Source of the DNA: Cytophagales bacterium
Lineage (GTDB): Bacteria > Bacteroidota > Bacteroidia > Cytophagales > Bernardetiaceae
Assembly: GCA_013299045.1 (NCBI GenBank)
Contig: JAAFJX010000008.1
Location: 1-64,000 of the forward strand
Length of the DNA: 64,000 nt
Direction of reading: 5' to 3'
Shown here: positions 1-64,000 of the stretch, in pieces
Layout: every line of letters starts with the position of its first letter
Numbering within the stretch: position 1 is the stretch's first letter
Made by a program: the position numbers and the translations under genes
The notes under the pieces: generated by a model
What the model was told of the DNA's origin: nothing
Databases searched by the model: none
The model's input: the letters and a program-made list of their open reading frames with translations, nothing else

Positions 1-221
1 ACATAAAATAACCAATACATACAGCTATCAAACATTACCCAAATAAAATACCTTCAAATTGACCAGATACCAATAGTAATAAACAATAAGTACATAATCC
101 CCGCTTTTCGGACTGCAAAAGTGGAGGTTTAACTTTAGAACACCAAACTTTTTTGATGTTTTCTTTATTTTTTTTTGCGTTTGTTTTATAAATCTCTGAT
201 TAACAGCATAAAATTATTATT

Positions 222-851
222 CTAATCTTTCATTATTTCACCAGTTCTATCAAAGAGATGTACTTCTTTATCAATGACCACAACATATTGAAGTTCGGGG
301 CTTGGCATTTCATCTATAACAATAGAGCTAGTTTGCTGGGGCACAACAACGCGAAAAGTCCAGTATTCAATTATGTCAGCCCTTTCAATGTCTTTTGGGG
401 TATATTTAAAGACACTCAATAGCTTTTCACGAATAGCATTGCGAAGCTGAGGGTCTTCTATGACCTCGTACTGATTTTTACGACAGTAGACATCTTCCCA
501 AAAAAGCCATTCCAGGCCATCAGAGAAACTTTCAAAGCCAACAAAAAACTTTGTATCCCTTCCTTCCTTGTCTTTCCATTCTGTTTTGTATTGAAAGTAG
601 TTGTTTGTAGTGGTATCTTTCAGCCATTCGGTATCTTGCCAGTTCAGATAAGGGTAGCGCTGAGCCATATAAGATGCTATCAAGTCATCAGCGAAATGAT
701 TTGGGGTGGCGGCAGGGTTTCGCAGATTATAATTTTGGCACAAGGCAAAACGCTTGGGCGCATAGTCTGTTTGCCTATCTTCCCACATTTGCGCAGCTAC
801 TTTTGTTCTGTAAGAGAGGAGTAGCATAAGAATCATGACATAATATTTCAT
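222..851 (-). CDS. Hypothetical secreted protein downstream of the TIR gene
   Basis: A 209-residue protein of no family I recognise. It opens with a hydrophobic stretch (residues 5-14, VMILMLLLSY) and a plausible signal-peptidase site near AAQ (19-21), so it is probably exported to the periplasm or beyond. The mature part is rich in Tyr, Trp, Asp and Glu and ends in a beta-rich segment (VVVIDKEVHLF). It starts at an ATG 23 bp after the stop of the triple-TIR gene on the same strand, so the two are probably co-transcribed. The pairing is the only functional hint: a membrane TIR protein with an exported partner. Exported status is moderately sure; function is unknown. Confidence 0.65.
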   Translation of the reverse strand: MKYYVMILMLLLSYRTKVAAQMWEDRQTDYAPKRFALCQNYNLRNPAATPNHFADDLIASYMAQRYPYLNWQDTEWLKDTTTNNYFQYKTEWKDKEGRDTKFFVGFESFSDGLEWLFWEDVYCRKNQYEVIEDPQLRNAIREKLLSVFKYTPKDIERADIIEYWTFRVVVPQQTSSIVIDEMPSPELQYVVVIDKEVHLFDRTGEIMKD

Positions 852-874
852 TTTTAGCAGAAGAATTTTGGTGT

Positions 875-3442
875 TTATTTTATTTCACGTTCTAATTCGC
901 GGTAATATCGGGCATTTTCGCGCACAGCGGCTTTCATGCCTTCTTTGTTGTTTCCTACTACACTATTGGGTGCAAAAATCTTATCTAACTCTTTGTCAAA
1001 CAAACGGTTATAACGTATGAGTTTATTTTTAAGCCCTATTTTTTCTGCTTTTAGCTCTTTATTTTCATTAAGCGCATAATCTATTTTTGCCATAAGCAAC
1101 TGGTACTCGCTCTGGCAGTTGCCCAATTGTTTGGCAAGTTCGTCTCTAGACTTATCGCCAGAAAGGAGATTTTCTACTAACTCTGCTTTTTCTCTTGCCA
1201 GATTCTGTGTTTGACCAGTAGCTTCTCTGGCCACACGGTCTAGCGAATCATTGTATTGCTTGGCCCGGAGCAAATCTTGATTTTTATTATACAGTTCTTC
1301 ATAAGCCAGTTTTTGCTGGGCTTGAATTTTCTCTAGTTGGTCTCCACGCCGCTCGGACTTAATAGCAAAAAACATGGCTATGATGCCAACGAAAACGGCA
1401 AAATACATGATGACCTTATTGATGTTGGCAGCACGCTCTCTGCGTCTTTTAGCTTTTTCTACGGCCTTGATGCTAAGGCGTATAAATTCTTCTTGTAAAG
1501 CAGTAGGCCTTGGTTTTTTGTCAGTTTCCTTAGAGTTTTTGAGCCACTCCTGAGCCAGGAGGGCAGGTTCTGGTGCCAATAAATAGTCTTCTTTTTTATC
1601 GCTCTTTTCCCAATCTTGGGCTTTGGCGAGCCATTTGGTGTGTGCATTAACTTGGTTGCGGTCTACGTCTAGATTCCGCATTATTTCGCCACAGACTTCT
1701 GTAAAATCCTTATCTTTATCTTCGGCATCTACCCATTGTGTTCTTTTGATGACCTCAGGGATTTGAGCGACATGCTTTTCTGGTTTCTCAAACAGAACAG
1801 TTACAATTTTTTTGCCTGAACGGGCTGCATGGGCTACTTCTTTGATACAGAACTGCGAAGCCAATGAGTTGTCGGAAATGATTAAGAGAAAACAAGCAGC
1901 ATTATTGATGCCTTTGTATATCTCTTCTTCAAAATCTGGTGAAGACTTAGCGATACTCTCTTGGTCAAACCATGTTATTTTGCCCAGCAGTTGTAATTCG
2001 TGGTTGAGTTTTCGGGCAAAATCGGCATCTGAACGAGAATAAGATATGAATACATCAGTACTTTGGTTACTTAGGTTAATTTCGCTGGCTTCAATAAACT
2101 CTTTCTGAAGAGGTAGAGGCTTATGTTCTTGCCTTGCAAGCCCTTGGTTAAAAAAAGCCTGTGCTTCAGAAAGGTTGTAACCCCGCAGCAAAATGCTTTC
2201 ATTTTTGTTTTGTTTTTGCCATCGCTCAGCCTGCCACAGATACATATTATACTTTCTGAAATACTCACGGTCTCGCAGGATTTCGGTAGCAAGGCGGGCA
2301 GTTTGCTCTGCAAATATCTGTCTAATAAAAGTTGAGTCAGGCGAATTAACGATATCAGCACAATCAATAAAACTGATATTAGCAATGCTCTTGAGTTCAT
2401 CGGGGAGCTCCCATCTTTCTATCCGCTCTGTGATAATGGGGATAACACGTTTATTCAAAGCCGCTGCATATTTAAGCTCCTCCATACAATGCCCTGCGGC
2501 CAATGAATTTTTGGAGAGCAATAGTACGAAGTTAGCGGCCTGCAAAATCCCGCGCTGGGTTGCACGTTCAAAGTCTTCGCCTATGCGCGAATCGGAACGA
2601 TATATCCAGGTAGTAATACCTTTGCGTTTGAGCGCGTAGTTTATACGCTGAAGCAGAGTTTTATCTTTTGAAGAGTAGCAGAGAAAAACCTCAGAAAGCA
2701 AATTGTTAGCATTTTGCGTACTTTCAGAAAGGTAGTCGCAAATCAGTTCGGTGGTGGTGCAAGGCGGCTGGTCTGGAGCTATAAAATCTTCGGCAAGCCA
2801 CCTGTCCGCAACCTTACGCGGTTCCCCAATGAGTAAGTATTTGGTAGCACGCCCGTGTTTGTCCCAATGCGAGGATTTAAGGAGTAACTCTGTATGCGTA
2901 GACACATAACTTTTATGCTTTTCCATCACCTTCATTACCTCGTCTGCCGCTGCATCAAAGTCGTCAATAGCTGGGAATCTAAAAGGAGCAAATGTATGCA
3001 GGTAATTCAAATTTTCGAGTTCGTCCCAGCGGTTTTCCATACTATCCGCCCAGCGCTTGAGGTCTGTTATGTCATCTACAAGCTCTTTAGCCTCTATGCG
3101 GTGGTATTTTCCAATCAAGGCATCTACCGCCACACGCTTGCTACGGTCTGGCTCGGGGACGTGCATAATTGGGATAATGCGTTTCCCGTATTTAATGGCT
3201 AATTCAATTTCTTCTAAACAGTTTTTAGACGCTACTGAGTGGGGGGCCATTACAAAAATAAAATTTTTTGCACTCCTAATGCCGTCTTCTATACTAATCC
3301 GCCATTGCTCCGAAGTAGGAATGTTCACTTTATCAAACCACACCTCGTAGCCTTGCAGCTTAAGTTTTTGAAACAACCTTGCGGCAAAAGCGATGCTTTC
3401 GCGTCTGCCATAAGAAATAAACGCATCTTTGATTATAAGCAT
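875..3442 (-). CDS. Membrane-anchored protein with three TIR domains
   Basis: 855 residues built from three tandem units of TIR domain plus helical linker, then one membrane span and a coiled coil. TIR1 spans about 1-135 (AFISYGRRES), TIR2 about 250-390 (VFLCYSSKDK) and TIR3 about 460-590 (DVFISYSRSD). Each keeps the Cys-x-x-Glu signature that carries the catalytic Glu of NAD-cleaving TIRs: C75/E78, C319/E322, C532/E535. After each TIR comes a related helical linker with a Trp-rich core (AERWQKQN, AQDWEKSD, SSHWDKHG) and a P-x-x-LQ-x-EFI end in copies 2 and 3. From family knowledge, this linker normally joins a TIR domain to nSTAND or WD40 modules; here no WD40 follows. The membrane span is about 676-697 (VIMYFAVFVGIIAMFFAI); the tail (about 700-850) is a charged coiled coil. 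A signalling, cell-death or defence role is inference. Confidence 0.85.
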   Translation of the reverse strand: MLIIKDAFISYGRRESIAFAARLFQKLKLQGYEVWFDKVNIPTSEQWRISIEDGIRSAKNFIFVMAPHSVASKNCLEEIELAIKYGKRIIPIMHVPEPDRSKRVAVDALIGKYHRIEAKELVDDITDLKRWADSMENRWDELENLNYLHTFAPFRFPAIDDFDAAADEVMKVMEKHKSYVSTHTELLLKSSHWDKHGRATKYLLIGEPRKVADRWLAEDFIAPDQPPCTTTELICDYLSESTQNANNLLSEVFLCYSSKDKTLLQRINYALKRKGITTWIYRSDSRIGEDFERATQRGILQAANFVLLLSKNSLAAGHCMEELKYAAALNKRVIPIITERIERWELPDELKSIANISFIDCADIVNSPDSTFIRQIFAEQTARLATEILRDREYFRKYNMYLWQAERWQKQNKNESILLRGYNLSEAQAFFNQGLARQEHKPLPLQKEFIEASEINLSNQSTDVFISYSRSDADFARKLNHELQLLGKITWFDQESIAKSSPDFEEEIYKGINNAACFLLIISDNSLASQFCIKEVAHAARSGKKIVTVLFEKPEKHVAQIPEVIKRTQWVDAEDKDKDFTEVCGEIMRNLDVDRNQVNAHTKWLAKAQDWEKSDKKEDYLLAPEPALLAQEWLKNSKETDKKPRPTALQEEFIRLSIKAVEKAKRRRERAANINKVIMYFAVFVGIIAMFFAIKSERRGDQLEKIQAQQKLAYEELYNKNQDLLRAKQYNDSLDRVAREATGQTQNLAREKAELVENLLSGDKSRDELAKQLGNCQSEYQLLMAKIDYALNENKELKAEKIGLKNKLIRYNRLFDKELDKIFAPNSVVGNNKEGMKAAVRENARYYRELEREIK

Positions 3443-3624
3443 AAATGGTGCTTTTTACTTTATTTGTGTCAATGACTGTAACGCTTAATGATTACTGATG
3501 GTGGTAAAATCAAGATAAAACTTTCAATAATGACAATAAATTTTAATTTCTACAAATTTTTGAGCAAAAGTACTCATTTTGATAGTAACACCAAGCATAG
3601 AATTATTATGCCTGAGGCTAAGAC

Positions 3625-3662
3625 AAAAAAAGAGACCATCATTCAAGACGGCCTCTTTTTTT
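3625..3662 (-). terminator. Rho-independent terminator of the giant adhesin gene
   Basis: An AGAGACC/GGCCTCT stem (one mismatch) is flanked by A-rich sequence on the left and a T run on the right, so it can work in both directions. On the minus strand it lies just beyond the stop codon at 3683. Confidence 0.75.
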
Positions 3663-3682
3663 GATTTCAACTCTCAGCAAAT

Positions 3683-6600
3683 TTATTCTACAACAAATTT
3701 TTTGATATAGTTTTTGCCATTACTCATTACTTTCAAGAAGTAGGTGCCGCGGCTCACGTTAGCCAAATCAATAGATTCGCTCAGCGATGCACCACTAACG
3801 TTTACTTTGCTGGTGTAACAAGTTCTGCCAAGTACGTCCATTATCACAATTTGTGCTTCTTTAGCAAGAGCTTCGTCTTTTAAATTGAGCTTGAACAGAC
3901 CCGTGTTTGGATTAGGCAATACTTCAAAGACAGTTTCAGACAACTCATCTTCACTCACAGGGCTATTAGCCACGCCAGCTAGACCTCCCGTTGCACCACC
4001 ACAGAAAGATGTTTGTACTACTCTGGCGGTTCGCCCTTTGTAAATAGTAACATCAACGCGCAACTCTAAGCTAGGGTCGGTTGTACTAACCATAAATACC
4101 TCGCCATTTTTAGAGTACAAAATATTTGAGCCAGAACGTTCTACTCGAAGAATATCGCCAGGCAGCGCAAAACCAAATGATTCAGTTTTAACACCATTCT
4201 CACTCACGACAATCTGCCCCCCAGCGTACATGATACCATGATTAATCCAATTATCATCGTCGCCAATATTGAGATTAGAAAGTCCAATGATATAATGCGT
4301 TGTGCCGTTGGCTTCGTCTATATGAAACTCTACCCAGCCATTCACATCAGGAGCAAGACGGTTCGTTGAGGCTGCACCAGAATTCCACATCCCAGCAAAT
4401 GGTAGCACACGCTCTAGGCCAAATTCAAGTGGTGTTACACCAGATAAATCCTCCCACAAAACAGCATTGCCAATTTCATAATCACGCGAAACAAACTCAC
4501 CACTTGCATCTTCTACAAAAGCAGAGTAGAAACCAGCGCTCAAACCGCTCACAGATAAATCCGTAGAACCAGTACTCCAGTTTACACTATATGGCGCTTG
4601 CCCACCCGATATACTCAGGTCTATGCTTCCTGTTGTTGTTGTCCCGCAGCTAGTTGGAGTTACTTTACCCACCACACGCAAGGGATAACAGAAGGAGGTT
4701 CGCAAAACAGGCGTGCTGCCTTTCAGCAACAAAGCATTGATAGAAAGCGACTTACTTTCATCAATTAGCGTAGTATAAATGAGTGTGCCATTGCGATAGT
4801 AGTTCATATTGCCTCCTTCGCGGCTCACGCGCAGGCGGTCGCCACTAACAGCTGGGCCTACAGGAATAAGTGTGCCAGCGCTGCGTATGACCAAAGAACC
4901 AGAGGTATGTATGAAGCCATCTTCAGCAGTAGATAAGCTACCCACTCCCAAATCAAAGGTATTCAAACCAACAGCATAACCATTGCCAGTAGCTATGGCC
5001 TCAGTAGTAAACTCTACCCAGCCGTCTTCAAAAGGTTGCATTGTATTACGAGAAATAGCGCCGCCTGTCCAGCCTCTGCGTGAGCCTGTTTTCGAAAGCC
5101 TGCCTTCAGCATCAGCAGCTACATCTTGGAGAATCTCCCAGATAACTGTCGTGCCTACTGTGTAGGTCTGCGTAACCACATCGCCATACGCATCGGTGAG
5201 TGTAAGTGTATATTCGCCAGGCGACAATCCCTCTATAGAGTCTGCTGTAGCGCTAGTGTTCAAGGTACTTGCACCTGTAGACCACACGTAATCATAGTTA
5301 GAATAACCAAACTCTACATTCGCTACAATTTTGCCGCTAGGCGTACCCTCACAAGATGTATTAGAAATGATAACAGGAGCAATATGTGGCAAAGCTCTGA
5401 ATGAAGCACATACTTTTGGAATGCTTCCACTTAAAATAGAAGCATCAATCACTGCACTCAAACTCGCATCAGTGGTAGAAGTATGTACAGTACTGCCGTT
5501 TACTTTATAGAGTATAGAGCTACCCATACGTTCTATGCGAAGCACATCACCAATATTAACGCCACCATAAGTAAAAACATCACCTCCCATTTCCATGACT
5601 TTGAGGTTACCAGCAGCAAAGTAGAAGCCATGTGCAATAGTAGTTTCAGTTTCATTGACGTTTGTGTTGGATAACCCAAGTACAAAGAACTCATCACCAG
5701 GAAGTTCATCAACAGTCATAGCAACCCAACCGTTTTGGAAAGCTGGCAAAATGTTATGTGAGGCTGCACCTGCATTAAAACTAGCAGACGTAGACGTTTT
5801 AACAAGCATCTCGGTAGCTGGCAAATACGCTGTATTAACCTTGTCCACCCAAACTACAGTTCCTGAACGCAGCGGTGCAACCACCGAAGCCACTGCACTA
5901 CAAACTGAGTTAGATGCCACTACTGTATAGTTGCCTGGTATCAGAGTCGTATAGGTACTGCTTGTTGCCCCTGCAATATCTACGCCGTTGCGTTGCCACT
6001 GATACATCGTACCTACCTCTGAAGGAACAACCACTGCTGTCAGTGTTTGCGGGCTGCCTTGGCAAATAATGCTGTCAGGAACGCTGATACTTACAGTACA
6101 GAGGTCTGGGCAATCATCTACACTTACAAGAACCGCTGTTCTCGCACTCGCACAGCCCAAGGCCACGCTTTGTACGTAGTACGTCGTGTTTGTAAGCAAA
6201 ACAGGACTAGTATAACTTGCACCAACACCAACCAACGAACCACCTACCGCTGCATTGTACCATTCAAAGCCAGCACCGACTGTCGTACTTGTGGCGGTTA
6301 ATGTAGCCGTGTTTCCATCACAAATGGTTAAACCAGATGAAACAGCTGCATTTGGAACTGGGTTTATAGTAACAGTAACTGCTGCTGAAGTCCCGTTGCA
6401 ACCAGTTAAGATGTTTGTGGCAATAACCGTATAAACACCAGCCAAAGTTGCAGTGTAACTAGAAGTAGTTGCACCAGCTATCGTTAGGCCATCTTTTTTC
6501 CATTCATAGCTTACTCCTGTGCTTGGCGACGCATTTAAAATGACACTACCACCCGTACAGAGCGTTAAAGAGGCCGAAGGTGTAATAACTGCAACTGGCT

Positions 6601-9600
6601 TCGGATTAACATTCACGCTAATGATGTTAGAAGTATCGCTACAGCTTGTGGCAGTATTAGTTACAATCACACGGTATGAACCACTCGTGCTGGCACTATA
6701 TGTTGCCAAAGTAGCACCTGCGATAGATGTAGAACCATTCAGCCATTGATAAATGATACCAGCTACTGGTGTAATACTCAAATTGACGCTGCCACCCTCA
6801 CAGAAAGTAGTTGGTCCACCTGCCGCTATGCCTGCCGCAGGCAGCGGATTAACAACAACAACCGTTGCTGGCGACTCGCCAACACAACCCGTAGAAGTAT
6901 TGGTTACTACCACCGTATAACTACCAGCCGAAGTAATGTTGATGCTAGCCGTTGTTGCCATAGGAATCACTATGCCATCTTTTTTCCATTGAAAGGACGC
7001 ACCACTTGCTATGGAAGAAGATAAGGTTACGGACTGACCCGCACAAATGGTAGTAGAACCGGCAAAAGTGATAGTAGGGGCAGGGTTCGGGTTCACTGTT
7101 ACATTAATTACTGCAGACATTGCACTGCTGCAAAGCGTTGATGGGTTTGTTACAACGACAGCATAAGCACCGCTTGTTGTAGCACCCAAAGTACTACCTG
7201 TTGCTCCCGCTATCAAAGTAGCATCTTTGTACCACTGGTAGGTTACGCCAGAACTAGGCGAAGCAGTCAATGTTACGTTACCACCAGCACAAAAAGTAAC
7301 AGCACCACCAGCCGTTGCGCTTGCAATAGGCAAAGGATTAACTGTAACGACCACTTCTATGCGGGCGCTCACACAGGCACCAGACGTTACAGACACCCAA
7401 TAAGAGGTAGTACTTGTGAGTGCTGGCGTTGTATATGATGCACCTGTAAAGAGCAAAGTGCCACCACTGGCTGCATTGTACCAATTATACACTGGGCTAG
7501 ATGCGCCACTACTGGCTGTGAGTGTTGTATTCGCATTGAAACAAATATTAACAGAGGAAGCTGTTGGTGCAGCCAACGTGCCAATATTAACCGTAACAGC
7601 CGTTCTGGTAGCGCTTGTACACCCTCCTGACGTAACTTGCACGTAGTAAGTTGTTGCAACACCCAAAACAGGCGTGGTATAAGAAGCTGTACTTGCCAAA
7701 AGTGTTCCGCCTGTTGGTGCATCATACCAGGCAAAGCTAGGTGCAGAAGCAGCGCTTGAGGCAGTAAGTGTTGCTGTATTGCCCGCACAAATAGTTGTAC
7801 CTGAAGCGGTTGGTGCAGAAGGAATTGGGTTCACAATGACTGTAACAGCCGTTCGGGTAGCGCTGGTGCAACCACCTGATGCAACCTGAACGTAGTAAGT
7901 AGCTGTACTGCTCAGAGTTGGCGTGGTGTAAGATGCCGTACTTGTCAAGAGCGTTCCGCCCGTTGGTGCGTCATACCAGGCAAAGCTAGGTGAAGAAGCG
8001 GCACTTGTAGCCGTTAGTGTAGCTGTATTGCCCGCACAAATTGTTGTACCTGAAGCGGTTGGCGCAACAGGAACGGGATTCACAGTTACTGTAACAGCCG
8101 TTCGGGTAGCGCTGGTGCAACCACCTGATGCAACCTGAACGTAGTAAGTAGCTGTACTGCTCAGAGTTGGCGTGGTGTAAGAAGCTGTACTTGCCAAAAG
8201 TGTTCCGCCTGTTGGTGCATCATACCAGGCAAAGCTAGGCGCAGAAGCGGCACTTGTAGCCGTTAGTGTAGCTGTATTGCCCGCACAAATTGTTGTACCT
8301 GAAGCAGTTGGTGCAGAAGGAATCGGATTTACAGTTACTGTAACGGCCGTTCTGGTAGCGCTTGTACACCCTCCTGACGTAACTTGCACGTAGTAAGTTG
8401 TTGCAACACCCAAAACAGGCGTAGTATAAGAAGCTGTACTTGCCAAAAGTGTTCCGCCTGTTGGCGCATCATACCAGTCAAAGCTAGGTGCAGAAGCAGC
8501 ACTTGTAGCCGTTAATGTAGCAGTATTGCCCGCACAAATAGTTGTACCTGAAGCGGTTGGTGCAGAAGGGACTGGGTTTACTGTTACCGTTGCAGCACCT
8601 GACTCGGAGCTACAGGGTGTTGAGCCTGTTGTCGTTACAACAACGGTGTAAGAACCCGCCAAAGTAGCGGAGTAAGTTCCAGCAATAGCACCACCAATAT
8701 TGACACCGTCTTTTTTCCATTGATAGGTAACGCCAGTACTTGGAGAAGCAGTTAAGGTTACACTGCTACCCGTGCAAATTGTACTTGTGTTAGGCGTAAC
8801 AGTGGCTGATGCCCCTCCTACAACGTTCACAAGTACTTCAGTTCGCGGACTTTCACAAGAACCACCGTTCACTGAAACCCAAAATGACGTTGTAGTAGAA
8901 AGGACTGAACTTGTAAAAGGATTACCCGTAAACAGAAGCGTACCACCACTAGCAGCATCATACCATTTGTAAGTTGGCGTTGCCGTACTGCTAGATGCGG
9001 TTAGAGTTATCGTATTGCCCGCACAAATCGTTGGTGGAGCTGCCACTGTTGGTGCAGTTGGCGCATTCACATTGACCACCACCTCTTCGCGGTCGCTTGG
9101 GCAGCCCGATATAGTAACCTGCACCCAATAGCTCGTTGTTGTAAACAATGCAGGAGTAGTTAGCGGCGTACCAATTCCTAGCAGTGTGCCACCAGTAGGC
9201 GCATCATACCATGCTATCATGCCTGGAGGGGCGCTAGCCGAAAGCGTAGCAGTTTCGCCTGGACAAATTGTCATATCGGCAGATGCTGTTGGCTTAGCTG
9301 GTTTTGGATTAACTGTGATGGTTTCGCCTGGAGACACCGCGCTACAACCATTAATGTTATCTACTACTGCCACAGTATAAATACCAGCGAGTGTTGCCAC
9401 AAAACTGTCTGATGTCGCTCCAACTATATTTACACCGTCTTTCTTCCATTGGAAAGTTACGCCAGTGGAAGGTGAGGCAAATAAAGTAACGCTATTACCC
9501 GAACAAAAAGTTGTAGGGCCGCCTGGTGTAATGGAAGGGTCTGGTGGAACACCATTAACAACCGCCACCACACCAGATGTAGCTGCACAACCAGTGGCTG

Positions 9601-12600
9601 TTATAGTTGTTAGAACTTGATAGTTCCCTACGGCAGTTGCCGTATAAGTGGAGCTAATCGCACCAACAATATTTACACCGTCTTTTTTCCACTGATAGGA
9701 AACACCACTACTCGGCGAAGCGGTCAGCACCACAGAACCAGCTGGCGGACATAAATATTGCGTCGTACTAGGCGAAATACTCGGCGTAGGAAGTGGATTA
9801 ATGGTTACAGTTATGGAATTGGAAGTAGTTTTACAACCATTGGCAGTGCTTGTAACTTCTAAAGTATAAACACCAGCTACATTTGCTGTATAGTTGCTTG
9901 CAATGGCACCAGCGATGTTTGTGCCGTCGCGTTTCCATTGGTAAGTAACTCCGCTTGCTGTTGAAGTTAAATTGACACTTCCGCCTGTGCAGAAAGATAC
10001 AGGCCCACCTGCCGCAATACTCACCGTAGGAGATGGGAATACACTGATATAATCTGCTTTGGTTTCAGTAATTGTCCCGTTTAGGGTTAGAGAAACCGTT
10101 TTAGAGCCGCTTGTTGGATAGGTTACAATGTGAGGGCCTATGCCTGTGGCTGTGGCGGGGCTTGCACCGGCTCCAAAGTTCCATGAGTAACTTGTGATAG
10201 CGCCTGTGGAGGTACTGGTAAATGTAACTGTTCCTCCTTGACAAACAGTTGTGGGTGCTCCTGTAAAATTGGCGATAATACCACCTGGTGCTTGCAGCTC
10301 AAAATCATCAATGGCACAGCCAGCATTTACTACGCCGCCATCTGATTTAAACAAGAACCTGAAAGCTACATCGGTTGAACCCGCCAAGAAAGAAACATTA
10401 AAACTTCTTTCAGTGTAGGTTGATGCGTAAGGCGAATCAGATGTCCCCCCAAAGTGAACTGTTCCGGCCGGAAAGCCCGGTGCGCCAGCGTCCGCAGCCA
10501 TGGTACGTGTGTACCAAGTGCCACCCGTGGCAGTTCCAAGTTGTGTCCATGTATCGCCTTTGTTAGTACTGTACTGTACAATGAATCCATCATAATTAGA
10601 TTCTGCACGGTATTTTGTTCTGAACTTGAGCGTGTAAGTTCCAGCAGCAGCCATGTTATAGTTGGGAGTACAAAGCCAAGAATCTGTTGCATTGGCATAA
10701 GTAGTCGCTGTTAAGCCTAACACCCACGCATTAGGAGCTGAAAGCGTCCCGTTTTTACCTGCAATAGCTGATGAACCGCGTTCAAATGCAGTTCCGCTGT
10801 TCTTATCTGAACCAAAGTCCAAAAGATTGACATCAAAGTTGCCGCCGTCTGCTGGTAGATAAGGTGGTGTTTTGTCAGGCAGAACGTGTATATAGTCAGT
10901 TGAAGTCTTTGTTACAGTACCATTGATGGTTAGAGAAACCGTTTTAAGGCCAGGCGTGGAATAAGTAACCGTATGTGGGCCTGCGCCTGTGGCAGTAGCT
11001 GGAGTTGCTCCTGCACCAAAATTCCAAGACCATGATGTAGCGCCAGTGTGCGAAGCATTTGTAAACACAACGTTTTTATTGGTATAAACCAACTTCTTAT
11101 CCGCATTAAAGTCTGCAAAGAGGTTCATAAATACATCAGTAGTAAATAGACCTCTGCCATGCGTTGCAATAGCTACAAGATTATCTGCTGAACGAATTTG
11201 AAGCATTTCGCAGCGTGTGTTGGCCAGCCCATTACTAGAGGGTCCCCAGTCTGGCACTGCTACTGAAATATCATCAATAGACCAAACTCCGACTTCGGTG
11301 GCTACTAAGACTTTATTAGGGTCAGTAGGGCTCATCAAAGCCCAGTTAATAGGCATATCGGGCAAATCTCCTGTTTTATTGACCCACGTAACACCGCCGT
11401 TGGTTGTTAACCAAACTTTGTTACCTCCATAGTTAGAGTAAGTTACTATGATGTGATTATCATTTGGCCCCAAAGCAATACAGTTGATATAAGCACTGGG
11501 CAGCGTATTAGATGGGTCCATATCAACAGATGTAGGTGTAGTTCCCACATCTGCTCCATCTAATCGGCGAATATTTCCATTGCTGCCAGCTACAAAAACA
11601 CGGTTGGCAGTATATGGCGAGGCCGTTATGGCGGTAGGGGTTGTGCCTATTGCACCTGTGGCAACAGCAGAAGTATAGCCTGGAGTTCCGCTGATACCTG
11701 TAATTCTATAAAGTGTATTGGTACTTTGCGCACAATAGAGTACATCTCCAACGTTATCATAATCAGTTGGATTAATGAACAAACCGCCACTACCACCAGT
11801 TAAGCCACTAAATGATGCACCACCGTTGGTTGAGCGATAATAGTTATTATTGACGTAAGAGGTTATTTGATAAAGAGAATTATCTTGGTCAATATGACAA
11901 AAAGCACCATCACCGCCTGTTACCTCTACCGTAGAGTTGATACCTGGCGAGTTGTATTGGTGAGAACCATTATCTTGCGCTCCTGCCAAAAAATAATTGC
12001 CACCTGCATCATTACGAACAGCACAGGCATAAAACTGGGTTACATTGTAGTCTTTTACTCGTTCGCCAAAGGCCGGTGCGGCTACGCCAGCATTGCCTAC
12101 ATCGGCAGAGTAGCTAAGGCCGCCATCATTCCCAAAAATACATTCGTTTGGAAAGCCTGGGCGGAAAGCCATGGCGTGCTGGTCGGCGTGTACATAAGGT
12201 TTGCAAGCACCTGTCCAATAAGTTACACATGACCACGTTGAGCCTCCGTCAGTAGTTCTATGAATGTCAATTCCTCCCGCCAAAAGTATGTTGGGATTAG
12301 TAGGGCCAACTTGGAGAATCAGGTCGTACCAAGATTGGCCGCGAGTGAAGTGCGTACTGGCAGGGGCGCAAGAGCCTTGCTCTAAATAAAGAGGAATAGT
12401 AACTACCACAGGCCAAGTAAGGCCACCATCGTTGGAGCGTCTAAACCATTGCACGTTCCCCCCGCTGTTTTCAGCTACCGCATACATAATATTCGCGTCA
12501 GAGGGTGCGCAAGCCACTTCTACACGGAAGCCGCCTGTTCCGCCTGGATTAATGGCAGTTCCAAAAGCCGTACCTGTTACATCAGTAGAGCGATGTATAG

Positions 12601-13732
12601 TGCCGTTATCTCTGGCCACTATGATAGTGCCCGATGCAGTAATTTCCAAGTCCATACAAGCACCACTGACACCTGTTGGGGTCGTCCAGGTAGCACCACC
12701 ATCAGCTGAACGCCGCAAACCGCTATTGGTTGCAGCCAAAACCACCCCCGTACTGGTTACAGCAAGGTCATTGACATAATAGAAAACTGTGGTGGTGGTG
12801 GAGCCTAACTGTGCCCACGTGGTTCCGCCATTCGTCGTTTTCCAAATACCACGCCCGCGCTGTGCATCTCCATTCCCGAAGCCTTCACCTGTTCCTACAT
12901 AAAATACATTGGTATTAGAGGGGTCATAAGCGATAGAAGCTACTGCTATGTTATCCCAAAAGTCATTTACTTTTTGCCATGAAGTGCTCGCTAGGGTAAT
13001 ATCATTATTGTACCAAAGACCACCACCAACTCCGCCAGCCCATGCTTTTTTCTTTGTAGCATCGTTTGGGTCCCACATGATGGCCCGTGTGCGTCCACCT
13101 ACATTATTAGGCCCACGCTCTGTCCAATTTACGCCAGGCAGTGCGCCGCGTGTGGCCAATTCATCTCTGGCATCTTGCATGGCTTTGAATCGACGTTGCG
13201 TAGGCGCATAGCCTAGGGCTGGGTCAGTCCAACGTGTTTTGTCGTGCAACATCGCCAAATCTGGACGGTCATACTTGGGCAGCTCCTTAATAATATTGTA
13301 ATCAACCCTTGATAGCTTGGTGTAAGGGTGATTATTGAGATAGTCTGTCCATGCCTGTTCGCGCACTTGGGGGTCTTTGGAGCGCATTGCAGATTTAGGA
13401 TAATGCTTGCGAGCATATTCTATCTCATCAAATTCCTCCAAGTCTGCTTTTGTGAGTAAAGTAACATCAGCAGGAACTTTTTTACGCACTGCCGCTATTT
13501 TTGCCGCATCTGACTGTTGCTTAACCGATGCAATAGCTTTTACCTCATTATTTTTTTCTGATGATAATGCCAAACCTTGGGGTGGCGCAACATCTGCAAC
13601 GGAGTGAGCGGTGTGTGATAGTCCAACAGGCACGTCATGCCAGACTAAAGCCGCAACACCCAAGGCTGCAGCAGTTGTGCCTACAGCAAGAGCTCTGCGC
13701 CATTGTGTTTTAAATTTATCGTAGAAGTGCAT
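3683..13732 (-). CDS. Giant T9SS-exported multidomain surface protein
   Basis: 3349 residues. After a signal-like N-terminus (about 14-30) and a prosequence comes a sortilin/BNR-like propeller (about 200-860) with many Asp-boxes (TTNGGTTW, SADGGATW, STDGGSTW). Then PKD1 (872-952, SWSWNFGAG), a jelly-roll-like domain (957-1147), PKD2 (1150-1234) and 17 Ig-like modules of about 80 residues (1235-2600), of the types CxGxxVTLxASP...YQWKKDG and TICAGNTATL...WYDAPTGGTLL. Three related lectin-like modules (about 2627-2781, 2857-3014, 3087-3244) alternate with two SprB-type repeats (WSTGAS, WSTGST). The last 80 residues are a type A T9SS sorting domain (VLPNPNTGLF ... KKFVVE). It should be exported and attached to the surface as an adhesin or gliding-related protein. 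An upstream in-frame ATG at 13816 is rejected because the promoter places the RNA start near 13778. Four Ig modules are near-identical at DNA level. Confidence 0.9.
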   Translation of the reverse strand: MHFYDKFKTQWRRALAVGTTAAALGVAALVWHDVPVGLSHTAHSVADVAPPQGLALSSEKNNEVKAIASVKQQSDAAKIAAVRKKVPADVTLLTKADLEEFDEIEYARKHYPKSAMRSKDPQVREQAWTDYLNNHPYTKLSRVDYNIIKELPKYDRPDLAMLHDKTRWTDPALGYAPTQRRFKAMQDARDELATRGALPGVNWTERGPNNVGGRTRAIMWDPNDATKKKAWAGGVGGGLWYNNDITLASTSWQKVNDFWDNIAVASIAYDPSNTNVFYVGTGEGFGNGDAQRGRGIWKTTNGGTTWAQLGSTTTTVFYYVNDLAVTSTGVVLAATNSGLRRSADGGATWTTPTGVSGACMDLEITASGTIIVARDNGTIHRSTDVTGTAFGTAINPGGTGGFRVEVACAPSDANIMYAVAENSGGNVQWFRRSNDGGLTWPVVVTIPLYLEQGSCAPASTHFTRGQSWYDLILQVGPTNPNILLAGGIDIHRTTDGGSTWSCVTYWTGACKPYVHADQHAMAFRPGFPNECIFGNDGGLSYSADVGNAGVAAPAFGERVKDYNVTQFYACAVRNDAGGNYFLAGAQDNGSHQYNSPGINSTVEVTGGDGAFCHIDQDNSLYQITSYVNNNYYRSTNGGASFSGLTGGSGGLFINPTDYDNVGDVLYCAQSTNTLYRITGISGTPGYTSAVATGAIGTTPTAITASPYTANRVFVAGSNGNIRRLDGADVGTTPTSVDMDPSNTLPSAYINCIALGPNDNHIIVTYSNYGGNKVWLTTNGGVTWVNKTGDLPDMPINWALMSPTDPNKVLVATEVGVWSIDDISVAVPDWGPSSNGLANTRCEMLQIRSADNLVAIATHGRGLFTTDVFMNLFADFNADKKLVYTNKNVVFTNASHTGATSWSWNFGAGATPATATGAGPHTVTYSTPGLKTVSLTINGTVTKTSTDYIHVLPDKTPPYLPADGGNFDVNLLDFGSDKNSGTAFERGSSAIAGKNGTLSAPNAWVLGLTATTYANATDSWLCTPNYNMAAAGTYTLKFRTKYRAESNYDGFIVQYSTNKGDTWTQLGTATGGTWYTRTMAADAGAPGFPAGTVHFGGTSDSPYASTYTERSFNVSFLAGSTDVAFRFLFKSDGGVVNAGCAIDDFELQAPGGIIANFTGAPTTVCQGGTVTFTSTSTGAITSYSWNFGAGASPATATGIGPHIVTYPTSGSKTVSLTLNGTITETKADYISVFPSPTVSIAAGGPVSFCTGGSVNLTSTASGVTYQWKRDGTNIAGAIASNYTANVAGVYTLEVTSTANGCKTTSNSITVTINPLPTPSISPSTTQYLCPPAGSVVLTASPSSGVSYQWKKDGVNIVGAISSTYTATAVGNYQVLTTITATGCAATSGVVAVVNGVPPDPSITPGGPTTFCSGNSVTLFASPSTGVTFQWKKDGVNIVGATSDSFVATLAGIYTVAVVDNINGCSAVSPGETITVNPKPAKPTASADMTICPGETATLSASAPPGMIAWYDAPTGGTLLGIGTPLTTPALFTTTSYWVQVTISGCPSDREEVVVNVNAPTAPTVAAPPTICAGNTITLTASSSTATPTYKWYDAASGGTLLFTGNPFTSSVLSTTTSFWVSVNGGSCESPRTEVLVNVVGGASATVTPNTSTICTGSSVTLTASPSTGVTYQWKKDGVNIGGAIAGTYSATLAGSYTVVVTTTGSTPCSSESGAATVTVNPVPSAPTASGTTICAGNTATLTATSAASAPSFDWYDAPTGGTLLASTASYTTPVLGVATTYYVQVTSGGCTSATRTAVTVTVNPIPSAPTASGTTICAGNTATLTATSAASAPSFAWYDAPTGGTLLASTASYTTPTLSSTATYYVQVASGGCTSATRTAVTVTVNPVPVAPTASGTTICAGNTATLTATSAASSPSFAWYDAPTGGTLLTSTASYTTPTLSSTATYYVQVASGGCTSATRTAVTVIVNPIPSAPTASGTTICAGNTATLTASSAASAPSFAWYDAPTGGTLLASTASYTTPVLGVATTYYVQVTSGGCTSATRTAVTVNIGTLAAPTASSVNICFNANTTLTASSGASSPVYNWYNAASGGTLLFTGASYTTPALTSTTSYWVSVTSGACVSARIEVVVTVNPLPIASATAGGAVTFCAGGNVTLTASPSSGVTYQWYKDATLIAGATGSTLGATTSGAYAVVVTNPSTLCSSAMSAVINVTVNPNPAPTITFAGSTTICAGQSVTLSSSIASGASFQWKKDGIVIPMATTASINITSAGSYTVVVTNTSTGCVGESPATVVVVNPLPAAGIAAGGPTTFCEGGSVNLSITPVAGIIYQWLNGSTSIAGATLATYSASTSGSYRVIVTNTATSCSDTSNIISVNVNPKPVAVITPSASLTLCTGGSVILNASPSTGVSYEWKKDGLTIAGATTSSYTATLAGVYTVIATNILTGCNGTSAAVTVTINPVPNAAVSSGLTICDGNTATLTATSTTVGAGFEWYNAAVGGSLVGVGASYTSPVLLTNTTYYVQSVALGCASARTAVLVSVDDCPDLCTVSISVPDSIICQGSPQTLTAVVVPSEVGTMYQWQRNGVDIAGATSSTYTTLIPGNYTVVASNSVCSAVASVVAPLRSGTVVWVDKVNTAYLPATEMLVKTSTSASFNAGAASHNILPAFQNGWVAMTVDELPGDEFFVLGLSNTNVNETETTIAHGFYFAAGNLKVMEMGGDVFTYGGVNIGDVLRIERMGSSILYKVNGSTVHTSTTDASLSAVIDASILSGSIPKVCASFRALPHIAPVIISNTSCEGTPSGKIVANVEFGYSNYDYVWSTGASTLNTSATADSIEGLSPGEYTLTLTDAYGDVVTQTYTVGTTVIWEILQDVAADAEGRLSKTGSRRGWTGGAISRNTMQPFEDGWVEFTTEAIATGNGYAVGLNTFDLGVGSLSTAEDGFIHTSGSLVIRSAGTLIPVGPAVSGDRLRVSREGGNMNYYRNGTLIYTTLIDESKSLSINALLLKGSTPVLRTSFCYPLRVVGKVTPTSCGTTTTGSIDLSISGGQAPYSVNWSTGSTDLSVSGLSAGFYSAFVEDASGEFVSRDYEIGNAVLWEDLSGVTPLEFGLERVLPFAGMWNSGAASTNRLAPDVNGWVEFHIDEANGTTHYIIGLSNLNIGDDDNWINHGIMYAGGQIVVSENGVKTESFGFALPGDILRVERSGSNILYSKNGEVFMVSTTDPSLELRVDVTIYKGRTARVVQTSFCGGATGGLAGVANSPVSEDELSETVFEVLPNPNTGLFKLNLKDEALAKEAQIVIMDVLGRTCYTSKVNVSGASLSESIDLANVSRGTYFLKVMSNGKNYIKKFVVE
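7599..8594. repeat. Four tandem 249-bp coding repeats in the giant adhesin gene
   Basis: Four head-to-tail units of exactly 249 bp (83 codons, frame kept) begin at 7599, 7848, 8097 and 8346. Each encodes one Ig-like module. Units 7599 and 8346 share one version of the left part (PVLGVATTYYVQVTSGGC) and units 7848 and 8097 share another (PTLSSTATYYVQVASGGC). The unit at 8097 switches to the first version in its middle. This mosaic suggests recombination or conversion between units. Confidence 0.9.
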
Positions 13733-13784
13733 AGGTTTGAATGCTTTTGTGAGGTAGATTGATACGCATAATGGTAGGAATGCG

Positions 13785-13817
13785 CAAATATAGTTACAGA
13801 ATATTAAAAAATACAAA
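13785..13817 (-). promoter_or_regulatory. Promoter of the giant adhesin gene
   Basis: Read on the minus strand, a TTTG (13814-13817) is followed after 21 bases by TATATTTG (13785-13792), matching the Bacteroidota -33/-7 consensus. Transcription would begin near 13778, which excludes the in-frame ATG at 13816 and supports the ATG at 13732. Confidence 0.7.
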
Positions 13818-14066
13818 AAAATAATTGAATTTTAATCGTTTTTTTTTGCACTTTACAAAGGCTTTTGTCTCATTTACTAAAAGCGCCAAAAGTATTGGCA
13901 GCAGTGCTTAGATTTCGCATCAGGTGTCATCAATCACACGGTTGTGAACCATTTTGCTAAAAAGTGTTAGAGACCTGATGGATAGGGAATGTTATAGGCA
14001 TCTAGATGCCATAAAATCAAGGACTTATACATATTTTTTATAAAAAAAACATTGAACAAAATTCTG
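13818..14066. other. Intergenic region with nested inverted repeats
   Basis: CATCAGGT (13918-13925) pairs with ACCTGATG (13973-13980), enclosing a second small stem TCACA-cggt-TGTGA. It has no U tail. It lies between the adhesin promoter and the acyltransferase stop and may be a terminator-like or protein-binding site; nothing more can be said. Confidence 0.3.
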
Positions 14067-15131
14067 TCATATAATCTTGCTCATTACGTTGTTTTTTCTT
14101 AAAAAATGGCTAAAAACACAAGAAATAAAAATTCCCAATATGCTTACTGAAATGAATTTCAGATTTGTATCTATATCAAAGTTTTTGAAAATCAACTGTA
14201 ATGCAATTACAACAAGCACATGGGATAAGTAAATACCATATGAATTATCTGATAAGATTTTTGTAACAGTATTCATTTGATTAAAATATTTTTTAAAAAT
14301 AGCAATAAACCCCAAGCATAAGCCAACGCATAAAAAAGATTCAACCAAGGATTCACCCCAAAGTTTTGGCAACAGTTCGTATATAAAATCTTTGAATAAA
14401 AAGATTAAAAACGCAAAGCCTAAGTAAATAAAACCCATAGATGTTTTGATGCTTTCTAGCCATTTGTTTTCATTGAAAGCAATACCCACAAGGAACAAAC
14501 TAAAATATTGAGGAAGATGTGCCACTTCTATCGGTATGCCCCAAGTTACCCATTTGTCAATCGGGTAATAGTGCCGAACAAAGACGTTTGTTGGAATTAA
14601 AAATGCCAGATAAATCAAAGCATACCAGTTTTTAAATGGTACTTGGTTATGACTCTTAATGCCTATCTTATTTAATAAAAGGTAGATAAACGAGTAAATT
14701 AACAACGAAGCAACGAACCACAAATGCCCTACCGAAAGTGGTGGTTGGTTAAAATATAAATCAAGCATGAAAGTTATATAATCTGTTTTTCTGTCGCTTA
14801 AAAAAAATTGTAGTGGCGTAAAAACAACAAGCATAAAAAAAAGTAAAGGAATGCCTAATTTTATGAGCCTTTCTTGTATAAACTTCGCATTAGATTTTCG
14901 TTGTAGAGAGAAATGGATAAAATAGCCTGATATAAAAAAATAGAACCCCATCATGTAGGCCGCATTGAAAAAGAAAAATGTTGGCAAATAGTCTAATTGT
15001 TGTGCTTCGCTAAATATCCAAACTCCGCCAGTGTTTCCATAAGGCTGCCCTGCATGATGAATGACCACCATGCAAGTTAAAAAAACTTTAATCAAGTCTA
15101 TATATACTAATCTGTCGTCTGATTTGCTCAT
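14067..15131 (-). CDS. Acyltransferase 3 family membrane protein
   Basis: 354 residues with about ten hydrophobic helices and the N-terminal family signature (RLVYIDLIKVFLTCMVVIHH) containing the conserved His, plus the internal GHLWFV motif. Acyltransferase-3 proteins (OafA and MdoC relatives) move acetyl, succinyl or other acyl groups onto sugars or lipids at the cytoplasmic membrane. The substrate cannot be read from sequence. An upstream in-frame start (15203) would add 24 basic residues before the conserved start MSKSDDR; the ATG at 15131 is preferred because the first helix begins about 10 residues later. It stands alone, with gaps of about 240-330 bp on both sides. Confidence 0.85.
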   Translation of the reverse strand: MSKSDDRLVYIDLIKVFLTCMVVIHHAGQPYGNTGGVWIFSEAQQLDYLPTFFFFNAAYMMGFYFFISGYFIHFSLQRKSNAKFIQERLIKLGIPLLFFMLVVFTPLQFFLSDRKTDYITFMLDLYFNQPPLSVGHLWFVASLLIYSFIYLLLNKIGIKSHNQVPFKNWYALIYLAFLIPTNVFVRHYYPIDKWVTWGIPIEVAHLPQYFSLFLVGIAFNENKWLESIKTSMGFIYLGFAFLIFLFKDFIYELLPKLWGESLVESFLCVGLCLGFIAIFKKYFNQMNTVTKILSDNSYGIYLSHVLVVIALQLIFKNFDIDTNLKFISVSILGIFISCVFSHFLRKNNVMSKII

Positions 15132-15310
15132 GATTATAATTTGGGTCTTTCGAGAAGAGAGAAAAACAGGAAACCTTTTGTGCTTATTGCGCGCTACCTT
15201 CAAATATACAGAAAATGTAGTTCACCAGAAGCACAGCACTTAACTTGCAATATCCCCGCAATGAAGATTCACCTCTTTACAGCGGGCTTTGTCATTGGCC
15301 AAATGCAAAA

Positions 15311-15337
15311 CACCACAAAGATTGAGGCTCTGTGGTG
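15311..15337 (-). terminator. Hairpin after the DUF6252-like lipoprotein gene
   Basis: A perfect 7-bp stem CACCACA/TGTGGTG with a 13-base loop lies 35 bp beyond the stop of the minus-strand gene at 15372. On the minus strand it is followed by TTTTGCATTT, a modest U-rich tail. Confidence 0.5.
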
Positions 15338-15371
15338 CTTTGTGTTTATTGAAAGCAACAATCAAATAGGC

Positions 15372-15845
15372 CTATCTGTACTTGAAGTTGTTCATAACGC
15401 CATTCGTGATGGTAACTGAAATTCCGCTTGTGTTACAAACCTTGCCGCTAAACTTACCACTTACCAGTTTTTTTTCTTTGTCGATGCTCGTAATTTCTAT
15501 GCTACCACTCGCACTCAGCAAACAGCCTTTTGATGTAAAATTGTTTGTTAGTTTCTGATAGCTAAGCATATTAGCCGAAAGTGCATCTGTGAGCGGATAC
15601 GTGCCCACTTCTGGCTTAACAGCTATAATGATGGCACTTCCGTCTGCGCCTACGCCCGTAAGGGTGAGTAATTCTACCCCCGCTACGGTTGCAAGAACCC
15701 CCTCGCTGATATTTTTAGCATTCCAGCCATTCACATCTACAGTTGCACTCATTTCCGCATTAGGGTCTATGACTTCATTTTTAGTGCAAGAGAGAGCAAT
15801 AAATGCTGCCAAGAGAATCAGAAAAAATTGAAAGAATTTTCTCAT
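15372..15845 (-). CDS. DUF6252-like lipoprotein
   Basis: 157 residues. A lipoprotein signal peptide ends in FIALSC, so Cys20 should be lipidated. The mature domain is a small beta-rich fold beginning with SATVDVNGWNAKN and ending in a basic strand with VCNTSGISVTITNG. This start (substitution of a small-molecule-like 'DVNGWNA' opening) and the KLVSGKFSG segment match the Bacteroidota family DUF6252 as I remember it. The function of that family is unknown. The likely location is the outer membrane or inner-membrane periplasmic face. It is a single gene with its own hairpin behind it. Lipoprotein status is sure; the family name is moderately sure. Confidence 0.75.
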   Translation of the reverse strand: MRKFFQFFLILLAAFIALSCTKNEVIDPNAEMSATVDVNGWNAKNISEGVLATVAGVELLTLTGVGADGSAIIIAVKPEVGTYPLTDALSANMLSYQKLTNNFTSKGCLLSASGSIEITSIDKEKKLVSGKFSGKVCNTSGISVTITNGVMNNFKYR

Positions 15846-16035
15846 TTTGAAAGATTACGATTAAGTTGAACGATGAATAAAGTTACTGTTGAAAACCTTG
15901 AGGGTTGATTCAAACACATAATAGAACGGTTATTTGGAACAAAGATATAAAAAAATAGCAGAGAGATTATCAACATACCGCATTTTTTTCTGGCTAGCGC
16001 TTAACTTTGCAGCCCTTACCCTTATAAAAGTCGTT

Positions 16036-17052
16036 ATGCAGACGTTCGAATATAAAGCCCCCTTCAATTTAGAGTCTGGTGCACAACTCCCTAATTTTCG
16101 TCTGGCCTACCATGTTTGGGGCGATTTGAACAACACCAAACCTGTCTTTTGGGTTTGCCACGCACTCACGGCGAACTCTAATGTTTCGGAATGGTGGCCT
16201 GGCTTGTTCGGGCAGGGCTTGTTGCTAGACCCCACCCGCTACACCATTGTCTGTGCGAATATGCTAGGGTCGTGCTATGGCTCTACGCATGCCCTGAGCC
16301 AAAACCCCAAAACTCAAACCCCTTATTATCAAGATTTCCCTCTACTTACAAACCGAGATATTAGCCGTGCTTTTGAACTCCTGCGCCAATATTTAGGCAT
16401 TGAGCACATCAGCCTAGCACTCGGCGGTTCGCTTGGCGGGCAGCAACTGCTTGAGTGGGCATATAGCTGCCCAGAGGTATTTCAAAGGCTCTTTTTGATT
16501 GCGACCAATGCGCGCCATTCCGCCTGGGGCATAGCTTTTAATGAGGCTCAACGCATGGCAATAAACGCAGACAGCACCTGGGGGCAACAAAACCCCAAAG
16601 CTGGCCTAAAAGGCATGGGAGCAGCCCGAAGCATGGCTTTGCTTTCATACAGACACTATCAAGCCTATGTGGATACACAAAGCGATTCTGATACGTCAAA
16701 GCTAAGCGATTATAAAGTTGTTAGCTACCAACAGCATCAAGCAAACAAACTTATGGAGCGTTTTAATGCTTTTACCTATATGAGTCTAAGCAAAGCTATG
16801 GATAGCCAGAATTTAGCACGTGGCCGCACGAGTTTAGAGAATGAGCTTCAAAAGATTACCGCCAAAGCCTTGGTTATGGGCATTACGAGCGATGTTCTTT
16901 TTCCTATACAAGAACAATTCTTTTTGGCTCAAAATCTAAAAAATGCGCATTTTGAAAGTATAGAATCTAGCTTTGGTCATGATGGCTTCTTGCTAGAAAA
17001 CGACAAAATCATGGCAGCCTGCCAGCGCAGATTTCCCGAACTCCTGCTCTAA
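16036..17052 (+). CDS. metX: Homoserine O-acetyltransferase (MetX)
   Basis: 338 residues, alpha/beta-hydrolase fold. MetX transfers an acetyl group from acetyl-CoA to homoserine, the first committed step of methionine synthesis in the cytoplasm. The nucleophile Ser132 lies in GGSLGG, and Asp286 (TSDVLFP) and His315 (GHDGFL) complete the triad. The segment NMLGSCYGST matches the conserved NxLGxxxGST loop of the family. A longer in-frame reading from 15934 begins with TTG and adds 34 residues unlike MetX; the ATG at 16036 (MQTFEYKAPF) fits the usual N-terminus. Acetyl versus succinyl specificity is not settled by the motif alone, but MetX-type proteins are usual in this phylum. No SAM-type riboswitch was recognised upstream. 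Confidence 0.9.
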   Translation: MQTFEYKAPFNLESGAQLPNFRLAYHVWGDLNNTKPVFWVCHALTANSNVSEWWPGLFGQGLLLDPTRYTIVCANMLGSCYGSTHALSQNPKTQTPYYQDFPLLTNRDISRAFELLRQYLGIEHISLALGGSLGGQQLLEWAYSCPEVFQRLFLIATNARHSAWGIAFNEAQRMAINADSTWGQQNPKAGLKGMGAARSMALLSYRHYQAYVDTQSDSDTSKLSDYKVVSYQQHQANKLMERFNAFTYMSLSKAMDSQNLARGRTSLENELQKITAKALVMGITSDVLFPIQEQFFLAQNLKNAHFESIESSFGHDGFLLENDKIMAACQRRFPELLL

Positions 17053-17056
17053 AATA

Positions 17057-17085
17057 TTGCTCTCCTAAATTTTTTAGTAATTTTG
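17057..17085 (+). promoter_or_regulatory. Promoter of trmB and the dehydrogenase gene
   Basis: TTG (17057-17059), 18 bases, then TAATTTTG (17078-17085), a good match to the Bacteroidota promoter consensus. It sits 26 bp before the trmB start codon. Confidence 0.65.
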
Positions 17086-17111
17086 CATTCTTAAATTGAC
17101 AGTACTAGTCT

Positions 17112-17834
17112 ATGAGCAGAGGTAAAAAAAAAGCCAGATTCGCACAAAATACAGTGTCAGATAACTTAATAGAAGAGGGTAAGCCTCTTTTTGAGGCCAT
17201 CAAAGGGCAATGGCGCTCTTTGGTATTTAAAAATGACAATCCTATTGTCCTGGAACTGGCCTGTGGGCGGGGCGAATATACAACAGGGCTTGCTCCGCAT
17301 TATCCCGATAAAAACTTTATTGGCATAGATATTAAGGGCGATAGAATTTGGAAAGGTAGCCAAGTTGCACAAAACCAAGCACTAAGTAATGTCGCCTTTT
17401 TAAGAACATTCATTTTAGAGCTAGAAAAGTTCTTTGAAGCCAACGAAGTAGATGAAATCTGGGTGGTTTTTCCGGACCCGCGCCCACGCATACGCGATGC
17501 CAAACGCCGTCTAACTTCCCCTCGTTACCTCCGTCTTTACCATAAAATTATCAAAAAAGGCGGTCTGCTCCGTCTAAAAACTGACAATACAAATCTTTTT
17601 CTCTACTCTTGCCAAGTGGCTAAGGCGATGAATATGAAAAACCTGGTAGCAACAGATAACCTTTACCAAAACCCTGAACTACTCGCCGAACACCATAATA
17701 TAGTAACCCGTTATGAAAGGGAATGGTCGGTTAAAGGAATGACTATCAAATACTTAAAATTTAATTTTGCTGAAACGCTCCCTGAAGTACTCCCTCATGT
17801 GGACGAAGAACTAAACAAAGAGATTTTAGAATGA
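17112..17834 (+). CDS. trmB: tRNA (guanine-N7-)-methyltransferase
   Basis: 240 residues. TrmB methylates N7 of guanosine 46 in the variable loop of tRNA, using S-adenosylmethionine. The Rossmann-type SAM-binding motif LELACGRGEYTTGLA (about 47-61) is followed by GIDIKGDR, and the family signature FPDPRPRIRDAKRRLTSPRYL is replaced only at usual positions (its first part, VVFPDPRP, is intact). A basic N-terminal tail (SRGKKKARF) is common in TrmB. Its stop codon overlaps the start of the next gene (ATGA), so the two are translated as a coupled pair, although their functions are not obviously related. Confidence 0.93.
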   Translation: MSRGKKKARFAQNTVSDNLIEEGKPLFEAIKGQWRSLVFKNDNPIVLELACGRGEYTTGLAPHYPDKNFIGIDIKGDRIWKGSQVAQNQALSNVAFLRTFILELEKFFEANEVDEIWVVFPDPRPRIRDAKRRLTSPRYLRLYHKIIKKGGLLRLKTDNTNLFLYSCQVAKAMNMKNLVATDNLYQNPELLAEHHNIVTRYEREWSVKGMTIKYLKFNFAETLPEVLPHVDEELNKEILE

Positions 17835-18769
17835 AAAAAATTTTAATTGTTGATAATTTTCCGCAAGAGGCTATTCAAACCCTCATAGAGCACGGCTATC
17901 ATGTTGCCTACAGGCCAGAATTTGCGCAAGTACAGATTTACAAAGAGGCAGATAAGTACGATGTATTGGTCATCAGAAGCAAATGCGTTTTGGATACCAA
18001 CTTTTTTAAAGATAAAGTGCGCCTAAAACTAATAGTTAGGGCGGGTGCAGGCTTGGACTTAATAGATTTAAAAGCCGCGCAAGACGCGCAAATAAAGGTA
18101 CTGGGTGCGGGAGAAGGCAACAAAGATGCGGTGGCAGAGCATACCGTAGCGCTCATTATCAATCTCTTACACCGCGTATGGGCAGCAGGCTTAGATGTGC
18201 GGGCTGGCATCTGGGACAGAAGCAAACATACTGGCAATGAGCTAAATGGCAAAGCAGTTGGTTTGATTGGTTTCGGCAACATGGGAAGGGCAGTGGCGTA
18301 TTTGCTACAAAACTTCGGCTGCCAGCTCCTAGTTTATGACCGCGACGCACGGCTTCGCAATGTACCGTCCTACGTCAGGCGTGTGGCACTTACAGAACTA
18401 CAAGCAGAGGCAGAGATAGTTTCTTTGCATATCCCGCTAAATGCTGAAAACCGCCAACTGATTAATTTAGAGTATCTGTCTGCATTCAAGAAACCTATTT
18501 ACCTAATCAATACGGCGCGTGGCGAAGTGCTAGACCATAGTTGTCTTTTACCACTCCTGACACAAGGCCGCTTGCGAGGCTTAGGGCTAGATGTTTTTGA
18601 GAACGAAGTGCTTTTGACGCATAATGAAACACAAAAAACACTTTTTGATGCGTTGAGGCAAGAAAATCGCGTATTGATGACCCCGCATATTGCGGGTATT
18701 ACGCAGGAATCCTACACAAAAATAGGTATGGTAGTTGCCGAAAAAATTAGACTGTTCTACGATGAGTAG
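17831..18769 (+). CDS. D-2-hydroxyacid dehydrogenase (phosphoglycerate dehydrogenase-like)
   Basis: 312 residues with the two-domain fold of NAD-dependent D-2-hydroxyacid dehydrogenases. The NAD-binding Gly motif is GFGNMG, and the catalytic Arg (NTARGEV), Glu (FENEV) and His (TPHIAG) are all present. It lacks the C-terminal ACT domain of long SerA enzymes, so it resembles the short phosphoglycerate dehydrogenases of Bacteroidota that start serine synthesis. No serC or other serine gene is adjacent, so another 2-keto acid substrate is possible. It overlaps trmB by 4 bp and shares its promoter. Confidence 0.82.
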   Translation: MKKILIVDNFPQEAIQTLIEHGYHVAYRPEFAQVQIYKEADKYDVLVIRSKCVLDTNFFKDKVRLKLIVRAGAGLDLIDLKAAQDAQIKVLGAGEGNKDAVAEHTVALIINLLHRVWAAGLDVRAGIWDRSKHTGNELNGKAVGLIGFGNMGRAVAYLLQNFGCQLLVYDRDARLRNVPSYVRRVALTELQAEAEIVSLHIPLNAENRQLINLEYLSAFKKPIYLINTARGEVLDHSCLLPLLTQGRLRGLGLDVFENEVLLTHNETQKTLFDALRQENRVLMTPHIAGITQESYTKIGMVVAEKIRLFYDE

Positions 18770-18800
18770 CCAAGTAATTTTTTGCATTATTTTTGTACTG

Positions 18801-18831
18801 TTGTCTATTTTATAATACTCTACTATATTTG
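18801..18831 (+). promoter_or_regulatory. Promoter of the PAS histidine kinase gene
   Basis: TTG (18801-18803), 20 bases, then TATATTTG (18824-18831). The RNA would start near 18838, 28 bp before the chosen ATG at 18866. Confidence 0.65.
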
Positions 18832-18865
18832 GCAGATATACTGGCCTCCCCCTACATAGATACCA

Positions 18866-21800
18866 ATGCTCACAAAATTACAAACAATTTCCTTTCAATA
18901 TTTTACCCAAACCTCTCATTTTGTTTGTGTTACAAATGCAAGCGGAGTACTGCTCTATGGAAATCCTGCTTTTGAGACAAATTTTGGGCATCTAGCTTCA
19001 TGGACTTCACCCAAACGTGTGCATGAATTGGTTGATACGAATTTTGTGGCCTTACTTGAGCTTATGTTTCAGGGAGACTGGGCGAGTCATGCAGAAATAG
19101 AGCTTTTGCTCAATACCCAAAGCGGCCAAAAAGTGTATGTGGCTATTGAATCATTTTATTCACTTGAAGACAACATACTGATTGTAGCGCGGCCTTTGGG
19201 CGAAGGGCACCGCGTTAATTGGCTAACCGAAAAGATTTTGGGTAATAATTCTTTCGGAATAGTTATAGTAAATCGTTTAGAAGACAGCCATAAACCTTTT
19301 GCAGGTTTTCAACTCTTAGCAGCTAATACAGCAGCCAAAACGATTCTTGATATTGATATAACGACTGCAAAATTGCCAAAGGCAAACTTTTTTGAACATG
19401 AGCGTTTCAAAGAACTTGTGTTGGTCTTTCAGGATATCACTCAAAAAACTAAAAAAGTTATTCCTTATAAACACCCCAAATTAGGACTTAGATATTTGAG
19501 AGTTTTCCCTAATTTTTTTGATAAAGATAATATCGCTTTACTTTTTGAAGATATTACAGAGGGCTATAACAATTACAATGAACTCAGCACGCTTTTTGGT
19601 GCTTCAACGGACTTGATTGTCATCATGAACCGTGATGGCATCATCAAAAACATCAATGATTCATTTTGCAGCTTACTTGAGCTAGAAAAAAAGCAGCTCA
19701 TAGACAAGGCTATGTATGACTACATACACGGCGAGGACAGACCTGAGTTTATGGCAGTCTTAGAGGAAGCTGTTACATTACAAGAATCCAGAAATATTGA
19801 GATGCGCTGCCAGCGTGCCAATGGCACCTATAGAATTTTATCGTGGCGAAGAATTTGGTATGATGCCCAACTAGACGTTATTTATGCACTTGGGCAAAAT
19901 GTAACAGACGCAAAGGTCAAAGATATTCAAATTAGACGCTTACTGGAAGAGTCGCAACGCCTCAACGACGAGCTCAAACAGAAAGTTGAGGCGCTGCACG
20001 AAGCCGAAAAGATGCTCAGCGCAACCGTTCTGACTGCCGAAAACAAGCATATAGAAATCAATACGATTCTCAATACGGTCATAGATGCCATCATCACTAC
20101 CGACCAAACTGGTCTTATTACAAGCGTAAACAGAACTGCCGAAAAACTTTTTGGGTTTAGTAATGAAGAGTTTATTGGCAGCTCCGTCAAAGACCTTATC
20201 AAGATACGCCCTAATCAACAGCCTTCTGATATAAATTTTGGTAGTAAGATACGAAACTTAGACATGGAGGGCTATAGAAAAGATGGCACTACCTTCCCCC
20301 TAGAGCTGAGCATCAATAAAGCAGTACAAGATGATGGAACTTTGCTCATTGTATCTGTAGTGCGCGACATCACCGAAACAAAAAGAGCAGACGAAGAACT
20401 AAACAAAGCCAAAGCGCAGATAGAAAGCATCTTTCAGTCTTTGGATAACATATTTTGGTCTATTGCCGCCACAAAAAATCAAGAACTATTGACCATATCC
20501 GACGCGGTAGAAAGAGTTTTGGGTTACCCCAAATCTGTTTGGCAGCAAGAGGGCCTCATATTTGAAAAAATATGCGATATAACAGCCTTACAAACCTTCA
20601 ACACAACACTCGCACACGCCCTGCGCGACGGCAAAGCAACTTGCGAGTTTGTTGTTAGGCATAAAGACAAGTCTGAAAAGTGGCTCCTGGCCGAAATGAA
20701 GGCCATTACTGATGGGCATGGCATACCTCTACGCATAGACGGTATTTTTACAGACGTAACCACGCGTAAAGAGGCTGAAATTGGCCTGGCCAGCACACAA
20801 ACTATGCTGGAGCAAATTTTAGGCGCACTCTCCGACACCATTCTTTTCGTTGATTTGCAAAGAAACATCAAATGGGCTAACAAGTCTATAGAATCTTTAT
20901 TGGGTTATGAGGTTTCAGAAGTAGTTGGGCACTCTGCAAGCATACTCTACCACAGCATCAATGATTATAACAGATTACGCGATGAAATCTATAATGAAAA
21001 CGGCCCTACGCTTGAAACACACTATGAAGTTTTGCTAAAAACCAAGCAACACGAACCTGTATGGGCTAATGTGTCTGGCTACGTCGTGTTTAACAACGCC
21101 GGTCATCGCATTGGTTTTTTGGGAGTCTTTAGAGATATTACAGAAAAAAAAGCGCTTGAGGCCGAAACTTCCCAAGTTTATAGCCTACTGGAAGAGATAA
21201 AAGAAACGCTAGACGTTACCAAAGATGCCATTTTTATATTTGACACCTTTACGCAGCCTTTCAAGTACACCAATCGCGGTGCCATAGAACTGACTGGCTA
21301 CAGCCCTGAAGTTCTCAAAAGCAAAAATTTTGTGAGTCTAGTAACCAAAGATAGGCGCGAAGAAATAAATTTTTGGATGAACAATATTCTTAACAAAGAA
21401 AATAGAAAGCAAGTATCCGAAAAAGAACTCATACGCGCAGACGGACGCAGAATCCCGGTTGAGGTGCTTTTGCAATGGGTAGAAGATGAGGACGGTATCA
21501 AAAACCGGTATATCTCCATTGTTAGGGATATCTCGGACCGTAAAAATGCCGAAACCCGTCTCAAAGAAAATGAACTAAAATTCCGTTCTACTTTTGAACA
21601 AGCTGCACTAGGTATAGGCCACGTAACCCTAGACTTCAAAAGAGCTACGTTTAACAAACAGTTCTATCAAATTATTGGCCACCCTCAAAACGAAGGAGAT
21701 GGCCTCATATATCTTTGGCAGGCTATCCATCAAGACTACCGTCGCTCACTACGGCGCGAATTTCTTAAACTCGTTAATGATTCGGCAGACGACTTTAGTA

Positions 21801-22672
21801 CTGAACTCCTGTTTTTAACACAAAACAATGAAGAAAAATGGATTAACCTAAACGCTTCCCTTGTTCGTGATGAGCGCAATGTACCTGCCTTTATTGTGGT
21901 ATTCTTAACAGACGTTTCCTATGAAAAACAGGCCAAAATACAACTCAAAGACACTCTAGACGAACTAAAAATTAAAAATTTTGAGCTTGACCAATTTGTC
22001 TATAAAACCTCACACGATTTACGCTCGCCACTTACCTCCATCATGGGGCTTATCAATGTCATTCGCTTAGAAGACGAAATGCAAAACCTGCCGCTCTACA
22101 TTGATAAAATTGAAGAGCGCGTTCATAGACTCGATAATTTTATTGCGCTCATACTCACCTATTCAAAATCTGCCAATTCCCCACTCAATATAAAAAGTGT
22201 TGATTTTGAAGAGCTGGTCAATGATGCCAAAGAAGAACTAAAATATTTGCCAAATGCAGAACGTTTGGACATTAAGTTAAGCATAGACAACCCCAACGTA
22301 ATAATCTATCATTCCGACCCTTTTCGTTTGGGCATCATTTTGAAAAATATTGTTTCGAACGCCATCAAATACATGAACTTAGGGCGCTCGCATAATTTTT
22401 TGTCTATACACACCCAGATTAATCGTGAAAAATGCTTCATTACTATTTCAGATAATGGCATCGGCATTGAACAAATTTATATAGACAAAATCTTTGATAT
22501 GTTTTACAGAGCCAGCGAACAAGCAGAGGGTTCTGGGCTTGGTTTATACATTGTTAAACAAACAGTTAAGATGCTTCAAGGCGAAGTTAAGCTCATGAGC
22601 AAAGCAGGTAGCGGCACAACATTTTTGTTAGAATTACCGAACCTGCCCTACTTAAAAATGGGTACTGCCTAA
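18866..22672 (+). CDS. Multi-PAS sensor histidine kinase
   Basis: 1268 residues, apparently cytoplasmic: no signal peptide and no convincing membrane span. About seven PAS or PAC units follow one another (roughly 10-120, 240-350, 395-505, 515-640, 645-765, 770-900, 905-1020), recognised by repeated openings such as VIDAIITTDQTGLI and endings such as VVRDITETKRADEEL. A short coiled coil lies near 355-395. The kinase core has the H box with His1050 (TSHDLRSPLTS), the N box (KNIVSNAIKYM), G1 (DNGIGIE) and G2 (GSGLGLYIV). It should autophosphorylate His1050 and pass the phosphate to a separate response regulator, since no receiver domain is attached and none is adjacent. The signals sensed (redox, gases, small molecules) are unknown. 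Confidence 0.92.
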   Translation: MLTKLQTISFQYFTQTSHFVCVTNASGVLLYGNPAFETNFGHLASWTSPKRVHELVDTNFVALLELMFQGDWASHAEIELLLNTQSGQKVYVAIESFYSLEDNILIVARPLGEGHRVNWLTEKILGNNSFGIVIVNRLEDSHKPFAGFQLLAANTAAKTILDIDITTAKLPKANFFEHERFKELVLVFQDITQKTKKVIPYKHPKLGLRYLRVFPNFFDKDNIALLFEDITEGYNNYNELSTLFGASTDLIVIMNRDGIIKNINDSFCSLLELEKKQLIDKAMYDYIHGEDRPEFMAVLEEAVTLQESRNIEMRCQRANGTYRILSWRRIWYDAQLDVIYALGQNVTDAKVKDIQIRRLLEESQRLNDELKQKVEALHEAEKMLSATVLTAENKHIEINTILNTVIDAIITTDQTGLITSVNRTAEKLFGFSNEEFIGSSVKDLIKIRPNQQPSDINFGSKIRNLDMEGYRKDGTTFPLELSINKAVQDDGTLLIVSVVRDITETKRADEELNKAKAQIESIFQSLDNIFWSIAATKNQELLTISDAVERVLGYPKSVWQQEGLIFEKICDITALQTFNTTLAHALRDGKATCEFVVRHKDKSEKWLLAEMKAITDGHGIPLRIDGIFTDVTTRKEAEIGLASTQTMLEQILGALSDTILFVDLQRNIKWANKSIESLLGYEVSEVVGHSASILYHSINDYNRLRDEIYNENGPTLETHYEVLLKTKQHEPVWANVSGYVVFNNAGHRIGFLGVFRDITEKKALEAETSQVYSLLEEIKETLDVTKDAIFIFDTFTQPFKYTNRGAIELTGYSPEVLKSKNFVSLVTKDRREEINFWMNNILNKENRKQVSEKELIRADGRRIPVEVLLQWVEDEDGIKNRYISIVRDISDRKNAETRLKENELKFRSTFEQAALGIGHVTLDFKRATFNKQFYQIIGHPQNEGDGLIYLWQAIHQDYRRSLRREFLKLVNDSADDFSTELLFLTQNNEEKWINLNASLVRDERNVPAFIVVFLTDVSYEKQAKIQLKDTLDELKIKNFELDQFVYKTSHDLRSPLTSIMGLINVIRLEDEMQNLPLYIDKIEERVHRLDNFIALILTYSKSANSPLNIKSVDFEELVNDAKEELKYLPNAERLDIKLSIDNPNVIIYHSDPFRLGIILKNIVSNAIKYMNLGRSHNFLSIHTQINREKCFITISDNGIGIEQIYIDKIFDMFYRASEQAEGSGLGLYIVKQTVKMLQGEVKLMSKAGSGTTFLLELPNLPYLKMGTA

Positions 22673-22789
22673 TCTTAAAAAAAAATATTTCAAAAAAAAT
22701 AGTCCTAATCTTTGTGTTTAGAGCGCAATCTGCTAGATTTAACGCATCTTGCATAGGTTTAATCCGCGCATATATACTCAAAGAAACCA

Positions 22790-24193
22790 ATGAAATTTTT
22801 AATATATATCTCTTGCTTGTTAAGCCTCATGGCCGCTTGCAGTCAAAAAATTAATCCTGAAAAACCCAAACTAATAGCGGGTAAATCTTTGGGCGATGCA
22901 CCTATTTCTAGCATAGGCATTCCGCTTTCTATTGAGGTTGCTGAAATTGAAAATGCGCTCAACGAAGCATTAAAGCCCGTTATTTACGAAGATAATGACT
23001 TTGAGAATAACCAAAAAGACGATTTTAAGGTAAAACTGTCCAAGCTAGGAGCAGCAAGTTTAGATATGAGTGGTAATATGCTACGTGCCAGTATGCCTCT
23101 GCGTGTGGAGGCGGAGTTGCGTTTGATTGGCAAAAAAATAGGCAAAAGAACGCTTATCCAAGAAACTAAAAAAGTCAGTTTTGAGGCCACTGTGCGGCTT
23201 CGTAGCAGCTTAGCCCTCCAAGAAGATTGGCGCATTATGCCTAATACCGAAATAGACCAAATTACTTGGATAAAAAGGCCAACCTTGAAAGTAGGGAGGC
23301 TCAAAATCCCACTGGATATGCTCGTAGAAAAGATTCTGAGAAAAAAAGAAACCAAACTAGAAGCCGCGCTAGATAAGGTCATCTATGAAAAAATCCCACT
23401 AAAAAAGCAAGTAGATAAAATTTGGCTTTCTATGCAAAAACCTATATTGCTGGATAAAAAAAGCCAAATGCTCTGGTTAGTTAATGCGCCGCAACGTATT
23501 TCGGCTATGCAACCCAGTGCTGAAAATGATTTGCTAACCATCAGGCTTAAACTAGAAACCTCTTTACAAACTGTTGTGGGTAAGGAACCACCTACCAACA
23601 TGAAGCCTTTGCCTAATTTATTGCTAGCTAGAACTTTACCCGATAGTTTTAAGATATACATGAATTGTCGTGCTTTTTATACAGGTCTTTCAGAGATTCT
23701 GAATAAAAAATTGGATAAAAAAGAGTTTGAAAAAGGAGGGGCAAAAGTAAGGATAAAGGACGTGGAGATAGACGGCGGTGGCGATATTCTTGTGGTGGGG
23801 CTTAAACTCAAGGGGGACTTGAACGGGCAAGTTTATTTGAGCGGAAAGCCCACACTAGACTCCGCCCAAAAAAGCCTGACTATCAAAGATTTTGGTTTTG
23901 ATATGCACAGCGAGGAGGTGCTCCTTTCGGTAGGAGATTGGCTGCTCAACAGTACGCTAATAGGTTATGTGGAAGAAAACGTATCCATTCCTCTCGACTC
24001 GCTCTCCTATCAAATCCCTGATAAAATTGTGGCGGGGCTAAATAAAAGTAAGTTGGGTGAGCGCTTGGAGTTAGATTTTTCTGCCTTTGCTTTCAAGCCA
24101 GTCAGCTTGGTCATGACAGGTGCTGCCATTGAAGCGCTCATTCTGGCTGAGGGCAAAAGCAGTTTGAACATCAAAAAAATTACTAAAAAATAG
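22790..24193 (+). CDS. DUF4403 family lipoprotein
   Basis: 467 residues. The signal peptide ends in SLMAAC, so Cys17 is the likely lipid anchor. The mature protein opens with SSIGIPLSIEVAEIENALNEAL, which in shortened form (IPLSIEVAEIENALN) is the typical start of DUF4403, a family with internally repeated long beta and helix units resembling lipid-binding tubular folds. From family knowledge the function is unknown; a role in lipid handling at the outer membrane is inference. The P-type ATPase gene begins 20 bp after its stop, so the two likely form an operon. Confidence 0.82.
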   Translation: MKFLIYISCLLSLMAACSQKINPEKPKLIAGKSLGDAPISSIGIPLSIEVAEIENALNEALKPVIYEDNDFENNQKDDFKVKLSKLGAASLDMSGNMLRASMPLRVEAELRLIGKKIGKRTLIQETKKVSFEATVRLRSSLALQEDWRIMPNTEIDQITWIKRPTLKVGRLKIPLDMLVEKILRKKETKLEAALDKVIYEKIPLKKQVDKIWLSMQKPILLDKKSQMLWLVNAPQRISAMQPSAENDLLTIRLKLETSLQTVVGKEPPTNMKPLPNLLLARTLPDSFKIYMNCRAFYTGLSEILNKKLDKKEFEKGGAKVRIKDVEIDGGGDILVVGLKLKGDLNGQVYLSGKPTLDSAQKSLTIKDFGFDMHSEEVLLSVGDWLLNSTLIGYVEENVSIPLDSLSYQIPDKIVAGLNKSKLGERLELDFSAFAFKPVSLVMTGAAIEALILAEGKSSLNIKKITKK

Positions 24194-24213
24194 CCTTTTT
24201 ATATCATTGTTTC

Positions 24214-27000
24214 ATGCGCAGAAAAGCAGCTTACCAATCTACGAACGACGAACTCTTTAAATTCTTTGGGACAGACCGCCACAGCGGACTTACCAACGAA
24301 CTATTTTTTAGGCAGAAAAAACGCTATGGTGCCAATCGTATATTTGCAGCAGTTACAAACGGCGCGTTCAAAACCTTTTTCCTGGAGTTAAAAAAGCCTT
24401 TGTTTTTCGTTATGCTTGTTATGTGTATGGTGGATACGCTCATTCACTTCAACGATACGGGCAATTATAGCGGTCTATTATTGCTGGCTGCTCTGCTTCT
24501 TAATGCTTTTTTGGGCGCATGGCAAGAGTGGCGTTCGGCCAAAATTTTAGACAAAATCAAGCATCAAGAGCATATTGTTTGTAATACGCTCAGAAATGGT
24601 AAAATTAATAAGACGAATGATTTTCAACTCGTTCCTGGCGACCTAGTTCGGCTAAGTGCAGGCGACAAAGTGCCCGCAGATATGCGCTTGCTGGAGTCTG
24701 AAAATCTTGTTTGCGACGAGTTCGTTCTCTTTGGCAGCACCGAACCCAAAAGTAAACACGCCAACATCATCTTGGATAAAGACCTACCGCTTTATCGCTG
24801 GGATAACTGCTGTTTCAAAGGCACAAAGGTCATTGCGGGTAGCGCGCTGGGGCTTGTTTACGCCATAGGTAAGCACACACAATTAGGTCAAATTAAGGCA
24901 CTTTCAAGCATTATTACGCCGCGCCTAACCCCCATTGAAAGCGAATTGAGGAAGGCCGCTATTTTTGTGGCTTATTTTCTGATATTTTTGAGCGTTCCTA
25001 TGCTTTGGATAAACTTCAAGCAAAACGGGCAGTTTTTTATGGAGCTAAGCAAGCTCTTCATGGGCGGCCATACCAGCACGTTTCCCATTCTGGTAGCCTT
25101 CAATAAAATGAAAGATGGCCTCAAGTATGTTATAGAAGAAACCATTACTCTTGGCTCAGCGCTCATGCCCATAGGCTTACCCCTGCAACTCTATCTGGCA
25201 CTCCTGATTGCACTGCGCAAATTCCCACTGACTGATGTGGTTTTCAAAAAACTTTCTACCATAGAAACATTAGGCTCACTTACTACGGTTGTTTTAGACA
25301 AAACAGGAACCATGTCTTCTAATGAAATGGTGGTGCAAAAACTCATAGGAGCTGATGGTGTTCTGCAGATAAGCGGACATGGCTATGCCCCAGAGGGCGA
25401 GCTGCTAAACGCCGAAAACCAAGTACTCAGCAACGACAACTACGGTAATTTTGGCCAGCTCTTACAAGCTGCTGCCCTCTGTACCAATGCGCAAGTGCTA
25501 GCCCCTACCGCTTCTATCCCTTACTGGCACGCCAAAGGCGAAGCCACCGATGCCGCTTTTGCTACCCTTGCCCAAAAGATTAGGAAGGCTGGCATAAAAT
25601 CTGATAAAAATCAGTTTCTCATTCAAGTATTTGATTTTGAACCCAAAACACAGCGTTCATCTATACTCTGGCGCGCTGATGGGCGTAATCGCTCTTTTGT
25701 GAAAGGCTCTATTGAAGCTGTTTTGGCTGAATGTGAATTTTATATCAAAGACCAGCGCCGCTTTAAACTAGATGCAGAAAGCAGAACCAACTTTTTGGCA
25801 ATGGCGCAAGAACAAGAAATGAAGGAGTTTAGAGTCATTGCCTTAGCAACAAGAGAGCTGGATAACTACAGCTATTACACAACCGAAGACACCGAAACAA
25901 GGCTAGATTTTGTCGGTTTGGCTTGTTTAGCAGACCCCCCTCACGAAGATATGCCCGAAGTGATTAAAAACCTTGAAGCATTGGCTATGAACGTGGTCGT
26001 TATTACTGGCGATAGCCCAAAAACTACCCAGTCTTTAGCACACCGAATTGGGTTGAAAAATACCAAAAAAGAAAGCCCAATCGCACTTTATTTTAATGAA
26101 AAAACAGCTGAGCATTTGAATCTGCTAGACGACGAAAAGGCACTTATTCTGGGTAGGGCATCTGCCGAAAATAAATACGAGCTTATCAAAGAACTCCAAC
26201 AAAAAGGAGAAGTTGTAGCTGTTATAGGTGATGGAGTAAACGATATTGCTGCCATCAAGCAAGCAGATGTGGGCGTAGCCTTAGGCATTAGGGGGGCTGA
26301 TGAAACCATGGAGGTTGCACAAATGACCCTAGTAAAAGATAAATTGAGCTTTTTTGCTTACGGTTTGGCCGAAAGTAAGGCGCTTTCTAAAAATATTGCG
26401 GTTTTAAGCATTTCTTATCTAGCCATGCTTTTTGCAGAAGCATTTTTGGGTTTCGCGGACTATTTTTTGCCTGTTACCATCATTGACCCTGCTCTTATTG
26501 TTTTGAGTGATGTCATCAGCATGACTGTTCCTTTAAGTATGCTGATTTATGACAAACAAGAAAGCCGTGGCACTGGCGCTAAGAAAAACACTAACATATT
26601 GTCGCACACAAACCTGATGCTAGCCACTGTTTTTGGTGGTATGATAACACTAGGCATTTTTGCGGTCAATTATCTCGGTTATATGTATAACCCCACGCAG
26701 AAGAGTTATACCTTCCTAACTTTTGGTAGCCTAATTTTAATGAGCTTACTGACTATGATGTATATGCGTTCACCACAGCAAAGCCTTTTTTCTGCTCAAA
26801 CTCTCAGCAACAATTACCTTCTGAGAGGTATTGCCTTTGCTTTGTTTACGGTCATTGCACTTTACTATATTCCTTTTGTGAGTGCGCTTTTTGGCAGTTC
26901 TTATCAAAGTGTGGGCTTTTTGCAATGGGCTATTATACTGGGCGTATCGGCTGTTTATATGTTAATTTTAGAGCTTATTCGTTTTGCACGAAAGCTATAG
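24214..27000 (+). CDS. Divergent P2-like P-type ATPase with altered catalytic motifs
   Basis: 928 residues in the membrane, with the layout of Ca/Na/K-type (P2) pumps: cation-ATPase N-domain, A domain, P domain, and C-terminal membrane helices. The phosphorylation site DKTGT (Asp362), TGDSPKT and GDGVNDIAA are intact. Three other key sites are not. The A-domain TGES loop reads FGST (173-176), losing the Glu that drives dephosphorylation. The M4 PEGLP reads PIGLP (319-323), replacing the ion-binding Glu by Ile320. In M6, aligned on the conserved prolines, SERCA positions N796, T799 and D800 correspond to D766, S769 and M770. It may pump a different substrate, work slowly, or be a phosphorylatable non-pump. 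The reading frame is intact, so it is not a simple pseudogene. The upstream gene encodes a DUF4403 lipoprotein 20 bp away. Confidence 0.88.
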   Translation: MRRKAAYQSTNDELFKFFGTDRHSGLTNELFFRQKKRYGANRIFAAVTNGAFKTFFLELKKPLFFVMLVMCMVDTLIHFNDTGNYSGLLLLAALLLNAFLGAWQEWRSAKILDKIKHQEHIVCNTLRNGKINKTNDFQLVPGDLVRLSAGDKVPADMRLLESENLVCDEFVLFGSTEPKSKHANIILDKDLPLYRWDNCCFKGTKVIAGSALGLVYAIGKHTQLGQIKALSSIITPRLTPIESELRKAAIFVAYFLIFLSVPMLWINFKQNGQFFMELSKLFMGGHTSTFPILVAFNKMKDGLKYVIEETITLGSALMPIGLPLQLYLALLIALRKFPLTDVVFKKLSTIETLGSLTTVVLDKTGTMSSNEMVVQKLIGADGVLQISGHGYAPEGELLNAENQVLSNDNYGNFGQLLQAAALCTNAQVLAPTASIPYWHAKGEATDAAFATLAQKIRKAGIKSDKNQFLIQVFDFEPKTQRSSILWRADGRNRSFVKGSIEAVLAECEFYIKDQRRFKLDAESRTNFLAMAQEQEMKEFRVIALATRELDNYSYYTTEDTETRLDFVGLACLADPPHEDMPEVIKNLEALAMNVVVITGDSPKTTQSLAHRIGLKNTKKESPIALYFNEKTAEHLNLLDDEKALILGRASAENKYELIKELQQKGEVVAVIGDGVNDIAAIKQADVGVALGIRGADETMEVAQMTLVKDKLSFFAYGLAESKALSKNIAVLSISYLAMLFAEAFLGFADYFLPVTIIDPALIVLSDVISMTVPLSMLIYDKQESRGTGAKKNTNILSHTNLMLATVFGGMITLGIFAVNYLGYMYNPTQKSYTFLTFGSLILMSLLTMMYMRSPQQSLFSAQTLSNNYLLRGIAFALFTVIALYYIPFVSALFGSSYQSVGFLQWAIILGVSAVYMLILELIRFARKL

Positions 27001-27324
27001 AGCCGTCCCTTAAAAAGTTGGCATAAGAACAAGCACATCAATTGATTGATATGATTTATCTGCTTTAGGAACACCCTCATGATTTTGGGTGGCTTTTTCT
27101 TTGATTCACTCGCTTACAAAACATGACTGCAAAGAAAATCTCACCTTCTGACCTTTGAGCCATTCGCTTTTGTCTGATGCGAGGCGTGGCAGGCCGCAAG
27201 AAGCCCTTGAGGTTTTGCCAGTTATTTGACAAAATAGGCTAAAAACTAAGAGATTTTGAAGATGAAATTCTTGTTTAATTTACTGATAATAAATACCTTA
27301 GATACATTTCAAGGGACGACTAGC
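27001..27324. mobile_element. MITE-like element, copy 1 (both ends present)
   Basis: A 324-bp non-coding element fills the gap between two convergent genes, beginning at the ATPase stop and ending 7 bp before the Spo0M stop. Its ends are inverted (GCCGTCCCTTAAAAA at left; AAGGGACGAC at right). Read in reverse it matches the copy at 33549-34022 over most of its length, including the internal block with CAAATAACTGGCAAAAC and CAGACAAAAGCGAATGGCTC. No transposase is encoded. No clean target duplication is visible. Confidence 0.7.
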
Positions 27325-27330
27325 TAATTC

Positions 27331-28086
27331 TTAGCGGCTTATTGCTGCTTGTATCTCCGTTTTGAGAATTGGTAGTATTGCCGATTCATTATGAATATTG
27401 ACCTCCAAACGAAGACTTTTTTCGCCTAAGTCTAGCCCCAGACGGCGGCGGTCTATCTCTAAAAATAATTCTGTACAGTCATATTGGCTTATGAATATGA
27501 CTTCAAGCTCCTCTAAGTCTTGCTTAAACGTTGTTGTTGGCCTAAAAACAAGTTTTTGAACGAAAGGAAAGCGCGTATTCATACGATAGTGGCGCGGCTC
27601 ATACTCAAGGCTGTCCAAACTAAAGCCCAGTTTCTGTAACGCACCCAGTATGCTCTTGTTGAAAACATCAGGCAATATGCGTATATGGTCAGCATCGGTG
27701 GGGTCTAATGCTGAATCAATATCGGCACTGGTTTTAAGCCATGTTTGGGTATTGGCATTCAGTGAAAGAGGGGTATCAGTGGGTATTTCAAATTCAAACG
27801 GAATCTGCTGTGTTGTTTTGGCTTTTAGTAAAAGAGGATTGGGTAATACGTCTTGCTCCAGAACGGTATAAACTGTTTGGCCGCCTTCGTCTGGCGTACC
27901 GAATGGAATTTGAGTTAGCAAAAATATTTTGATTTTGTCTATCTGCTGGTCTGTATTACCGCCTTTCAACAAAACATAACCTTTCAAAACTTCACCTGCC
28001 ATAAACTCTTCTTTTTCAAGAATAGTATCTACCTCCGCAGCGCCTATGCCAATACTTGCCAATATTTTTTTAAAAAAAGAAGCCAT
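27331..28086 (-). CDS. Spo0M-like (sporulation-control) protein
   Basis: 251 residues, cytoplasmic. The N-terminal SIGIGAAEVDTILEKEEF and the GEVLKGYVLLKGGNTDQQI region (GYVLLKGGNTDQ) match the Spo0M family, which has an arrestin-like beta-sandwich. In Bacillus, Spo0M modulates sporulation and cell organisation; Bacteroidota do not sporulate, so the role here is unknown. A paralogue lies at 31393-32163. The gene is a single unit whose end abuts a MITE-like element. Confidence 0.85.
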   Translation of the reverse strand: MASFFKKILASIGIGAAEVDTILEKEEFMAGEVLKGYVLLKGGNTDQQIDKIKIFLLTQIPFGTPDEGGQTVYTVLEQDVLPNPLLLKAKTTQQIPFEFEIPTDTPLSLNANTQTWLKTSADIDSALDPTDADHIRILPDVFNKSILGALQKLGFSLDSLEYEPRHYRMNTRFPFVQKLVFRPTTTFKQDLEELEVIFISQYDCTELFLEIDRRRLGLDLGEKSLRLEVNIHNESAILPILKTEIQAAISR

Positions 28087-28142
28087 AACTAAATTGACGT
28101 TTTGTTAGTGCAATGAATTAAAGTGCTTTTGATTAGAGCGCA

Positions 28143-29273
28143 TTAAGCAAAGAAACTGGCTACTTGCTCTGAAATGTAATCAACTTGCGCATCGGTTAGC
28201 TCATAGTAAAGCGGCAAACGAAGCAGTCTATCCATAAAGAAATCACTTTGCGGCATAGCTCTGCCATCGTGCTTGTCTGCAAAATAAGGGCTGTTGTGCA
28301 AGGAGAGATAATGAAAAACAGCATGGACTTGTTTGCTTCGCAAATGTGCGATAAGGGCAGTTCTTTGGGCTAAATCTTGACACCAAACGAAGTAGATATG
28401 TCCGTTGTTGGTGGCATAAGCAGGTAGCTCAGGTACTTGTAAATGGCCTTTTTGTACAAGTGAGGCCAAATTGGTATGATAGCGCTGCCATATCGCTTTG
28501 CGTCGTGTTTGAATGCGGTCAATATTCTCAATTTGGGCATATAGGAAAGCCGCAATGATTTCGGAGGGTAGAAAAGACGAGCCAATATCCACCCAGCCGT
28601 ATTTGTCCACTTCACCTCTAAAAAATGCAGTTCTATTAGTGCCTTTTTCACGGATAACTTCCGCTCTTGCAGCATATTGCGCATCGTTGATGGCCAACAA
28701 ACCTCCCTCTCCCGAAATGATATTTTTTGTTTCGTGAAAAGAAAAAGCCGCCAAATGACCAATACTGCCCAAGGGACGATTTTCAAAGTAAGAGTCGATG
28801 GCCTGAGCAGCGTCTTCTATCACCTTCAAGTTATATTTTTGTGCTAAGCGCATAACTTCGTGCATATTACAGGCCACACCTGCATAATGGACTACCACAA
28901 TAGCCTTCGTGCGTGCTGTTATGAGTGGTTCTATGAGGCGGGTATCCATGTTGGGGTGCTTGGCTTCGCTATCCACAAAAACAATTTTTGCGCCCCGCAA
29001 CACAAAGGCATTAGAGGTAGAAACGAAAGTATAGGCTGGCATAATGACCTCATCGCCCTCTTTAATGTCTAACAAAATAGCGCACATCTCTAGCGCATCA
29101 GTGCAGGAGGTAGTCAGAAGGGCTTTCTTGAAACCATATTTTTCTTCAAAAAACTGATGACACTTTTTAGTGAAGTTCCCGTCGCCCGAAATCTTGCCCG
29201 AAGCCACAGCCGCCTGTATATAAGCCGTTTCTGCGCCTGTCATGTAAGGCTTATTGAATGGAATTGGCTGCAT
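28143..29273 (-). CDS. wecE: dTDP-4-amino-4,6-dideoxygalactose transaminase (WecE-type)
   Basis: 376 residues, DegT/DnrJ/EryC1 aminotransferase fold. WecE transfers an amino group from glutamate to dTDP-4-keto-6-deoxyglucose in the cytoplasm, making dTDP-Fuc4N for surface polysaccharide. The N-terminal PFNKPYMTGAE and the PLP-lysine region SFHETKNIISGEGG (Lys183) match the WecE subgroup closely; the SFHETKN sequence separates it from the ArnB and DesV groups, which carry S-F-x-x-x-K with other residues. PAYTFVSTSNAFVL is also characteristic. No other sugar nucleotide genes are adjacent, which is unusual for this pathway. It has its own promoter. Confidence 0.9.
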   Translation of the reverse strand: MQPIPFNKPYMTGAETAYIQAAVASGKISGDGNFTKKCHQFFEEKYGFKKALLTTSCTDALEMCAILLDIKEGDEVIMPAYTFVSTSNAFVLRGAKIVFVDSEAKHPNMDTRLIEPLITARTKAIVVVHYAGVACNMHEVMRLAQKYNLKVIEDAAQAIDSYFENRPLGSIGHLAAFSFHETKNIISGEGGLLAINDAQYAARAEVIREKGTNRTAFFRGEVDKYGWVDIGSSFLPSEIIAAFLYAQIENIDRIQTRRKAIWQRYHTNLASLVQKGHLQVPELPAYATNNGHIYFVWCQDLAQRTALIAHLRSKQVHAVFHYLSLHNSPYFADKHDGRAMPQSDFFMDRLLRLPLYYELTDAQVDYISEQVASFFA

Positions 29274-29368
29274 TTTAGTTCAAAATGATGTTTAAAATTC
29301 TGAAATTATGGAAACAAAAATAGCCTTTGTGGTGTATAAAAGAGCGAAACATAACAGTTCCGTAAGTG

Positions 29369-29398
29369 CAAAGATACATAATTGCATTGTTTTACAAA
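29369..29398 (-). promoter_or_regulatory. Promoter of the wecE gene
   Basis: On the minus strand TTTG (29395-29398), 18 bases, then TATCTTTG (29369-29376). This leaves a leader of roughly 90 bases before the start codon at 29273. The rest of the 29274-29631 gap holds nothing else I recognise apart from the porD -7 box. Confidence 0.6.
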
Positions 29399-29566
29399 TA
29401 AAATTGCTAATAATTACAACGCTTTGGCTTATTCTGCCCATGAAATGAAGATTGATGCGAGAGACTACCTGACTAAGAATACGATGCTAATATTTTTCTT
29501 GATTCAATGATGAAACTTTTTGAGGGCAAGAAGGGCCGTGCTCTTTTTTTACGCTGCAAAACCCTT

Positions 29567-29574
29567 TATATTTG
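29567..29574 (+). promoter_or_regulatory. -7 box of the porD gene
   Basis: TATATTTG matches the Bacteroidota -7 consensus TAnnTTTG and lies 57 bp before the chosen ATG. No well-spaced -33 TTTG was found. It argues against a start at 29572, which would be inside the promoter. Confidence 0.5.
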
Positions 29575-29631
29575 CAAAATTGCTCCCAAGCAACAGCCAC
29601 AAAAATCGTTCTAGATTCACAAAAAAATTCT

Positions 29632-30603
29632 ATGAAAAACACCATTTTATGTTTTAGGTTTATATGGTTAAAAACTTTACTGTTTGCTGTATTGCCTTTC
29701 GTTCAGTGCAATCTTTCATTTGCTCAAGAGCTTAACTGCAACGTTATCGTGAACGGTGAGCGTGTTCAGACCCAAGAGCAGCAAGTTTTTGAACAGCTAC
29801 GTGCAGCCATAGCACAGTTTATGAATACAACAAAATGGACAGACGATAGATTTGAAGATATTGAAAAAATACAAGTGAATTTAGCGCTCACGCTCAATGG
29901 CTCGAATCGGAAGGACGTACCGCAGACCAACGTCAGTGAAGGCATTTATACCGCTTTGATGCAAGTGCAGTTTAGCCGTCCTGTCTATGGCAGCAATTAT
30001 ACAACACCTGTCTTTAGCTTTATTGACCAGCATTTTAACTTCCGATACAAACCCAACGAACCACTTATTTTTATTGAAAACACCAATAATAACAACTTGA
30101 CGGCCATGCTTGCGTTTTATGCCTACATGATTATAGGCATGGACTACGACACATTCAGCCGCATGGGCGGTGCTAAGTTCTATGAAAAAGGCTTTAATAT
30201 TGTCAATAACGTACTGAGCAGCAACAGTATTAGCAATTCTGAAGTAACAGGTTGGAAGAGCGCGGATATCAGAAACCGCTATTGGATTTCTGAGAACCTT
30301 CTCAACCCGCAACTCAATGTAGTGAGAGAGGCGTTTTATGTTTATCACCGAATGGCTTTAGATAAATTTGAGAAGAACCCCGAACAAGCACGCCGCTTGA
30401 TATTAGATGCCTTTGTTAAAATTCAAAAAGTCAAGGAGATAAAGCCGAACGCTATCATTATTACTGGTTTCATGCTGGCCAAGGCTGACGAACTTTATCA
30501 ACTTTTTCTGAAATCAGACCTCACCGTTCGTACCGAAGCAGCAGATATGCTATCTGACATAGACCCCATGAACAGCGGCAAATATAAAAAATTATTGAGG
30601 TAA
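29632..30603 (+). CDS. porD: Type IX secretion system protein PorD (DUF4835)
   Basis: 323 residues. A signal peptide (about 8-29) precedes the mature start QELNCNVIVNGERVQTQE (shown in part: ELNCNVIVN). The segments QVFEQLRAAIAQFMNTTKW and FVNQ-like TKWTDDRF match the DUF4835/PorD family, a periplasmic or outer-membrane factor needed for T9SS function in Porphyromonas gingivalis. This gene and the giant sorting-domain protein at 3.7-13.7 kb are two parts of the same export route, although they are not linked. A longer reading from 29572 is rejected because it begins inside the -7 box. It ends 11 bp from the convergent PAP2 gene. Confidence 0.88.
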   Translation: MKNTILCFRFIWLKTLLFAVLPFVQCNLSFAQELNCNVIVNGERVQTQEQQVFEQLRAAIAQFMNTTKWTDDRFEDIEKIQVNLALTLNGSNRKDVPQTNVSEGIYTALMQVQFSRPVYGSNYTTPVFSFIDQHFNFRYKPNEPLIFIENTNNNNLTAMLAFYAYMIIGMDYDTFSRMGGAKFYEKGFNIVNNVLSSNSISNSEVTGWKSADIRNRYWISENLLNPQLNVVREAFYVYHRMALDKFEKNPEQARRLILDAFVKIQKVKEIKPNAIIITGFMLAKADELYQLFLKSDLTVRTEAADMLSDIDPMNSGKYKKLLR

Positions 30604-30614
30604 AAAAACTTGCT

Positions 30615-31388
30615 TTAGCGCCTTGATTTGTGCAGTTCTGGTACTAGAATCCCAACCAATCCGCCAATAACATAACCCGTAAGTACGTCAGTAGGGAAGT
30701 GCTTGCCCGCTCGCACCCGCATATAGCCCACTAAAGCAGGCGCTATGGCTGCACTTGTCCATACGTAGGGGCGCAGACGGCTATCTGGGTGGGTATGATG
30801 GAAAATCTTGGCAGCTGTAAAACAAGCCACAGCAGCGCCAGAAGTATGTGCTGAATAAAATGACAGACGCGCATCTCGGTCAAGTTTTCTTTGAATGGGG
30901 GCCTTTGCATTGTAGTTATAGGGCCTAGTGCGCCGAACAAGCGGTTTGATAAGCCCATTGAGCGCATAATTAAGCGAATACGCTTGCAACAGCAAAAGCG
31001 CTGGGTCTGCTCCTTGCTGCCGCACATTCGGTAAGGCGTAAAGAGCAGCAGGCAGCAACAAAAGCCCGCCCACAAGCACGTCGCTGCTCAAGGCTATTTG
31101 TTTATTCCAATAGCGTGTAGCAATGCGGTCAAACGCATTGATTTTTTTAGGATTAAGCCCAATAATTTGCGTTTCGCTGAGTGGTTTAACCTTATGCTCA
31201 AGAAAAAGCCCCGTTCCTAAGCCAATGCCCGAACCTATTCCTAAGCCCACACTCCCCTTACCAAGACTCCATAAGCGCTGGGTTTGGGCAAGGCTTTTAT
31301 GAGCTTGTAGAAGCATCATACAACAGAGTAAGCCTAGTAAACATGGACTTACTCTGTTGTAAAGAGTATATTTTTTTGTAATAAGCAC
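30615..31388 (-). CDS. PAP2-family phosphatase
   Basis: 257 residues with an N-terminal hydrophobic signal or anchor (about 12-34) and several membrane helices. The three phosphatase motifs are present: KPLVRRTRP (motif 1), a variant of motif 2 in YSAHTSGAA (usual PSGH region, with the catalytic His in SAH), and RVRAGKHFPTD (motif 3, with the nucleophile His and Asp). PAP2 enzymes remove phosphate from lipid phosphates such as undecaprenyl diphosphate or phosphatidate. The start is GTG, 4 bp after the stop of the Spo0M-like gene, which indicates coupled translation. The substrate is not determined; undecaprenyl diphosphate recycling is a reasonable guess. Confidence 0.83.
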   Translation of the reverse strand: MLITKKYTLYNRVSPCLLGLLCCMMLLQAHKSLAQTQRLWSLGKGSVGLGIGSGIGLGTGLFLEHKVKPLSETQIIGLNPKKINAFDRIATRYWNKQIALSSDVLVGGLLLLPAALYALPNVRQQGADPALLLLQAYSLNYALNGLIKPLVRRTRPYNYNAKAPIQRKLDRDARLSFYSAHTSGAAVACFTAAKIFHHTHPDSRLRPYVWTSAAIAPALVGYMRVRAGKHFPTDVLTGYVIGGLVGILVPELHKSRR

Positions 31389-31392
31389 AGAC

Positions 31393-32163
31393 TTAGATGC
31401 TGCTCATAACCTCGTGTATCCAGCCTTCAAAATTTACTGATTGATAATTGCTATAATCCAGATAGAAACTCAGATTACGCTCACCACCAAAGAAGCCCTT
31501 TTTCTCAATTTCTAATTTTACGTCGCAACCACCGTGTTTGCCAATAAAACTGACATCTACTTCTGAAATTTTTGAAGCATAGCTTGTATTGCGTGCATTA
31601 AACTCAATTTCTTGTTGGAATGACAAATTACTACCAGCTACTCGCCCTGGCTCTAGCTCTGCACCCGCCATACGGAAACCCATCTTGTCCATTGCTTCAA
31701 GGAAGGCCGTCATGGCTGCGTTTGGCTCTACGCTGATAGGGTCATAGTCCGATTTATCCAGCGCATCTTCAATGTCCAATGCGGTTTTGATACCGAGCGG
31801 ATGACCGCCAGCGTATCTTAGCGCCATACCCTTATAGTGTGTGAGTGCAATTTCATTTGGCACAGGAATACTGAAGCTGATTTGCTTTTCTTCTTTAGCC
31901 TTTAGCTTAAAAGCCTCAGAAATTTTCACTTTGCTAAAAGAAACTTGCTCATAGTAGTGCGAACTGCCTTCTTCTGTTTCAACAGTACGCTTAATTTTTG
32001 CTACAAAATGCAAGTAAAGCGGATTAAGGTCTTGGTCGCTGCTGCCACCTTTAATGTGCGTTACGCCGCTCAGAACACCGCCAGGCTGCACATTCGCATT
32101 ATTCAACTTTGTATCAACTGTTGCAGAGCCAATACCTATTGCAGAGAGAAGTTTTCCAAACAT
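31393..32163 (-). CDS. Spo0M-like (sporulation-control) protein, paralogue 2
   Basis: 256 residues, cytoplasmic. The opening LLSAIGIGSATVDTKLNNA and GGVLSGVTHIKGGSSDQDL (VTHIKGGSSDQ) place it in the Spo0M family with an arrestin-like fold. It keeps the same N-terminal signature as the paralogue at 27331-28086, but the rest differs clearly, so the duplication is old. It heads a two-gene unit with the PAP2 phosphatase gene, which starts 4 bp after its stop. That link to a lipid phosphatase is the only local functional clue. Confidence 0.85.
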   Translation of the reverse strand: MFGKLLSAIGIGSATVDTKLNNANVQPGGVLSGVTHIKGGSSDQDLNPLYLHFVAKIKRTVETEEGSSHYYEQVSFSKVKISEAFKLKAKEEKQISFSIPVPNEIALTHYKGMALRYAGGHPLGIKTALDIEDALDKSDYDPISVEPNAAMTAFLEAMDKMGFRMAGAELEPGRVAGSNLSFQQEIEFNARNTSYASKISEVDVSFIGKHGGCDVKLEIEKKGFFGGERNLSFYLDYSNYQSVNFEGWIHEVMSSI

Positions 32164-32349
32164 AATTTAAATTCGTTAAAGTAAGTTTTACAATTTTAAA
32201 AAGAAGAACAAGGAATATTGTCCATCAAAAAACGTTTAAAAATAGATACAAAAACTCTAATTTGTATTAATTTTTTTGTACATTTTGTTCGCTTTTTTAT
32301 GAATTGATTTAAAATGTTTGTGTATCTGGCTCAAAAGAGGAATCAGGCT

Positions 32350-32577
32350 ATGAAAATACGTTATTCACCGCTTGCATGGCTGCCTGTTATGGTTGTCAAA
32401 GCCTATCAACTGGTGTTGTCGCCTTGGCTGCCCAAGTCCTGCCGTTTCACGCCTAGTTGCTCGCAATATATGCTGGAAGCTCTAGCCAAATATGGCGCTT
32501 TTAAGGGGCTTGCTAAGGGCTTATACCGAATTTTGCGCTGTAATCCATGGGGCGGCAGCGGTCATGACCCCATTTAG
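32350..32577 (+). CDS. yidD: Membrane protein insertion efficiency factor YidD
   Basis: 75 residues. All family marks are present: the hydrophobic start LAWLPVMVVKAYQLVLSP, CRFTPSCSQYM with both Cys residues, and RCNPWGGSGHDP near the end. YidD is a small membrane-associated protein that assists YidC in inserting membrane proteins. It normally lies in the rpmH-rnpA-yidD-yidC cluster; here it is alone between a Spo0M-like gene and clpP. A longer in-frame reading from 32314 adds 12 residues not typical of the family, so the ATG at 32350 was chosen. Confidence 0.93.
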   Translation: MKIRYSPLAWLPVMVVKAYQLVLSPWLPKSCRFTPSCSQYMLEALAKYGAFKGLAKGLYRILRCNPWGGSGHDPI

Positions 32578-32774
32578 CAGCAAAAATTACTCAAAATGGC
32601 AGATTTTGTTTAGGCTAATCAGTAAAAATGTCATGTAGAGCTGGCTTTAATGCAAGTGGCGGGCATTTTGTAAGAAAAAATTTTGCAAGAAGCTGATATT
32701 GGCCTAACAAAGATTTTTAAGTCAAAAAAAGGTTATATTGCGCATTCAAAATCACACTCAAAAATCAGTAAAAA

Positions 32775-33458
32775 ATGATACCACACAACGAGTTTCAAAA
32801 ATTTGCCACGCGCCACCAAGGCATCAATAGCATGGCCTTTGAGCAATACACTAGCTACTTCAACAATGGCGTTCAAAACCACATCACTCCTTACATTATA
32901 GAGGAAAGACCTCTCCATATTACACAAATGGACGTTTTTTCGCGCTTGATGATGGACAGAATCATCTTTTTGGGCGTTGGTGTGGACGACGTAGTGGCTA
33001 ACATCATTGTTGCACAACTTCTCTTTTTGGAATCGTTGGACAATCAGAAAGACATTCTCATCTATATCAATAGCCCTGGTGGTTCTGTTTATGCGGGTTT
33101 AGGCATATACGACACCATGCAATACATTAAGCCAGATGTGGCAACTATTTGTACGGGCATGGCTGCTTCTATGGGGGCAGTTTTGTTAGCAGCTGGTCAT
33201 AAAAATAAGCGTTCGGCTTTACCTCATTCTCGCGTTATGATACACCAGCCTATGGGTGGTGCGCGTGGCCAAGCATCAGATATTGAAATTACCGCCAAAC
33301 AAATTCAAATCTTGAAAAAAGAACTCTATGACATTTTGAGCAACCATACTGGCCAGGACTATGATACCATCTGGCGCGACTCCGACCGCGACTATTGGAT
33401 GATTGCGCAAGAGGCCAAAGAATATGGCCTTATTGATGAAGTATTGCGTAAGCGCTAA
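32775..33458 (+). CDS. clpP: ATP-dependent Clp protease proteolytic subunit
   Basis: 227 residues. ClpP forms the double-ring serine protease chamber that works with ClpX or ClpA in the cytoplasm. The catalytic Ser132 lies in GMAASMGAV and His157 in MIHQPMGGA; an Asp in the RDSDRDYWM region completes the triad. The N-terminal stretch before LQMDVFSRL-like [12 protein letters not shown] is about 20 residues longer than in E. coli, a usual propeptide-type extension. clpX is not adjacent, unlike the common clpP-clpX order. A MITE-like element lies behind it. Confidence 0.95.
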
Positions 33459-33548
33459 TCAGTAATATTCGGTATAGTATTCTGTAATTTTACCCAAAAA
33501 AGTGGTGAAGTTGAACTATTAGGTTTCAGTTTCACCGCTTTTTTATTA

Positions 33549-34022
33549 CTTAGTTGTTCCTTAAAATACATCTAAAATATTTACTATCAGTAAATTAAAC
33601 AAGTATTTCTACTTTAAAATCTCTTAGTTTTTAGCTTATTTTATCAAATAACTGGCAAAACTTCAACGCTTCTTGCGGCCTGCCATGCCTCGAATCAGAC
33701 AAAAGCGAATGGCTCAAAGGTCAGAGGATGAGATTTTATGTGCAACTATGTTTTACAAGAGAGTAAAATCAAAGGAAAAGCCATTCGCTGTTTTAGATGA
33801 AAAAAGCCTATTTTTTTCATCTAAATTGGCCTTTTGCGAGGCTTGATTTTTTTGCTATGACCTACGGTCGGAACTTTTTGCTCGCGCTTCAGTTCTGCAT
33901 CAAGGCAAAAAGTAGAGAAGAGAAGTCTATCAAAGGCCGTCAAGGTGTTCCCAAAATAGGCAAGCTATCCTCCTTCAATTTAGCTTACATCTATTAAATG
34001 TACTTTTTAAGGGACGACTAAG
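33549..34022. mobile_element. MITE-like element, copy 2 (longest copy)
   Basis: A 474-bp non-coding element between clpP and uppS. Its ends form an imperfect inverted repeat of about 20 bp: TTACTTAGTTGTTCCTTAAA at left and, reversed, TTACTTAGTCGTCCCTTAAA at right. The left two-thirds matches the reverse of copy 1. The right part carries a block with CCTACGGTCGGAAC and GGCAAAAAGTAGAGA that recurs near 46100. A short open frame at 33797-33997 inside it has no protein-like features. Confidence 0.7.
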
Positions 34023-34105
34023 TAAGTAATACGAGCAGACTGAACTTTGCAAAAAGAAAAAATTTAAAAAGGCTTCCTAAAAGTGTGTAATCTTGTTTAA
34101 GATTG

Positions 34106-34113
34106 TACTTTTG
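34106..34113 (+). promoter_or_regulatory. -7 box of uppS
   Basis: TACTTTTG matches TAnnTTTG, 52 bp before the uppS start. No -33 element with correct spacing was seen. Confidence 0.4.
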
Positions 34114-34165
34114 TATGTTTAACTAGAATCATGCTTTGCAATAATTAATCTTACCACCGAGAACC

Positions 34166-34894
34166 ATGCTCAGTTTGGATATGACCCGTGTTCCGAAGCA
34201 CATTGCTATCATTATGGACGGTAATGGGCGCTGGGCTAAAAAACGCGGTTTTGAGCGCATTTTTGGCCACCGTAATGCCCTAAAAGCCGTCCGCGAAACC
34301 ATAGAAACCTGTGCCCGCTTACAAGTAGAGCATTTGACTCTCTATGCCTTTTCTACAGAGAATTGGAACAGGCCCAAAATAGAAATTGACGCACTCATGG
34401 AACTGCTGGTGAGTGCTATACGCAAAGAAACGGACTCACTCAAAAAAAATAACATCAGGCTGAATGCTATTGGTAGCATCAAAGACTTGCCCGAAAAGTG
34501 CGTCAAGGAGTTGCAGAGTTCTATTCAGGAAACTGCCCAGAATACAGGCTTACAGGTCAATCTTGCTTTGAGCTATAGTGGGCGATGGGAGATTGTAGAG
34601 GCGGTCAAAGCCATAGCACAAGACGTTCAAAACGAAAAACTTAGTCCTGGAGATATCAACGACGTACTGCTCAAAAGTTATATGAATACGAGTAGCATAC
34701 CTGACCCCGAACTGGTTATTAGAACTAGTGGAGAAATGCGCGTTTCTAACTTCTTGCTCTGGCAGATTGCTTATGCAGAGTTTTTCTTTACTGATGTTCT
34801 TTGGCCAGATTTCCGCAAGGAAACCCTCATAGAAGCCCTCAAAAGCTACCAAGAACGCGACAGACGATTTGGTGGTCTTAATGCCAAAAAATAG
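34166..34894 (+). CDS. uppS: Undecaprenyl diphosphate synthase
   Basis: 242 residues, cis-prenyltransferase fold. UppS adds isopentenyl diphosphate units to farnesyl diphosphate to make the C55 carrier lipid used for peptidoglycan and O-antigen. The N-terminal HIAIIMDGNGRWAKKRG holds the catalytic Asp and the phosphate-binding loop; LTLYAFSTENWNRP and the C-terminal segment ELVIRTSGEMRVSNFL with the conserved Arg and Ser residues complete the family signature. In Bacteroidota uppS usually precedes the bamA gene; here recN follows after 130 bp instead. The carrier it makes would also serve the PAP2 phosphatase at 30615, if that enzyme recycles it. Confidence 0.94.
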   Translation: MLSLDMTRVPKHIAIIMDGNGRWAKKRGFERIFGHRNALKAVRETIETCARLQVEHLTLYAFSTENWNRPKIEIDALMELLVSAIRKETDSLKKNNIRLNAIGSIKDLPEKCVKELQSSIQETAQNTGLQVNLALSYSGRWEIVEAVKAIAQDVQNEKLSPGDINDVLLKSYMNTSSIPDPELVIRTSGEMRVSNFLLWQIAYAEFFFTDVLWPDFRKETLIEALKSYQERDRRFGGLNAKK

Positions 34895-34972
34895 GCTTGT
34901 TCTTTTGAAAAAGGAATCGGTTATAGAAGCGTTTTTTTTAAATCATTTTAATTTTTTGTAAAGCGCTATACG

Positions 34973-34980
34973 TATATTTG
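34973..34980 (+). promoter_or_regulatory. -7 box of recN
   Basis: TATATTTG matches TAnnTTTG, 46 bp before the recN start codon. A TTG lies 14 bases upstream, shorter than the usual spacing, so only the -7 element is supported. Confidence 0.45.
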
Positions 34981-35026
34981 CGCCAGTTAATGACAGTTTT
35001 ACTTTCACTAGAATTTGCGCTAGCTT

Positions 35027-36676
35027 ATGCTAAAGTCCTTGCACATTGAAAATTTTGTACTGATTGACCAGCTGGATTTTGTGCCACACAACGCCCTAAA
35101 TGTCATTACAGGCGAAACGGGTGCAGGCAAATCCTTGCTTATTGGCGCATTAGGGCTGCTGCAAGGCGAAAGGGCGGATACGAAGGTATTGCTGAATCCT
35201 GAAAATAAATGCGTCATTGAAGGGGTTTTTGATGTGCAAAGTTATCAACTGGCCGAATACTTTAAGGAGTGTGATATTGAATACGACGATAGCTGTATCA
35301 TCAGACGACAAATTTACCCTAATGGCAAATCAAGAGCTTTTGTCAATGATATTCCGGTCAATCTAGATATTCTAAAAGGCCTGAGTGTCAAGCTAATGGA
35401 CATACATTCCCAGCATGATACGCTTTTATTGGGTTCTAATGATTATCAACTGAACTTGATAGACAGCTATGCCAGCCTGCAAAAGCCATTATCAGCCTAC
35501 AAATTGGCCTACAAAGCCTTCCGTGAAGCAGACAAACGCTTTCAGGACTTGTTGCGCGAGCTACAAAGCCTACGCAAAGAAGACGACTACAACAAATATC
35601 TCTACCAAGAACTTGACAATGCTCAACTAGATGGACTTAACCAAGAAAACTTAGAGCAGGCGCTAGAAAAGATTGATAATTTGGAGCTTATCCGCAATCA
35701 TTTGAACGAAGCTGCACAAAGCCTGAATGCAGAAAAAGCTGCCCTAGATGCACTTAGAACAGCACAAAATAGCCTTAACCGCGTAGCATCTTTCAGCAAA
35801 AAATATGCAGAATGGCATACGCGCATTGTATCCGCAACGCTAGAAATCAAAGACTTAGCCCAAGAGCTTGACAATGAATTAGAGAGTCTTTTCATTGACG
35901 AAGAAGAGGCGCTCAAAGTCCGCGAGAAACTAGATAGTATTTATACGCTTTGCCGTAAGCACAGTCTAAGCGATTTGCCCGCTCTATTGGCATTCAAAGA
36001 GGATTTGGCACAAAAAGTAGGCCGAACCCAGCACTCTGATACTGAAGCCAGGTTAGCCAAGCAAGAGCTGGAAAAAGCCAAAAAGGCAGTGCAAGAGCAA
36101 GCCAATATGCTTTCTGATGCGCGTAAAGCCGTTATTGACCAAATGGTCTTGCAAGTAAATAGTATGCTGAACGACCTTGGAATGCCCAATGCACGCTTAC
36201 TGATTCAAATGAGTGAGGCTGTTCTTGGCACTAATGGCTCTGATAAGGCCTCTTTTCTGTTCTCGGCAAACAAAGGCGTGGCACCACAGTTGCTCAAAGA
36301 TGTGGCTTCAGGCGGTGAATTTTCGCGTTTAATGCTGGCTATCAAAAATTTACTAGCGGATAAAGTCGCTTTGCCTACTATCATTTTTGATGAAATTGAT
36401 ACGGGTGTTTCGGGCGAGGTGGCACTAAAAATGGGGAAAATATTTAATGAAATGGCCAAAAAGCACCAGCTCATAGCCATAAGCCACCTGCCGCAAATTG
36501 CAGCGAAAGGCCAAGCGCACTATTTTATTTACAAAGAGGATTCTGAAAGCCGCACAACTTCCCGCATTCGCCAGCTAAGTAAAGATGAGCGCGTTAAAGA
36601 AATTGCGCAAATGATAGGCGGCACAGCCCCTAGTGAGAGTACTATCAGAAGTGCCAAGGAGCTGCTTTCTATGTAA
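35027..36676 (+). CDS. recN: DNA repair protein RecN
   Basis: 549 residues, SMC-like ATPase that acts at double-strand breaks during recombinational repair. Walker A is GETGAGKSLL, the ABC signature is ASGGEFSRLMLA, and Walker B is IIFDEIDTGVSGEVA. The middle (about 150-390) is an antiparallel coiled coil rich in Leu, Lys, Glu and Ala. The N-terminus MLKSLHIENFVLID is typical of the family. The length is normal. It reads from its own promoter and ends before the convergent NtrC-type regulator gene. Confidence 0.95.
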   Translation: MLKSLHIENFVLIDQLDFVPHNALNVITGETGAGKSLLIGALGLLQGERADTKVLLNPENKCVIEGVFDVQSYQLAEYFKECDIEYDDSCIIRRQIYPNGKSRAFVNDIPVNLDILKGLSVKLMDIHSQHDTLLLGSNDYQLNLIDSYASLQKPLSAYKLAYKAFREADKRFQDLLRELQSLRKEDDYNKYLYQELDNAQLDGLNQENLEQALEKIDNLELIRNHLNEAAQSLNAEKAALDALRTAQNSLNRVASFSKKYAEWHTRIVSATLEIKDLAQELDNELESLFIDEEEALKVREKLDSIYTLCRKHSLSDLPALLAFKEDLAQKVGRTQHSDTEARLAKQELEKAKKAVQEQANMLSDARKAVIDQMVLQVNSMLNDLGMPNARLLIQMSEAVLGTNGSDKASFLFSANKGVAPQLLKDVASGGEFSRLMLAIKNLLADKVALPTIIFDEIDTGVSGEVALKMGKIFNEMAKKHQLIAISHLPQIAAKGQAHYFIYKEDSESRTTSRIRQLSKDERVKEIAQMIGGTAPSESTIRSAKELLSM

Positions 36677-36727
36677 GTTGGATAGTAGATTCAGTAAGAT
36701 ATAGCCATAAAAGATTACCACGAATGT

Positions 36728-38110
36728 TTATTGCAAACCGTGTTTTTCTAGCCGGCGATACAGCGAGGCTCTGGTTAGGCCAAGCACTTTGGCTGCTTTT
36801 GAAAGGTTACCACCGTGCTTGGAAAGTGCTTTTTGGATAACAATTTTTTCTACATTTTCAAGATTGAAATCCGTAATATCTAGCTCGCTGGCCTCACTTT
36901 TTTGTAAGAGAAAGAGGAAGTCGCCGGCAGCAAGTTCGTCGCTATCGCTCATAATAACAGCTCTTTCAATCGCGTGTTGTAGCTCGCGAACATTGCCTGG
37001 CCAATGATACTCCTGCATTTTTTTGAGTGCTTGCGGGCTGAAAGTTTTGGCCTCTTGGTTGTATTTTTCGCAATAAATTTTAATAAAATGTTCTGCCAAA
37101 ACAGGAATATCCTCGGCGCGCTCGCGGAGAGCAGGCAGGTTTAGCTCAACAGTATTGATGCGGTAAAGCAGGTCTTGACGGAACTCATTGGTTTGAACCA
37201 TGTCGTAAAGTGGCATATTTGTAGCACATACAAGGCGTATATCCACAGATGTAGGCTGGTTTGCGCCTACACGCACCACTTTTCGCTGCTGCAAAACCGT
37301 AAGCAGTTTAGATTGTAGGGCAAGTGGTAAGTTGCCAATTTCATCTAAAAAAAGCGTGCCTGTATTGGCTGCTTCAAAACGGCCCTCACGGTCGTCTTTA
37401 GCATCAGTAAAAGCACCTTTCTTGTGCCCAAAAAGCTCACTTTCAAAGAGAGTAGAGGTAATTGCGCCCATATCTACACTCACAAACGGCTTGGCAGCCC
37501 GCAAAGACTGTTGGTGTATGGCGCGTGCTATGACCTCTTTGCCAGTGCCATTTTCTCCTAGAATGAGTATGTTTGCGTCTGTAACAGCCACTTTTTTGAT
37601 AATCGTGAAAACACTGCGCATGGCATCGCTTTCACCGATTATGCAGTCTTGCAAACTCATACTTCCTTCTGCACTCTTTTTGATTTTTTTGTTTGAGTTT
37701 GGCTGGCTTTCAGGTTCGGGCTGCTCTGTTTGGCGTGGCTGTGCGGCGTTTTGAATGGTGGTTATGAGCTTATCATTTTGCCATGGTTTGAGCACAAAAT
37801 CTCTTGCCCCAATTTTGAGCGCTCTTACAGCCATTTCTACCTCGCCAAAGGCCGTTATCATGACCACGTTAGAATCTGGTTTTTGCTCTAAAATGTGCTC
37901 TAGCCAATAAAAACCTTCTTTTCCGCTGGTAGTATCTTCACTAAAATTCATATCCAAAAGAATGACATCATACTTTTGATGATTGAGGAGAAAGGGTATT
38001 TTCTTGGGGTTTTTTTCAATAAAAATATTCTTGGCGTGTTTTTTCAGCAGGAGCTTGAGCGCCAGTAAAACGTCTTCATTGTCATCAATCACTAAAACAT
38101 TCTGAAGCAT
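36728..38110 (-). CDS. NtrC-family sigma-54 response regulator
   Basis: 460 residues in three domains. An N-terminal receiver (about 5-120) has the phospho-acceptor Asp in ILLDMNFSED. The central AAA+ sigma-54 activator domain (about 155-380) has Walker A GENGTGKE, the sigma-54 contact loop reading GAFTDA in place of GAFTGA, Walker B LFLDEIG, and the arginine-finger region RQDLLYRIN. The C-terminal Fis-type helix-turn-helix is LSKAAKVLGLTRASLYRRL. It should activate sigma-54 promoters when phosphorylated. The Gly-to-Asp change in the contact loop is seen in other members, so it is not by itself a loss. No kinase gene is adjacent; the multi-PAS kinase at 18.9 kb is one candidate partner. Confidence 0.92.
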   Translation of the reverse strand: MLQNVLVIDDNEDVLLALKLLLKKHAKNIFIEKNPKKIPFLLNHQKYDVILLDMNFSEDTTSGKEGFYWLEHILEQKPDSNVVMITAFGEVEMAVRALKIGARDFVLKPWQNDKLITTIQNAAQPRQTEQPEPESQPNSNKKIKKSAEGSMSLQDCIIGESDAMRSVFTIIKKVAVTDANILILGENGTGKEVIARAIHQQSLRAAKPFVSVDMGAITSTLFESELFGHKKGAFTDAKDDREGRFEAANTGTLFLDEIGNLPLALQSKLLTVLQQRKVVRVGANQPTSVDIRLVCATNMPLYDMVQTNEFRQDLLYRINTVELNLPALRERAEDIPVLAEHFIKIYCEKYNQEAKTFSPQALKKMQEYHWPGNVRELQHAIERAVIMSDSDELAAGDFLFLLQKSEASELDITDFNLENVEKIVIQKALSKHGGNLSKAAKVLGLTRASLYRRLEKHGLQ

Positions 38111-38172
38111 AAACTTACAACCGTTTTTTGGAGTAACTTAGTAAAAAAAATAGTGCAGGCACGATAGACCGA

Positions 38173-38204
38173 CAAAATTAGCTGTTTTTTTATACAAGCA
38201 CAAA
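38173..38204 (-). promoter_or_regulatory. Promoter of the NtrC-type regulator gene
   Basis: On the minus strand TTTG (38201-38204), 20 bases, TAATTTTG (38173-38180). The RNA would start near 38166, giving a leader of about 55 bases before the ATG at 38110. Confidence 0.6.
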
Positions 38205-38370
38205 ACTTTGTTCTTTGATTCAACAGATAAATGCAATGTTTTGCATAAGTGAATTAAGAGGCAAATGCCTATGCGCACAAGAGCCAAAGTGGCTATTTGC
38301 CCGTGTGTTTCAACATATCCTTTGTACCTTTGGGCTTTCCCTACTCAAAAAGACAGGTGGTACACCTAGC
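38205..38370 (-). ncRNA. Possible small RNA with strong promoter and hairpins
   Basis: No open frame of note lies in 38111-38597. On the minus strand a well-formed promoter at 38377-38408 would start RNA near 38370. The following sequence folds into several stems: AGGTG-TAC-CACCT near its start, then GGCAAAT/ATTTGCC enclosing an inner AGCCA-aag-TGGCT stem. The regulator gene beyond has its own promoter at 38173-38204, so a separate transcript of about 165 bases is plausible. No terminator was found and I do not recognise it as 6S, tmRNA, SRP or RNase P RNA. It could instead be a second, longer leader of the regulator gene. Confidence 0.3.
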
Positions 38371-38376
38371 ACAAGC

Positions 38377-38408
38377 ACAAAGGTATATCATTGCACAACT
38401 TATTGCAA
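38377..38408 (-). promoter_or_regulatory. Promoter upstream of the possible small RNA
   Basis: On the minus strand TTTG (38405-38408), 20 bases, TACCTTTG (38377-38384), among the best promoter matches in the window. No protein gene starts within 260 bp of it. The same TACCTTTG -7 sequence precedes both tRNA genes. Confidence 0.6.
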
Positions 38409-38597
38409 AAAAAACACATAATAACTTCTATTGCAGAGGTCATTGACAAGAATAAATTATTGATTAACAGAGAAATAAAGCGCAAGACTGATGCGCAAGC
38501 CTACTTTCATTAGTACTCAAAAAAAAATACTCAATCCATGTACACACAACGGAAAGAGTACTTTTTTGAGTTCAGAGGTATCTACTGTAGTACAAAA

Positions 38598-38774
38598 CTA
38601 GCGCTTAAGTAGCTTTTTTAAAAGTGTGGCACCATGCCTATCTATCATTGTTTGCAAGTTTTGTAACTCTTTAGGGTTGAGGCTTTCTAATTTTTGAAGA
38701 TATTGTTTACTAGTAAGATGTTTTGTTTCGTTCAAAAAGCGCAATAGGCCAGATTCATTGGTATATGTTTTCAT
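38598..38774 (-). CDS. Small hypothetical protein (58 residues)
   Basis: An ATG-started frame of 58 residues beginning MKTYTNESGLLRFLNETKHL and ending ATLLKKLLKR. It is charged, helical in character and well balanced (Leu, Lys, Glu, Asn, Gln), with segments such as LNPKELQNLQTMIDRHG that read like real protein rather than chance frame. No signal peptide or membrane span is present, so it should be cytoplasmic. It matches no family I recognise; similarity to short helix-turn-helix-like or antitoxin-like proteins is not strong enough to claim. It stands alone between the possible small RNA and tRNA-Gln. Confidence 0.5.
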   Translation of the reverse strand: MKTYTNESGLLRFLNETKHLTSKQYLQKLESLNPKELQNLQTMIDRHGATLLKKLLKR

Positions 38775-38917
38775 AGTTTTGTGTGTTTTGGTATAGGGTA
38801 CATAAATCTTTTTTCATACACTAAGACGCAACTCTGAATAGTTTGGTTGCACGAGAAATCAATAAAACGATATGATTTTTTTAAAAATGCTGAGTGCAAA
38901 AAAAAGTACAAAAAAAA

Positions 38918-38949
38918 TTTGGTGGATAAAAAAAGAGGTTTTACCTTTG
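38918..38949 (+). promoter_or_regulatory. Promoter of tRNA-Gln
   Basis: TTTG (38918-38921), 20 bases, TACCTTTG (38942-38949). The tRNA begins 17 bases after the -7 element, as expected for a short 5' leader. Confidence 0.7.
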
Positions 38950-38966
38950 CACCGCAATTAAGCGAT

Positions 38967-39038
38967 TGTCCTGTAGTGTAATGGCAACACGTCTCACTTT
39001 GGCTGAGAAGAGTCTAGGTTCGACCCCTGGCAGGACAA
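38967..39038 (+). tRNA. tRNA-Gln (anticodon TTG)
   Basis: A 72-base cloverleaf. The acceptor stem pairs TGTCCTG with CAGGACA, with discriminator A at 39038. The anticodon arm has stem TCTCA/TGAGA and loop CTTTGGC, giving anticodon TTG. The T arm contains GGTTCGA. CCA is not encoded in full. Confidence 0.95.
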
Positions 39039-39068
39039 CACAAAATTTATGGTTCATATAGATTGAAT

Positions 39069-39104
39069 AAGCCCAAGTCATTGTGTACTCGGGCTTTTTT
39101 TTTG
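39069..39104 (+). terminator. Rho-independent terminator after tRNA-Gln
   Basis: AGCCCAAGT pairs with ACTCGGGCT (one mismatch) and is followed by a run of nine T, 31 bp beyond the tRNA. Confidence 0.85.
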
Positions 39105-39246
39105 TTTGCGGCGATAGACGATAGCGGAATTTGATGTTGTTTGCAGAATCAATGATGCGTTTGACTACAGCTAACAGACAAGTTTTTTATCCCTATTTTG
39201 CGATGTATGGTTCTGTTTTGCGCCCACAAATCAAATTGTGAGCACA

Positions 39247-39363
39247 ATGGCTTCCTTTTCTGAGGAAATTAATTTTGAACGTGTGTTTGAGCAAGACATT
39301 TTAATCATTCAAAACGTCATCAACGAAAGACCAGAAAAAGGTTTGGACTTAAAAAACGCATGA
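39247..39363 (+). pseudogene. Possible gene fragment (38 codons) beside a MITE-like element
   Basis: A short ATG frame whose product (ending NERPEKGLDLKNA) has a protein-like composition, with charged helices such as INFERVFEQDILIIQNV. It stops 8 bp before the TTAGTCGTCCC end of the MITE-like copy 3. It may be the start of a gene cut off by that insertion, or a chance frame. No promoter was identified and no family recognised. Confidence 0.25.
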
Positions 39364-39371
39364 CTAGCTAT

Positions 39372-39570
39372 TTAGTCGTCCCTCAGAATATATATAAGAT
39401 GCTTATTGTCAGTAAATTAAACAATCACTTCGTCTTCAAGATATTTTACTTTTAAGACTATTTTGTCAAATAACTGGCAAAATTGTAAAGAATACTCGCG
39501 GGCTGCCACGCCTCGCATCAGACAAAAGCGAATGGCTCAAAGGCCACAGTGTGAAATGTTATGATTTTAC
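39372..39570. mobile_element. MITE-like element, copy 3 (one end, decayed)
   Basis: Begins with TTAGTCGTCCCTC and continues with the same internal blocks as copies 1 and 2: CAGTAAATTAAACAA, TGTCAAATAACTGGCAAAA and CAGACAAAAGCGAATGGCTC. Similarity fades near 39570 and no right-hand end is present. The remainder of the gap to 39816 shows no gene or repeat that I can identify. Confidence 0.65.
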
Positions 39571-39816
39571 ACCTTTCTTCTTTGATTCAAGACCCTTTAC
39601 CACGATTATTCTAATAGCGCTTCCATACAGAATTAGCGTAGAAACATGAATACCTATGATTCAAGCAACTACTTTTTTGTTCATACCCCCTTTCAACTTG
39701 ATGGCTTGCTTAGAAAAGCCTAATCTTTTGGGTTACAGCCCCCGAAAATCAGTCTTTTCCATGACGCGCATATAGTAAAATATCCGCATCTATTGCTGTT
39801 GTGTTGATAAAAACAG

Positions 39817-39845
39817 AAAGAGACCGCTTTTAGGGCAGCCTCTTT
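39817..39845 (-). terminator. Likely terminator of the cas6-like gene
   Basis: An imperfect 11-bp stem (AAAGAGACCGC with GCAGCCTCTTT, two mismatches) lies 27 bp beyond the stop of the minus-strand gene. It resembles the other GAG-CTC type terminators of the window. Confidence 0.5.
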
Positions 39846-39871
39846 TGTTACAAAATCAAGTTAAACATGGA

Positions 39872-40741
39872 CTAAACCATCTGTTGGGCGTTCATATAAT
39901 ACTCTGACTCTTCAAAATTGAATTCAGGTTCTGGTGTATTATTGATGTTAAAATTTTCACCTTCGGGCAAAAAGTCTGGGTAGAGCAAAGTACGGCGGCC
40001 ATGGTCGCTATGAGCCAAGTCCAGCATACCAAAACCTTCTTCGCAAAACTCGCCCAAACCCGCCGAAAAGAGATATTCTTGCACACGCACAGGCGCACAA
40101 AGCACAAAAGGGAAGGTGTAGCCGCGCACTTCTAGTTCATCCTCTGTGTAAGTATTCAAACGGTAAATGCGCGCAAACTTTTTCTCTTCTGCTTGTACTT
40201 TTTCTAAGTAACGGCGGTCAGGAATGAGCTGAAACTTTGTAAATTCTTGTAAATCGGTGGTATCTATATAACCAGCGCTCAACATTCTGTTCATAACAGA
40301 CTCATAGAGCAAATCAGTAAAAATTTCGCTGTCGGGCGGTAAAAACTCTTTCAAGTTGCGCCTGCTGCTCGCCGAAGACAGAATAATTGGCGAAATGCAA
40401 ACGTACTTCATAATCTCCTTGAAATCTGGCTCTTTTTCTAGTTCTACAAACTCTGGCTGAAGCTGTAATTCTGAAACTTGCCATATTGGTTTTTCAAATA
40501 TTTTGAGAAGAATAGCATCGCAACTTTTTTGGTCCATAGCAGACAGAACCAAAGTTACACGACGCGAACAATAGTGTAAGCCTCGTTTGCTTACACGCGT
40601 TTGGCCCTTAAGAGCCGAAAAATTATACTCGCTCGCATTGGGGTCAACGATTGTGCTGAGCATTTCGGCAAGTAGGTTCTGGTGATAGAACGGAACGCTA
40701 GCGCCTCTGTTCTGCAATCTAAAAATGATACGGACTCTCAC
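39872..40741 (-). CDS. cas6: Orphan Cas6-like CRISPR endoribonuclease
   Basis: 289 residues. Cas6 cuts the repeats of CRISPR precursor RNA. The N-terminal strand MRVRIIFRLQN and helix VPFYHQNLLAEML open a RAMP (ferredoxin-like) fold; His20 is a candidate catalytic residue by position only. GLHYCSRRVTLVLSAMD matches the second strand pair of Cas6, CISPIILSS the SPI motif, and VRGYTFPFVL followed by the glycine-rich loop GLGEFCEEGFGML (about 225-240) is the strongest family mark. The start is GTG, placed exactly where Cas6 proteins begin. No CRISPR array and no other cas gene occur within the window. It may serve an array elsewhere, or be a relic or repurposed RNA-processing enzyme. Confidence 0.82.
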   Translation of the reverse strand: MRVRIIFRLQNRGASVPFYHQNLLAEMLSTIVDPNASEYNFSALKGQTRVSKRGLHYCSRRVTLVLSAMDQKSCDAILLKIFEKPIWQVSELQLQPEFVELEKEPDFKEIMKYVCISPIILSSASSRRNLKEFLPPDSEIFTDLLYESVMNRMLSAGYIDTTDLQEFTKFQLIPDRRYLEKVQAEEKKFARIYRLNTYTEDELEVRGYTFPFVLCAPVRVQEYLFSAGLGEFCEEGFGMLDLAHSDHGRRTLLYPDFLPEGENFNINNTPEPEFNFEESEYYMNAQQMV

Positions 40742-41327
40742 AGTTTTAAGAAAAGTTTAATGAATAATAGTTTTTTTAAGTGGATTAGTATAGGTGAAAC
40801 ACCCTTACATACTAAAACAAGCGAGCGTGGTTTTTGTTTAATAAATATCAAAAAAATACTGTAAAGATTAAACAAAAAACAAGACTAATAATAGAATGCA
40901 ATAAAAAAGGTGTGTGAAATGAGGTAAAACAAGTGCTGAAAAGTTGTTTGGTGGTATGCTATCCATACTATTCGGACTGGTGTCTTAAAAGTGAAACAAA
41001 ATTAGTGCATTATTTTTACAACGCAAAAATTTGATGTCTTTTTTTGCTTTCTGACCATGTGCGCAAGTAATCATTGAATTGGATAACTTGAACGCAATGA
41101 AGGCAATAAAGTTATACTCACTAAAAAACGTCCGAATGTGAACAGGACTAGTATTAAAAACGTACAAAAAAGCACTTCTTTTTTTAATAACAAATTTTTA
41201 AAAACCTAATAGTCAGTTAGTTGAAAAAAAATATCATTTTGGTACGAAGTTGGGAATATAGTAAACGTGCCCGACAGAGGGCTTTGCATTTAAAACACAC
41301 ATAAACACACTCAAATAATTTACACGT
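40742..41327. other. AT-rich intergenic region without recognised features
   Basis: Searched by eye for direct repeats of 25-40 bp (CRISPR), promoters matching TAnnTTTG and tRNA-like folds. None was found. Short frames in it have no protein-like composition. Confidence 0.5.
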
Positions 41328-41723
41328 ATGAACACCCTCAGAACCCTCGCTTTCAGTATCATTGGTCTTTTTGTATTTGCTACCGCAACCGCTGGCCACA
41401 AGATAGAAGATGACAAAGTAACCGTAAAAGCCCGTGAAATGGTGGCTAAGGCAAGCCCAGACGACTGGCAGACTTATGCAAAAGCTGCCGCAAAGTGTGT
41501 GGGGCGTAACAAAAATATGCAAGAGGCTATTCAGTGGATTGATAAATCTATTGCCATACAGCCTACCTCCATGAACTACAGCGTAAAAGGCGATTATTTT
41601 CTTAAGAACAATCAGAAAGATGAGGCCATCAAATGGTACATCAAAGCCTTAGACTTAGGCCGTTCAGAACTCGGCTTTCAGGCAGAGGACTTGCAATCTA
41701 AGCTCAAGGATTTGAGAAAGTAA
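41328..41723 (+). CDS. Small exported TPR-like protein
   Basis: 131 residues. A signal peptide (about 1-22, ending TATAGH) precedes an all-helical domain. The region KNMQEAIQWIDKSIAIQP and NNQKDEAIKWYIKALDLG read as about two tetratricopeptide-like helix pairs (each with A-I-x-W and an A near the helix end). It is therefore likely a periplasmic protein-protein interaction module. No partner is suggested by neighbours: era follows with its own promoter. The exact family is not recognised. Confidence 0.7.
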   Translation: MNTLRTLAFSIIGLFVFATATAGHKIEDDKVTVKAREMVAKASPDDWQTYAKAAAKCVGRNKNMQEAIQWIDKSIAIQPTSMNYSVKGDYFLKNNQKDEAIKWYIKALDLGRSELGFQAEDLQSKLKDLRK

Positions 41724-41793
41724 GCCGCATAGAAGCCATAAACATTTAAAACAAAACAAAAAAGGAGTAGGTCTGTTTGGGGCTTGCTCCTTT

Positions 41794-41823
41794 TTGGTAT
41801 TTGGCTAAAAAAAGCTAGTTTTG
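41794..41823 (+). promoter_or_regulatory. Promoter of era
   Basis: TTG (41794-41796; in a TTTTTG run), 19 bases, TAGTTTTG (41816-41823). Transcription would begin near 41830, so the in-frame TTG at 41821 cannot be the start and the ATG at 41887 is used. Confidence 0.7.
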
Positions 41824-41886
41824 TGCGCTCAAAAATACTTGGCTGTTTTGCACATCTCTAAAATTCTAAATCCGCCCCCGGTTTCC

Positions 41887-42795
41887 ATGTTGATTGAAGA
41901 CTATCCGCCTCACCATAAAGCTGGTTTTATCAGCATCATCGGCAAACCCAATGCTGGCAAATCCACACTACTGAATGCCTTGCTTGGTGAAAAGCTAGCC
42001 ATAGCCACCGCAAAAGCTCAAACAACAAGGCATCGTATTATGGGTATTATCAACAGTCCTGAGTATCAGATTGTTTATTCAGATACGCCCGGAATCATAC
42101 AACAGCCTAAGTACAAGCTCCATGAGCGCATGATGACCTACGTCAAAGAATCTCTGGCGGACTCAGACATTGTTATCTTTTTGGCAGACGTACAAGACGA
42201 CCCTCTGCAAGAGCCTGAATTGACTGAAAGACTCAGCAGAATTATTCAAGAAAAGCCAATATTATTGCTTATCAATAAAATTGATTTGGTCATGCAAGAA
42301 TTTGCAATGGCACGGATAGAAAGTTGGAAAGAAAAAGTCCCCTTTACGGCCGTGAGCGCCATTTCTGCCTTGCACCTGTTCAACATACAAGGCCTGCTGG
42401 ACACCCTGCTAGAGCACTTGCCCATTCACCCGCCCTATTTCCCCAAAGATGCACTTACAGACAAACCAGAGCGCTTTTTTGCTGCCGAAATAGTGCGAGA
42501 ACAAATTTTTTTGAACTACGAACAAGAAATTCCTTACTGCTCCGAAGTGCGTGTAGTAGAATTTAAAGACAAACCCGACATTTTGGCCATTAGAGTAGAA
42601 ATTTTTGTAGAGAGAGACAGCCAGAAAGCTATCTTTATTGGTCATAAAGGCCAAATGATTAAAAAAGTTGGCATTGCAGCACGACAAGAGCTTGAAAAAT
42701 TTTTTGGCAAAAAGGTCTTCCTCGAACAACACGTAAAGGTAGAGCCTGACTGGCGTACTAAACAGGCTTCTTTGGATAAATTCGGTTATGATTGA
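41887..42795 (+). CDS. era: GTPase Era
   Basis: 302 residues. Era is a GTPase that binds 16S rRNA and helps assemble the small ribosomal subunit. G1 is GKPNAGKST, the switch region holds TTRHRIMG, G3 is DTPG, G4 is NKID, and the G5-like VSAIS follows. The C-terminal KH domain is visible in IFIGHKGQMIKKVG. Length is normal. The chosen ATG follows from the promoter. It is a single gene converging on the membrane-protein gene at 42890. Confidence 0.95.
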   Translation: MLIEDYPPHHKAGFISIIGKPNAGKSTLLNALLGEKLAIATAKAQTTRHRIMGIINSPEYQIVYSDTPGIIQQPKYKLHERMMTYVKESLADSDIVIFLADVQDDPLQEPELTERLSRIIQEKPILLLINKIDLVMQEFAMARIESWKEKVPFTAVSAISALHLFNIQGLLDTLLEHLPIHPPYFPKDALTDKPERFFAAEIVREQIFLNYEQEIPYCSEVRVVEFKDKPDILAIRVEIFVERDSQKAIFIGHKGQMIKKVGIAARQELEKFFGKKVFLEQHVKVEPDWRTKQASLDKFGYD

Positions 42796-42833
42796 TTTTT
42801 AAGCAGCCAGTTTTAGGTTGTGTAAAGAAAAAC

Positions 42834-42874
42834 GAAGAGGCCACTTTTTATAAAAAAAATGACCTCTTTTTTTT
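42834..42874. terminator. Bidirectional terminator between era and the membrane-protein gene
   Basis: AAGAGGCCA pairs with TGACCTCTT (one mismatch) around an AT-rich loop, followed by a T run. The A-rich left flank gives a U tail on the other strand, so it can serve both convergent genes. Confidence 0.75.
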
Positions 42875-42889
42875 AAAATTAAGAAAAAT

Positions 42890-44365
42890 TTAAGCCCCTT
42901 TGGGTAAAGAGTAGAGCTTTAAGTAGGACTTTTTGAATAAAGGCAAGGCCAATAAGACAAATGTTATCATACCAAGCCAGGCCATAGCATTAAAGTCTGA
43001 TTGATTCGTGTAGCTATTGAAGAGTTCGTGCCCCCAAACAAACATAAGTGGTGTCATAAGGGTTGCTACAATTAATGCGATAGACTTAAGATGAGAAAAA
43101 CGTGCGGCAGTGCGGGCGCTCACGCCTAGCAATAACGCTAAACCATAAACAGAACCAATAATTACCAGCACAAAATCTTCATGAGTGTTCAGGACACCTA
43201 CACAAAACGACCCCAGCAGTGCTACAAAGCCACCGCCCAAGAACAAACCAAAAACGCCACGCAAAAAGTGCCAAATACCAACATTTTGGAAAATCCAGAG
43301 AAGAATAGCCGTAAAGAAAATACCCAAAGAGTAAGTCGTCAGAGCCTCATTTTTTACAAAAAAAGGATACTCGCGTGCAGAGTTGATAGCGCTCAAGTTC
43401 TGGTGTATCTGCTGCGGAGGTGCGTCCCAGTCATAGCTTAAAGAATTGGAATGTTCAGACTTCAAAAAAACCAAAAACATAGCAGGGTTAATACCTAATT
43501 CCGAGTCAGATAATGATTTACTCCCTTGATTATAGGCCAAAACCTTTTGTTGCCAAGCGCTCGGTTGTGTGCTATAAATCTGGTCAATATGGTATTGAAA
43601 CCTATTGGCAAGATGGCTATAGTCAGCACCATATTTTTTGGCTACCTGAAGGTAGGTACGCAGCGCTTCTACTTTTTGTTCTATTGTTTTTAATCCTCTA
43701 AAAGCATTACTCATCTGCTCATAACCTTTATCCTCTGTGCCAGAATATGGTGCAGATTTATAAGAGGAATTGCTGTATGTGCTGAACACCGTCAAATTAG
43801 GAATATTCATTTCTTCGCCGCCCAAATATTCAGCTTCTTTCCAATCGGTGCGTGCCTCTGCACTGTTCACATTAGATGAGTGGTTGTAATAAGAACGCTG
43901 TCCTATAAAACCATAGCCTAAATTCATTTTCTGACAGTCTGAATGCATTTCAGGATAAGTAGCCAAGTCCGCCGTTTGGCGTTCCGTCTCAAAGCCTACC
44001 CAATAAGGCGTTACAAAGAAAGCTGTTGCACAAAGCAAATACATAAAAAAAATGCTGTGCTCGCTAAGTGGTCTTCCGAGCGTGCCGTTACGAAGCATCT
44101 GAAAGCCTGACTGACGATATACCCAAAAACCCAAAGGAATCAGTACAAGAATCAGGGAACAGGCGAACAGGGTGGCTGCATTGGGTATATAAGCCGTACT
44201 GATTGGCTGTAAATTGACGAAGCTGGCACAGACCAACCAGAAAAGTACCGCAAAAAATGCAACATAAGGCAGATTGGTAGCCCAAAGCAAGCGGTTGTTA
44301 AGCAAATTATTGTCGTTTATACGCTTGAGAGCGGACGGGACGAACTGATTGACTGACTTTTTCAT
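42890..44365 (-). CDS. Hypothetical integral membrane protein
   Basis: 491 residues with about eight hydrophobic helices: three near the N-terminus (PYVAFFAVLFWLVCASF, LFACSLILVLIPLGFWV, IFFMYLLCATAFFV), a soluble domain of about 190 residues (135-325, rich in Ser, Tyr, Asn and Gln), then five more helices to the end. No transporter or enzyme motif was recognised. The layout resembles the permease-like membrane partners encoded beside ABC ATPases in this phylum, but no ATPase gene is next to it, so this is only a possibility. It is transcribed away from the inverted-repeat region and ends at the shared terminator. Confidence 0.75.
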   Translation of the reverse strand: MKKSVNQFVPSALKRINDNNLLNNRLLWATNLPYVAFFAVLFWLVCASFVNLQPISTAYIPNAATLFACSLILVLIPLGFWVYRQSGFQMLRNGTLGRPLSEHSIFFMYLLCATAFFVTPYWVGFETERQTADLATYPEMHSDCQKMNLGYGFIGQRSYYNHSSNVNSAEARTDWKEAEYLGGEEMNIPNLTVFSTYSNSSYKSAPYSGTEDKGYEQMSNAFRGLKTIEQKVEALRTYLQVAKKYGADYSHLANRFQYHIDQIYSTQPSAWQQKVLAYNQGSKSLSDSELGINPAMFLVFLKSEHSNSLSYDWDAPPQQIHQNLSAINSAREYPFFVKNEALTTYSLGIFFTAILLWIFQNVGIWHFLRGVFGLFLGGGFVALLGSFCVGVLNTHEDFVLVIIGSVYGLALLLGVSARTAARFSHLKSIALIVATLMTPLMFVWGHELFNSYTNQSDFNAMAWLGMITFVLLALPLFKKSYLKLYSLPKGA

Positions 44366-44576
44366 GGCGTTGTATGAGTCTTTACTTTACAGGGTTGTTT
44401 ACGAACTTAACAGCAAATAGTTGGATACTTTGTCTTAAAATTTCTAAAAATTCAAAGAGTCGTTTGAGCAAAGATTTTAGGTACACGTAAAGCATACTGT
44501 TTTATAGATGATAAAAACACACTGATTCCATAAATCTTTTAAAAAATAAACCCATACCCCTCTAATTTTAGTTATT

Positions 44577-44892
44577 TATTAAAACCGTCCTTTCCGCAGA
44601 GTTTCGGGGGTTTTTGAACGAAAGCAAGCTCTTAAACTAACCTCTCTTGAGTCGTCAAAAAGCCCTTTTTGAGTTTTTAAGTTCTAATTGCCCTCTTTTG
44701 TCCCTTGTAGAGGCCATTTTCTCGCGTTTTCAAATAACTTTTTGTCAAATGCCTTATATCTAACTTTTTGACTAATGATTGTTTTTCTACAATTTATTGG
44801 GCGTTCCCGCTTCGCGGTCGTTCGTCTTTGGGCTTCGCTTCGCTTCGGTGCTACGCACTAAACCCGCCGCCTCTCTAACGCAAATACAGGCC
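44577..44892 (+). repeat. Inverted repeat arm A around the DUF4476 gene
   Basis: About 316 bp that recurs in reverse at 46199-46512 with roughly 90 percent identity by eye. Shared landmarks are TTTCCGCAGAGTT, CTCTCTTGAGTCGTCAAAAAG, CAAATAACTTTTTGTCAAAT, and a GC-rich end with GGGCGTTCCCGCTTCGCGGT. Arm A has three CTTCG units where arm B has two. The 44366-44576 stretch before it holds nothing recognised. Confidence 0.85.
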
Positions 44893-44911
44893 AATAGACG
44901 CACTCAATAAC

Positions 44912-44944
44912 AAAAAAAAAGATAAAGCGGCAAGGCCGCTTTAT
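44912..44944 (-). terminator. Rho-independent terminator read from the DUF4476 side
   Basis: A perfect 10-bp stem ATAAAGCGGC/GCCGCTTTAT with loop AAG. On the minus strand it is followed by a run of nine T. It lies about 200 bp beyond the DUF4476 stop, just inside arm A. Confidence 0.8.
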
Positions 44945-44975
44945 ACCTTTTGTCCTATTTTGCCTTAGCCATAGC

Positions 44976-45019
44976 ATAGCCGTATCATAGCCGTATGATA
45001 GCCGTATCATAGCCGTAGT
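44976..45019. repeat. Four 11-bp tandem repeats
   Basis: ATAGCCGTATC, ATAGCCGTATG, ATAGCCGTATC, ATAGCCGTAGT follow head to tail in the gap behind the DUF4476 gene. The unit of 11 bp is close to one DNA turn. Too short for a CRISPR. Confidence 0.8.
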
Positions 45020-45145
45020 TGGCCGTACTTTAAAAGTAAAGTCCCTATCTTAGAAAAGTACAATTATTCGCTTTCTAAAACTTACATCTCTCAGAGAGGT
45101 TAATTAAGAGGTTGTTTTTAATCTAAAAAAATACTCCAGAAAGAA

Positions 45146-45943
45146 CTACTTGCCGTCTAGAAATTCATTAAGGTCGCTTTTACTTGATTCAAACTGAAAA
45201 CCTTGATTGACGATAAAATAGTTTTGTGGGTCGCAAGTGTAATCGAAGGCATATTTCGCTAGGTCTAGCTTGGTGCTCTCAAAACTAAACAACTTTATCA
45301 GTTCCAAAACCTGGGCAGCCGTTACGTTAGCGCGTTTTAGTGCCGATTTGGCTGTTCCAGAGCGTGTATTGTCGCTGTTTGTTTCGCGTAATGTGCGAAG
45401 AAGCGCTGCCCACGACTCTGTTGAGAAATAACCGTTTCGCACACTGGCTCGGCAATCAGACATATTCTGCTGCCCATTCGGGTTATAATTGTTGTTATTA
45501 CTATTGTTGTTGTTATTATTGGGGTTATAGGTATTGTTATTAAGATTAATATTGGGAATTTGCATTGAATTGGCAACGTGCATCTCAATAGGTTGTCGCC
45601 AGTCGTTGGGGTTCACCGTGAGAAAATAATTGGTTTCGGTGTTATTGATAGGGCGCAATGTAACAAAATGTCTTGCTGTTTGGGCAGTGCCATTTTGGTC
45701 TGTATAATTGACTACCAAGCTGATGCGGCATTCTGTGTCGCGCACCTGGTCATAGCGCAAATAATTGGGGCGTGGTTGTATGGGTGAATATCCGCTCAAA
45801 CTGGCGTTTATAGACCAACCCTCGCGCACCGCAAAAGATAAACTGGCCAACTGTCCCCAAACTACACCATGTGAGAGCAACAGAAACAATAAGAGCAAAA
45901 AAGCACTTTTCGAAACAGCATAGAGCGATAATGTTTTTTTCAT
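45146..45943 (-). CDS. Exported DUF4476 protein with Asn-rich linker
   Basis: 265 residues. A signal peptide (about 8-30, ending VVWGQ) leads to a beta-rich N-terminal domain (about 31-130), an Asn-rich linker (about 131-160, with NPNNNNNNSNNNN), and a C-terminal helical DUF4476 domain (about 168-262: LLRTLRETNSDNTR, AAQVLELIKLFSFESTKLDL, FDYTCDPQNYFIV). DUF4476 is common in Bacteroidota and of unknown function. The gene is flanked by long inverted repeats, so it may be carried on an invertible or once-mobile segment. Repeated AAT/AAC codons in the linker can vary in number by slippage. Location is probably periplasm or surface. Confidence 0.82.
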   Translation of the reverse strand: MKKTLSLYAVSKSAFLLLLFLLLSHGVVWGQLASLSFAVREGWSINASLSGYSPIQPRPNYLRYDQVRDTECRISLVVNYTDQNGTAQTARHFVTLRPINNTETNYFLTVNPNDWRQPIEMHVANSMQIPNINLNNNTYNPNNNNNNSNNNNYNPNGQQNMSDCRASVRNGYFSTESWAALLRTLRETNSDNTRSGTAKSALKRANVTAAQVLELIKLFSFESTKLDLAKYAFDYTCDPQNYFIVNQGFQFESSKSDLNEFLDGK

Positions 45944-46060
45944 AAATAAAGAAAATTTAAACGTGCATAATTTTTCTATACATCAATAATCGTGCTTGAC
46001 TGGCCTACCAACAAAACATACGCTAAGCAACAAAAAAAATATGCTCTTAATTAGTCGTCC

Positions 46061-46198
46061 CTTAAAAAATCTACATAAGAACAAGCACCTCAATTGATTC
46101 ATCTGACTTTTTTTGGTTTTTTCTCTCTACTTTTTGCCTTAATGCAGAACTGAAGTGCGAGCTGAAAGTTCCGACCGTAGGACATAGCAAAAAAATTT
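46061..46198. mobile_element. MITE-like element, copy 4 (one end, joined to repeat arm B)
   Basis: Begins TTAGTCGTCCCTTAAAAAA and, read in reverse, matches the right end of copy 2: CCTACGGTCGGAAC, CAGTTCTGCAT and GGCAAAAAGTAGAGA. It also shares AAGAACAAGCAC with copy 1. It runs straight into repeat arm B at 46199, so one sequence inserted into, or recombined with, the other. Confidence 0.65.
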
Positions 46199-46512
46199 GG
46201 CCTGTATTTGCGTTAGAGAGGCGGCGGGTTTAGTGCGTAGCACCGAAGCGAAGCCCAAAGACGAACGACCGCGAAGCGGGAACGCCCAATAAATTGTAGA
46301 AAAACAATCATTAGTCAAAAAGTCAGATGTAAGGAATTTGACAAAAAGTTATTTGAAAACGCGAGAAAATGGCCTCTACAAAAGTGAAAAGAGGGCAATT
46401 AGAACTTAAAAAACTCAAAAATGGCTTTTTGACGACTCAAGAGAGGTTAATTGAAGCGCTTGCTTTCGTTCAAAAACCCCCGCAACTCTGCGGAAAGCAC
46501 GTTTTTAATAAA
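46199..46512 (-). repeat. Inverted repeat arm B around the DUF4476 gene
   Basis: Reverse copy of arm A (44577-44892), about 314 bp. The arms enclose 44893-46198, which contains the terminator, 11-bp repeats, DUF4476 gene and MITE-like copy 4. No recombinase is encoded between or beside them. Confidence 0.85.
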
Positions 46513-46559
46513 GGACTAAGTGTTTTTTAAGAACGATTGAATACCAACATGATTTAAAC

Positions 46560-47471
46560 TTATGCAATGTTGCTCTCAAGCGCACGAATAGCGTTCTCGG
46601 CCATAGGATAAAGAAATTTGAAACCAGCTTTCTCTATCTTTTGAGCGCTCACATTCTGGCCACCTAGCACTGATGCAGCAAACTCCCCTAAAATGACTTT
46701 GAGTACAAAAGCAGGCACAGCAGGCATAAAGTAGGGCTTTTTGAGATGCTGAGCAAGCAGATAAGTGAACATACGATTAGTGATGCCAATAGGTGCTACT
46801 GCATTGTAAACGCCATTGACTGTATTGTTTCTTATACAGAAATCAAATATGTTGCACATATCTGCTATGTGAATCCAAGGCAGCCATTGCAGCCCGCGCC
46901 CAAGTTGTGCACCTATACCAAGACTTACTGGCTGACGCATGGACACATAAGCGCCACCCTGGGCGGACATAACCACACCAATTCGCAAAATAACCAAGCG
47001 AATGCCCAAATCCGCAATGGGAGCGGCCTCCTTTTCCCAGCAGCCTACTACATGAGCCAGAAAATCCATACCTTGCGTACTGCTTTCAGTAATAACTGTA
47101 TCGCCTGTATCGCAACCATAATAGCCAACAGCCGAAGCGTTGATGAATACTTTTATATAGTTGGGCTGCGTGCGCAGTGTATTGTACAAAAGGCGTGTTG
47201 AGAGAGTCCTACTCTCCAAAATTTCTTTCTTATAAGCTGGATTCCAACGCTTATCGCCAACGTTTGCGCCTGCAAGGTTGATAAGAACCGTGCGCCCCTC
47301 TAAGGCTTTAGCATCTAAATAGCCTTTTTGGGGCTGCCATTCAAAGCATCGGAAACCGTTGGAGTGCCCATTTTTTCGGCTCAAAAAAGCCACATCGCAG
47401 CCATTCTTTTTAAGTTCTTTGGCCAAGGCCAAGCCTACAAGCCCTGTTCCGCCTGCAATAAGTACTTGCAT
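46560..47471 (-). CDS. TIGR01777 family NAD(P)-binding epimerase-like protein
   Basis: 303 residues. The N-terminal dinucleotide-binding motif is AGGTGLVGLALA. The family marks VLINLAGANVGDKRW, ASAVGYYG (with the catalytic-region Tyr) and LPWIHIADM are all present, placing it with YfcH-like members of the extended short-chain dehydrogenases (TIGR01777). A C-terminal DUF1731 segment (about 255-300, with EFAASVLGGQNVSAQKIEKAGF) is included. The substrate is unknown in the family. It is transcribed away from the inverted-repeat region. Confidence 0.9.
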   Translation of the reverse strand: MQVLIAGGTGLVGLALAKELKKNGCDVAFLSRKNGHSNGFRCFEWQPQKGYLDAKALEGRTVLINLAGANVGDKRWNPAYKKEILESRTLSTRLLYNTLRTQPNYIKVFINASAVGYYGCDTGDTVITESSTQGMDFLAHVVGCWEKEAAPIADLGIRLVILRIGVVMSAQGGAYVSMRQPVSLGIGAQLGRGLQWLPWIHIADMCNIFDFCIRNNTVNGVYNAVAPIGITNRMFTYLLAQHLKKPYFMPAVPAFVLKVILGEFAASVLGGQNVSAQKIEKAGFKFLYPMAENAIRALESNIA

Positions 47472-47540
47472 GAAAAGATGATTATTGTGCCTTGTTAGGC
47501 TGTTTGTTTTCTTTAGAACGCTTTATGCGTACAAAGTGTT

Positions 47541-48500
47541 TTAAAAACGGTAGGAATAAGTCAGGTTCAGTACATACAAACGGCTTAAACCATCTGTGCT
47601 TTTTTCTGGACTTCTCCGCAAGAGCCTGTAACCGCCCATGAATTTAAACCCAGAATGTACTGAAAACTGATAACCTACACCACCCAAGGCTGTTAAGGCC
47701 AAGCCTGTTGTACCTGGTGCTTCGGTGGCTGTTAGCACTCCCTCTTTATTCTTGATATAGAAAACATCATTGTTCAAGCGCCATATTCCAAGCAAGCCCC
47801 CAAAGCAGTTGATGCGCGCAAAACGCCAGTTTTTTTCGGCACGCAGCATGAGGTCTGTTCCTCGTTTGAGTTGGTTAGAGCGCGGATAGCTGGCGGCCAA
47901 AGCAGAATCCTGGGTTTTAGACCAAGGTTTCCACAGAAATTCGTTCTTGATGTCGGTGAGCGGGTGTTGTATGCCCGTGGAAAAAGTCCAGTTTTTGGTA
48001 TTGAAACCCAAGCCAGCAATCAGGTCATAAGTACCCAAGCTTGTTTGGTAATACATCGGCAAGGGTTTGTTCTCAAACTTATCGTTGCCATCGGTGGTTG
48101 GAATTTTTGTACCTATTGAGGCGTTCAGTTGATAACGGTCATTGACTATAAGACTACGCGTATAGGCCAAGGAAATATCGCCTAAGCCTTGGTTGTCAGT
48201 CAGTCTGCCTTCTACGTAGGTATAGGGTAGCTTAACTTGCACTATGTTTTTTGCGCCTATACTGATTGAGGCATCAAGAATGGTAGAATTAACAATGAGC
48301 TTAAAATCTGTAACGCCTCTGTACTGTGTCAGTTCAACGGAACGAAGCCTGACGCGCATATTTTTTTGAAGCGTTTGGTTAGGCCGCATAGCCCCCATAG
48401 TACAAAAGCCAGCATCGCTACAACCCTGCCCAACAAGGTCTTGTGAGCTAAAAAGGAGAGTCAGCAATAAAAATGCAGTTTGTAAAATTCTTTTTTGCAT
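47541..48500 (-). CDS. Outer-membrane beta-barrel protein
   Basis: 319 residues. A signal peptide (about 1-22, ending LVGQ) is followed by QGCSDAGFCTMGAM, an opening I associate with a recurring Bacteroidota outer-membrane family, and then by about a dozen alternating amphipathic strands with aromatic ends, finishing in VLNLTYSYRF (terminal Phe, typical of barrels). It is probably an outer-membrane channel or a relative of the phenol-pathway (MetA-like) barrels; the transported molecule is unknown. A longer in-frame reading from 48629 adds 43 residues before the signal peptide and is rejected. Confidence 0.75.
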   Translation of the reverse strand: MQKRILQTAFLLLTLLFSSQDLVGQGCSDAGFCTMGAMRPNQTLQKNMRVRLRSVELTQYRGVTDFKLIVNSTILDASISIGAKNIVQVKLPYTYVEGRLTDNQGLGDISLAYTRSLIVNDRYQLNASIGTKIPTTDGNDKFENKPLPMYYQTSLGTYDLIAGLGFNTKNWTFSTGIQHPLTDIKNEFLWKPWSKTQDSALAASYPRSNQLKRGTDLMLRAEKNWRFARINCFGGLLGIWRLNNDVFYIKNKEGVLTATEAPGTTGLALTALGGVGYQFSVHSGFKFMGGYRLLRRSPEKSTDGLSRLYVLNLTYSYRF

Positions 48501-48703
48501 GATATGTTTGTCAATCAAATAAAGATAAAAAAAAGAGTATTGGTATAATCGGACGATGCTGTTTTTATAAATAACAGCAAATTTTATGCAATTTTTAAAG
48601 CCTGCTCTTGGGCTTATTCTTAAAGCCATATTTTTTAAAGACCAAGCTTCTAAATTATAGACAATATCAGAGATTCAGTAAAAGCCTTTTACGTTACTTT
48701 TCA

Positions 48704-48711
48704 TACCTTTG
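48704..48711 (+). promoter_or_regulatory. -7 box of the glycosyltransferase gene
   Basis: TACCTTTG, 22 bp before the ATG at 48734. It lies inside a longer in-frame reading from 48608 and so supports the shorter protein. Confidence 0.55.
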
Positions 48712-48733
48712 TGCGTCCTTTTTTAGCGTCATT

Positions 48734-49867
48734 ATGCCCAAGATTAAAAAACTAGCGTTCTTTTCGGTGTTTCACCCTTATCGTGGCGGAATTGCGCAAT
48801 ACAATGCGGCGCTTTATAAGGCGCTTTCAAATTATTGTGAGGTGCTGCCCTATACTTTTTCTCGGCAATATCCCGCGTTTCTTTTTCCTGGTACTAGCCA
48901 ATACGTACCCGAAGGAAGCCCGAATCCTCTCTTAAAAGATGCACCACAACTTCTAGATTCTATCAATCCGCTCAGCTGGCGCAAAGCTGCCCAAAGTATC
49001 TTAAAGCAAAAGCCTGATGCCCTGCTTCTCTCTTCATGGATGCCATTTTTTGGGCCTGCTATGGGCTTTTTGGCGCGTGAGTTCCGTCAATTAAAAATTC
49101 CCGTAGGTGCTGTCCTTCACAATATTACACCACATGAACCCCGCTTTTGGGACAATGCTTTCAATAAATATTTGCTCAAAAGTTTAGATTTTGGCTTGGT
49201 TATGAGTAGCGGGGTTCAAGCTGATTTTGAGCGAATCGTACCCAATAAGACGGTTTTATTCCACCCACACCCTGTTTATACACATTTTGGTAAAAAACTC
49301 AATAAGGAAAAAGCGCGCCAAATGCTTGGCTTACCATCAGATGCTACTGTTTTTCTTTTTTTTGGTCTTATCCGGCACTATAAGGGCCTAGATACACTCC
49401 TACGCGCTTTCGCGGGTATGCCGCACCATGCGCACTTGCTCATTGCGGGCGAGGCGTATGAGTCGCTTGCGCCTTATGAAAACCTTATCAAAACATCTCC
49501 AAACGCCAAAAACATTCATTTACACGCTCGTTACATACCAGACGAGGAAGTGCAAACCTATTTTTCTGCTGCCGATGTCAATGTTTTGCCATATAAAACA
49601 GCTACACAAAGTGGAGTTTTGTCGGTGGCCTATCATTTTGACCTACCAGTCCTTGTAACTGATGTAGGCGGGCTGCGTGAGGCCGTAGAGCCCTATCAAG
49701 CGGGTTTGGTGGTGCGCCCTGCAGCAGAAGAAGACTTGAAAGATGCCCTATTGACTATGCTTAACCCAATGGACTATAGTGCTGCTATTCAATCATTTAA
49801 ACAAAAATATTCTTGGGAAGCGCTCGCCCAAAAAATCCTGAGCCAATGCGCTCTTACCCAAAAATAG
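48734..49867 (+). CDS. Group 1 (GT4-type) glycosyltransferase
   Basis: 377 residues, two Rossmann-like domains. The N-terminal half has FHPYRGGIAQYNAALYKAL (GGIAQYN acceptor-side loop). The C-terminal half has FFGLIRHYKGLDTLLRAF and the nucleotide-sugar region TQSGVLSVAYHFDLPVLVTD, with GGLREAV. Such enzymes transfer sugars from nucleotide donors to polysaccharide or lipid acceptors on the cytoplasmic face; donor and acceptor are not readable. It overlaps the convergent HsdR-N-like gene by 14 bp at the 3' end. It is not inside a polysaccharide cluster. Confidence 0.9.
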   Translation: MPKIKKLAFFSVFHPYRGGIAQYNAALYKALSNYCEVLPYTFSRQYPAFLFPGTSQYVPEGSPNPLLKDAPQLLDSINPLSWRKAAQSILKQKPDALLLSSWMPFFGPAMGFLAREFRQLKIPVGAVLHNITPHEPRFWDNAFNKYLLKSLDFGLVMSSGVQADFERIVPNKTVLFHPHPVYTHFGKKLNKEKARQMLGLPSDATVFLFFGLIRHYKGLDTLLRAFAGMPHHAHLLIAGEAYESLAPYENLIKTSPNAKNIHLHARYIPDEEVQTYFSAADVNVLPYKTATQSGVLSVAYHFDLPVLVTDVGGLREAVEPYQAGLVVRPAAEEDLKDALLTMLNPMDYSAAIQSFKQKYSWEALAQKILSQCALTQK

Positions 49868-50306
49868 GTAGCACTTCTAATTGTTGAACATTTGTGCTGC
49901 TCTGAGCCAGATAAATATGCTCAAAGCCATTGCTCAAGGCTAAAAATGGGCATTGCAATCGCGTATTATAGGCCAAAAGCTGTTGAAGATGCGTGTCTGT
50001 CATCAATTTTTTATCAGGCGCTTTGCACTCCACCAGCAAAAAAGGCTGTGCTTGTTTGCTGTAAGCCACAATATCTGTGCGCCCATAAAGTCCGTGCTGC
50101 CGAACCTTGCTTTCAGTTCTGAGCAGGGCTGGTGGATAGTCATTTTGCACCAAAAAATGCAAAAAATGCTGCCTTACCCACTCTTCAGGCGTTAATTTGA
50201 TATATTTTTTTCTAACAAAATCCCACACGAGCAAGCCTAAATCCACACTTTTTTTGAATCGGAGTGGGGGCAGCGGCAAGTTCAAATCGGGTAGAGCCTT
50301 CTCCAT
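49854..50306 (-). CDS. Stand-alone HsdR N-terminal (PD-(D/E)XK-like) domain protein
   Basis: 150 residues. The core RTDIVAYSKQAQPFLLVECKAP contains, in shorter form, the Asp of GRTDIVAY and the E-x-K of LVECKAP, the active-site pattern of the type I restriction endonuclease N-terminal domain. No HsdR helicase, HsdM or HsdS gene is adjacent, so it is a single-domain member of the family common in Bacteroidota (PF13588-like), whose job is unknown. Its ATG shares one base with the lipA stop (TGATG), so it is translated behind lipA. It might act in DNA repair or be a housekeeping nuclease. Confidence 0.85.
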   Translation of the reverse strand: MEKALPDLNLPLPPLRFKKSVDLGLLVWDFVRKKYIKLTPEEWVRQHFLHFLVQNDYPPALLRTESKVRQHGLYGRTDIVAYSKQAQPFLLVECKAPDKKLMTDTHLQQLLAYNTRLQCPFLALSNGFEHIYLAQSSTNVQQLEVLPIFG

Positions 50307-51187
50307 CAAACCAAAACGTGGCGTTCGGAGTGGTAAGAAGAACGCACCAATGGCCCAGACTCTACATATTTCAAGCCCAGTTTTAATCCTTCTTGCTGGT
50401 AATACTCAAATGTTTCTGGACTAATGTACTCAATAACTTCGTGGTGCTTTTTGGTGGGCTGTAGATATTGGCCAATGGTTAGAATGTCGCAACCGTGCTG
50501 GGCGAGGTCGTGCATGATTTCTAGCATTTCTTCCTTTGTTTCGCCCAGTCCAACCATTACGCCAGACTTGGTGCGTTTACCGTAGGCTTTTGTTCGGCTT
50601 ATTTGTTCCAGACTCCTTTCGTAACGGGCTTGTGGTCTTACAGTCTTATAAAGGCGTTTGACGGTTTCCATATTATGTGATACTACCTCTTGACCAGCCG
50701 AAATCATGCGTTCTAGGGCTGCCCAAGTGCTTTTTACATCTGGGATAAGCGTTTCAATGGTGGTACTTGGGCTACTTTCTTTGGTCAGGATGACGGTTTG
50801 ATGCCAAATTTCTGCACCACGGTCTGGTAGCTCATCGCGGTTTACTGATGTAATAACGGCATGCTTAACCTCCATGAGCTTGATAGCTTCTGCCACACGC
50901 CTTGGCTCATCGGCATCATAGTGCGGCGGGCGGCCTGTTTGCACGGCACAAAAAGCACAGGTTCGTGTACAAACATTCCCCAAAATCATAAATGTAGCTG
51001 TTCCCTCACCCCAGCACTCGCCCATATTCGGGCAGTTGCCACTCTCGCAAATGGTGTGCAGTTTGTGTGTATCTACTAGGCCACGCACTTTGCGGAAATT
51101 TTCGCCATGCGGCAACTTAACGCGCAACCAAGAGGGTTTTCGGTTATTTTCAGAACCAGATGCTGGTATTACCGGAAGTTCTATCAT
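50306..51187 (-). CDS. lipA: Lipoyl synthase
   Basis: 293 residues, radical SAM enzyme that inserts two sulfurs into octanoyl groups to form lipoate on dehydrogenase complexes. The radical SAM cluster motif is [10 protein letters not shown]. The auxiliary cluster motif lies in [14 protein letters not shown]. The C-terminal RSSYHSERH supplies the conserved Ser ligand. Length is normal. lipB is not adjacent; the downstream gene encodes an HsdR-N-like protein and overlaps it by one base. Most of the protein is strictly conserved in the family, so the call is firm. Confidence 0.96.
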
Positions 51188-51303
51188 TTTGTTTACGCTA
51201 AATTTTTCTTGTATAAGGCAAAAGTAAGAGTAAAAGCATTATTTTACAAAAAAAAGTTCAAAATTCCGTAACTTATTCCGTTTAGATACTTTCAGAGCAA
51301 AAC

Positions 51304-51909
51304 TTAACGGTGCTTGCCGCTAGTCCAGCCCTTCTGCGCCAAAAGTTTTTCGCCTGATTCCACTGCGCCATCTTCAATGGCTGTGCCCATAGAGTCGTTC
51401 CAGCGGTTCAGAAAACCGAAAAGTGCTATCACACCGAGTATCTCCACAATATCTCCTTCAGACCAATGCAAACGCATTTTTTCGCCAAGCTCTTTATCAA
51501 CAGCATTGGGCACGCTAGAACTGGCAATAGTGAACTCTAGCGCTACGCGTTCGGCCTCCGAAAAAGCTGGGTGCGTGGCAAAATGCCATACATTTGCCAA
51601 CTGTTCTTCGCTAGCGCCATAGCGCTCGGCGGCGCGTATGGTGTGCGCTTGACAATACTGACAGCCTGTGGCATAGCTGCTTACGTAGGCAATTAAGCGT
51701 TTAAAAGCACTCGTTACTTTGCCTTCATTACGCATAGCTGCTTTATTGAGTTCTATGAAAGCATAGGCCAAATGGGGCCTGTGATACATGGTTTTGACGC
51801 TATTAGGACAAAAACCCAGTGTTTCGTTATAGAACTCTACCAGCTTTTGAAGTTCAGCGTCGTGTTGCTCGGATGTGGGCTTTACAAGAGGTTGATGCAG
51901 TGCTTTCAT
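51304..51909 (-). CDS. AhpD/carboxymuconolactone decarboxylase-family protein
   Basis: 201 residues, all-helical. The CXXC redox motif with the following His, CQYCQAHT, is the AhpD-type active site, preceded by SSYATG and followed by AAERYGA. Such proteins reduce alkyl hydroperoxides or act as peroxidase partners; no ahpC is next to it, so the exact role is open. TIGR01926-type peroxidase-related members are about this size. The start is the only ATG before the domain. It lies between lipA and the BatA-type gene with gaps of about 116 and 51 bp. Confidence 0.83.
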   Translation of the reverse strand: MKALHQPLVKPTSEQHDAELQKLVEFYNETLGFCPNSVKTMYHRPHLAYAFIELNKAAMRNEGKVTSAFKRLIAYVSSYATGCQYCQAHTIRAAERYGASEEQLANVWHFATHPAFSEAERVALEFTIASSSVPNAVDKELGEKMRLHWSEGDIVEILGVIALFGFLNRWNDSMGTAIEDGAVESGEKLLAQKGWTSGKHR

Positions 51910-51960
51910 GCTTTATAGCTTGATTAGGGGCTGTTTGAACAAAAAATAAACTATGAGAAC

Positions 51961-54051
51961 TTAATCGCCTTGTGCCTTATAACTGCGGAAAGCAAAGCGC
52001 AATATCAAAACTTCTGCCATCAAAAACACCAAAGCTGCCAGCACAAAATAACGCCAAAGCGGAATGGCAACATTGTTTTTGATAAAATCTGAACGAAATT
52101 TTTGACTATCCAGGCTTTCTAGTATTTGTACATTCTTTTGGCCTGCGAAAAGAGATTTGAGTTCGTCGGTGCTGAAATAGCCCAGCATAGATTCTGTTTT
52201 GTCATAATTAAAGGCCATGACACCCATGTTTTTTTGGTCTGCTTTGCGCACTAAGGCGTAATTGCCAGCTTCAATATCATTTTTGGGTACGTCCAGAATA
52301 AGTTGCGTGCCGAGTGTGCGCTGGGCTGGTATGAGTTCAGTTTTGTCGTCCATTTTCTTGAGCAGGAACAAATCAGATTGAGCGAGGCTATCTAGCTCAA
52401 TAACGGCAGTGTTTTCGGCCAAAGACCATGCTAGGCGTTCAGATTTGAGTTTGCTTAGCAAAGCCACTTTATACAAAACAGGTACAAAAAGCGCGTGTTT
52501 ATGAAAGTTGGTGAACTCGTCTTGTAAAGGAGTGGCGGCCAGATAGATTTTACTTTTGCCTAAGTTTAAATGGCTCAAAAAGGCAGAGCCATTGCGTAAA
52601 CGCAAAAGGGTTTGTCCCGCACGCCATTGCATGGGCGTAAGCGCCTCTGGTACGCTCATATCGGGCGAAATCTTCTCAAAAACGCCTTCAAAAAAAGGAT
52701 TGTTTTTGTCTGGAACTTCCATGCCCACAAGACCAGAGCCAGTGCCTGATGTAGCCAAACCATCTGCCAAACTTTTGGTACTGCCTTCTACGCCAAAAGT
52801 GCGCCTAAAACTGTTAAAATCTGGTTTTGCGGCAGGAAAGACTAATACGCTGCCACCGTTGAGCATAAATTTTTTAAGAGATTCTTCTAAGCTATTGTCA
52901 ATGCTGGCCACGTTTTCTAAGACGATAAGGTCTGCGCCGAGTAAGGCAGTGTAGTCCAAAGAATTTTGGGCGTTCTTTTTTAGTTCAAAAAAATCTTCAC
53001 CCTCAAAAACCTTTCCTGCAAAACTGTTTTCAGCGTTTTGTCCTGTTCCAACTACTGTTTGCACTTTTATTTTTGGTGCTACGCGCATAGCAAAAAAGTA
53101 GTTGTTATCAAAAATCATGGGGCTATCGTCCAAACTGACGCGGCAGGCTTGGTCTTCGCTGTTGGTGAGCGTAAAGTTCATTTTGACAGTCTGAGAGGCA
53201 TTTCCCGCCAGGCTAACAGAAGCAGCAGAGGCTTGCGTTTGCCCAATGAACAGCTTAATATCCTTGTTTTCAATGTTTTGAGTTCCTGCATTTTTGACCC
53301 GAACAAGGGCGCTATTGGTTTCGCCAGCGCGTATGAAAGTTTTTTCTAACCAAACAGAATCAATGTAAAGATTGGCCAGATTGGTAGGCGCTATCGGCAA
53401 CAAATAGTAATTATTAGTGCTGTCTGTTTGAATTTTATCTAGGCTGCCCACGGAGGTTTTTTGGAAGTCGGATACCCAAAAAAGATGATTTCCTGAGCCT
53501 GCTGCATTGTTTTTGAGGGCTGCTTCCTGTTTTTGTTGTACGTTCTTGATACTGCGACCGCTGGGGCTGTAAGTTAATTTGCTTAGACTTTCTACAATCT
53601 TGGGTCGGTCGTAGAAATAGTTAAAATTCCCATCAAATGTATTATCAATAAATTGAAACAAAGTACTTTGCGGAAAAACAGATAAAACATCTTGTACAAA
53701 AGCTGCACCCAAGTCCAGGATAGGCTTGCTGTCGCGTTCGTTCTGTGTGCTGAAGGAGTTGTCCAGATAGATGCTGACGTGTGCGCCACCACTCTGCTGA
53801 GCGCTGACTTTGGCTGGCACAACAGGGCGCGCAAAAGCCAAGACTACAGCTACAACAAAAGCAATGCGCATGAGTAAAACAAGCCAATTTTTTATTTTGT
53901 CTTTGGCGTTGGCGGTTTGTTTGATTTCTTTCAGAAAGGCCACATTGCTAAAAAAAATGCGTTTTGGCCGCTGAAAATTAAAAAAGTGAATGATTATAGG
54001 CACACTTACGGCCAAAAGGCCCCAGAGGTACAGGCTGTGCAGGAATATCAT
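51961..54051 (-). CDS. BatA-type membrane protein with VWA-like domain
   Basis: 696 residues. The N-terminus (about 1-80) is the BatA double-membrane domain: LYLWGLLAVSVPIIIHFF, then LVLLMRIAFVVAVVLAFARP. A VWA-like domain follows with the metal-site pattern YLDNSFS (D-x-S-x-S), then a long beta-rich region, and a last membrane span near the C-terminus (YFVLAALVFLMAEVLIL). Bacteroides Bat proteins were linked to aerotolerance; many relatives are surface-facing scaffolds of unknown task. No MoxR or DUF58 gene, its usual neighbours, is present here. A TTG reading starting 9 bp upstream is less likely than this ATG. Confidence 0.85.
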   Translation of the reverse strand: MIFLHSLYLWGLLAVSVPIIIHFFNFQRPKRIFFSNVAFLKEIKQTANAKDKIKNWLVLLMRIAFVVAVVLAFARPVVPAKVSAQQSGGAHVSIYLDNSFSTQNERDSKPILDLGAAFVQDVLSVFPQSTLFQFIDNTFDGNFNYFYDRPKIVESLSKLTYSPSGRSIKNVQQKQEAALKNNAAGSGNHLFWVSDFQKTSVGSLDKIQTDSTNNYYLLPIAPTNLANLYIDSVWLEKTFIRAGETNSALVRVKNAGTQNIENKDIKLFIGQTQASAASVSLAGNASQTVKMNFTLTNSEDQACRVSLDDSPMIFDNNYFFAMRVAPKIKVQTVVGTGQNAENSFAGKVFEGEDFFELKKNAQNSLDYTALLGADLIVLENVASIDNSLEESLKKFMLNGGSVLVFPAAKPDFNSFRRTFGVEGSTKSLADGLATSGTGSGLVGMEVPDKNNPFFEGVFEKISPDMSVPEALTPMQWRAGQTLLRLRNGSAFLSHLNLGKSKIYLAATPLQDEFTNFHKHALFVPVLYKVALLSKLKSERLAWSLAENTAVIELDSLAQSDLFLLKKMDDKTELIPAQRTLGTQLILDVPKNDIEAGNYALVRKADQKNMGVMAFNYDKTESMLGYFSTDELKSLFAGQKNVQILESLDSQKFRSDFIKNNVAIPLWRYFVLAALVFLMAEVLILRFAFRSYKAQGD

Positions 54052-54308
54052 AGTTGGCAAAAACTAGTCAAATGTTTTTTTAGGATTTTTGGTAACTATA
54101 AACGGTTTGTTGGGTAGTTTTAGATTCAAATATGGCTGATTGTGGCCGTAAAAGTAAAGGATTTGTTCCAATAAAGCGAATTTTAGAAGTGAACTTCAAT
54201 ACCTTGCGCTCATGGCGAACGAATTTTCTATTATTCTAAACCACTTTTGGAATATGGCACGTATTTTAGCGTTATTATCTTGTAAAATTGATTCAGCTCA
54301 AAACTCGT

Positions 54309-55139
54309 ATGATTCAAATGCAGGTAGCACGGTTTTTAGTATTCATCTTTCTAGTCTGTGGTATTTTTTGCTCTAACTCCAACCTCCAAGCTCAAAATAA
54401 CAAAGCCAAAAAGCGCCAGCTTAATTGGCATCATCAGGCCAATGCAGCCATTGGCTTGGGCGACAACCACCTTGCAGGCTCTTTGGGTTGGGCTTATTTG
54501 CGCGGTTTTGGGCAATATCAGCGCATTAAAGCTGGTTTAGGTTTGCGCTTGAACGGCATTTGGGGCGATGACATTCCTTACACTTCTGCGCCTCCGCGCT
54601 TGGCCAAAGAGGAGGAGCTAACCGACACACTCAGCCTTGCCAAGCCATTCTTAGGGGCCATGAATTTGGGCTTGTATGCGTCTTATGACATTACGACACG
54701 GCTCACAGTGGGTTTCAACATTGATGCCATTGGCTTGAGCATAGGGAAGAAAAAAGATGGTTTGCTTTATGCTTCTGAGCTTCCTCTTTCGCCAGTGCCG
54801 AGCTTGGAAAACAAGCCTAGCTCTTTTAACGCACTTTTGGGCGGCAATAACGACCTCGGAACGCTCAATTCAGAGCTTTATGTGGCGTATGGTTTGCGCC
54901 AAAATCTTTATATGCGTTTGGGGGTTCAGTATTTGTTTACGGAATATAAAACAGCCGTTAAATTTGTGAATGACAACGACCGCTACCGCGCCAAGTCCAC
55001 TCTCTTTTTTGTGGGCCTTTTTTGGTATCCTTTCATGAATGATATTAACTGCCCTAAGCGTCCTAAACCAATCAAGGTTAATTATTCTAAAAAGAAAAAG
55101 GCTGCAAAAGCAGAAAAGGAAAAGAAAAAAGCAGAGTAG
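54309..55139 (+). CDS. Outer-membrane beta-barrel protein with Lys-rich tail
   Basis: 276 residues. A signal peptide (about 4-28, ending LQAQ) is followed by alternating barrel-like strands (AAIGLGDNHLAGSLGWAYL, NLGLYASYDITTRLTVGF, LYMRLGVQYLF). The end is a charged tail rich in Lys, Glu and Ala (KAEKEKKKAE) instead of a terminal aromatic residue. It is probably an outer-membrane protein of porin-like size. The CHAT-TPR gene begins 33 bp later on the same strand, so the two may be expressed together. The specific family is not recognised. Confidence 0.7.
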   Translation: MIQMQVARFLVFIFLVCGIFCSNSNLQAQNNKAKKRQLNWHHQANAAIGLGDNHLAGSLGWAYLRGFGQYQRIKAGLGLRLNGIWGDDIPYTSAPPRLAKEEELTDTLSLAKPFLGAMNLGLYASYDITTRLTVGFNIDAIGLSIGKKKDGLLYASELPLSPVPSLENKPSSFNALLGGNNDLGTLNSELYVAYGLRQNLYMRLGVQYLFTEYKTAVKFVNDNDRYRAKSTLFFVGLFWYPFMNDINCPKRPKPIKVNYSKKKKAAKAEKEKKKAE

Positions 55140-55172
55140 TTATTTATTTAAAACCTTGAGATATTGATAGAT

Positions 55173-57989
55173 ATGAAAAACTTGATATTATTGATTACCC
55201 TTACGTTTTTTTCTTGGAATAGTGCTTTGGGACAAACTTGGCAAGTCTTGGTGCAACAGGCTCAAAAGGTTTATCTAGAATACGATTTTAAGACTGCCTT
55301 GGTTCTTATTGACAGTGCAGAAAGAAAATTTAATGCGCTTGGTGTACAAGCAGACACCTCCTATATCAACTTGTGTTGCATTAGGAGTGGTGTTGAACGT
55401 GAATTAGGTAAATTTGAATCCGCATACGCTTACGCAGACAAAGCTATAAAACTTAGCGAACAACTCGTGGGTAGGAATAGTTTAACCTATGTCAAGGCTG
55501 TTTATTATCATGTTGTAGCTCATATAAAAGCAGCTTCATTTAATGACAGCGATTCAGTACTTATAGAGATTATGGATATTTATAAAAAAAATGGTGCCGC
55601 TGATGATGACGATTATTATATGCAGCTAAAAGGAACATTAGCCAGTGTTTATGCAAAAAAATCTTTATATAATAAGGCAGAGCCACTATACTTAGAGTTG
55701 CATGATTTTTGGCTCAAGAAGGAGGGCAAGCTCTCAAAAAATTACTATAAAGTCCTCAATAACATGGCTCAGCTCTATGTCAATGAAGGGCAATGGGTGA
55801 AAGCAGAAAAATTACAAAAAGAGTCGGTGGAGTTGTGTCTGAAGCTCATGGGTGGCCAGAGTACTGCATATGCGGCTGCTCTAAATGGCTTAGCTGCTAC
55901 CTATGTTACGCTTGGAAAAGCAGATATGGCCATTGCTGTCTTAGAAGAGGCTAAGCCTATTATTGAAAAAAAGTATGGCAAAAAACATCCATTCTACGGC
56001 GATTGCTGCAACAATATGGCTGGCGCATATCATGTGAAAGCGGATAATGAAAACGCGCTTTTGTATTATTCTGAAGCACTTGTGGTAGCCGAAGTTGTGT
56101 TTGGTAAGAATAGCCCCGACTACGGAATAACCTGTGCTAATATATCCCTGGTTTACATGGAGTTAGGGCGCATGAATGAAGCGGAAGATATGCTGCTGGA
56201 ATCCATAAAAATATTTAGAAACACTTGGGGTGATAAAAATATGGGGTCTGTGCGTGCTTTTCATGATGCTGGTAGCTTTTACAAGAATAATTTGAATCTT
56301 AATGAGGCTTTCAAATTCTATAAAGAAGCAAGTGAAGGTTATCTGCACCACCTCAAAACCAATATGATTCACTTGGCAGAAAAAGAAAAATTGTATTTGA
56401 TTCAGCTATTTGCATGGCATTTTAATATCTATAATAGTTTTGTTATTCAAAACGATTTAAGCCAGCACACCGATTGGTTATTTGATAATATCCTGATTAC
56501 TAAGGCAATAGTCTTTGATGAGAGCCAGCGAGTAAAAAATAGAATCTCGGCTAGTAAAGATACTTTGCTTCAAAGTGCCTACCAAGCTATGCAAGATTGT
56601 AATTTAAATTACTCCAAGTATTTGCAAATGACTAAAACACAACTCGCCGAGCAACAAATAGACCTTGACTCTATTGAAAAACAAGCAGAAGCGCTTGAGA
56701 AAAAAGTTATTTTGAGAAGCCAAAAGCTCTCTGAAGGCAATCTTTTAATTGATAAACAGCTAGATTGGAAAGACATACAGCAAAAACTCAAAAAAGACGA
56801 AGCAGTAGTAGAACTTTTGCGTGTTTACCATAACAAACGAACAGATAGATATAAGGATAGTATATGCTATTTGGCCCTAATCATTACACCAGAAACAAAA
56901 ATACGGCCTGAAATGGTACTGCTCCCTAATGGCTCTTTCCTAGAAAAGGAGGCCATAGAGTTTTATAGCAATAACATACTTTTTAATCTGACCGATACAA
57001 ACTCCTACGCAAATTTTTGGCTTCCTATCAAAGAAAAGCTAAAAGGGGTGAAAAGAGTCTATTTTTCAGGAGATGGGATTTATCATAAAATCAACTTATT
57101 AACTCTTTTGAACCCTAAGACAAAGAAATACCTAGACCAAGAAACCGATATTCGTCTTTTGAGTAGTAGCCGAGACATACTAAAAAACAGCTCACAAAAA
57201 AAGCAAAAACGGGATTATAGCAACTATCAGGCTTATTTGTTTGGTTATCCCAATTATGCAAAAGGGCTTTCCTCCGAAAGAAAAGAGCAGGCCCTGGAGG
57301 ATTCTTCTCAAATGAATCCACTCCAAAAACAGAGGTTTTTTAATTTATCGCTTGGCCAAGTGAGCAAACTGCCTGGCACGAAAAAAGAAGTAGAAGGAAT
57401 AGCTACGGTTCTGAGGCAACAACGTATCCGTGCAACCGTTTACACAGAAGATAATGCAAGCGAAGAGAATATTAAGAGCGTACAAAGCCCTGACCTTTTG
57501 CATATAGCAACACATGGTTTCTTCATAGAGGACGAAAAAATAAACAGTTCTAAAGAAGATATAGATTATAATTCGCCGTTACAACGTTCTGGTTTGTTGC
57601 TGGCTGGTGTTGAAGCCTCCATAAATGGTTTGAATAATCCAGATGCTGAAAATGGTATTTTCACTGCAAAAGAAGCCAATAACCTAAATCTAGCAACGAC
57701 ACATCTTGTGATACTTTCGGCATGCGAGACAGGGCTTGGTCATTTGCAGTATGGCGAGGGTGTTTATGGTCTCCAACGCGCATTTATGGCCGCTGGTGCT
57801 CAGACTATTCTGATGAGCCTTTGGAAAATAGACGACACAGCAACACAAGAGCTGATGACCTATTTTTATAAAAATATGTTCATGAAAAAGCAAGAAAAAA
57901 GAACGGCTTTTAAAAATGCACAACGCACCCTACAAAAGAAATATCCTAGCCCATACTATTGGGGTTCTTTTGTTATGCTAGGCGAATAA
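55173..57989 (+). CDS. Exported TPR-CHAT domain protein
   Basis: 938 residues. A signal peptide (about 1-20, ending ALGQ) precedes about ten tetratricopeptide repeats (roughly 25-420; units such as ADMAIAVLEEAKPIIEKKYG and NENALLYYSEALVVAE), a coiled linker, and a C-terminal CHAT protease domain (about 620-938). The caspase-like His781 (LHIATHGFF) and Cys851 (LSACETGLG) are both present, as is LWKIDDTATQ near the end. CHAT domains cleave target proteins and in other systems serve defence or programmed death; the signal peptide instead puts this one in the periplasm or outside. It ends 5 bp from the convergent lipoprotein gene. An upstream TTG start is less likely than this ATG. Confidence 0.88.
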   Translation: MKNLILLITLTFFSWNSALGQTWQVLVQQAQKVYLEYDFKTALVLIDSAERKFNALGVQADTSYINLCCIRSGVERELGKFESAYAYADKAIKLSEQLVGRNSLTYVKAVYYHVVAHIKAASFNDSDSVLIEIMDIYKKNGAADDDDYYMQLKGTLASVYAKKSLYNKAEPLYLELHDFWLKKEGKLSKNYYKVLNNMAQLYVNEGQWVKAEKLQKESVELCLKLMGGQSTAYAAALNGLAATYVTLGKADMAIAVLEEAKPIIEKKYGKKHPFYGDCCNNMAGAYHVKADNENALLYYSEALVVAEVVFGKNSPDYGITCANISLVYMELGRMNEAEDMLLESIKIFRNTWGDKNMGSVRAFHDAGSFYKNNLNLNEAFKFYKEASEGYLHHLKTNMIHLAEKEKLYLIQLFAWHFNIYNSFVIQNDLSQHTDWLFDNILITKAIVFDESQRVKNRISASKDTLLQSAYQAMQDCNLNYSKYLQMTKTQLAEQQIDLDSIEKQAEALEKKVILRSQKLSEGNLLIDKQLDWKDIQQKLKKDEAVVELLRVYHNKRTDRYKDSICYLALIITPETKIRPEMVLLPNGSFLEKEAIEFYSNNILFNLTDTNSYANFWLPIKEKLKGVKRVYFSGDGIYHKINLLTLLNPKTKKYLDQETDIRLLSSSRDILKNSSQKKQKRDYSNYQAYLFGYPNYAKGLSSERKEQALEDSSQMNPLQKQRFFNLSLGQVSKLPGTKKEVEGIATVLRQQRIRATVYTEDNASEENIKSVQSPDLLHIATHGFFIEDEKINSSKEDIDYNSPLQRSGLLLAGVEASINGLNNPDAENGIFTAKEANNLNLATTHLVILSACETGLGHLQYGEGVYGLQRAFMAAGAQTILMSLWKIDDTATQELMTYFYKNMFMKKQEKRTAFKNAQRTLQKKYPSPYYWGSFVMLGE

Positions 57990-57994
57990 AACAT

Positions 57995-59431
57995 CTACTT
58001 CAATGCAATATAGTAAGTAAAAATCGGCTGTTCATTTAAGTTTTTTTCTGTCCGCGCCATGGCCTCCAACAAGCTCTCGTGTAAGGAGCGCACCATAAAG
58101 CAACGTGCATCTTGCCACTGCAACGTTTCTGCCATACCGCTGGGCGCTTCATAACGTGCCTTATCCACATAAATATCTACTCTGTAAAGCTCGCCGCTCA
58201 CTTCTGGCCCTCCAAAGTCGGGGTGAATTTTTAAACCTATCTCGCCCGTAGATTTATTCAAAACCACTTCAAAAACATTCTCCTGAGGCATACCCCGCCC
58301 CGCACTAAAACGGCTGCCTTTGCTAACACGCGCTTTTTTGAGGGTATCGCCGCTCTCGGGGTCAATTTCCGTTTCGTTGTCGGCTTCGGTAGCCCCTGTT
58401 TTAAATTCCTCATAGCGCCCATACTCTTCGGTATATTTATGCACTTTAAGGGCCAAACTTACGTCCTTGAAAGTTGCTTGATTGATAAAAATACCTTTAA
58501 TGAGTCTTTTATCGCTATTGCTTGCATCCTGCGCCACGTACTTTTGAGCTGAGGCAAACTCAATGTTATAATATTGTGCGCTCTGAAACTGCAAAACGTC
58601 TTCCATGGGGGCAATGGACTCGTGTAAACCGCCTTGCTGTGCATTAAAATCCTTGTTGGCTACATGGCGAATCGAATAATTACCGAAAGAAAAATATTTC
58701 AAATCATTGGAAAAACGGCTCTGAAACTTCTCTTGAAAACGCATTCTCAGGCTTTTGGGGTCTTCAATCAAATGCTTGGGTGTGAAAACTAAAACGTATA
58801 AATGCTGTGTTTGAGATTTGCTCACTGCCTTATTGGTGCGCTCAAAGCAGCTTGCATAGACATCAATTTGATGCCCTTGTTTAAGCCACTTTTCAAAATA
58901 TTCTACCGCCCATGCGTTCGGGTTAAGTTGGAGTTTAAGCAACTTACCACTACAATCTTTGGCCTCATGCAAACGCTCCAAAGATTTAACCAATTCAAAA
59001 TCTGTGATATAAACAGACTCTTTTTGTGGATTGTCTGTTATCATGGCAAGAGGCTCGTCCAAAATAGACATATCGTCCTGATAGTTAGAGATTGTGGTTG
59101 GAATATTCTCTTTGGCCTGAATATCAATTTTATAGGGTGCTTTAAAACCCACACGGTAGTAGGTAGTGCCTTCTTGTTTGAGCATGGTGAGTGCGTCGCC
59201 CACAAGTCTGTCCATGCTGGCATACATGGCCTCATACATACCCGAAGAGAAATCAATGTAGGTATCTACGCCGCTATTACTCTTGTCGTTTACTTGAGGT
59301 GCGGTACTAAGTGTATGCAGTTCTGCCAACAGTTCTCCCTCGTAGTAAGCACTTTTTTTACAACTGCTCATAGCGAATGAGAGAACGAAAAATACTGCCG
59401 CGAAAACGTATTGAACAGAAAATGATTTCAT
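57995..59431 (-). CDS. Hypothetical lipoprotein with VWA-like opening
   Basis: 478 residues. The signal peptide ends in FAMSSC; Cys24 is the probable lipid site. The mature part begins with a segment GVDTYIDFSSGMYEAMYASM that resembles, but does not fully match, the metal site of VWA domains (D-F-S-S-G-M against D-x-S-x-S). The rest is a mixed alpha/beta protein with a Ser-rich middle (KVSKGSRFSAGRGM) and a C-terminal beta domain (GEIGLKIHPDFGGPEVSGEL). It is likely anchored in the inner or outer membrane, facing the periplasm. No family or function is recognised. The chosen ATG is just before the signal peptide; 16 upstream residues were dropped. Confidence 0.7.
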   Translation of the reverse strand: MKSFSVQYVFAAVFFVLSFAMSSCKKSAYYEGELLAELHTLSTAPQVNDKSNSGVDTYIDFSSGMYEAMYASMDRLVGDALTMLKQEGTTYYRVGFKAPYKIDIQAKENIPTTISNYQDDMSILDEPLAMITDNPQKESVYITDFELVKSLERLHEAKDCSGKLLKLQLNPNAWAVEYFEKWLKQGHQIDVYASCFERTNKAVSKSQTQHLYVLVFTPKHLIEDPKSLRMRFQEKFQSRFSNDLKYFSFGNYSIRHVANKDFNAQQGGLHESIAPMEDVLQFQSAQYYNIEFASAQKYVAQDASNSDKRLIKGIFINQATFKDVSLALKVHKYTEEYGRYEEFKTGATEADNETEIDPESGDTLKKARVSKGSRFSAGRGMPQENVFEVVLNKSTGEIGLKIHPDFGGPEVSGELYRVDIYVDKARYEAPSGMAETLQWQDARCFMVRSLHESLLEAMARTEKNLNEQPIFTYYIALK

Positions 59432-59703
59432 AAACGAGAGATATATTTTGAAAGCACAAAAGTATTCAAAATAGCACAAATGGCCAAATAAAAGGTAGTA
59501 TCATCAATGAATTACCGCTTTATGCTCTGCTGTCCTATTGGCCTTGTTAAGTGTAACTTTTCGTAATGGTCAAGGCTACAATACTTGAGCCCTTTCTAAA
59601 AGTACATTTAAAAGATTCAATATCAATAAATGTGTCTTGATGCCTTTTCAGAAACAACTAGATGCACCATGCTGTAGCTTTTAAAGAGACTACTGCTTGC
59701 CAA

Positions 59704-59740
59704 AAAAAGGCCACTAAATTTCTTTAGCAGCCTTTTTTTT
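59704..59740 (-). terminator. Terminator after rplL
   Basis: AAAGGCCACTAAA pairs with TTTAGCAGCCTTT (two mismatches) and carries runs of A and T at both ends. It lies just behind the rplL stop (59764) and ends the ribosomal operon before any rpoB gene. The gap before it to 59432 holds no recognised feature. Confidence 0.75.
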
Positions 59741-59763
59741 GATTCTGATGTCCAGAGAATCAA

Positions 59764-60138
59764 TTACTTAATCTCTACTTCAGCACCAGCTTCTTGGAGT
59801 TTTTTCGCCAAATCGTCAGCTTCAGCTTTAGGAATAGCAGATTTAACTGGCTTAGGAGCAGTATCTACCAAATCTTTCGCTTCTTTCAAGCCAAGACCAG
59901 TTAAGTCTTTTACAAGTTTAACAACGGCGAGTTTGTTAGCGCCACCGCTTTTGAGGATAACGTCAAACTCAGTTTGTTCTACAACAGCTTCAGCAGCAGC
60001 AGCAGCCGGAGCTGCCATCATAACGCCACCACCAGCAGGCTCAATACCATACTCGTCTTTGAGAATATCTGCGAGTTCATTTGCCTCTTTAACGGTGAGG
60101 TTAACCAATGTTTCAGCGATAGCTTTCAGATCTGCCAT
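59764..60138 (-). CDS. rplL: 50S ribosomal protein L7/L12
   Basis: 124 residues, part of the ribosomal stalk that recruits translation factors. The N-terminal dimer domain is [20 protein letters not shown], the Ala/Gly hinge follows ([17 protein letters not shown]), and the C-terminal domain has [20 protein letters not shown] and [10 protein letters not shown]. It is the last gene of the operon. rpoB and rpoC, normally next, are not in the window, and a terminator follows. Confidence 0.97.
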
Positions 60139-60228
60139 GACTTTATGTTTTTTAAGAGATTTTAATTGAAAATTTTAAATAAAAGAGAACTTTTATGGAG
60201 CTTGGAAGCGTCTTTTGCAATAATTGTT

Positions 60229-60254
60229 GTGCCTACTTGTTTAAGAGCAGGCAC
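60229..60254 (-). promoter_or_regulatory. Intercistronic hairpin between rplJ and rplL
   Basis: GTGCCT pairs with AGGCAC across 14 bases, immediately after the rplJ stop. No U run follows, so it is more likely an RNA-processing or stability element than a terminator. L7/L12 is needed in excess over L10, and such a hairpin could help, but this is inference. Confidence 0.35.
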
Positions 60255-60261
60255 TTTTCAA

Positions 60262-60789
60262 TTACTTGTCTGCAATAGCTTTGATGACACCAGCCACACG
60301 ACCACCACCACTCTGCACAGCACCGATAACACGACGCATAGGAGATTGCAAAAGGCCAATGATTTCGCCAATAACTTCCTGTTTGGACTTCATGCGTAGA
60401 AGCACCTCAAGCTGGTCGTTACCAATGAAAAGGGCTGAGTCAATAGATGCGCCTTTCAAAACTGGTTTCTCAGATTTGTTCTGGTCGCGGTATTTTTTTA
60501 TGATTTCGGCAGGTACTTTCGCGTTTTCAGGCGCAAAAAGAATACCAGAAAAGCCTTTGAGAACAGTATCATCAAACGATGAATAATCTGTATTCAAACG
60601 GCTCAAGGCCTTGCTTATCAATGAGTTTTTATAAACCTCGTAGCGTACACCGCTCTCAAAACAGAGGCGACGGAACTTATTAATTTGCGCTACGGTCATA
60701 CTAGAGGTGTCGGCAATGTAAAAGTGTTCCACATTTTCCAATTTGCCCACTAACTCATCAACAATTTCGTATTTTTCGTCTTTTGTCAT
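60262..60789 (-). CDS. rplJ: 50S ribosomal protein L10
   Basis: 175 residues. L10 binds 23S rRNA and carries the L7/L12 dimers. The opening MTKDEKYEIVDELVGKLEN, the core FRRLCFESGVRYEVYKNSL (shown in part) and the C-terminal helix that binds L7/L12 (SPMRRVIGAVQSGGGRVAG) match the Bacteroidota L10 form. It lies between rplA (24 bp away) and rplL in the usual order. Confidence 0.96.
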   Translation of the reverse strand: MTKDEKYEIVDELVGKLENVEHFYIADTSSMTVAQINKFRRLCFESGVRYEVYKNSLISKALSRLNTDYSSFDDTVLKGFSGILFAPENAKVPAEIIKKYRDQNKSEKPVLKGASIDSALFIGNDQLEVLLRMKSKQEVIGEIIGLLQSPMRRVIGAVQSGGGRVAGVIKAIADK

Positions 60790-60813
60790 TGTTTTAGTTT
60801 GTTTAGAACGTGG

Positions 60814-61512
60814 TTAGATGCCTTTTACAGATGTTTTGTCCACTTTAACCGAAGGGCTCATAGTGCTAGAAAGATGTACAGTGCGGAAATAAGCGCCTTT
60901 GGCAGAAGAGGGTTTTAACTTAGCCAAAACGAGCAATAACTCGCGAGCGTTATCAGCCAACTTGTCAGGCGTAAAGCCCATACGACCAATAGAGGCATGA
61001 ACGATACCATACTTATCAACGCGGAAATCAATCTTACCGAGCTTAACCTCTTTAACGGCTTGGCCTACTTCCATAGTAACCGTACCCGCTTTAGGGTTAG
61101 GCATGAGACCACGCGGGCCAAGTACACGTCCAAGCTTACCAACTTTAGCCATAACTGTAGGCATAGTGATAATTACGTCGATGTCTGTCCAGCCGTCCGA
61201 TATTTTTTGAATGTAGTCGTCAAGACCAACGTGGTCTGCACCAGCCGCTTTTGCTTCGGCTTCTTTGTCGGGCGTGCAGAGCACCAATACGCGCTTGTCG
61301 CGGCCTGTACCATGCGGGAGAGACACCACGCCACGAACCATCTGGTCTGCTTTGCGGGGGTCTACGCCAAGTCGCACGTCAATGTCCACTGAGGCATCAA
61401 ATTTAGCATAGTTGATTTCTTTGACCAACTTGCAGGCCTCTTCAAGCACATACTCCTTAGTAGCATCGTACTTCTCTGCTACTGCTTTTTGCTTTTTTGT
61501 GAGTTTTGCCAT
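60814..61512 (-). CDS. rplA: 50S ribosomal protein L1
   Basis: 232 residues. L1 binds 23S rRNA at the mobile stalk beside the E site and in many bacteria represses its own operon. Signature sequences [14 protein letters not shown] and [10 protein letters not shown] are intact; the N-terminal [14 protein letters not shown] and the central [17 protein letters not shown] (partial) are usual. It is the second large-subunit gene after rplK, with 91 bp between them. Confidence 0.97.
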
Positions 61513-61603
61513 GATTGTTTAATCAGGTTTGTAGTGTTAGCGGCACTGCTTTCGCAGCAGAACCTCCTACACAAATGTTTTTGAATAATTTTTTGAACTG
61601 AAC

Positions 61604-62047
61604 TTACTCAGCCCAAGGTGCTTTGCCTTCTACGAGCAAACCCATGCTGCGCGCTGTACCCGCTACCATACGCATAGCAGCTTCTACAGTGTAACAGTTA
61701 AGGTCTGGCATCTTAATTTCGGCAATTTTTCTTACGCTGTCCCAAGTTACTTTACCAACTTTGTCGCGGTTAGGTACGCTAGAACCTTTTTTGAGGCTAG
61801 CAGCCTCCATGAGCAGAATAGCTGCTGGAGGGGTTTTTACAACAAAGTCAAAAGACTTGTCAGAGTACAGCGTAATCAACACAGGCAGAACTTGGCCTGG
61901 TCTGTCTTGAGTTTGAGCATTAAAGCGTTTGCAGAACTCCATGATGTTCACGCCTTTGCTACCCAAAGCAGGGCCAATAGGTGGGGCAGGGTTAGCCTGA
62001 CCGCCTTTTGCCTGGATTTTCAGAAAACCTGTAATTTCCTTAGCCAT
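61604..62047 (-). CDS. rplK: 50S ribosomal protein L11
   Basis: 147 residues. L11 forms the GTPase-associated centre with 23S rRNA. The N-terminal domain has [20 protein letters not shown] (shown in part: [13 protein letters not shown]), [15 protein letters not shown] follows, and the rRNA-binding C-terminal domain includes [19 protein letters not shown] and GTARSMGL. Length and order (after nusG) are standard. Confidence 0.97.
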
Positions 62048-62133
62048 TTGATTGAATCATTTTAAAAAAAACAGACACTACTACGCGCAATGCCATATCT
62101 TGAAGCCAGCGAACCAGCATAATTATTTAATGT

Positions 62134-62787
62134 TTATTGTGCCTGGTCAAGTTTTTGTACTTGTGTGTAGTTCAACTCAATAGGCGCATTTCTGCCGAAA
62201 ATAGTAACCATCACGTTTACTTTTTTCTTTTCATCAAAAACTTCTTCAATTTTGCCTGTGAAGCCAGAGAAAGGGCCGTCCATAACTTTGACAGACTCAC
62301 CTACAAAATAGCGTGTTTCGTATTTAACCTCTTCCTGCGCCTCTTCTACCTTACCCAAAATGCGGTTTACCTCGCTTTCGCGCATGGGGCGCGGGCGTGG
62401 CAAAGAACCTTGTTTGGGCACATCGGCAGGCGTTTTATCTGTAGCCTTTGTTTTTTTGGCTTTTGAAGGAGGCAAAACCTCTTCCATATCAAGGAAGCCA
62501 ATAACACCAGGTGTGTCAGTTATACTGAATAGAATTTCGCCAAAATTAGGTACATCAAAGTCTGCATTCACGAGGATGTAGCCAGGCAGGTAGTTCTTTT
62601 CAACTGCTATACGCTTGGTTTTACCGTCTTTGCTCTTACGCATTTGGTACACTTTTTCTGTTGGCGTAACTATCTGAGGCACGTGCGTTTTGAGTCCAGA
62701 GTTAGTAAGCTCGCGCTCCATATAAACTTTGGCGTTTTTTTCTTGTCCGCTTACTACACGCAATATATACCACTTAAAGTTATCCAT
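62134..62787 (-). CDS. nusG: Transcription termination/antitermination protein NusG
   Basis: 217 residues, about 35 longer than E. coli NusG owing to a charged insert (about 110-150, KKTKATDKTPADVPKQG) that is usual in Bacteroidota. The NGN domain opens with KWYILRVVSGQEKNAKVYME and has LPGYILVNADF; the KOW domain is VKVMDGPFSGFTGKIEEVF. NusG travels with RNA polymerase and links it to ribosomes or Rho. It follows secE directly. Confidence 0.96.
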   Translation of the reverse strand: MDNFKWYILRVVSGQEKNAKVYMERELTNSGLKTHVPQIVTPTEKVYQMRKSKDGKTKRIAVEKNYLPGYILVNADFDVPNFGEILFSITDTPGVIGFLDMEEVLPPSKAKKTKATDKTPADVPKQGSLPRPRPMRESEVNRILGKVEEAQEEVKYETRYFVGESVKVMDGPFSGFTGKIEEVFDEKKKVNVMVTIFGRNAPIELNYTQVQKLDQAQ

Positions 62788-62826
62788 TTTAGAAATGTAC
62801 GTTTAGGTCGTTTTGTATTCAAAAGA

Positions 62827-63021
62827 CTATTGGAAAGATTCGTAAAGCGTTTTGAGGCCTACCTCAAAAACCCAATCCATTGCACCTATTACCAAGGCGA
62901 ATATCATGGAGGCAACCAAAACAACAGTTGCAGTTGTTTGTAGCTCTATGTATTTCGTCCAAGTAACGTTTTCTTGCATTTCTTGGATAGAATCTTTTAT
63001 GAAAGTAATAAATTTGTTCAT
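62827..63021 (-). CDS. secE: Preprotein translocase subunit SecE
   Basis: 64 residues with one membrane helix (TATVVLVASMIFALVIGAMD). The amphipathic N-terminal helix (MNKFITFIKDSIQEMQ) and the following conserved WTKYIELQTT region match SecE, which clamps the SecYEG channel. A longer in-frame reading begins inside tRNA-Trp and is rejected; the ATG at 63021 lies 17 bp after the tRNA. Confidence 0.95.
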   Translation of the reverse strand: MNKFITFIKDSIQEMQENVTWTKYIELQTTATVVLVASMIFALVIGAMDWVFEVGLKTLYESFQ

Positions 63022-63038
63022 AAATTTGCTTAAAATAG

Positions 63039-63111
63039 CACGAGTGGAGAGGCTCGAACTCCCAGCCTGCGGTTTTGGAGACCGCTGCTCTACCAATTGA
63101 GCTACACTCGT
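63039..63111 (-). tRNA. tRNA-Trp (anticodon CCA)
   Basis: 73 bases on the minus strand. The acceptor stem pairs ACGAGTG with CACTCGT, with discriminator G. The anticodon arm has GCGGT/ACCGC around CTCCAAA, giving CCA. It stands at the head of secE-nusG, its usual place in this phylum, and is probably cut from the operon transcript. Confidence 0.95.
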
Positions 63112-63128
63112 TTCCAGTAATTCGGGTG

Positions 63129-63159
63129 CAAAGGTAAAAACTTTTTAATTAATAACAAA
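63129..63159 (-). promoter_or_regulatory. Promoter of tRNA-Trp-secE-nusG-rplKAJL
   Basis: On the minus strand TTTG (63156-63159), exactly 19 bases, TACCTTTG (63129-63136). RNA would start near 63122, 11 bases before the tRNA. The divergent mutS promoter lies about 230 bp away; nothing else was recognised in the 63112-63444 gap. Confidence 0.75.
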
Positions 63160-63369
63160 TCTTTTTATAAAAATAAGACAACTTGTTATAAAAAATATTG
63201 CCCAGATAGTCTATACCTGATTTAAGTATTTTACTTTTAGATACTTAACCCTTTATTTATGACAATTTATCCATACCATAAGAGTATTGAGAATTAACAG
63301 CAGTATGCTTTATGCTCCTAAAAAGGTTCAGTAGCCAAGTCGCTGTAGTCAAATTGGGCTGGTTCTTAT

Positions 63370-63400
63370 TTTGCTTTTTGGCTAAGAATCCTTACTTTTG
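63370..63400 (+). promoter_or_regulatory. Promoter of mutS
   Basis: TTTG (63370-63373), 19 bases, TACTTTTG (63393-63400), followed by the mutS ATG at 63445. Confidence 0.7.
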
Positions 63401-63444
63401 CAAACGTTTAAAAAGCCTTCATACGCCCAAAATAAATCAAAAAA

Positions 63445-64000
63445 ATGGCCAAGCAGACTAAAGAAAGCGATAAGCAAACACCGCTCATGAAGCAGTATGC
63501 TGTTATGAAAGGGCAGTACCCAGATGCCATTTTGCTATTTCGTGTGGGCGATTTTTATGAAATGTTTGGTCAAGATGCAGTTCAGGCCAGTAAGGTTTTG
63601 GATATAGTCCTGACACGGCGCGCCAATGGAGCAGCCTCTTTCGTAGAGCTGGCTGGTTTTCCATATCATGCTTTGGATAACTACCTCCCGCGCCTCGTGC
63701 GGGCGGGTCTGCGTGTGGCCATCTGCGAGCAGCTAGAAGACCCAAAATTGGCGCAAGGTATAGTCAAACGTGGTGTTACCGAACTCATTACACCAGGTCT
63801 TACTATTCACGACAACGTACTTGACACCCGTCAGAACAATTTTTTGGCGGCTCTTTTTTTTGAACCGAGCAGAGAGAGTACATCGCCCAAACGTGGTGGA
63901 GTTGCGTTTTTGGATTTGTCTACAGGCGAATTTTGTGTGTCAGAAGGCAGCATAGAGCAGTTGCTCAAGTTGATTCAGGGCTTTAAACCCTCTGAGTTGA
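63445..64000 (+). CDS. mutS: DNA mismatch repair protein MutS (start only)
   Basis: 185 residues are visible; the gene continues past the window. MutS binds mismatched DNA and recruits MutL. The N-terminal mismatch-binding domain is clear: QTPLMKQYAVMKGQYPDAIL, then FRVGDFYEMFGQDA with the Phe-x-Glu pair that contacts the mismatch, VLDIVLTRR, AGFPYHALDNYL and LVRAGLRVAICEQLEDP (shown in part). LDLSTGEFCVSE begins the connector domain. The start at ATG 63445 is set by the promoter and by the family's usual distance to the FYE motif. Confidence 0.95.
   Translation, partial: MAKQTKESDKQTPLMKQYAVMKGQYPDAILLFRVGDFYEMFGQDAVQASKVLDIVLTRRANGAASFVELAGFPYHALDNYLPRLVRAGLRVAICEQLEDPKLAQGIVKRGVTELITPGLTIHDNVLDTRQNNFLAALFFEPSRESTSPKRGGVAFLDLSTGEFCVSEGSIEQLLKLIQGFKPSEL

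Follow-up and report, generated by a model that had tools for sequence, protein, structure and literature searches.

A natural lineage of P2A-type ATPases in Cytophagales with serine in place of the TGES glutamate

Introduction

The TGES glutamate in the A-domain of P-type ATPases is treated as indispensable. The described proteins closest to the one analyzed here are PMR1/SPCA, SERCA and LMCA1 of Listeria, and throughout we use SERCA position numbers and ligand roles, which we take from established knowledge of that pump. Passages of a study of the K+ pump KdpB (PMC7535926) report what follows when the same glutamate is changed in the laboratory: in the E161Q variant, ATPase activity is abolished and the enzyme is trapped in E2-P. 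Variation in M4 is also described. According to passages of PMC4937031, isoleucine at the glutamate of PEGL is the rule in P4 flippases (PISL), and isoleucine or valine is found there in P3 ATPases. P4 proteins nevertheless retain the catalytic glutamate, in a DGET motif. A full-text literature search for P-type ATPases and pseudoenzymes found no paper, and the passages of the TGES literature that were covered describe no natural family lacking the glutamate; coverage was partial in both cases, and both count as weak evidence.

Here, we describe a P-type ATPase of a Cytophagales bacterium, encoded in a 64,000-nucleotide stretch of DNA (the window). It shares with PMR1/SPCA, SERCA and LMCA1 the domain order, the P- and N-domain motifs and the overall layout, and these proteins are its best matches in sequence and fold. 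Unlike them, it has serine for the TGES glutamate, isoleucine for Glu309, and uncharged residues at N768, D800 and E908. Its hydrophobic M4 residue (I320 in PIGLP) is the one that PMC4937031, in the passages mentioned, gives for P4 flippases, and a neighboring gene for a DUF4403 lipoprotein adds a possible lipid context to this likeness, whereas its A-domain reads FGST and not DGET. The position changed in KdpB E161Q is also changed here; in contrast to that laboratory change, the serine is natural and conserved, and a glutamate stands two residues further on.

Results

A full P2-type scaffold

The ATPase gene is an uninterrupted frame of 928 amino acids, open throughout as the preliminary description had it (Table 1). 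Its Pfam matches, Cation_ATPase_N, E1-E2_ATPase, Cation_ATPase, Hydrolase and Cation_ATPase_C, make up the full P2-type layout. The protein scores 176 bits with the superfamily model TIGR01494, over the cut-off of 62.3, and its HAD-type P-domain carries the DKTGT, TGD and GDGxND motifs of the P-type superfamily. The best-scoring curated NCBIfam families are those of P2A Ca2+ pumps, TIGR01522 (PMR1-type; 298 bits) and then TIGR01116 (SERCA-type Ca2+ ATPase; 286 bits), although their cut-offs of 798.3 and 703.4 bits are missed. Membership in the P4 or P3 families is ruled out by the family scores (60 of 431.25 bits for TIGR01652 and 206 of 615.5 bits for the P3A H+-ATPase family TIGR01647). The solved structures nearest in sequence are SPCA1 and Listeria LMCA1, and an AlphaFold2 model built from 13 sequences, with a mean pLDDT of 77, matches chains of SERCA and SPCA. 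Two E1-E2_ATPase matches, this protein among them, occur in the 4.06 Mb genome (G000), which is 99.8% complete.

Table 1. Coordinates of the ATPase gene, its motifs and the adjacent lipoprotein gene in the window.
Feature	Position	Strand	Basis
DUF4403 lipoprotein gene, lipobox Cys17	22790..24193	+	Pfam PF14356, 360.8 bits, residues 39-461
P2A-type P-type ATPase, altered catalytic and ion-site motifs	24214..27000	+	frame, Pfam, NCBIfam, AF2
FGST (173-176) replacing TGES; S175 where the catalytic Glu would be	24730..24741	+	alignment
E177, two residues past the replaced Glu, shared by the three altered proteins; may stand in for it	24742..24744	+	alignment
Enlarged M3-M4 extracytoplasmic loop, residues about 266-305	25009..25128	+	alignment
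M4 PIGLP (319-323); I320 aligned with SERCA E309, where L003 has Ile and L035 has Leu	25168..25182	+	alignment
DKTGT (362-366), predicted phosphorylation site Asp362, unaltered	25297..25311	+	frame translation, alignment
N-domain KGS (497-499), K497 = SERCA K515, unaltered	25702..25710	+	alignment
P-domain TGD (598-600), unaltered	26005..26013	+	alignment
GDGVND (672-677), P-domain hinge and Mg site, unaltered	26227..26244	+	alignment
M5 L739 (SERCA N768 position) to E742 (E771, retained)	26428..26439	+	alignment
M6 D766 (N796 position), S769 (T799), M770 (D800)	26509..26523	+	alignment
M8 S844 at E908 position	26743..26745	+	alignment

Phosphorylation residues are kept, A-domain and ion-site residues are changed

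The preliminary description had reported an intact DKTGT with Asp362, FGST for TGES, PIGLP for PEGLP, and Met770 as the counterpart of SERCA D800. All of these are read exactly where it placed them, and the conserved M6 proline (P773 = P803) anchors the last assignment. All tested phosphorylation residues are retained (D362, K497, D600, K654, D673 and D677), and in the alignment the equivalents of D351, TGD, K684, D703, D707 and K515 are present in all three altered proteins, namely the window ATPase and the relatives L003 and L035 introduced below. The A-domain TGE(S/T) of the superfamily is absent, and in place of the P2A site II ligands (the M4 glutamate and the M6 asparagine and aspartate) we find I320, D766 and M770. 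The three positions named at first are thus truly altered, but more has changed: N768 is Leu739, T799 is Ser769 and E908 is Ser844. As a result of the alignment, the equivalents of E309, N768, D800 and E908 are seen to be uncharged in both the window ATPase and L003 (the window pair). M5 E771 is retained as E742. E177, E742 and D766 are invariant across the three altered proteins. The M3-M4 loop of the window pair exceeds that of the sister clade described below by about 29 residues and is poorly conserved (47% identity).

The missing motifs are not hidden elsewhere in the chain: no TGE is present along its entire length, and the sole PEG lies at residue 393, inside the N-domain. Ser175 occupies the position of the TGES glutamate, yet E177 could take its place, and to speak of a loss is then perhaps an overstatement. 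The AlphaFold2 confidence at residues 175–177 is below 50, and the model is silent on the role of E177.

Three altered proteins form a clade

Only one close relative was found, in a Cytophagales metagenome bin that represents the sole other species found in the genus (L003 = L005 = G001). It is 66% identical and has both FGST and PIGLP. The two genes differ at a pN of 0.234, with saturation at synonymous sites (pS 0.75), which is purifying selection on an intact ATPase protein; pN of the neighboring DUF4403 gene pair is the same (0.234). The next-best relative across the 390 order genomes searched is L035, encoded in G156. It belongs to another family and is also altered, reading TGSL in the A-domain, IPLTMY at PEGLP, DKTAT for DKTGT, and isoleucine at D800. 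The three frames encode 928 (window), 933 (L003) and 935 (G156) amino acids. The glycine change in DKTAT (L157 5781-8588, -) is absent from every other aligned protein.

In the tree, the preliminary suggestion that FGST/PIGLP proteins form a clade holds for the window ATPase and L003, and L035 joins them with full support (100/99). The sister group of the trio consists of six proteins whose LTGES is normal (L006, L038, L042, L043, L044 and L060) and which are spread over the order and class. When either long branch was left out, the other lineage still branched basally to the sister clade. A long-branch artifact is therefore rejected for this position, although the joining of the two altered lineages to each other may still be one. 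Searched with a profile of the three proteins at E <= 1e-190, the 390 genomes of the order yielded no fourth altered member, and the matches examined in samples of the class and phylum held no further one. Plasmids yielded generic P-type ATPases only, at most 28% identical among the matches listed.

Loss of the TGES glutamate is the exceptional change

We compared the three altered proteins with 92 others, comprising 86 general P2 proteins and the six sister-clade proteins. All 92 have the TGES glutamate and all three altered members have serine, a distribution that is more than chance. Glutamate at the E177 position occurs in seven of the 86 general P2 proteins, each of which also retains the TGES glutamate. 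D800 is a different matter, since 28 of the 86 have a residue other than aspartate there (alanine in 18), and its loss by itself is not unusual. The three changes had been presented together as losses of key residues; of these, only that of TGES is exceptional, because PIGLP (in the P3 and P4 families) and a non-acidic D800 position are each known in working pumps.

The sister clade is nearest to the window ATPase by tree and shares with it the M5 glutamate and an aspartate at N796, which each of the nine wider-clade proteins has. It differs in that LTGES is normal, that five of its six members have PEGLP (PSGLP in L038) and that no DUF4403 gene lies beside it. At the D800 position it has glutamate or asparagine. 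Because N796 is aspartate in all nine and D800 is glutamate or asparagine in the sister clade, the ion site was non-standard already before the TGES glutamate was lost. The sister-clade ATPase lies within a CusABC-like heavy-metal efflux cluster in three of the six genomes (G058, G134 and G480), which hints at a metal-related task in the ancestor.

The occurrence of P2-type ATPases with aspartate at N796 and glutamate or asparagine at D800 inside CusABC-like clusters (L158, L161 and L163) suggests an undescribed metal-related P2 subgroup. The CusA-like RND gene beside the sister ATPase is in two frames (about 423 + 645 amino acids) with the same split point in two genomes (L158 7222-10770, -; L161 2058-5278, +) and is unsplit in L163, as a single 1053-residue frame. 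In G202 (L160 3614-8950), two P-type ATPases of 837 and 925 amino acids adjoin in convergent orientation.

ATP machinery and M4 are held while M5 and M6 are relaxed

We measured the conservation of each region relative to the whole protein in 122 P2 pairs of 55-75% identity, the window pair included. The altered lineage is represented by this single pair, and the 121 comparison pairs overlap and are not independent. Relative conservation of M5 (0.96) and M6 (1.02) in the window pair is the lowest of all 122 pairs, the means among the other pairs being 1.27 and 1.37. Its N-domain (0.98) equals or exceeds 120 of the 121 other pairs and its A-domain 113 of 121. M4 has a normal relative value of 1.43 and is 93% conserved (0.93), as in true pumps. 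By these regional differences, the ATP machinery and the connecting helix M4 are still held by selection, and the usual ion-binding helices M5 and M6 are not.

The clean frame had been read as selection for an altered function, and the evidence now agrees: L003 keeps the motifs, synonymous sites are saturated at a pN of 0.23, the proteins form a clade, the phosphorylation residues are kept, and M5 and M6 are relaxed.

The DUF4403 neighbor is a feature of the genus

The DUF4403 gene stops 20 bp upstream of the ATPase start. The same pair is found in L003 with a gap of 24 bp, and the remaining flanks there are different. The lipobox cysteine, Cys17, is invariant in 11 members of the DUF4403 family. 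Outside the genus, the association is not seen. DUF4403 occurs in eight further genomes of the window's family, and in none of the seven whose wider flanks were read does it have a P-type neighbor. No DUF4403 match was found in the G156 genome (89% complete). DUF4403 as a constant partner of the ATPase, a question raised in the preliminary description, is therefore excluded beyond the genus, and adjacency holds for both genus species.

In passages of PMC6791001, Levine predicts that DUF4403 proteins are pseudodimeric TULIP lipid-binding proteins, mostly anchored in the outer membrane. This strengthens the earlier hint of a lipid or envelope role, while lipid transport as such is not supported here. 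Our AlphaFold2 model of the DUF4403 protein (pLDDT 38) is too poor to judge a TULIP fold, and a PDB sequence search with the 11 DUF4403 proteins gave no match. A search for DUF4403 among viral contigs was empty, and scans for promoters and terminators had more hits in shuffled than in real sequence.

Elsewhere in the window, a 10 kb frame (3683-13732, -) encodes a 3349-residue protein whose C-terminus resembles, by eye, a Bacteroidota type IX sorting domain. Two genes near each other encode SpoOM-like proteins, the first a Pfam Spo0M match (27331-28086, -) and the second assigned by eye (31393-32163, -).

Discussion

Our preferred reading, held tentatively and at somewhat short of even confidence, is that the window ATPase is a P2A-derived, self-phosphorylating enzyme with slow or rerouted dephosphorylation, which would serve as an envelope switch or as a slow transporter of something other than a cation, together with DUF4403 in the genus. 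ATP binding and phosphorylation of Asp362 would be kept. Because the catalytic glutamate of the A-domain is serine, we infer that removal of the phosphate would be slow or would pass through another group, perhaps E177. With the phosphorylation residues kept and the glutamate gone, a long-lived phosphoenzyme is the simplest prediction, unless E177 takes over; standing two residues off, it might restore normal hydrolysis. The divalent-cation site appears dismantled, and for this reason Ca2+ pumping is unlikely. The ATP-driven motion of the A-, N- and P-domains would then serve as a conformational switch of the inner membrane, long-lived and gated by phosphorylation. Alternatively, the same motion may slowly move a non-cation substrate. 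In the window's genus, the adjacent TULIP-type lipoprotein may be the partner in an envelope task; the relative in G156, with no DUF4403 match in its genome, is a point against such a partnership in general. Further points against our reading are that the strong conservation of M4 fits transport and that the retained E742 and D766 could bind one cation or proton.

A close rival, doubtful but to be taken seriously, is a working transporter with a changed substrate (a lipid, a proton, a single monovalent ion or an organic cation), in which E177 or another group rescues hydrolysis. The M4 isoleucine, found in P4 and P3 proteins in the passages cited above, agrees with it, as do the conservation of M4 and the invariance of E177, E742 and D766. 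In its lipid version, DUF4403 would receive or supply the lipid, and here the pseudodimeric TULIP prediction in the passages of PMC6791001 is in its favor. P4 proteins, however, retain the catalytic glutamate that is missing here, the P3 and P4 scores are far under cut-off, and M5 and M6 are relaxed; moreover, the G156 relative is without DUF4403, and DUF4403 is usually without an ATPase neighbor.

It is improbable that the protein is a normal cation pump of the P2A type whose unusual residues do the same work as the standard ones. Its full P2A architecture, the frequency of non-aspartate residues at D800 among P2 proteins and the presence of E742 and D766 speak for such a pump, but the E309, N768, D800 and E908 positions are altered along with an otherwise invariant TGES glutamate, and the constraint on M5 and M6 is relaxed. 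Equally unlikely is a decaying gene or a structural pseudopump devoid of ATP chemistry. It could draw on the long branches in the tree and on DKTAT in the G156 relative; against it stand the clean frames in the genus and in G156, strong purifying selection, the better preservation of the P- and A-domains than of the membrane part, and the presence of all phosphorylation residues in the window pair. Recent decay is ruled out by the 66% identical relative, which shares FGST and PIGLP and does not have normal motifs, and by the ratio of pS to pN. We found no point in favor of errors in sequencing or assembly as the source of the motifs, and this reading is refuted by their recurrence in an independent genome of a second species (L003/G001) and by the same glutamate-to-serine change in a third genome (G156).

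To return to the switch or slow transporter that we prefer, the wider picture would be of a lineage permanently without the A-domain glutamate that operates as a phosphoenzyme switch or a lipid-linked machine, with a TULIP-type lipoprotein as partner in one genus, which we regard as possible, if rather uncertain. A conserved natural lineage without the TGES glutamate would demonstrate either reuse of the pump scaffold or a different route of phosphoenzyme hydrolysis. A true partnership with DUF4403 would, in addition, link a P-type ATPase with a bacterial lipid carrier of the predicted TULIP type.
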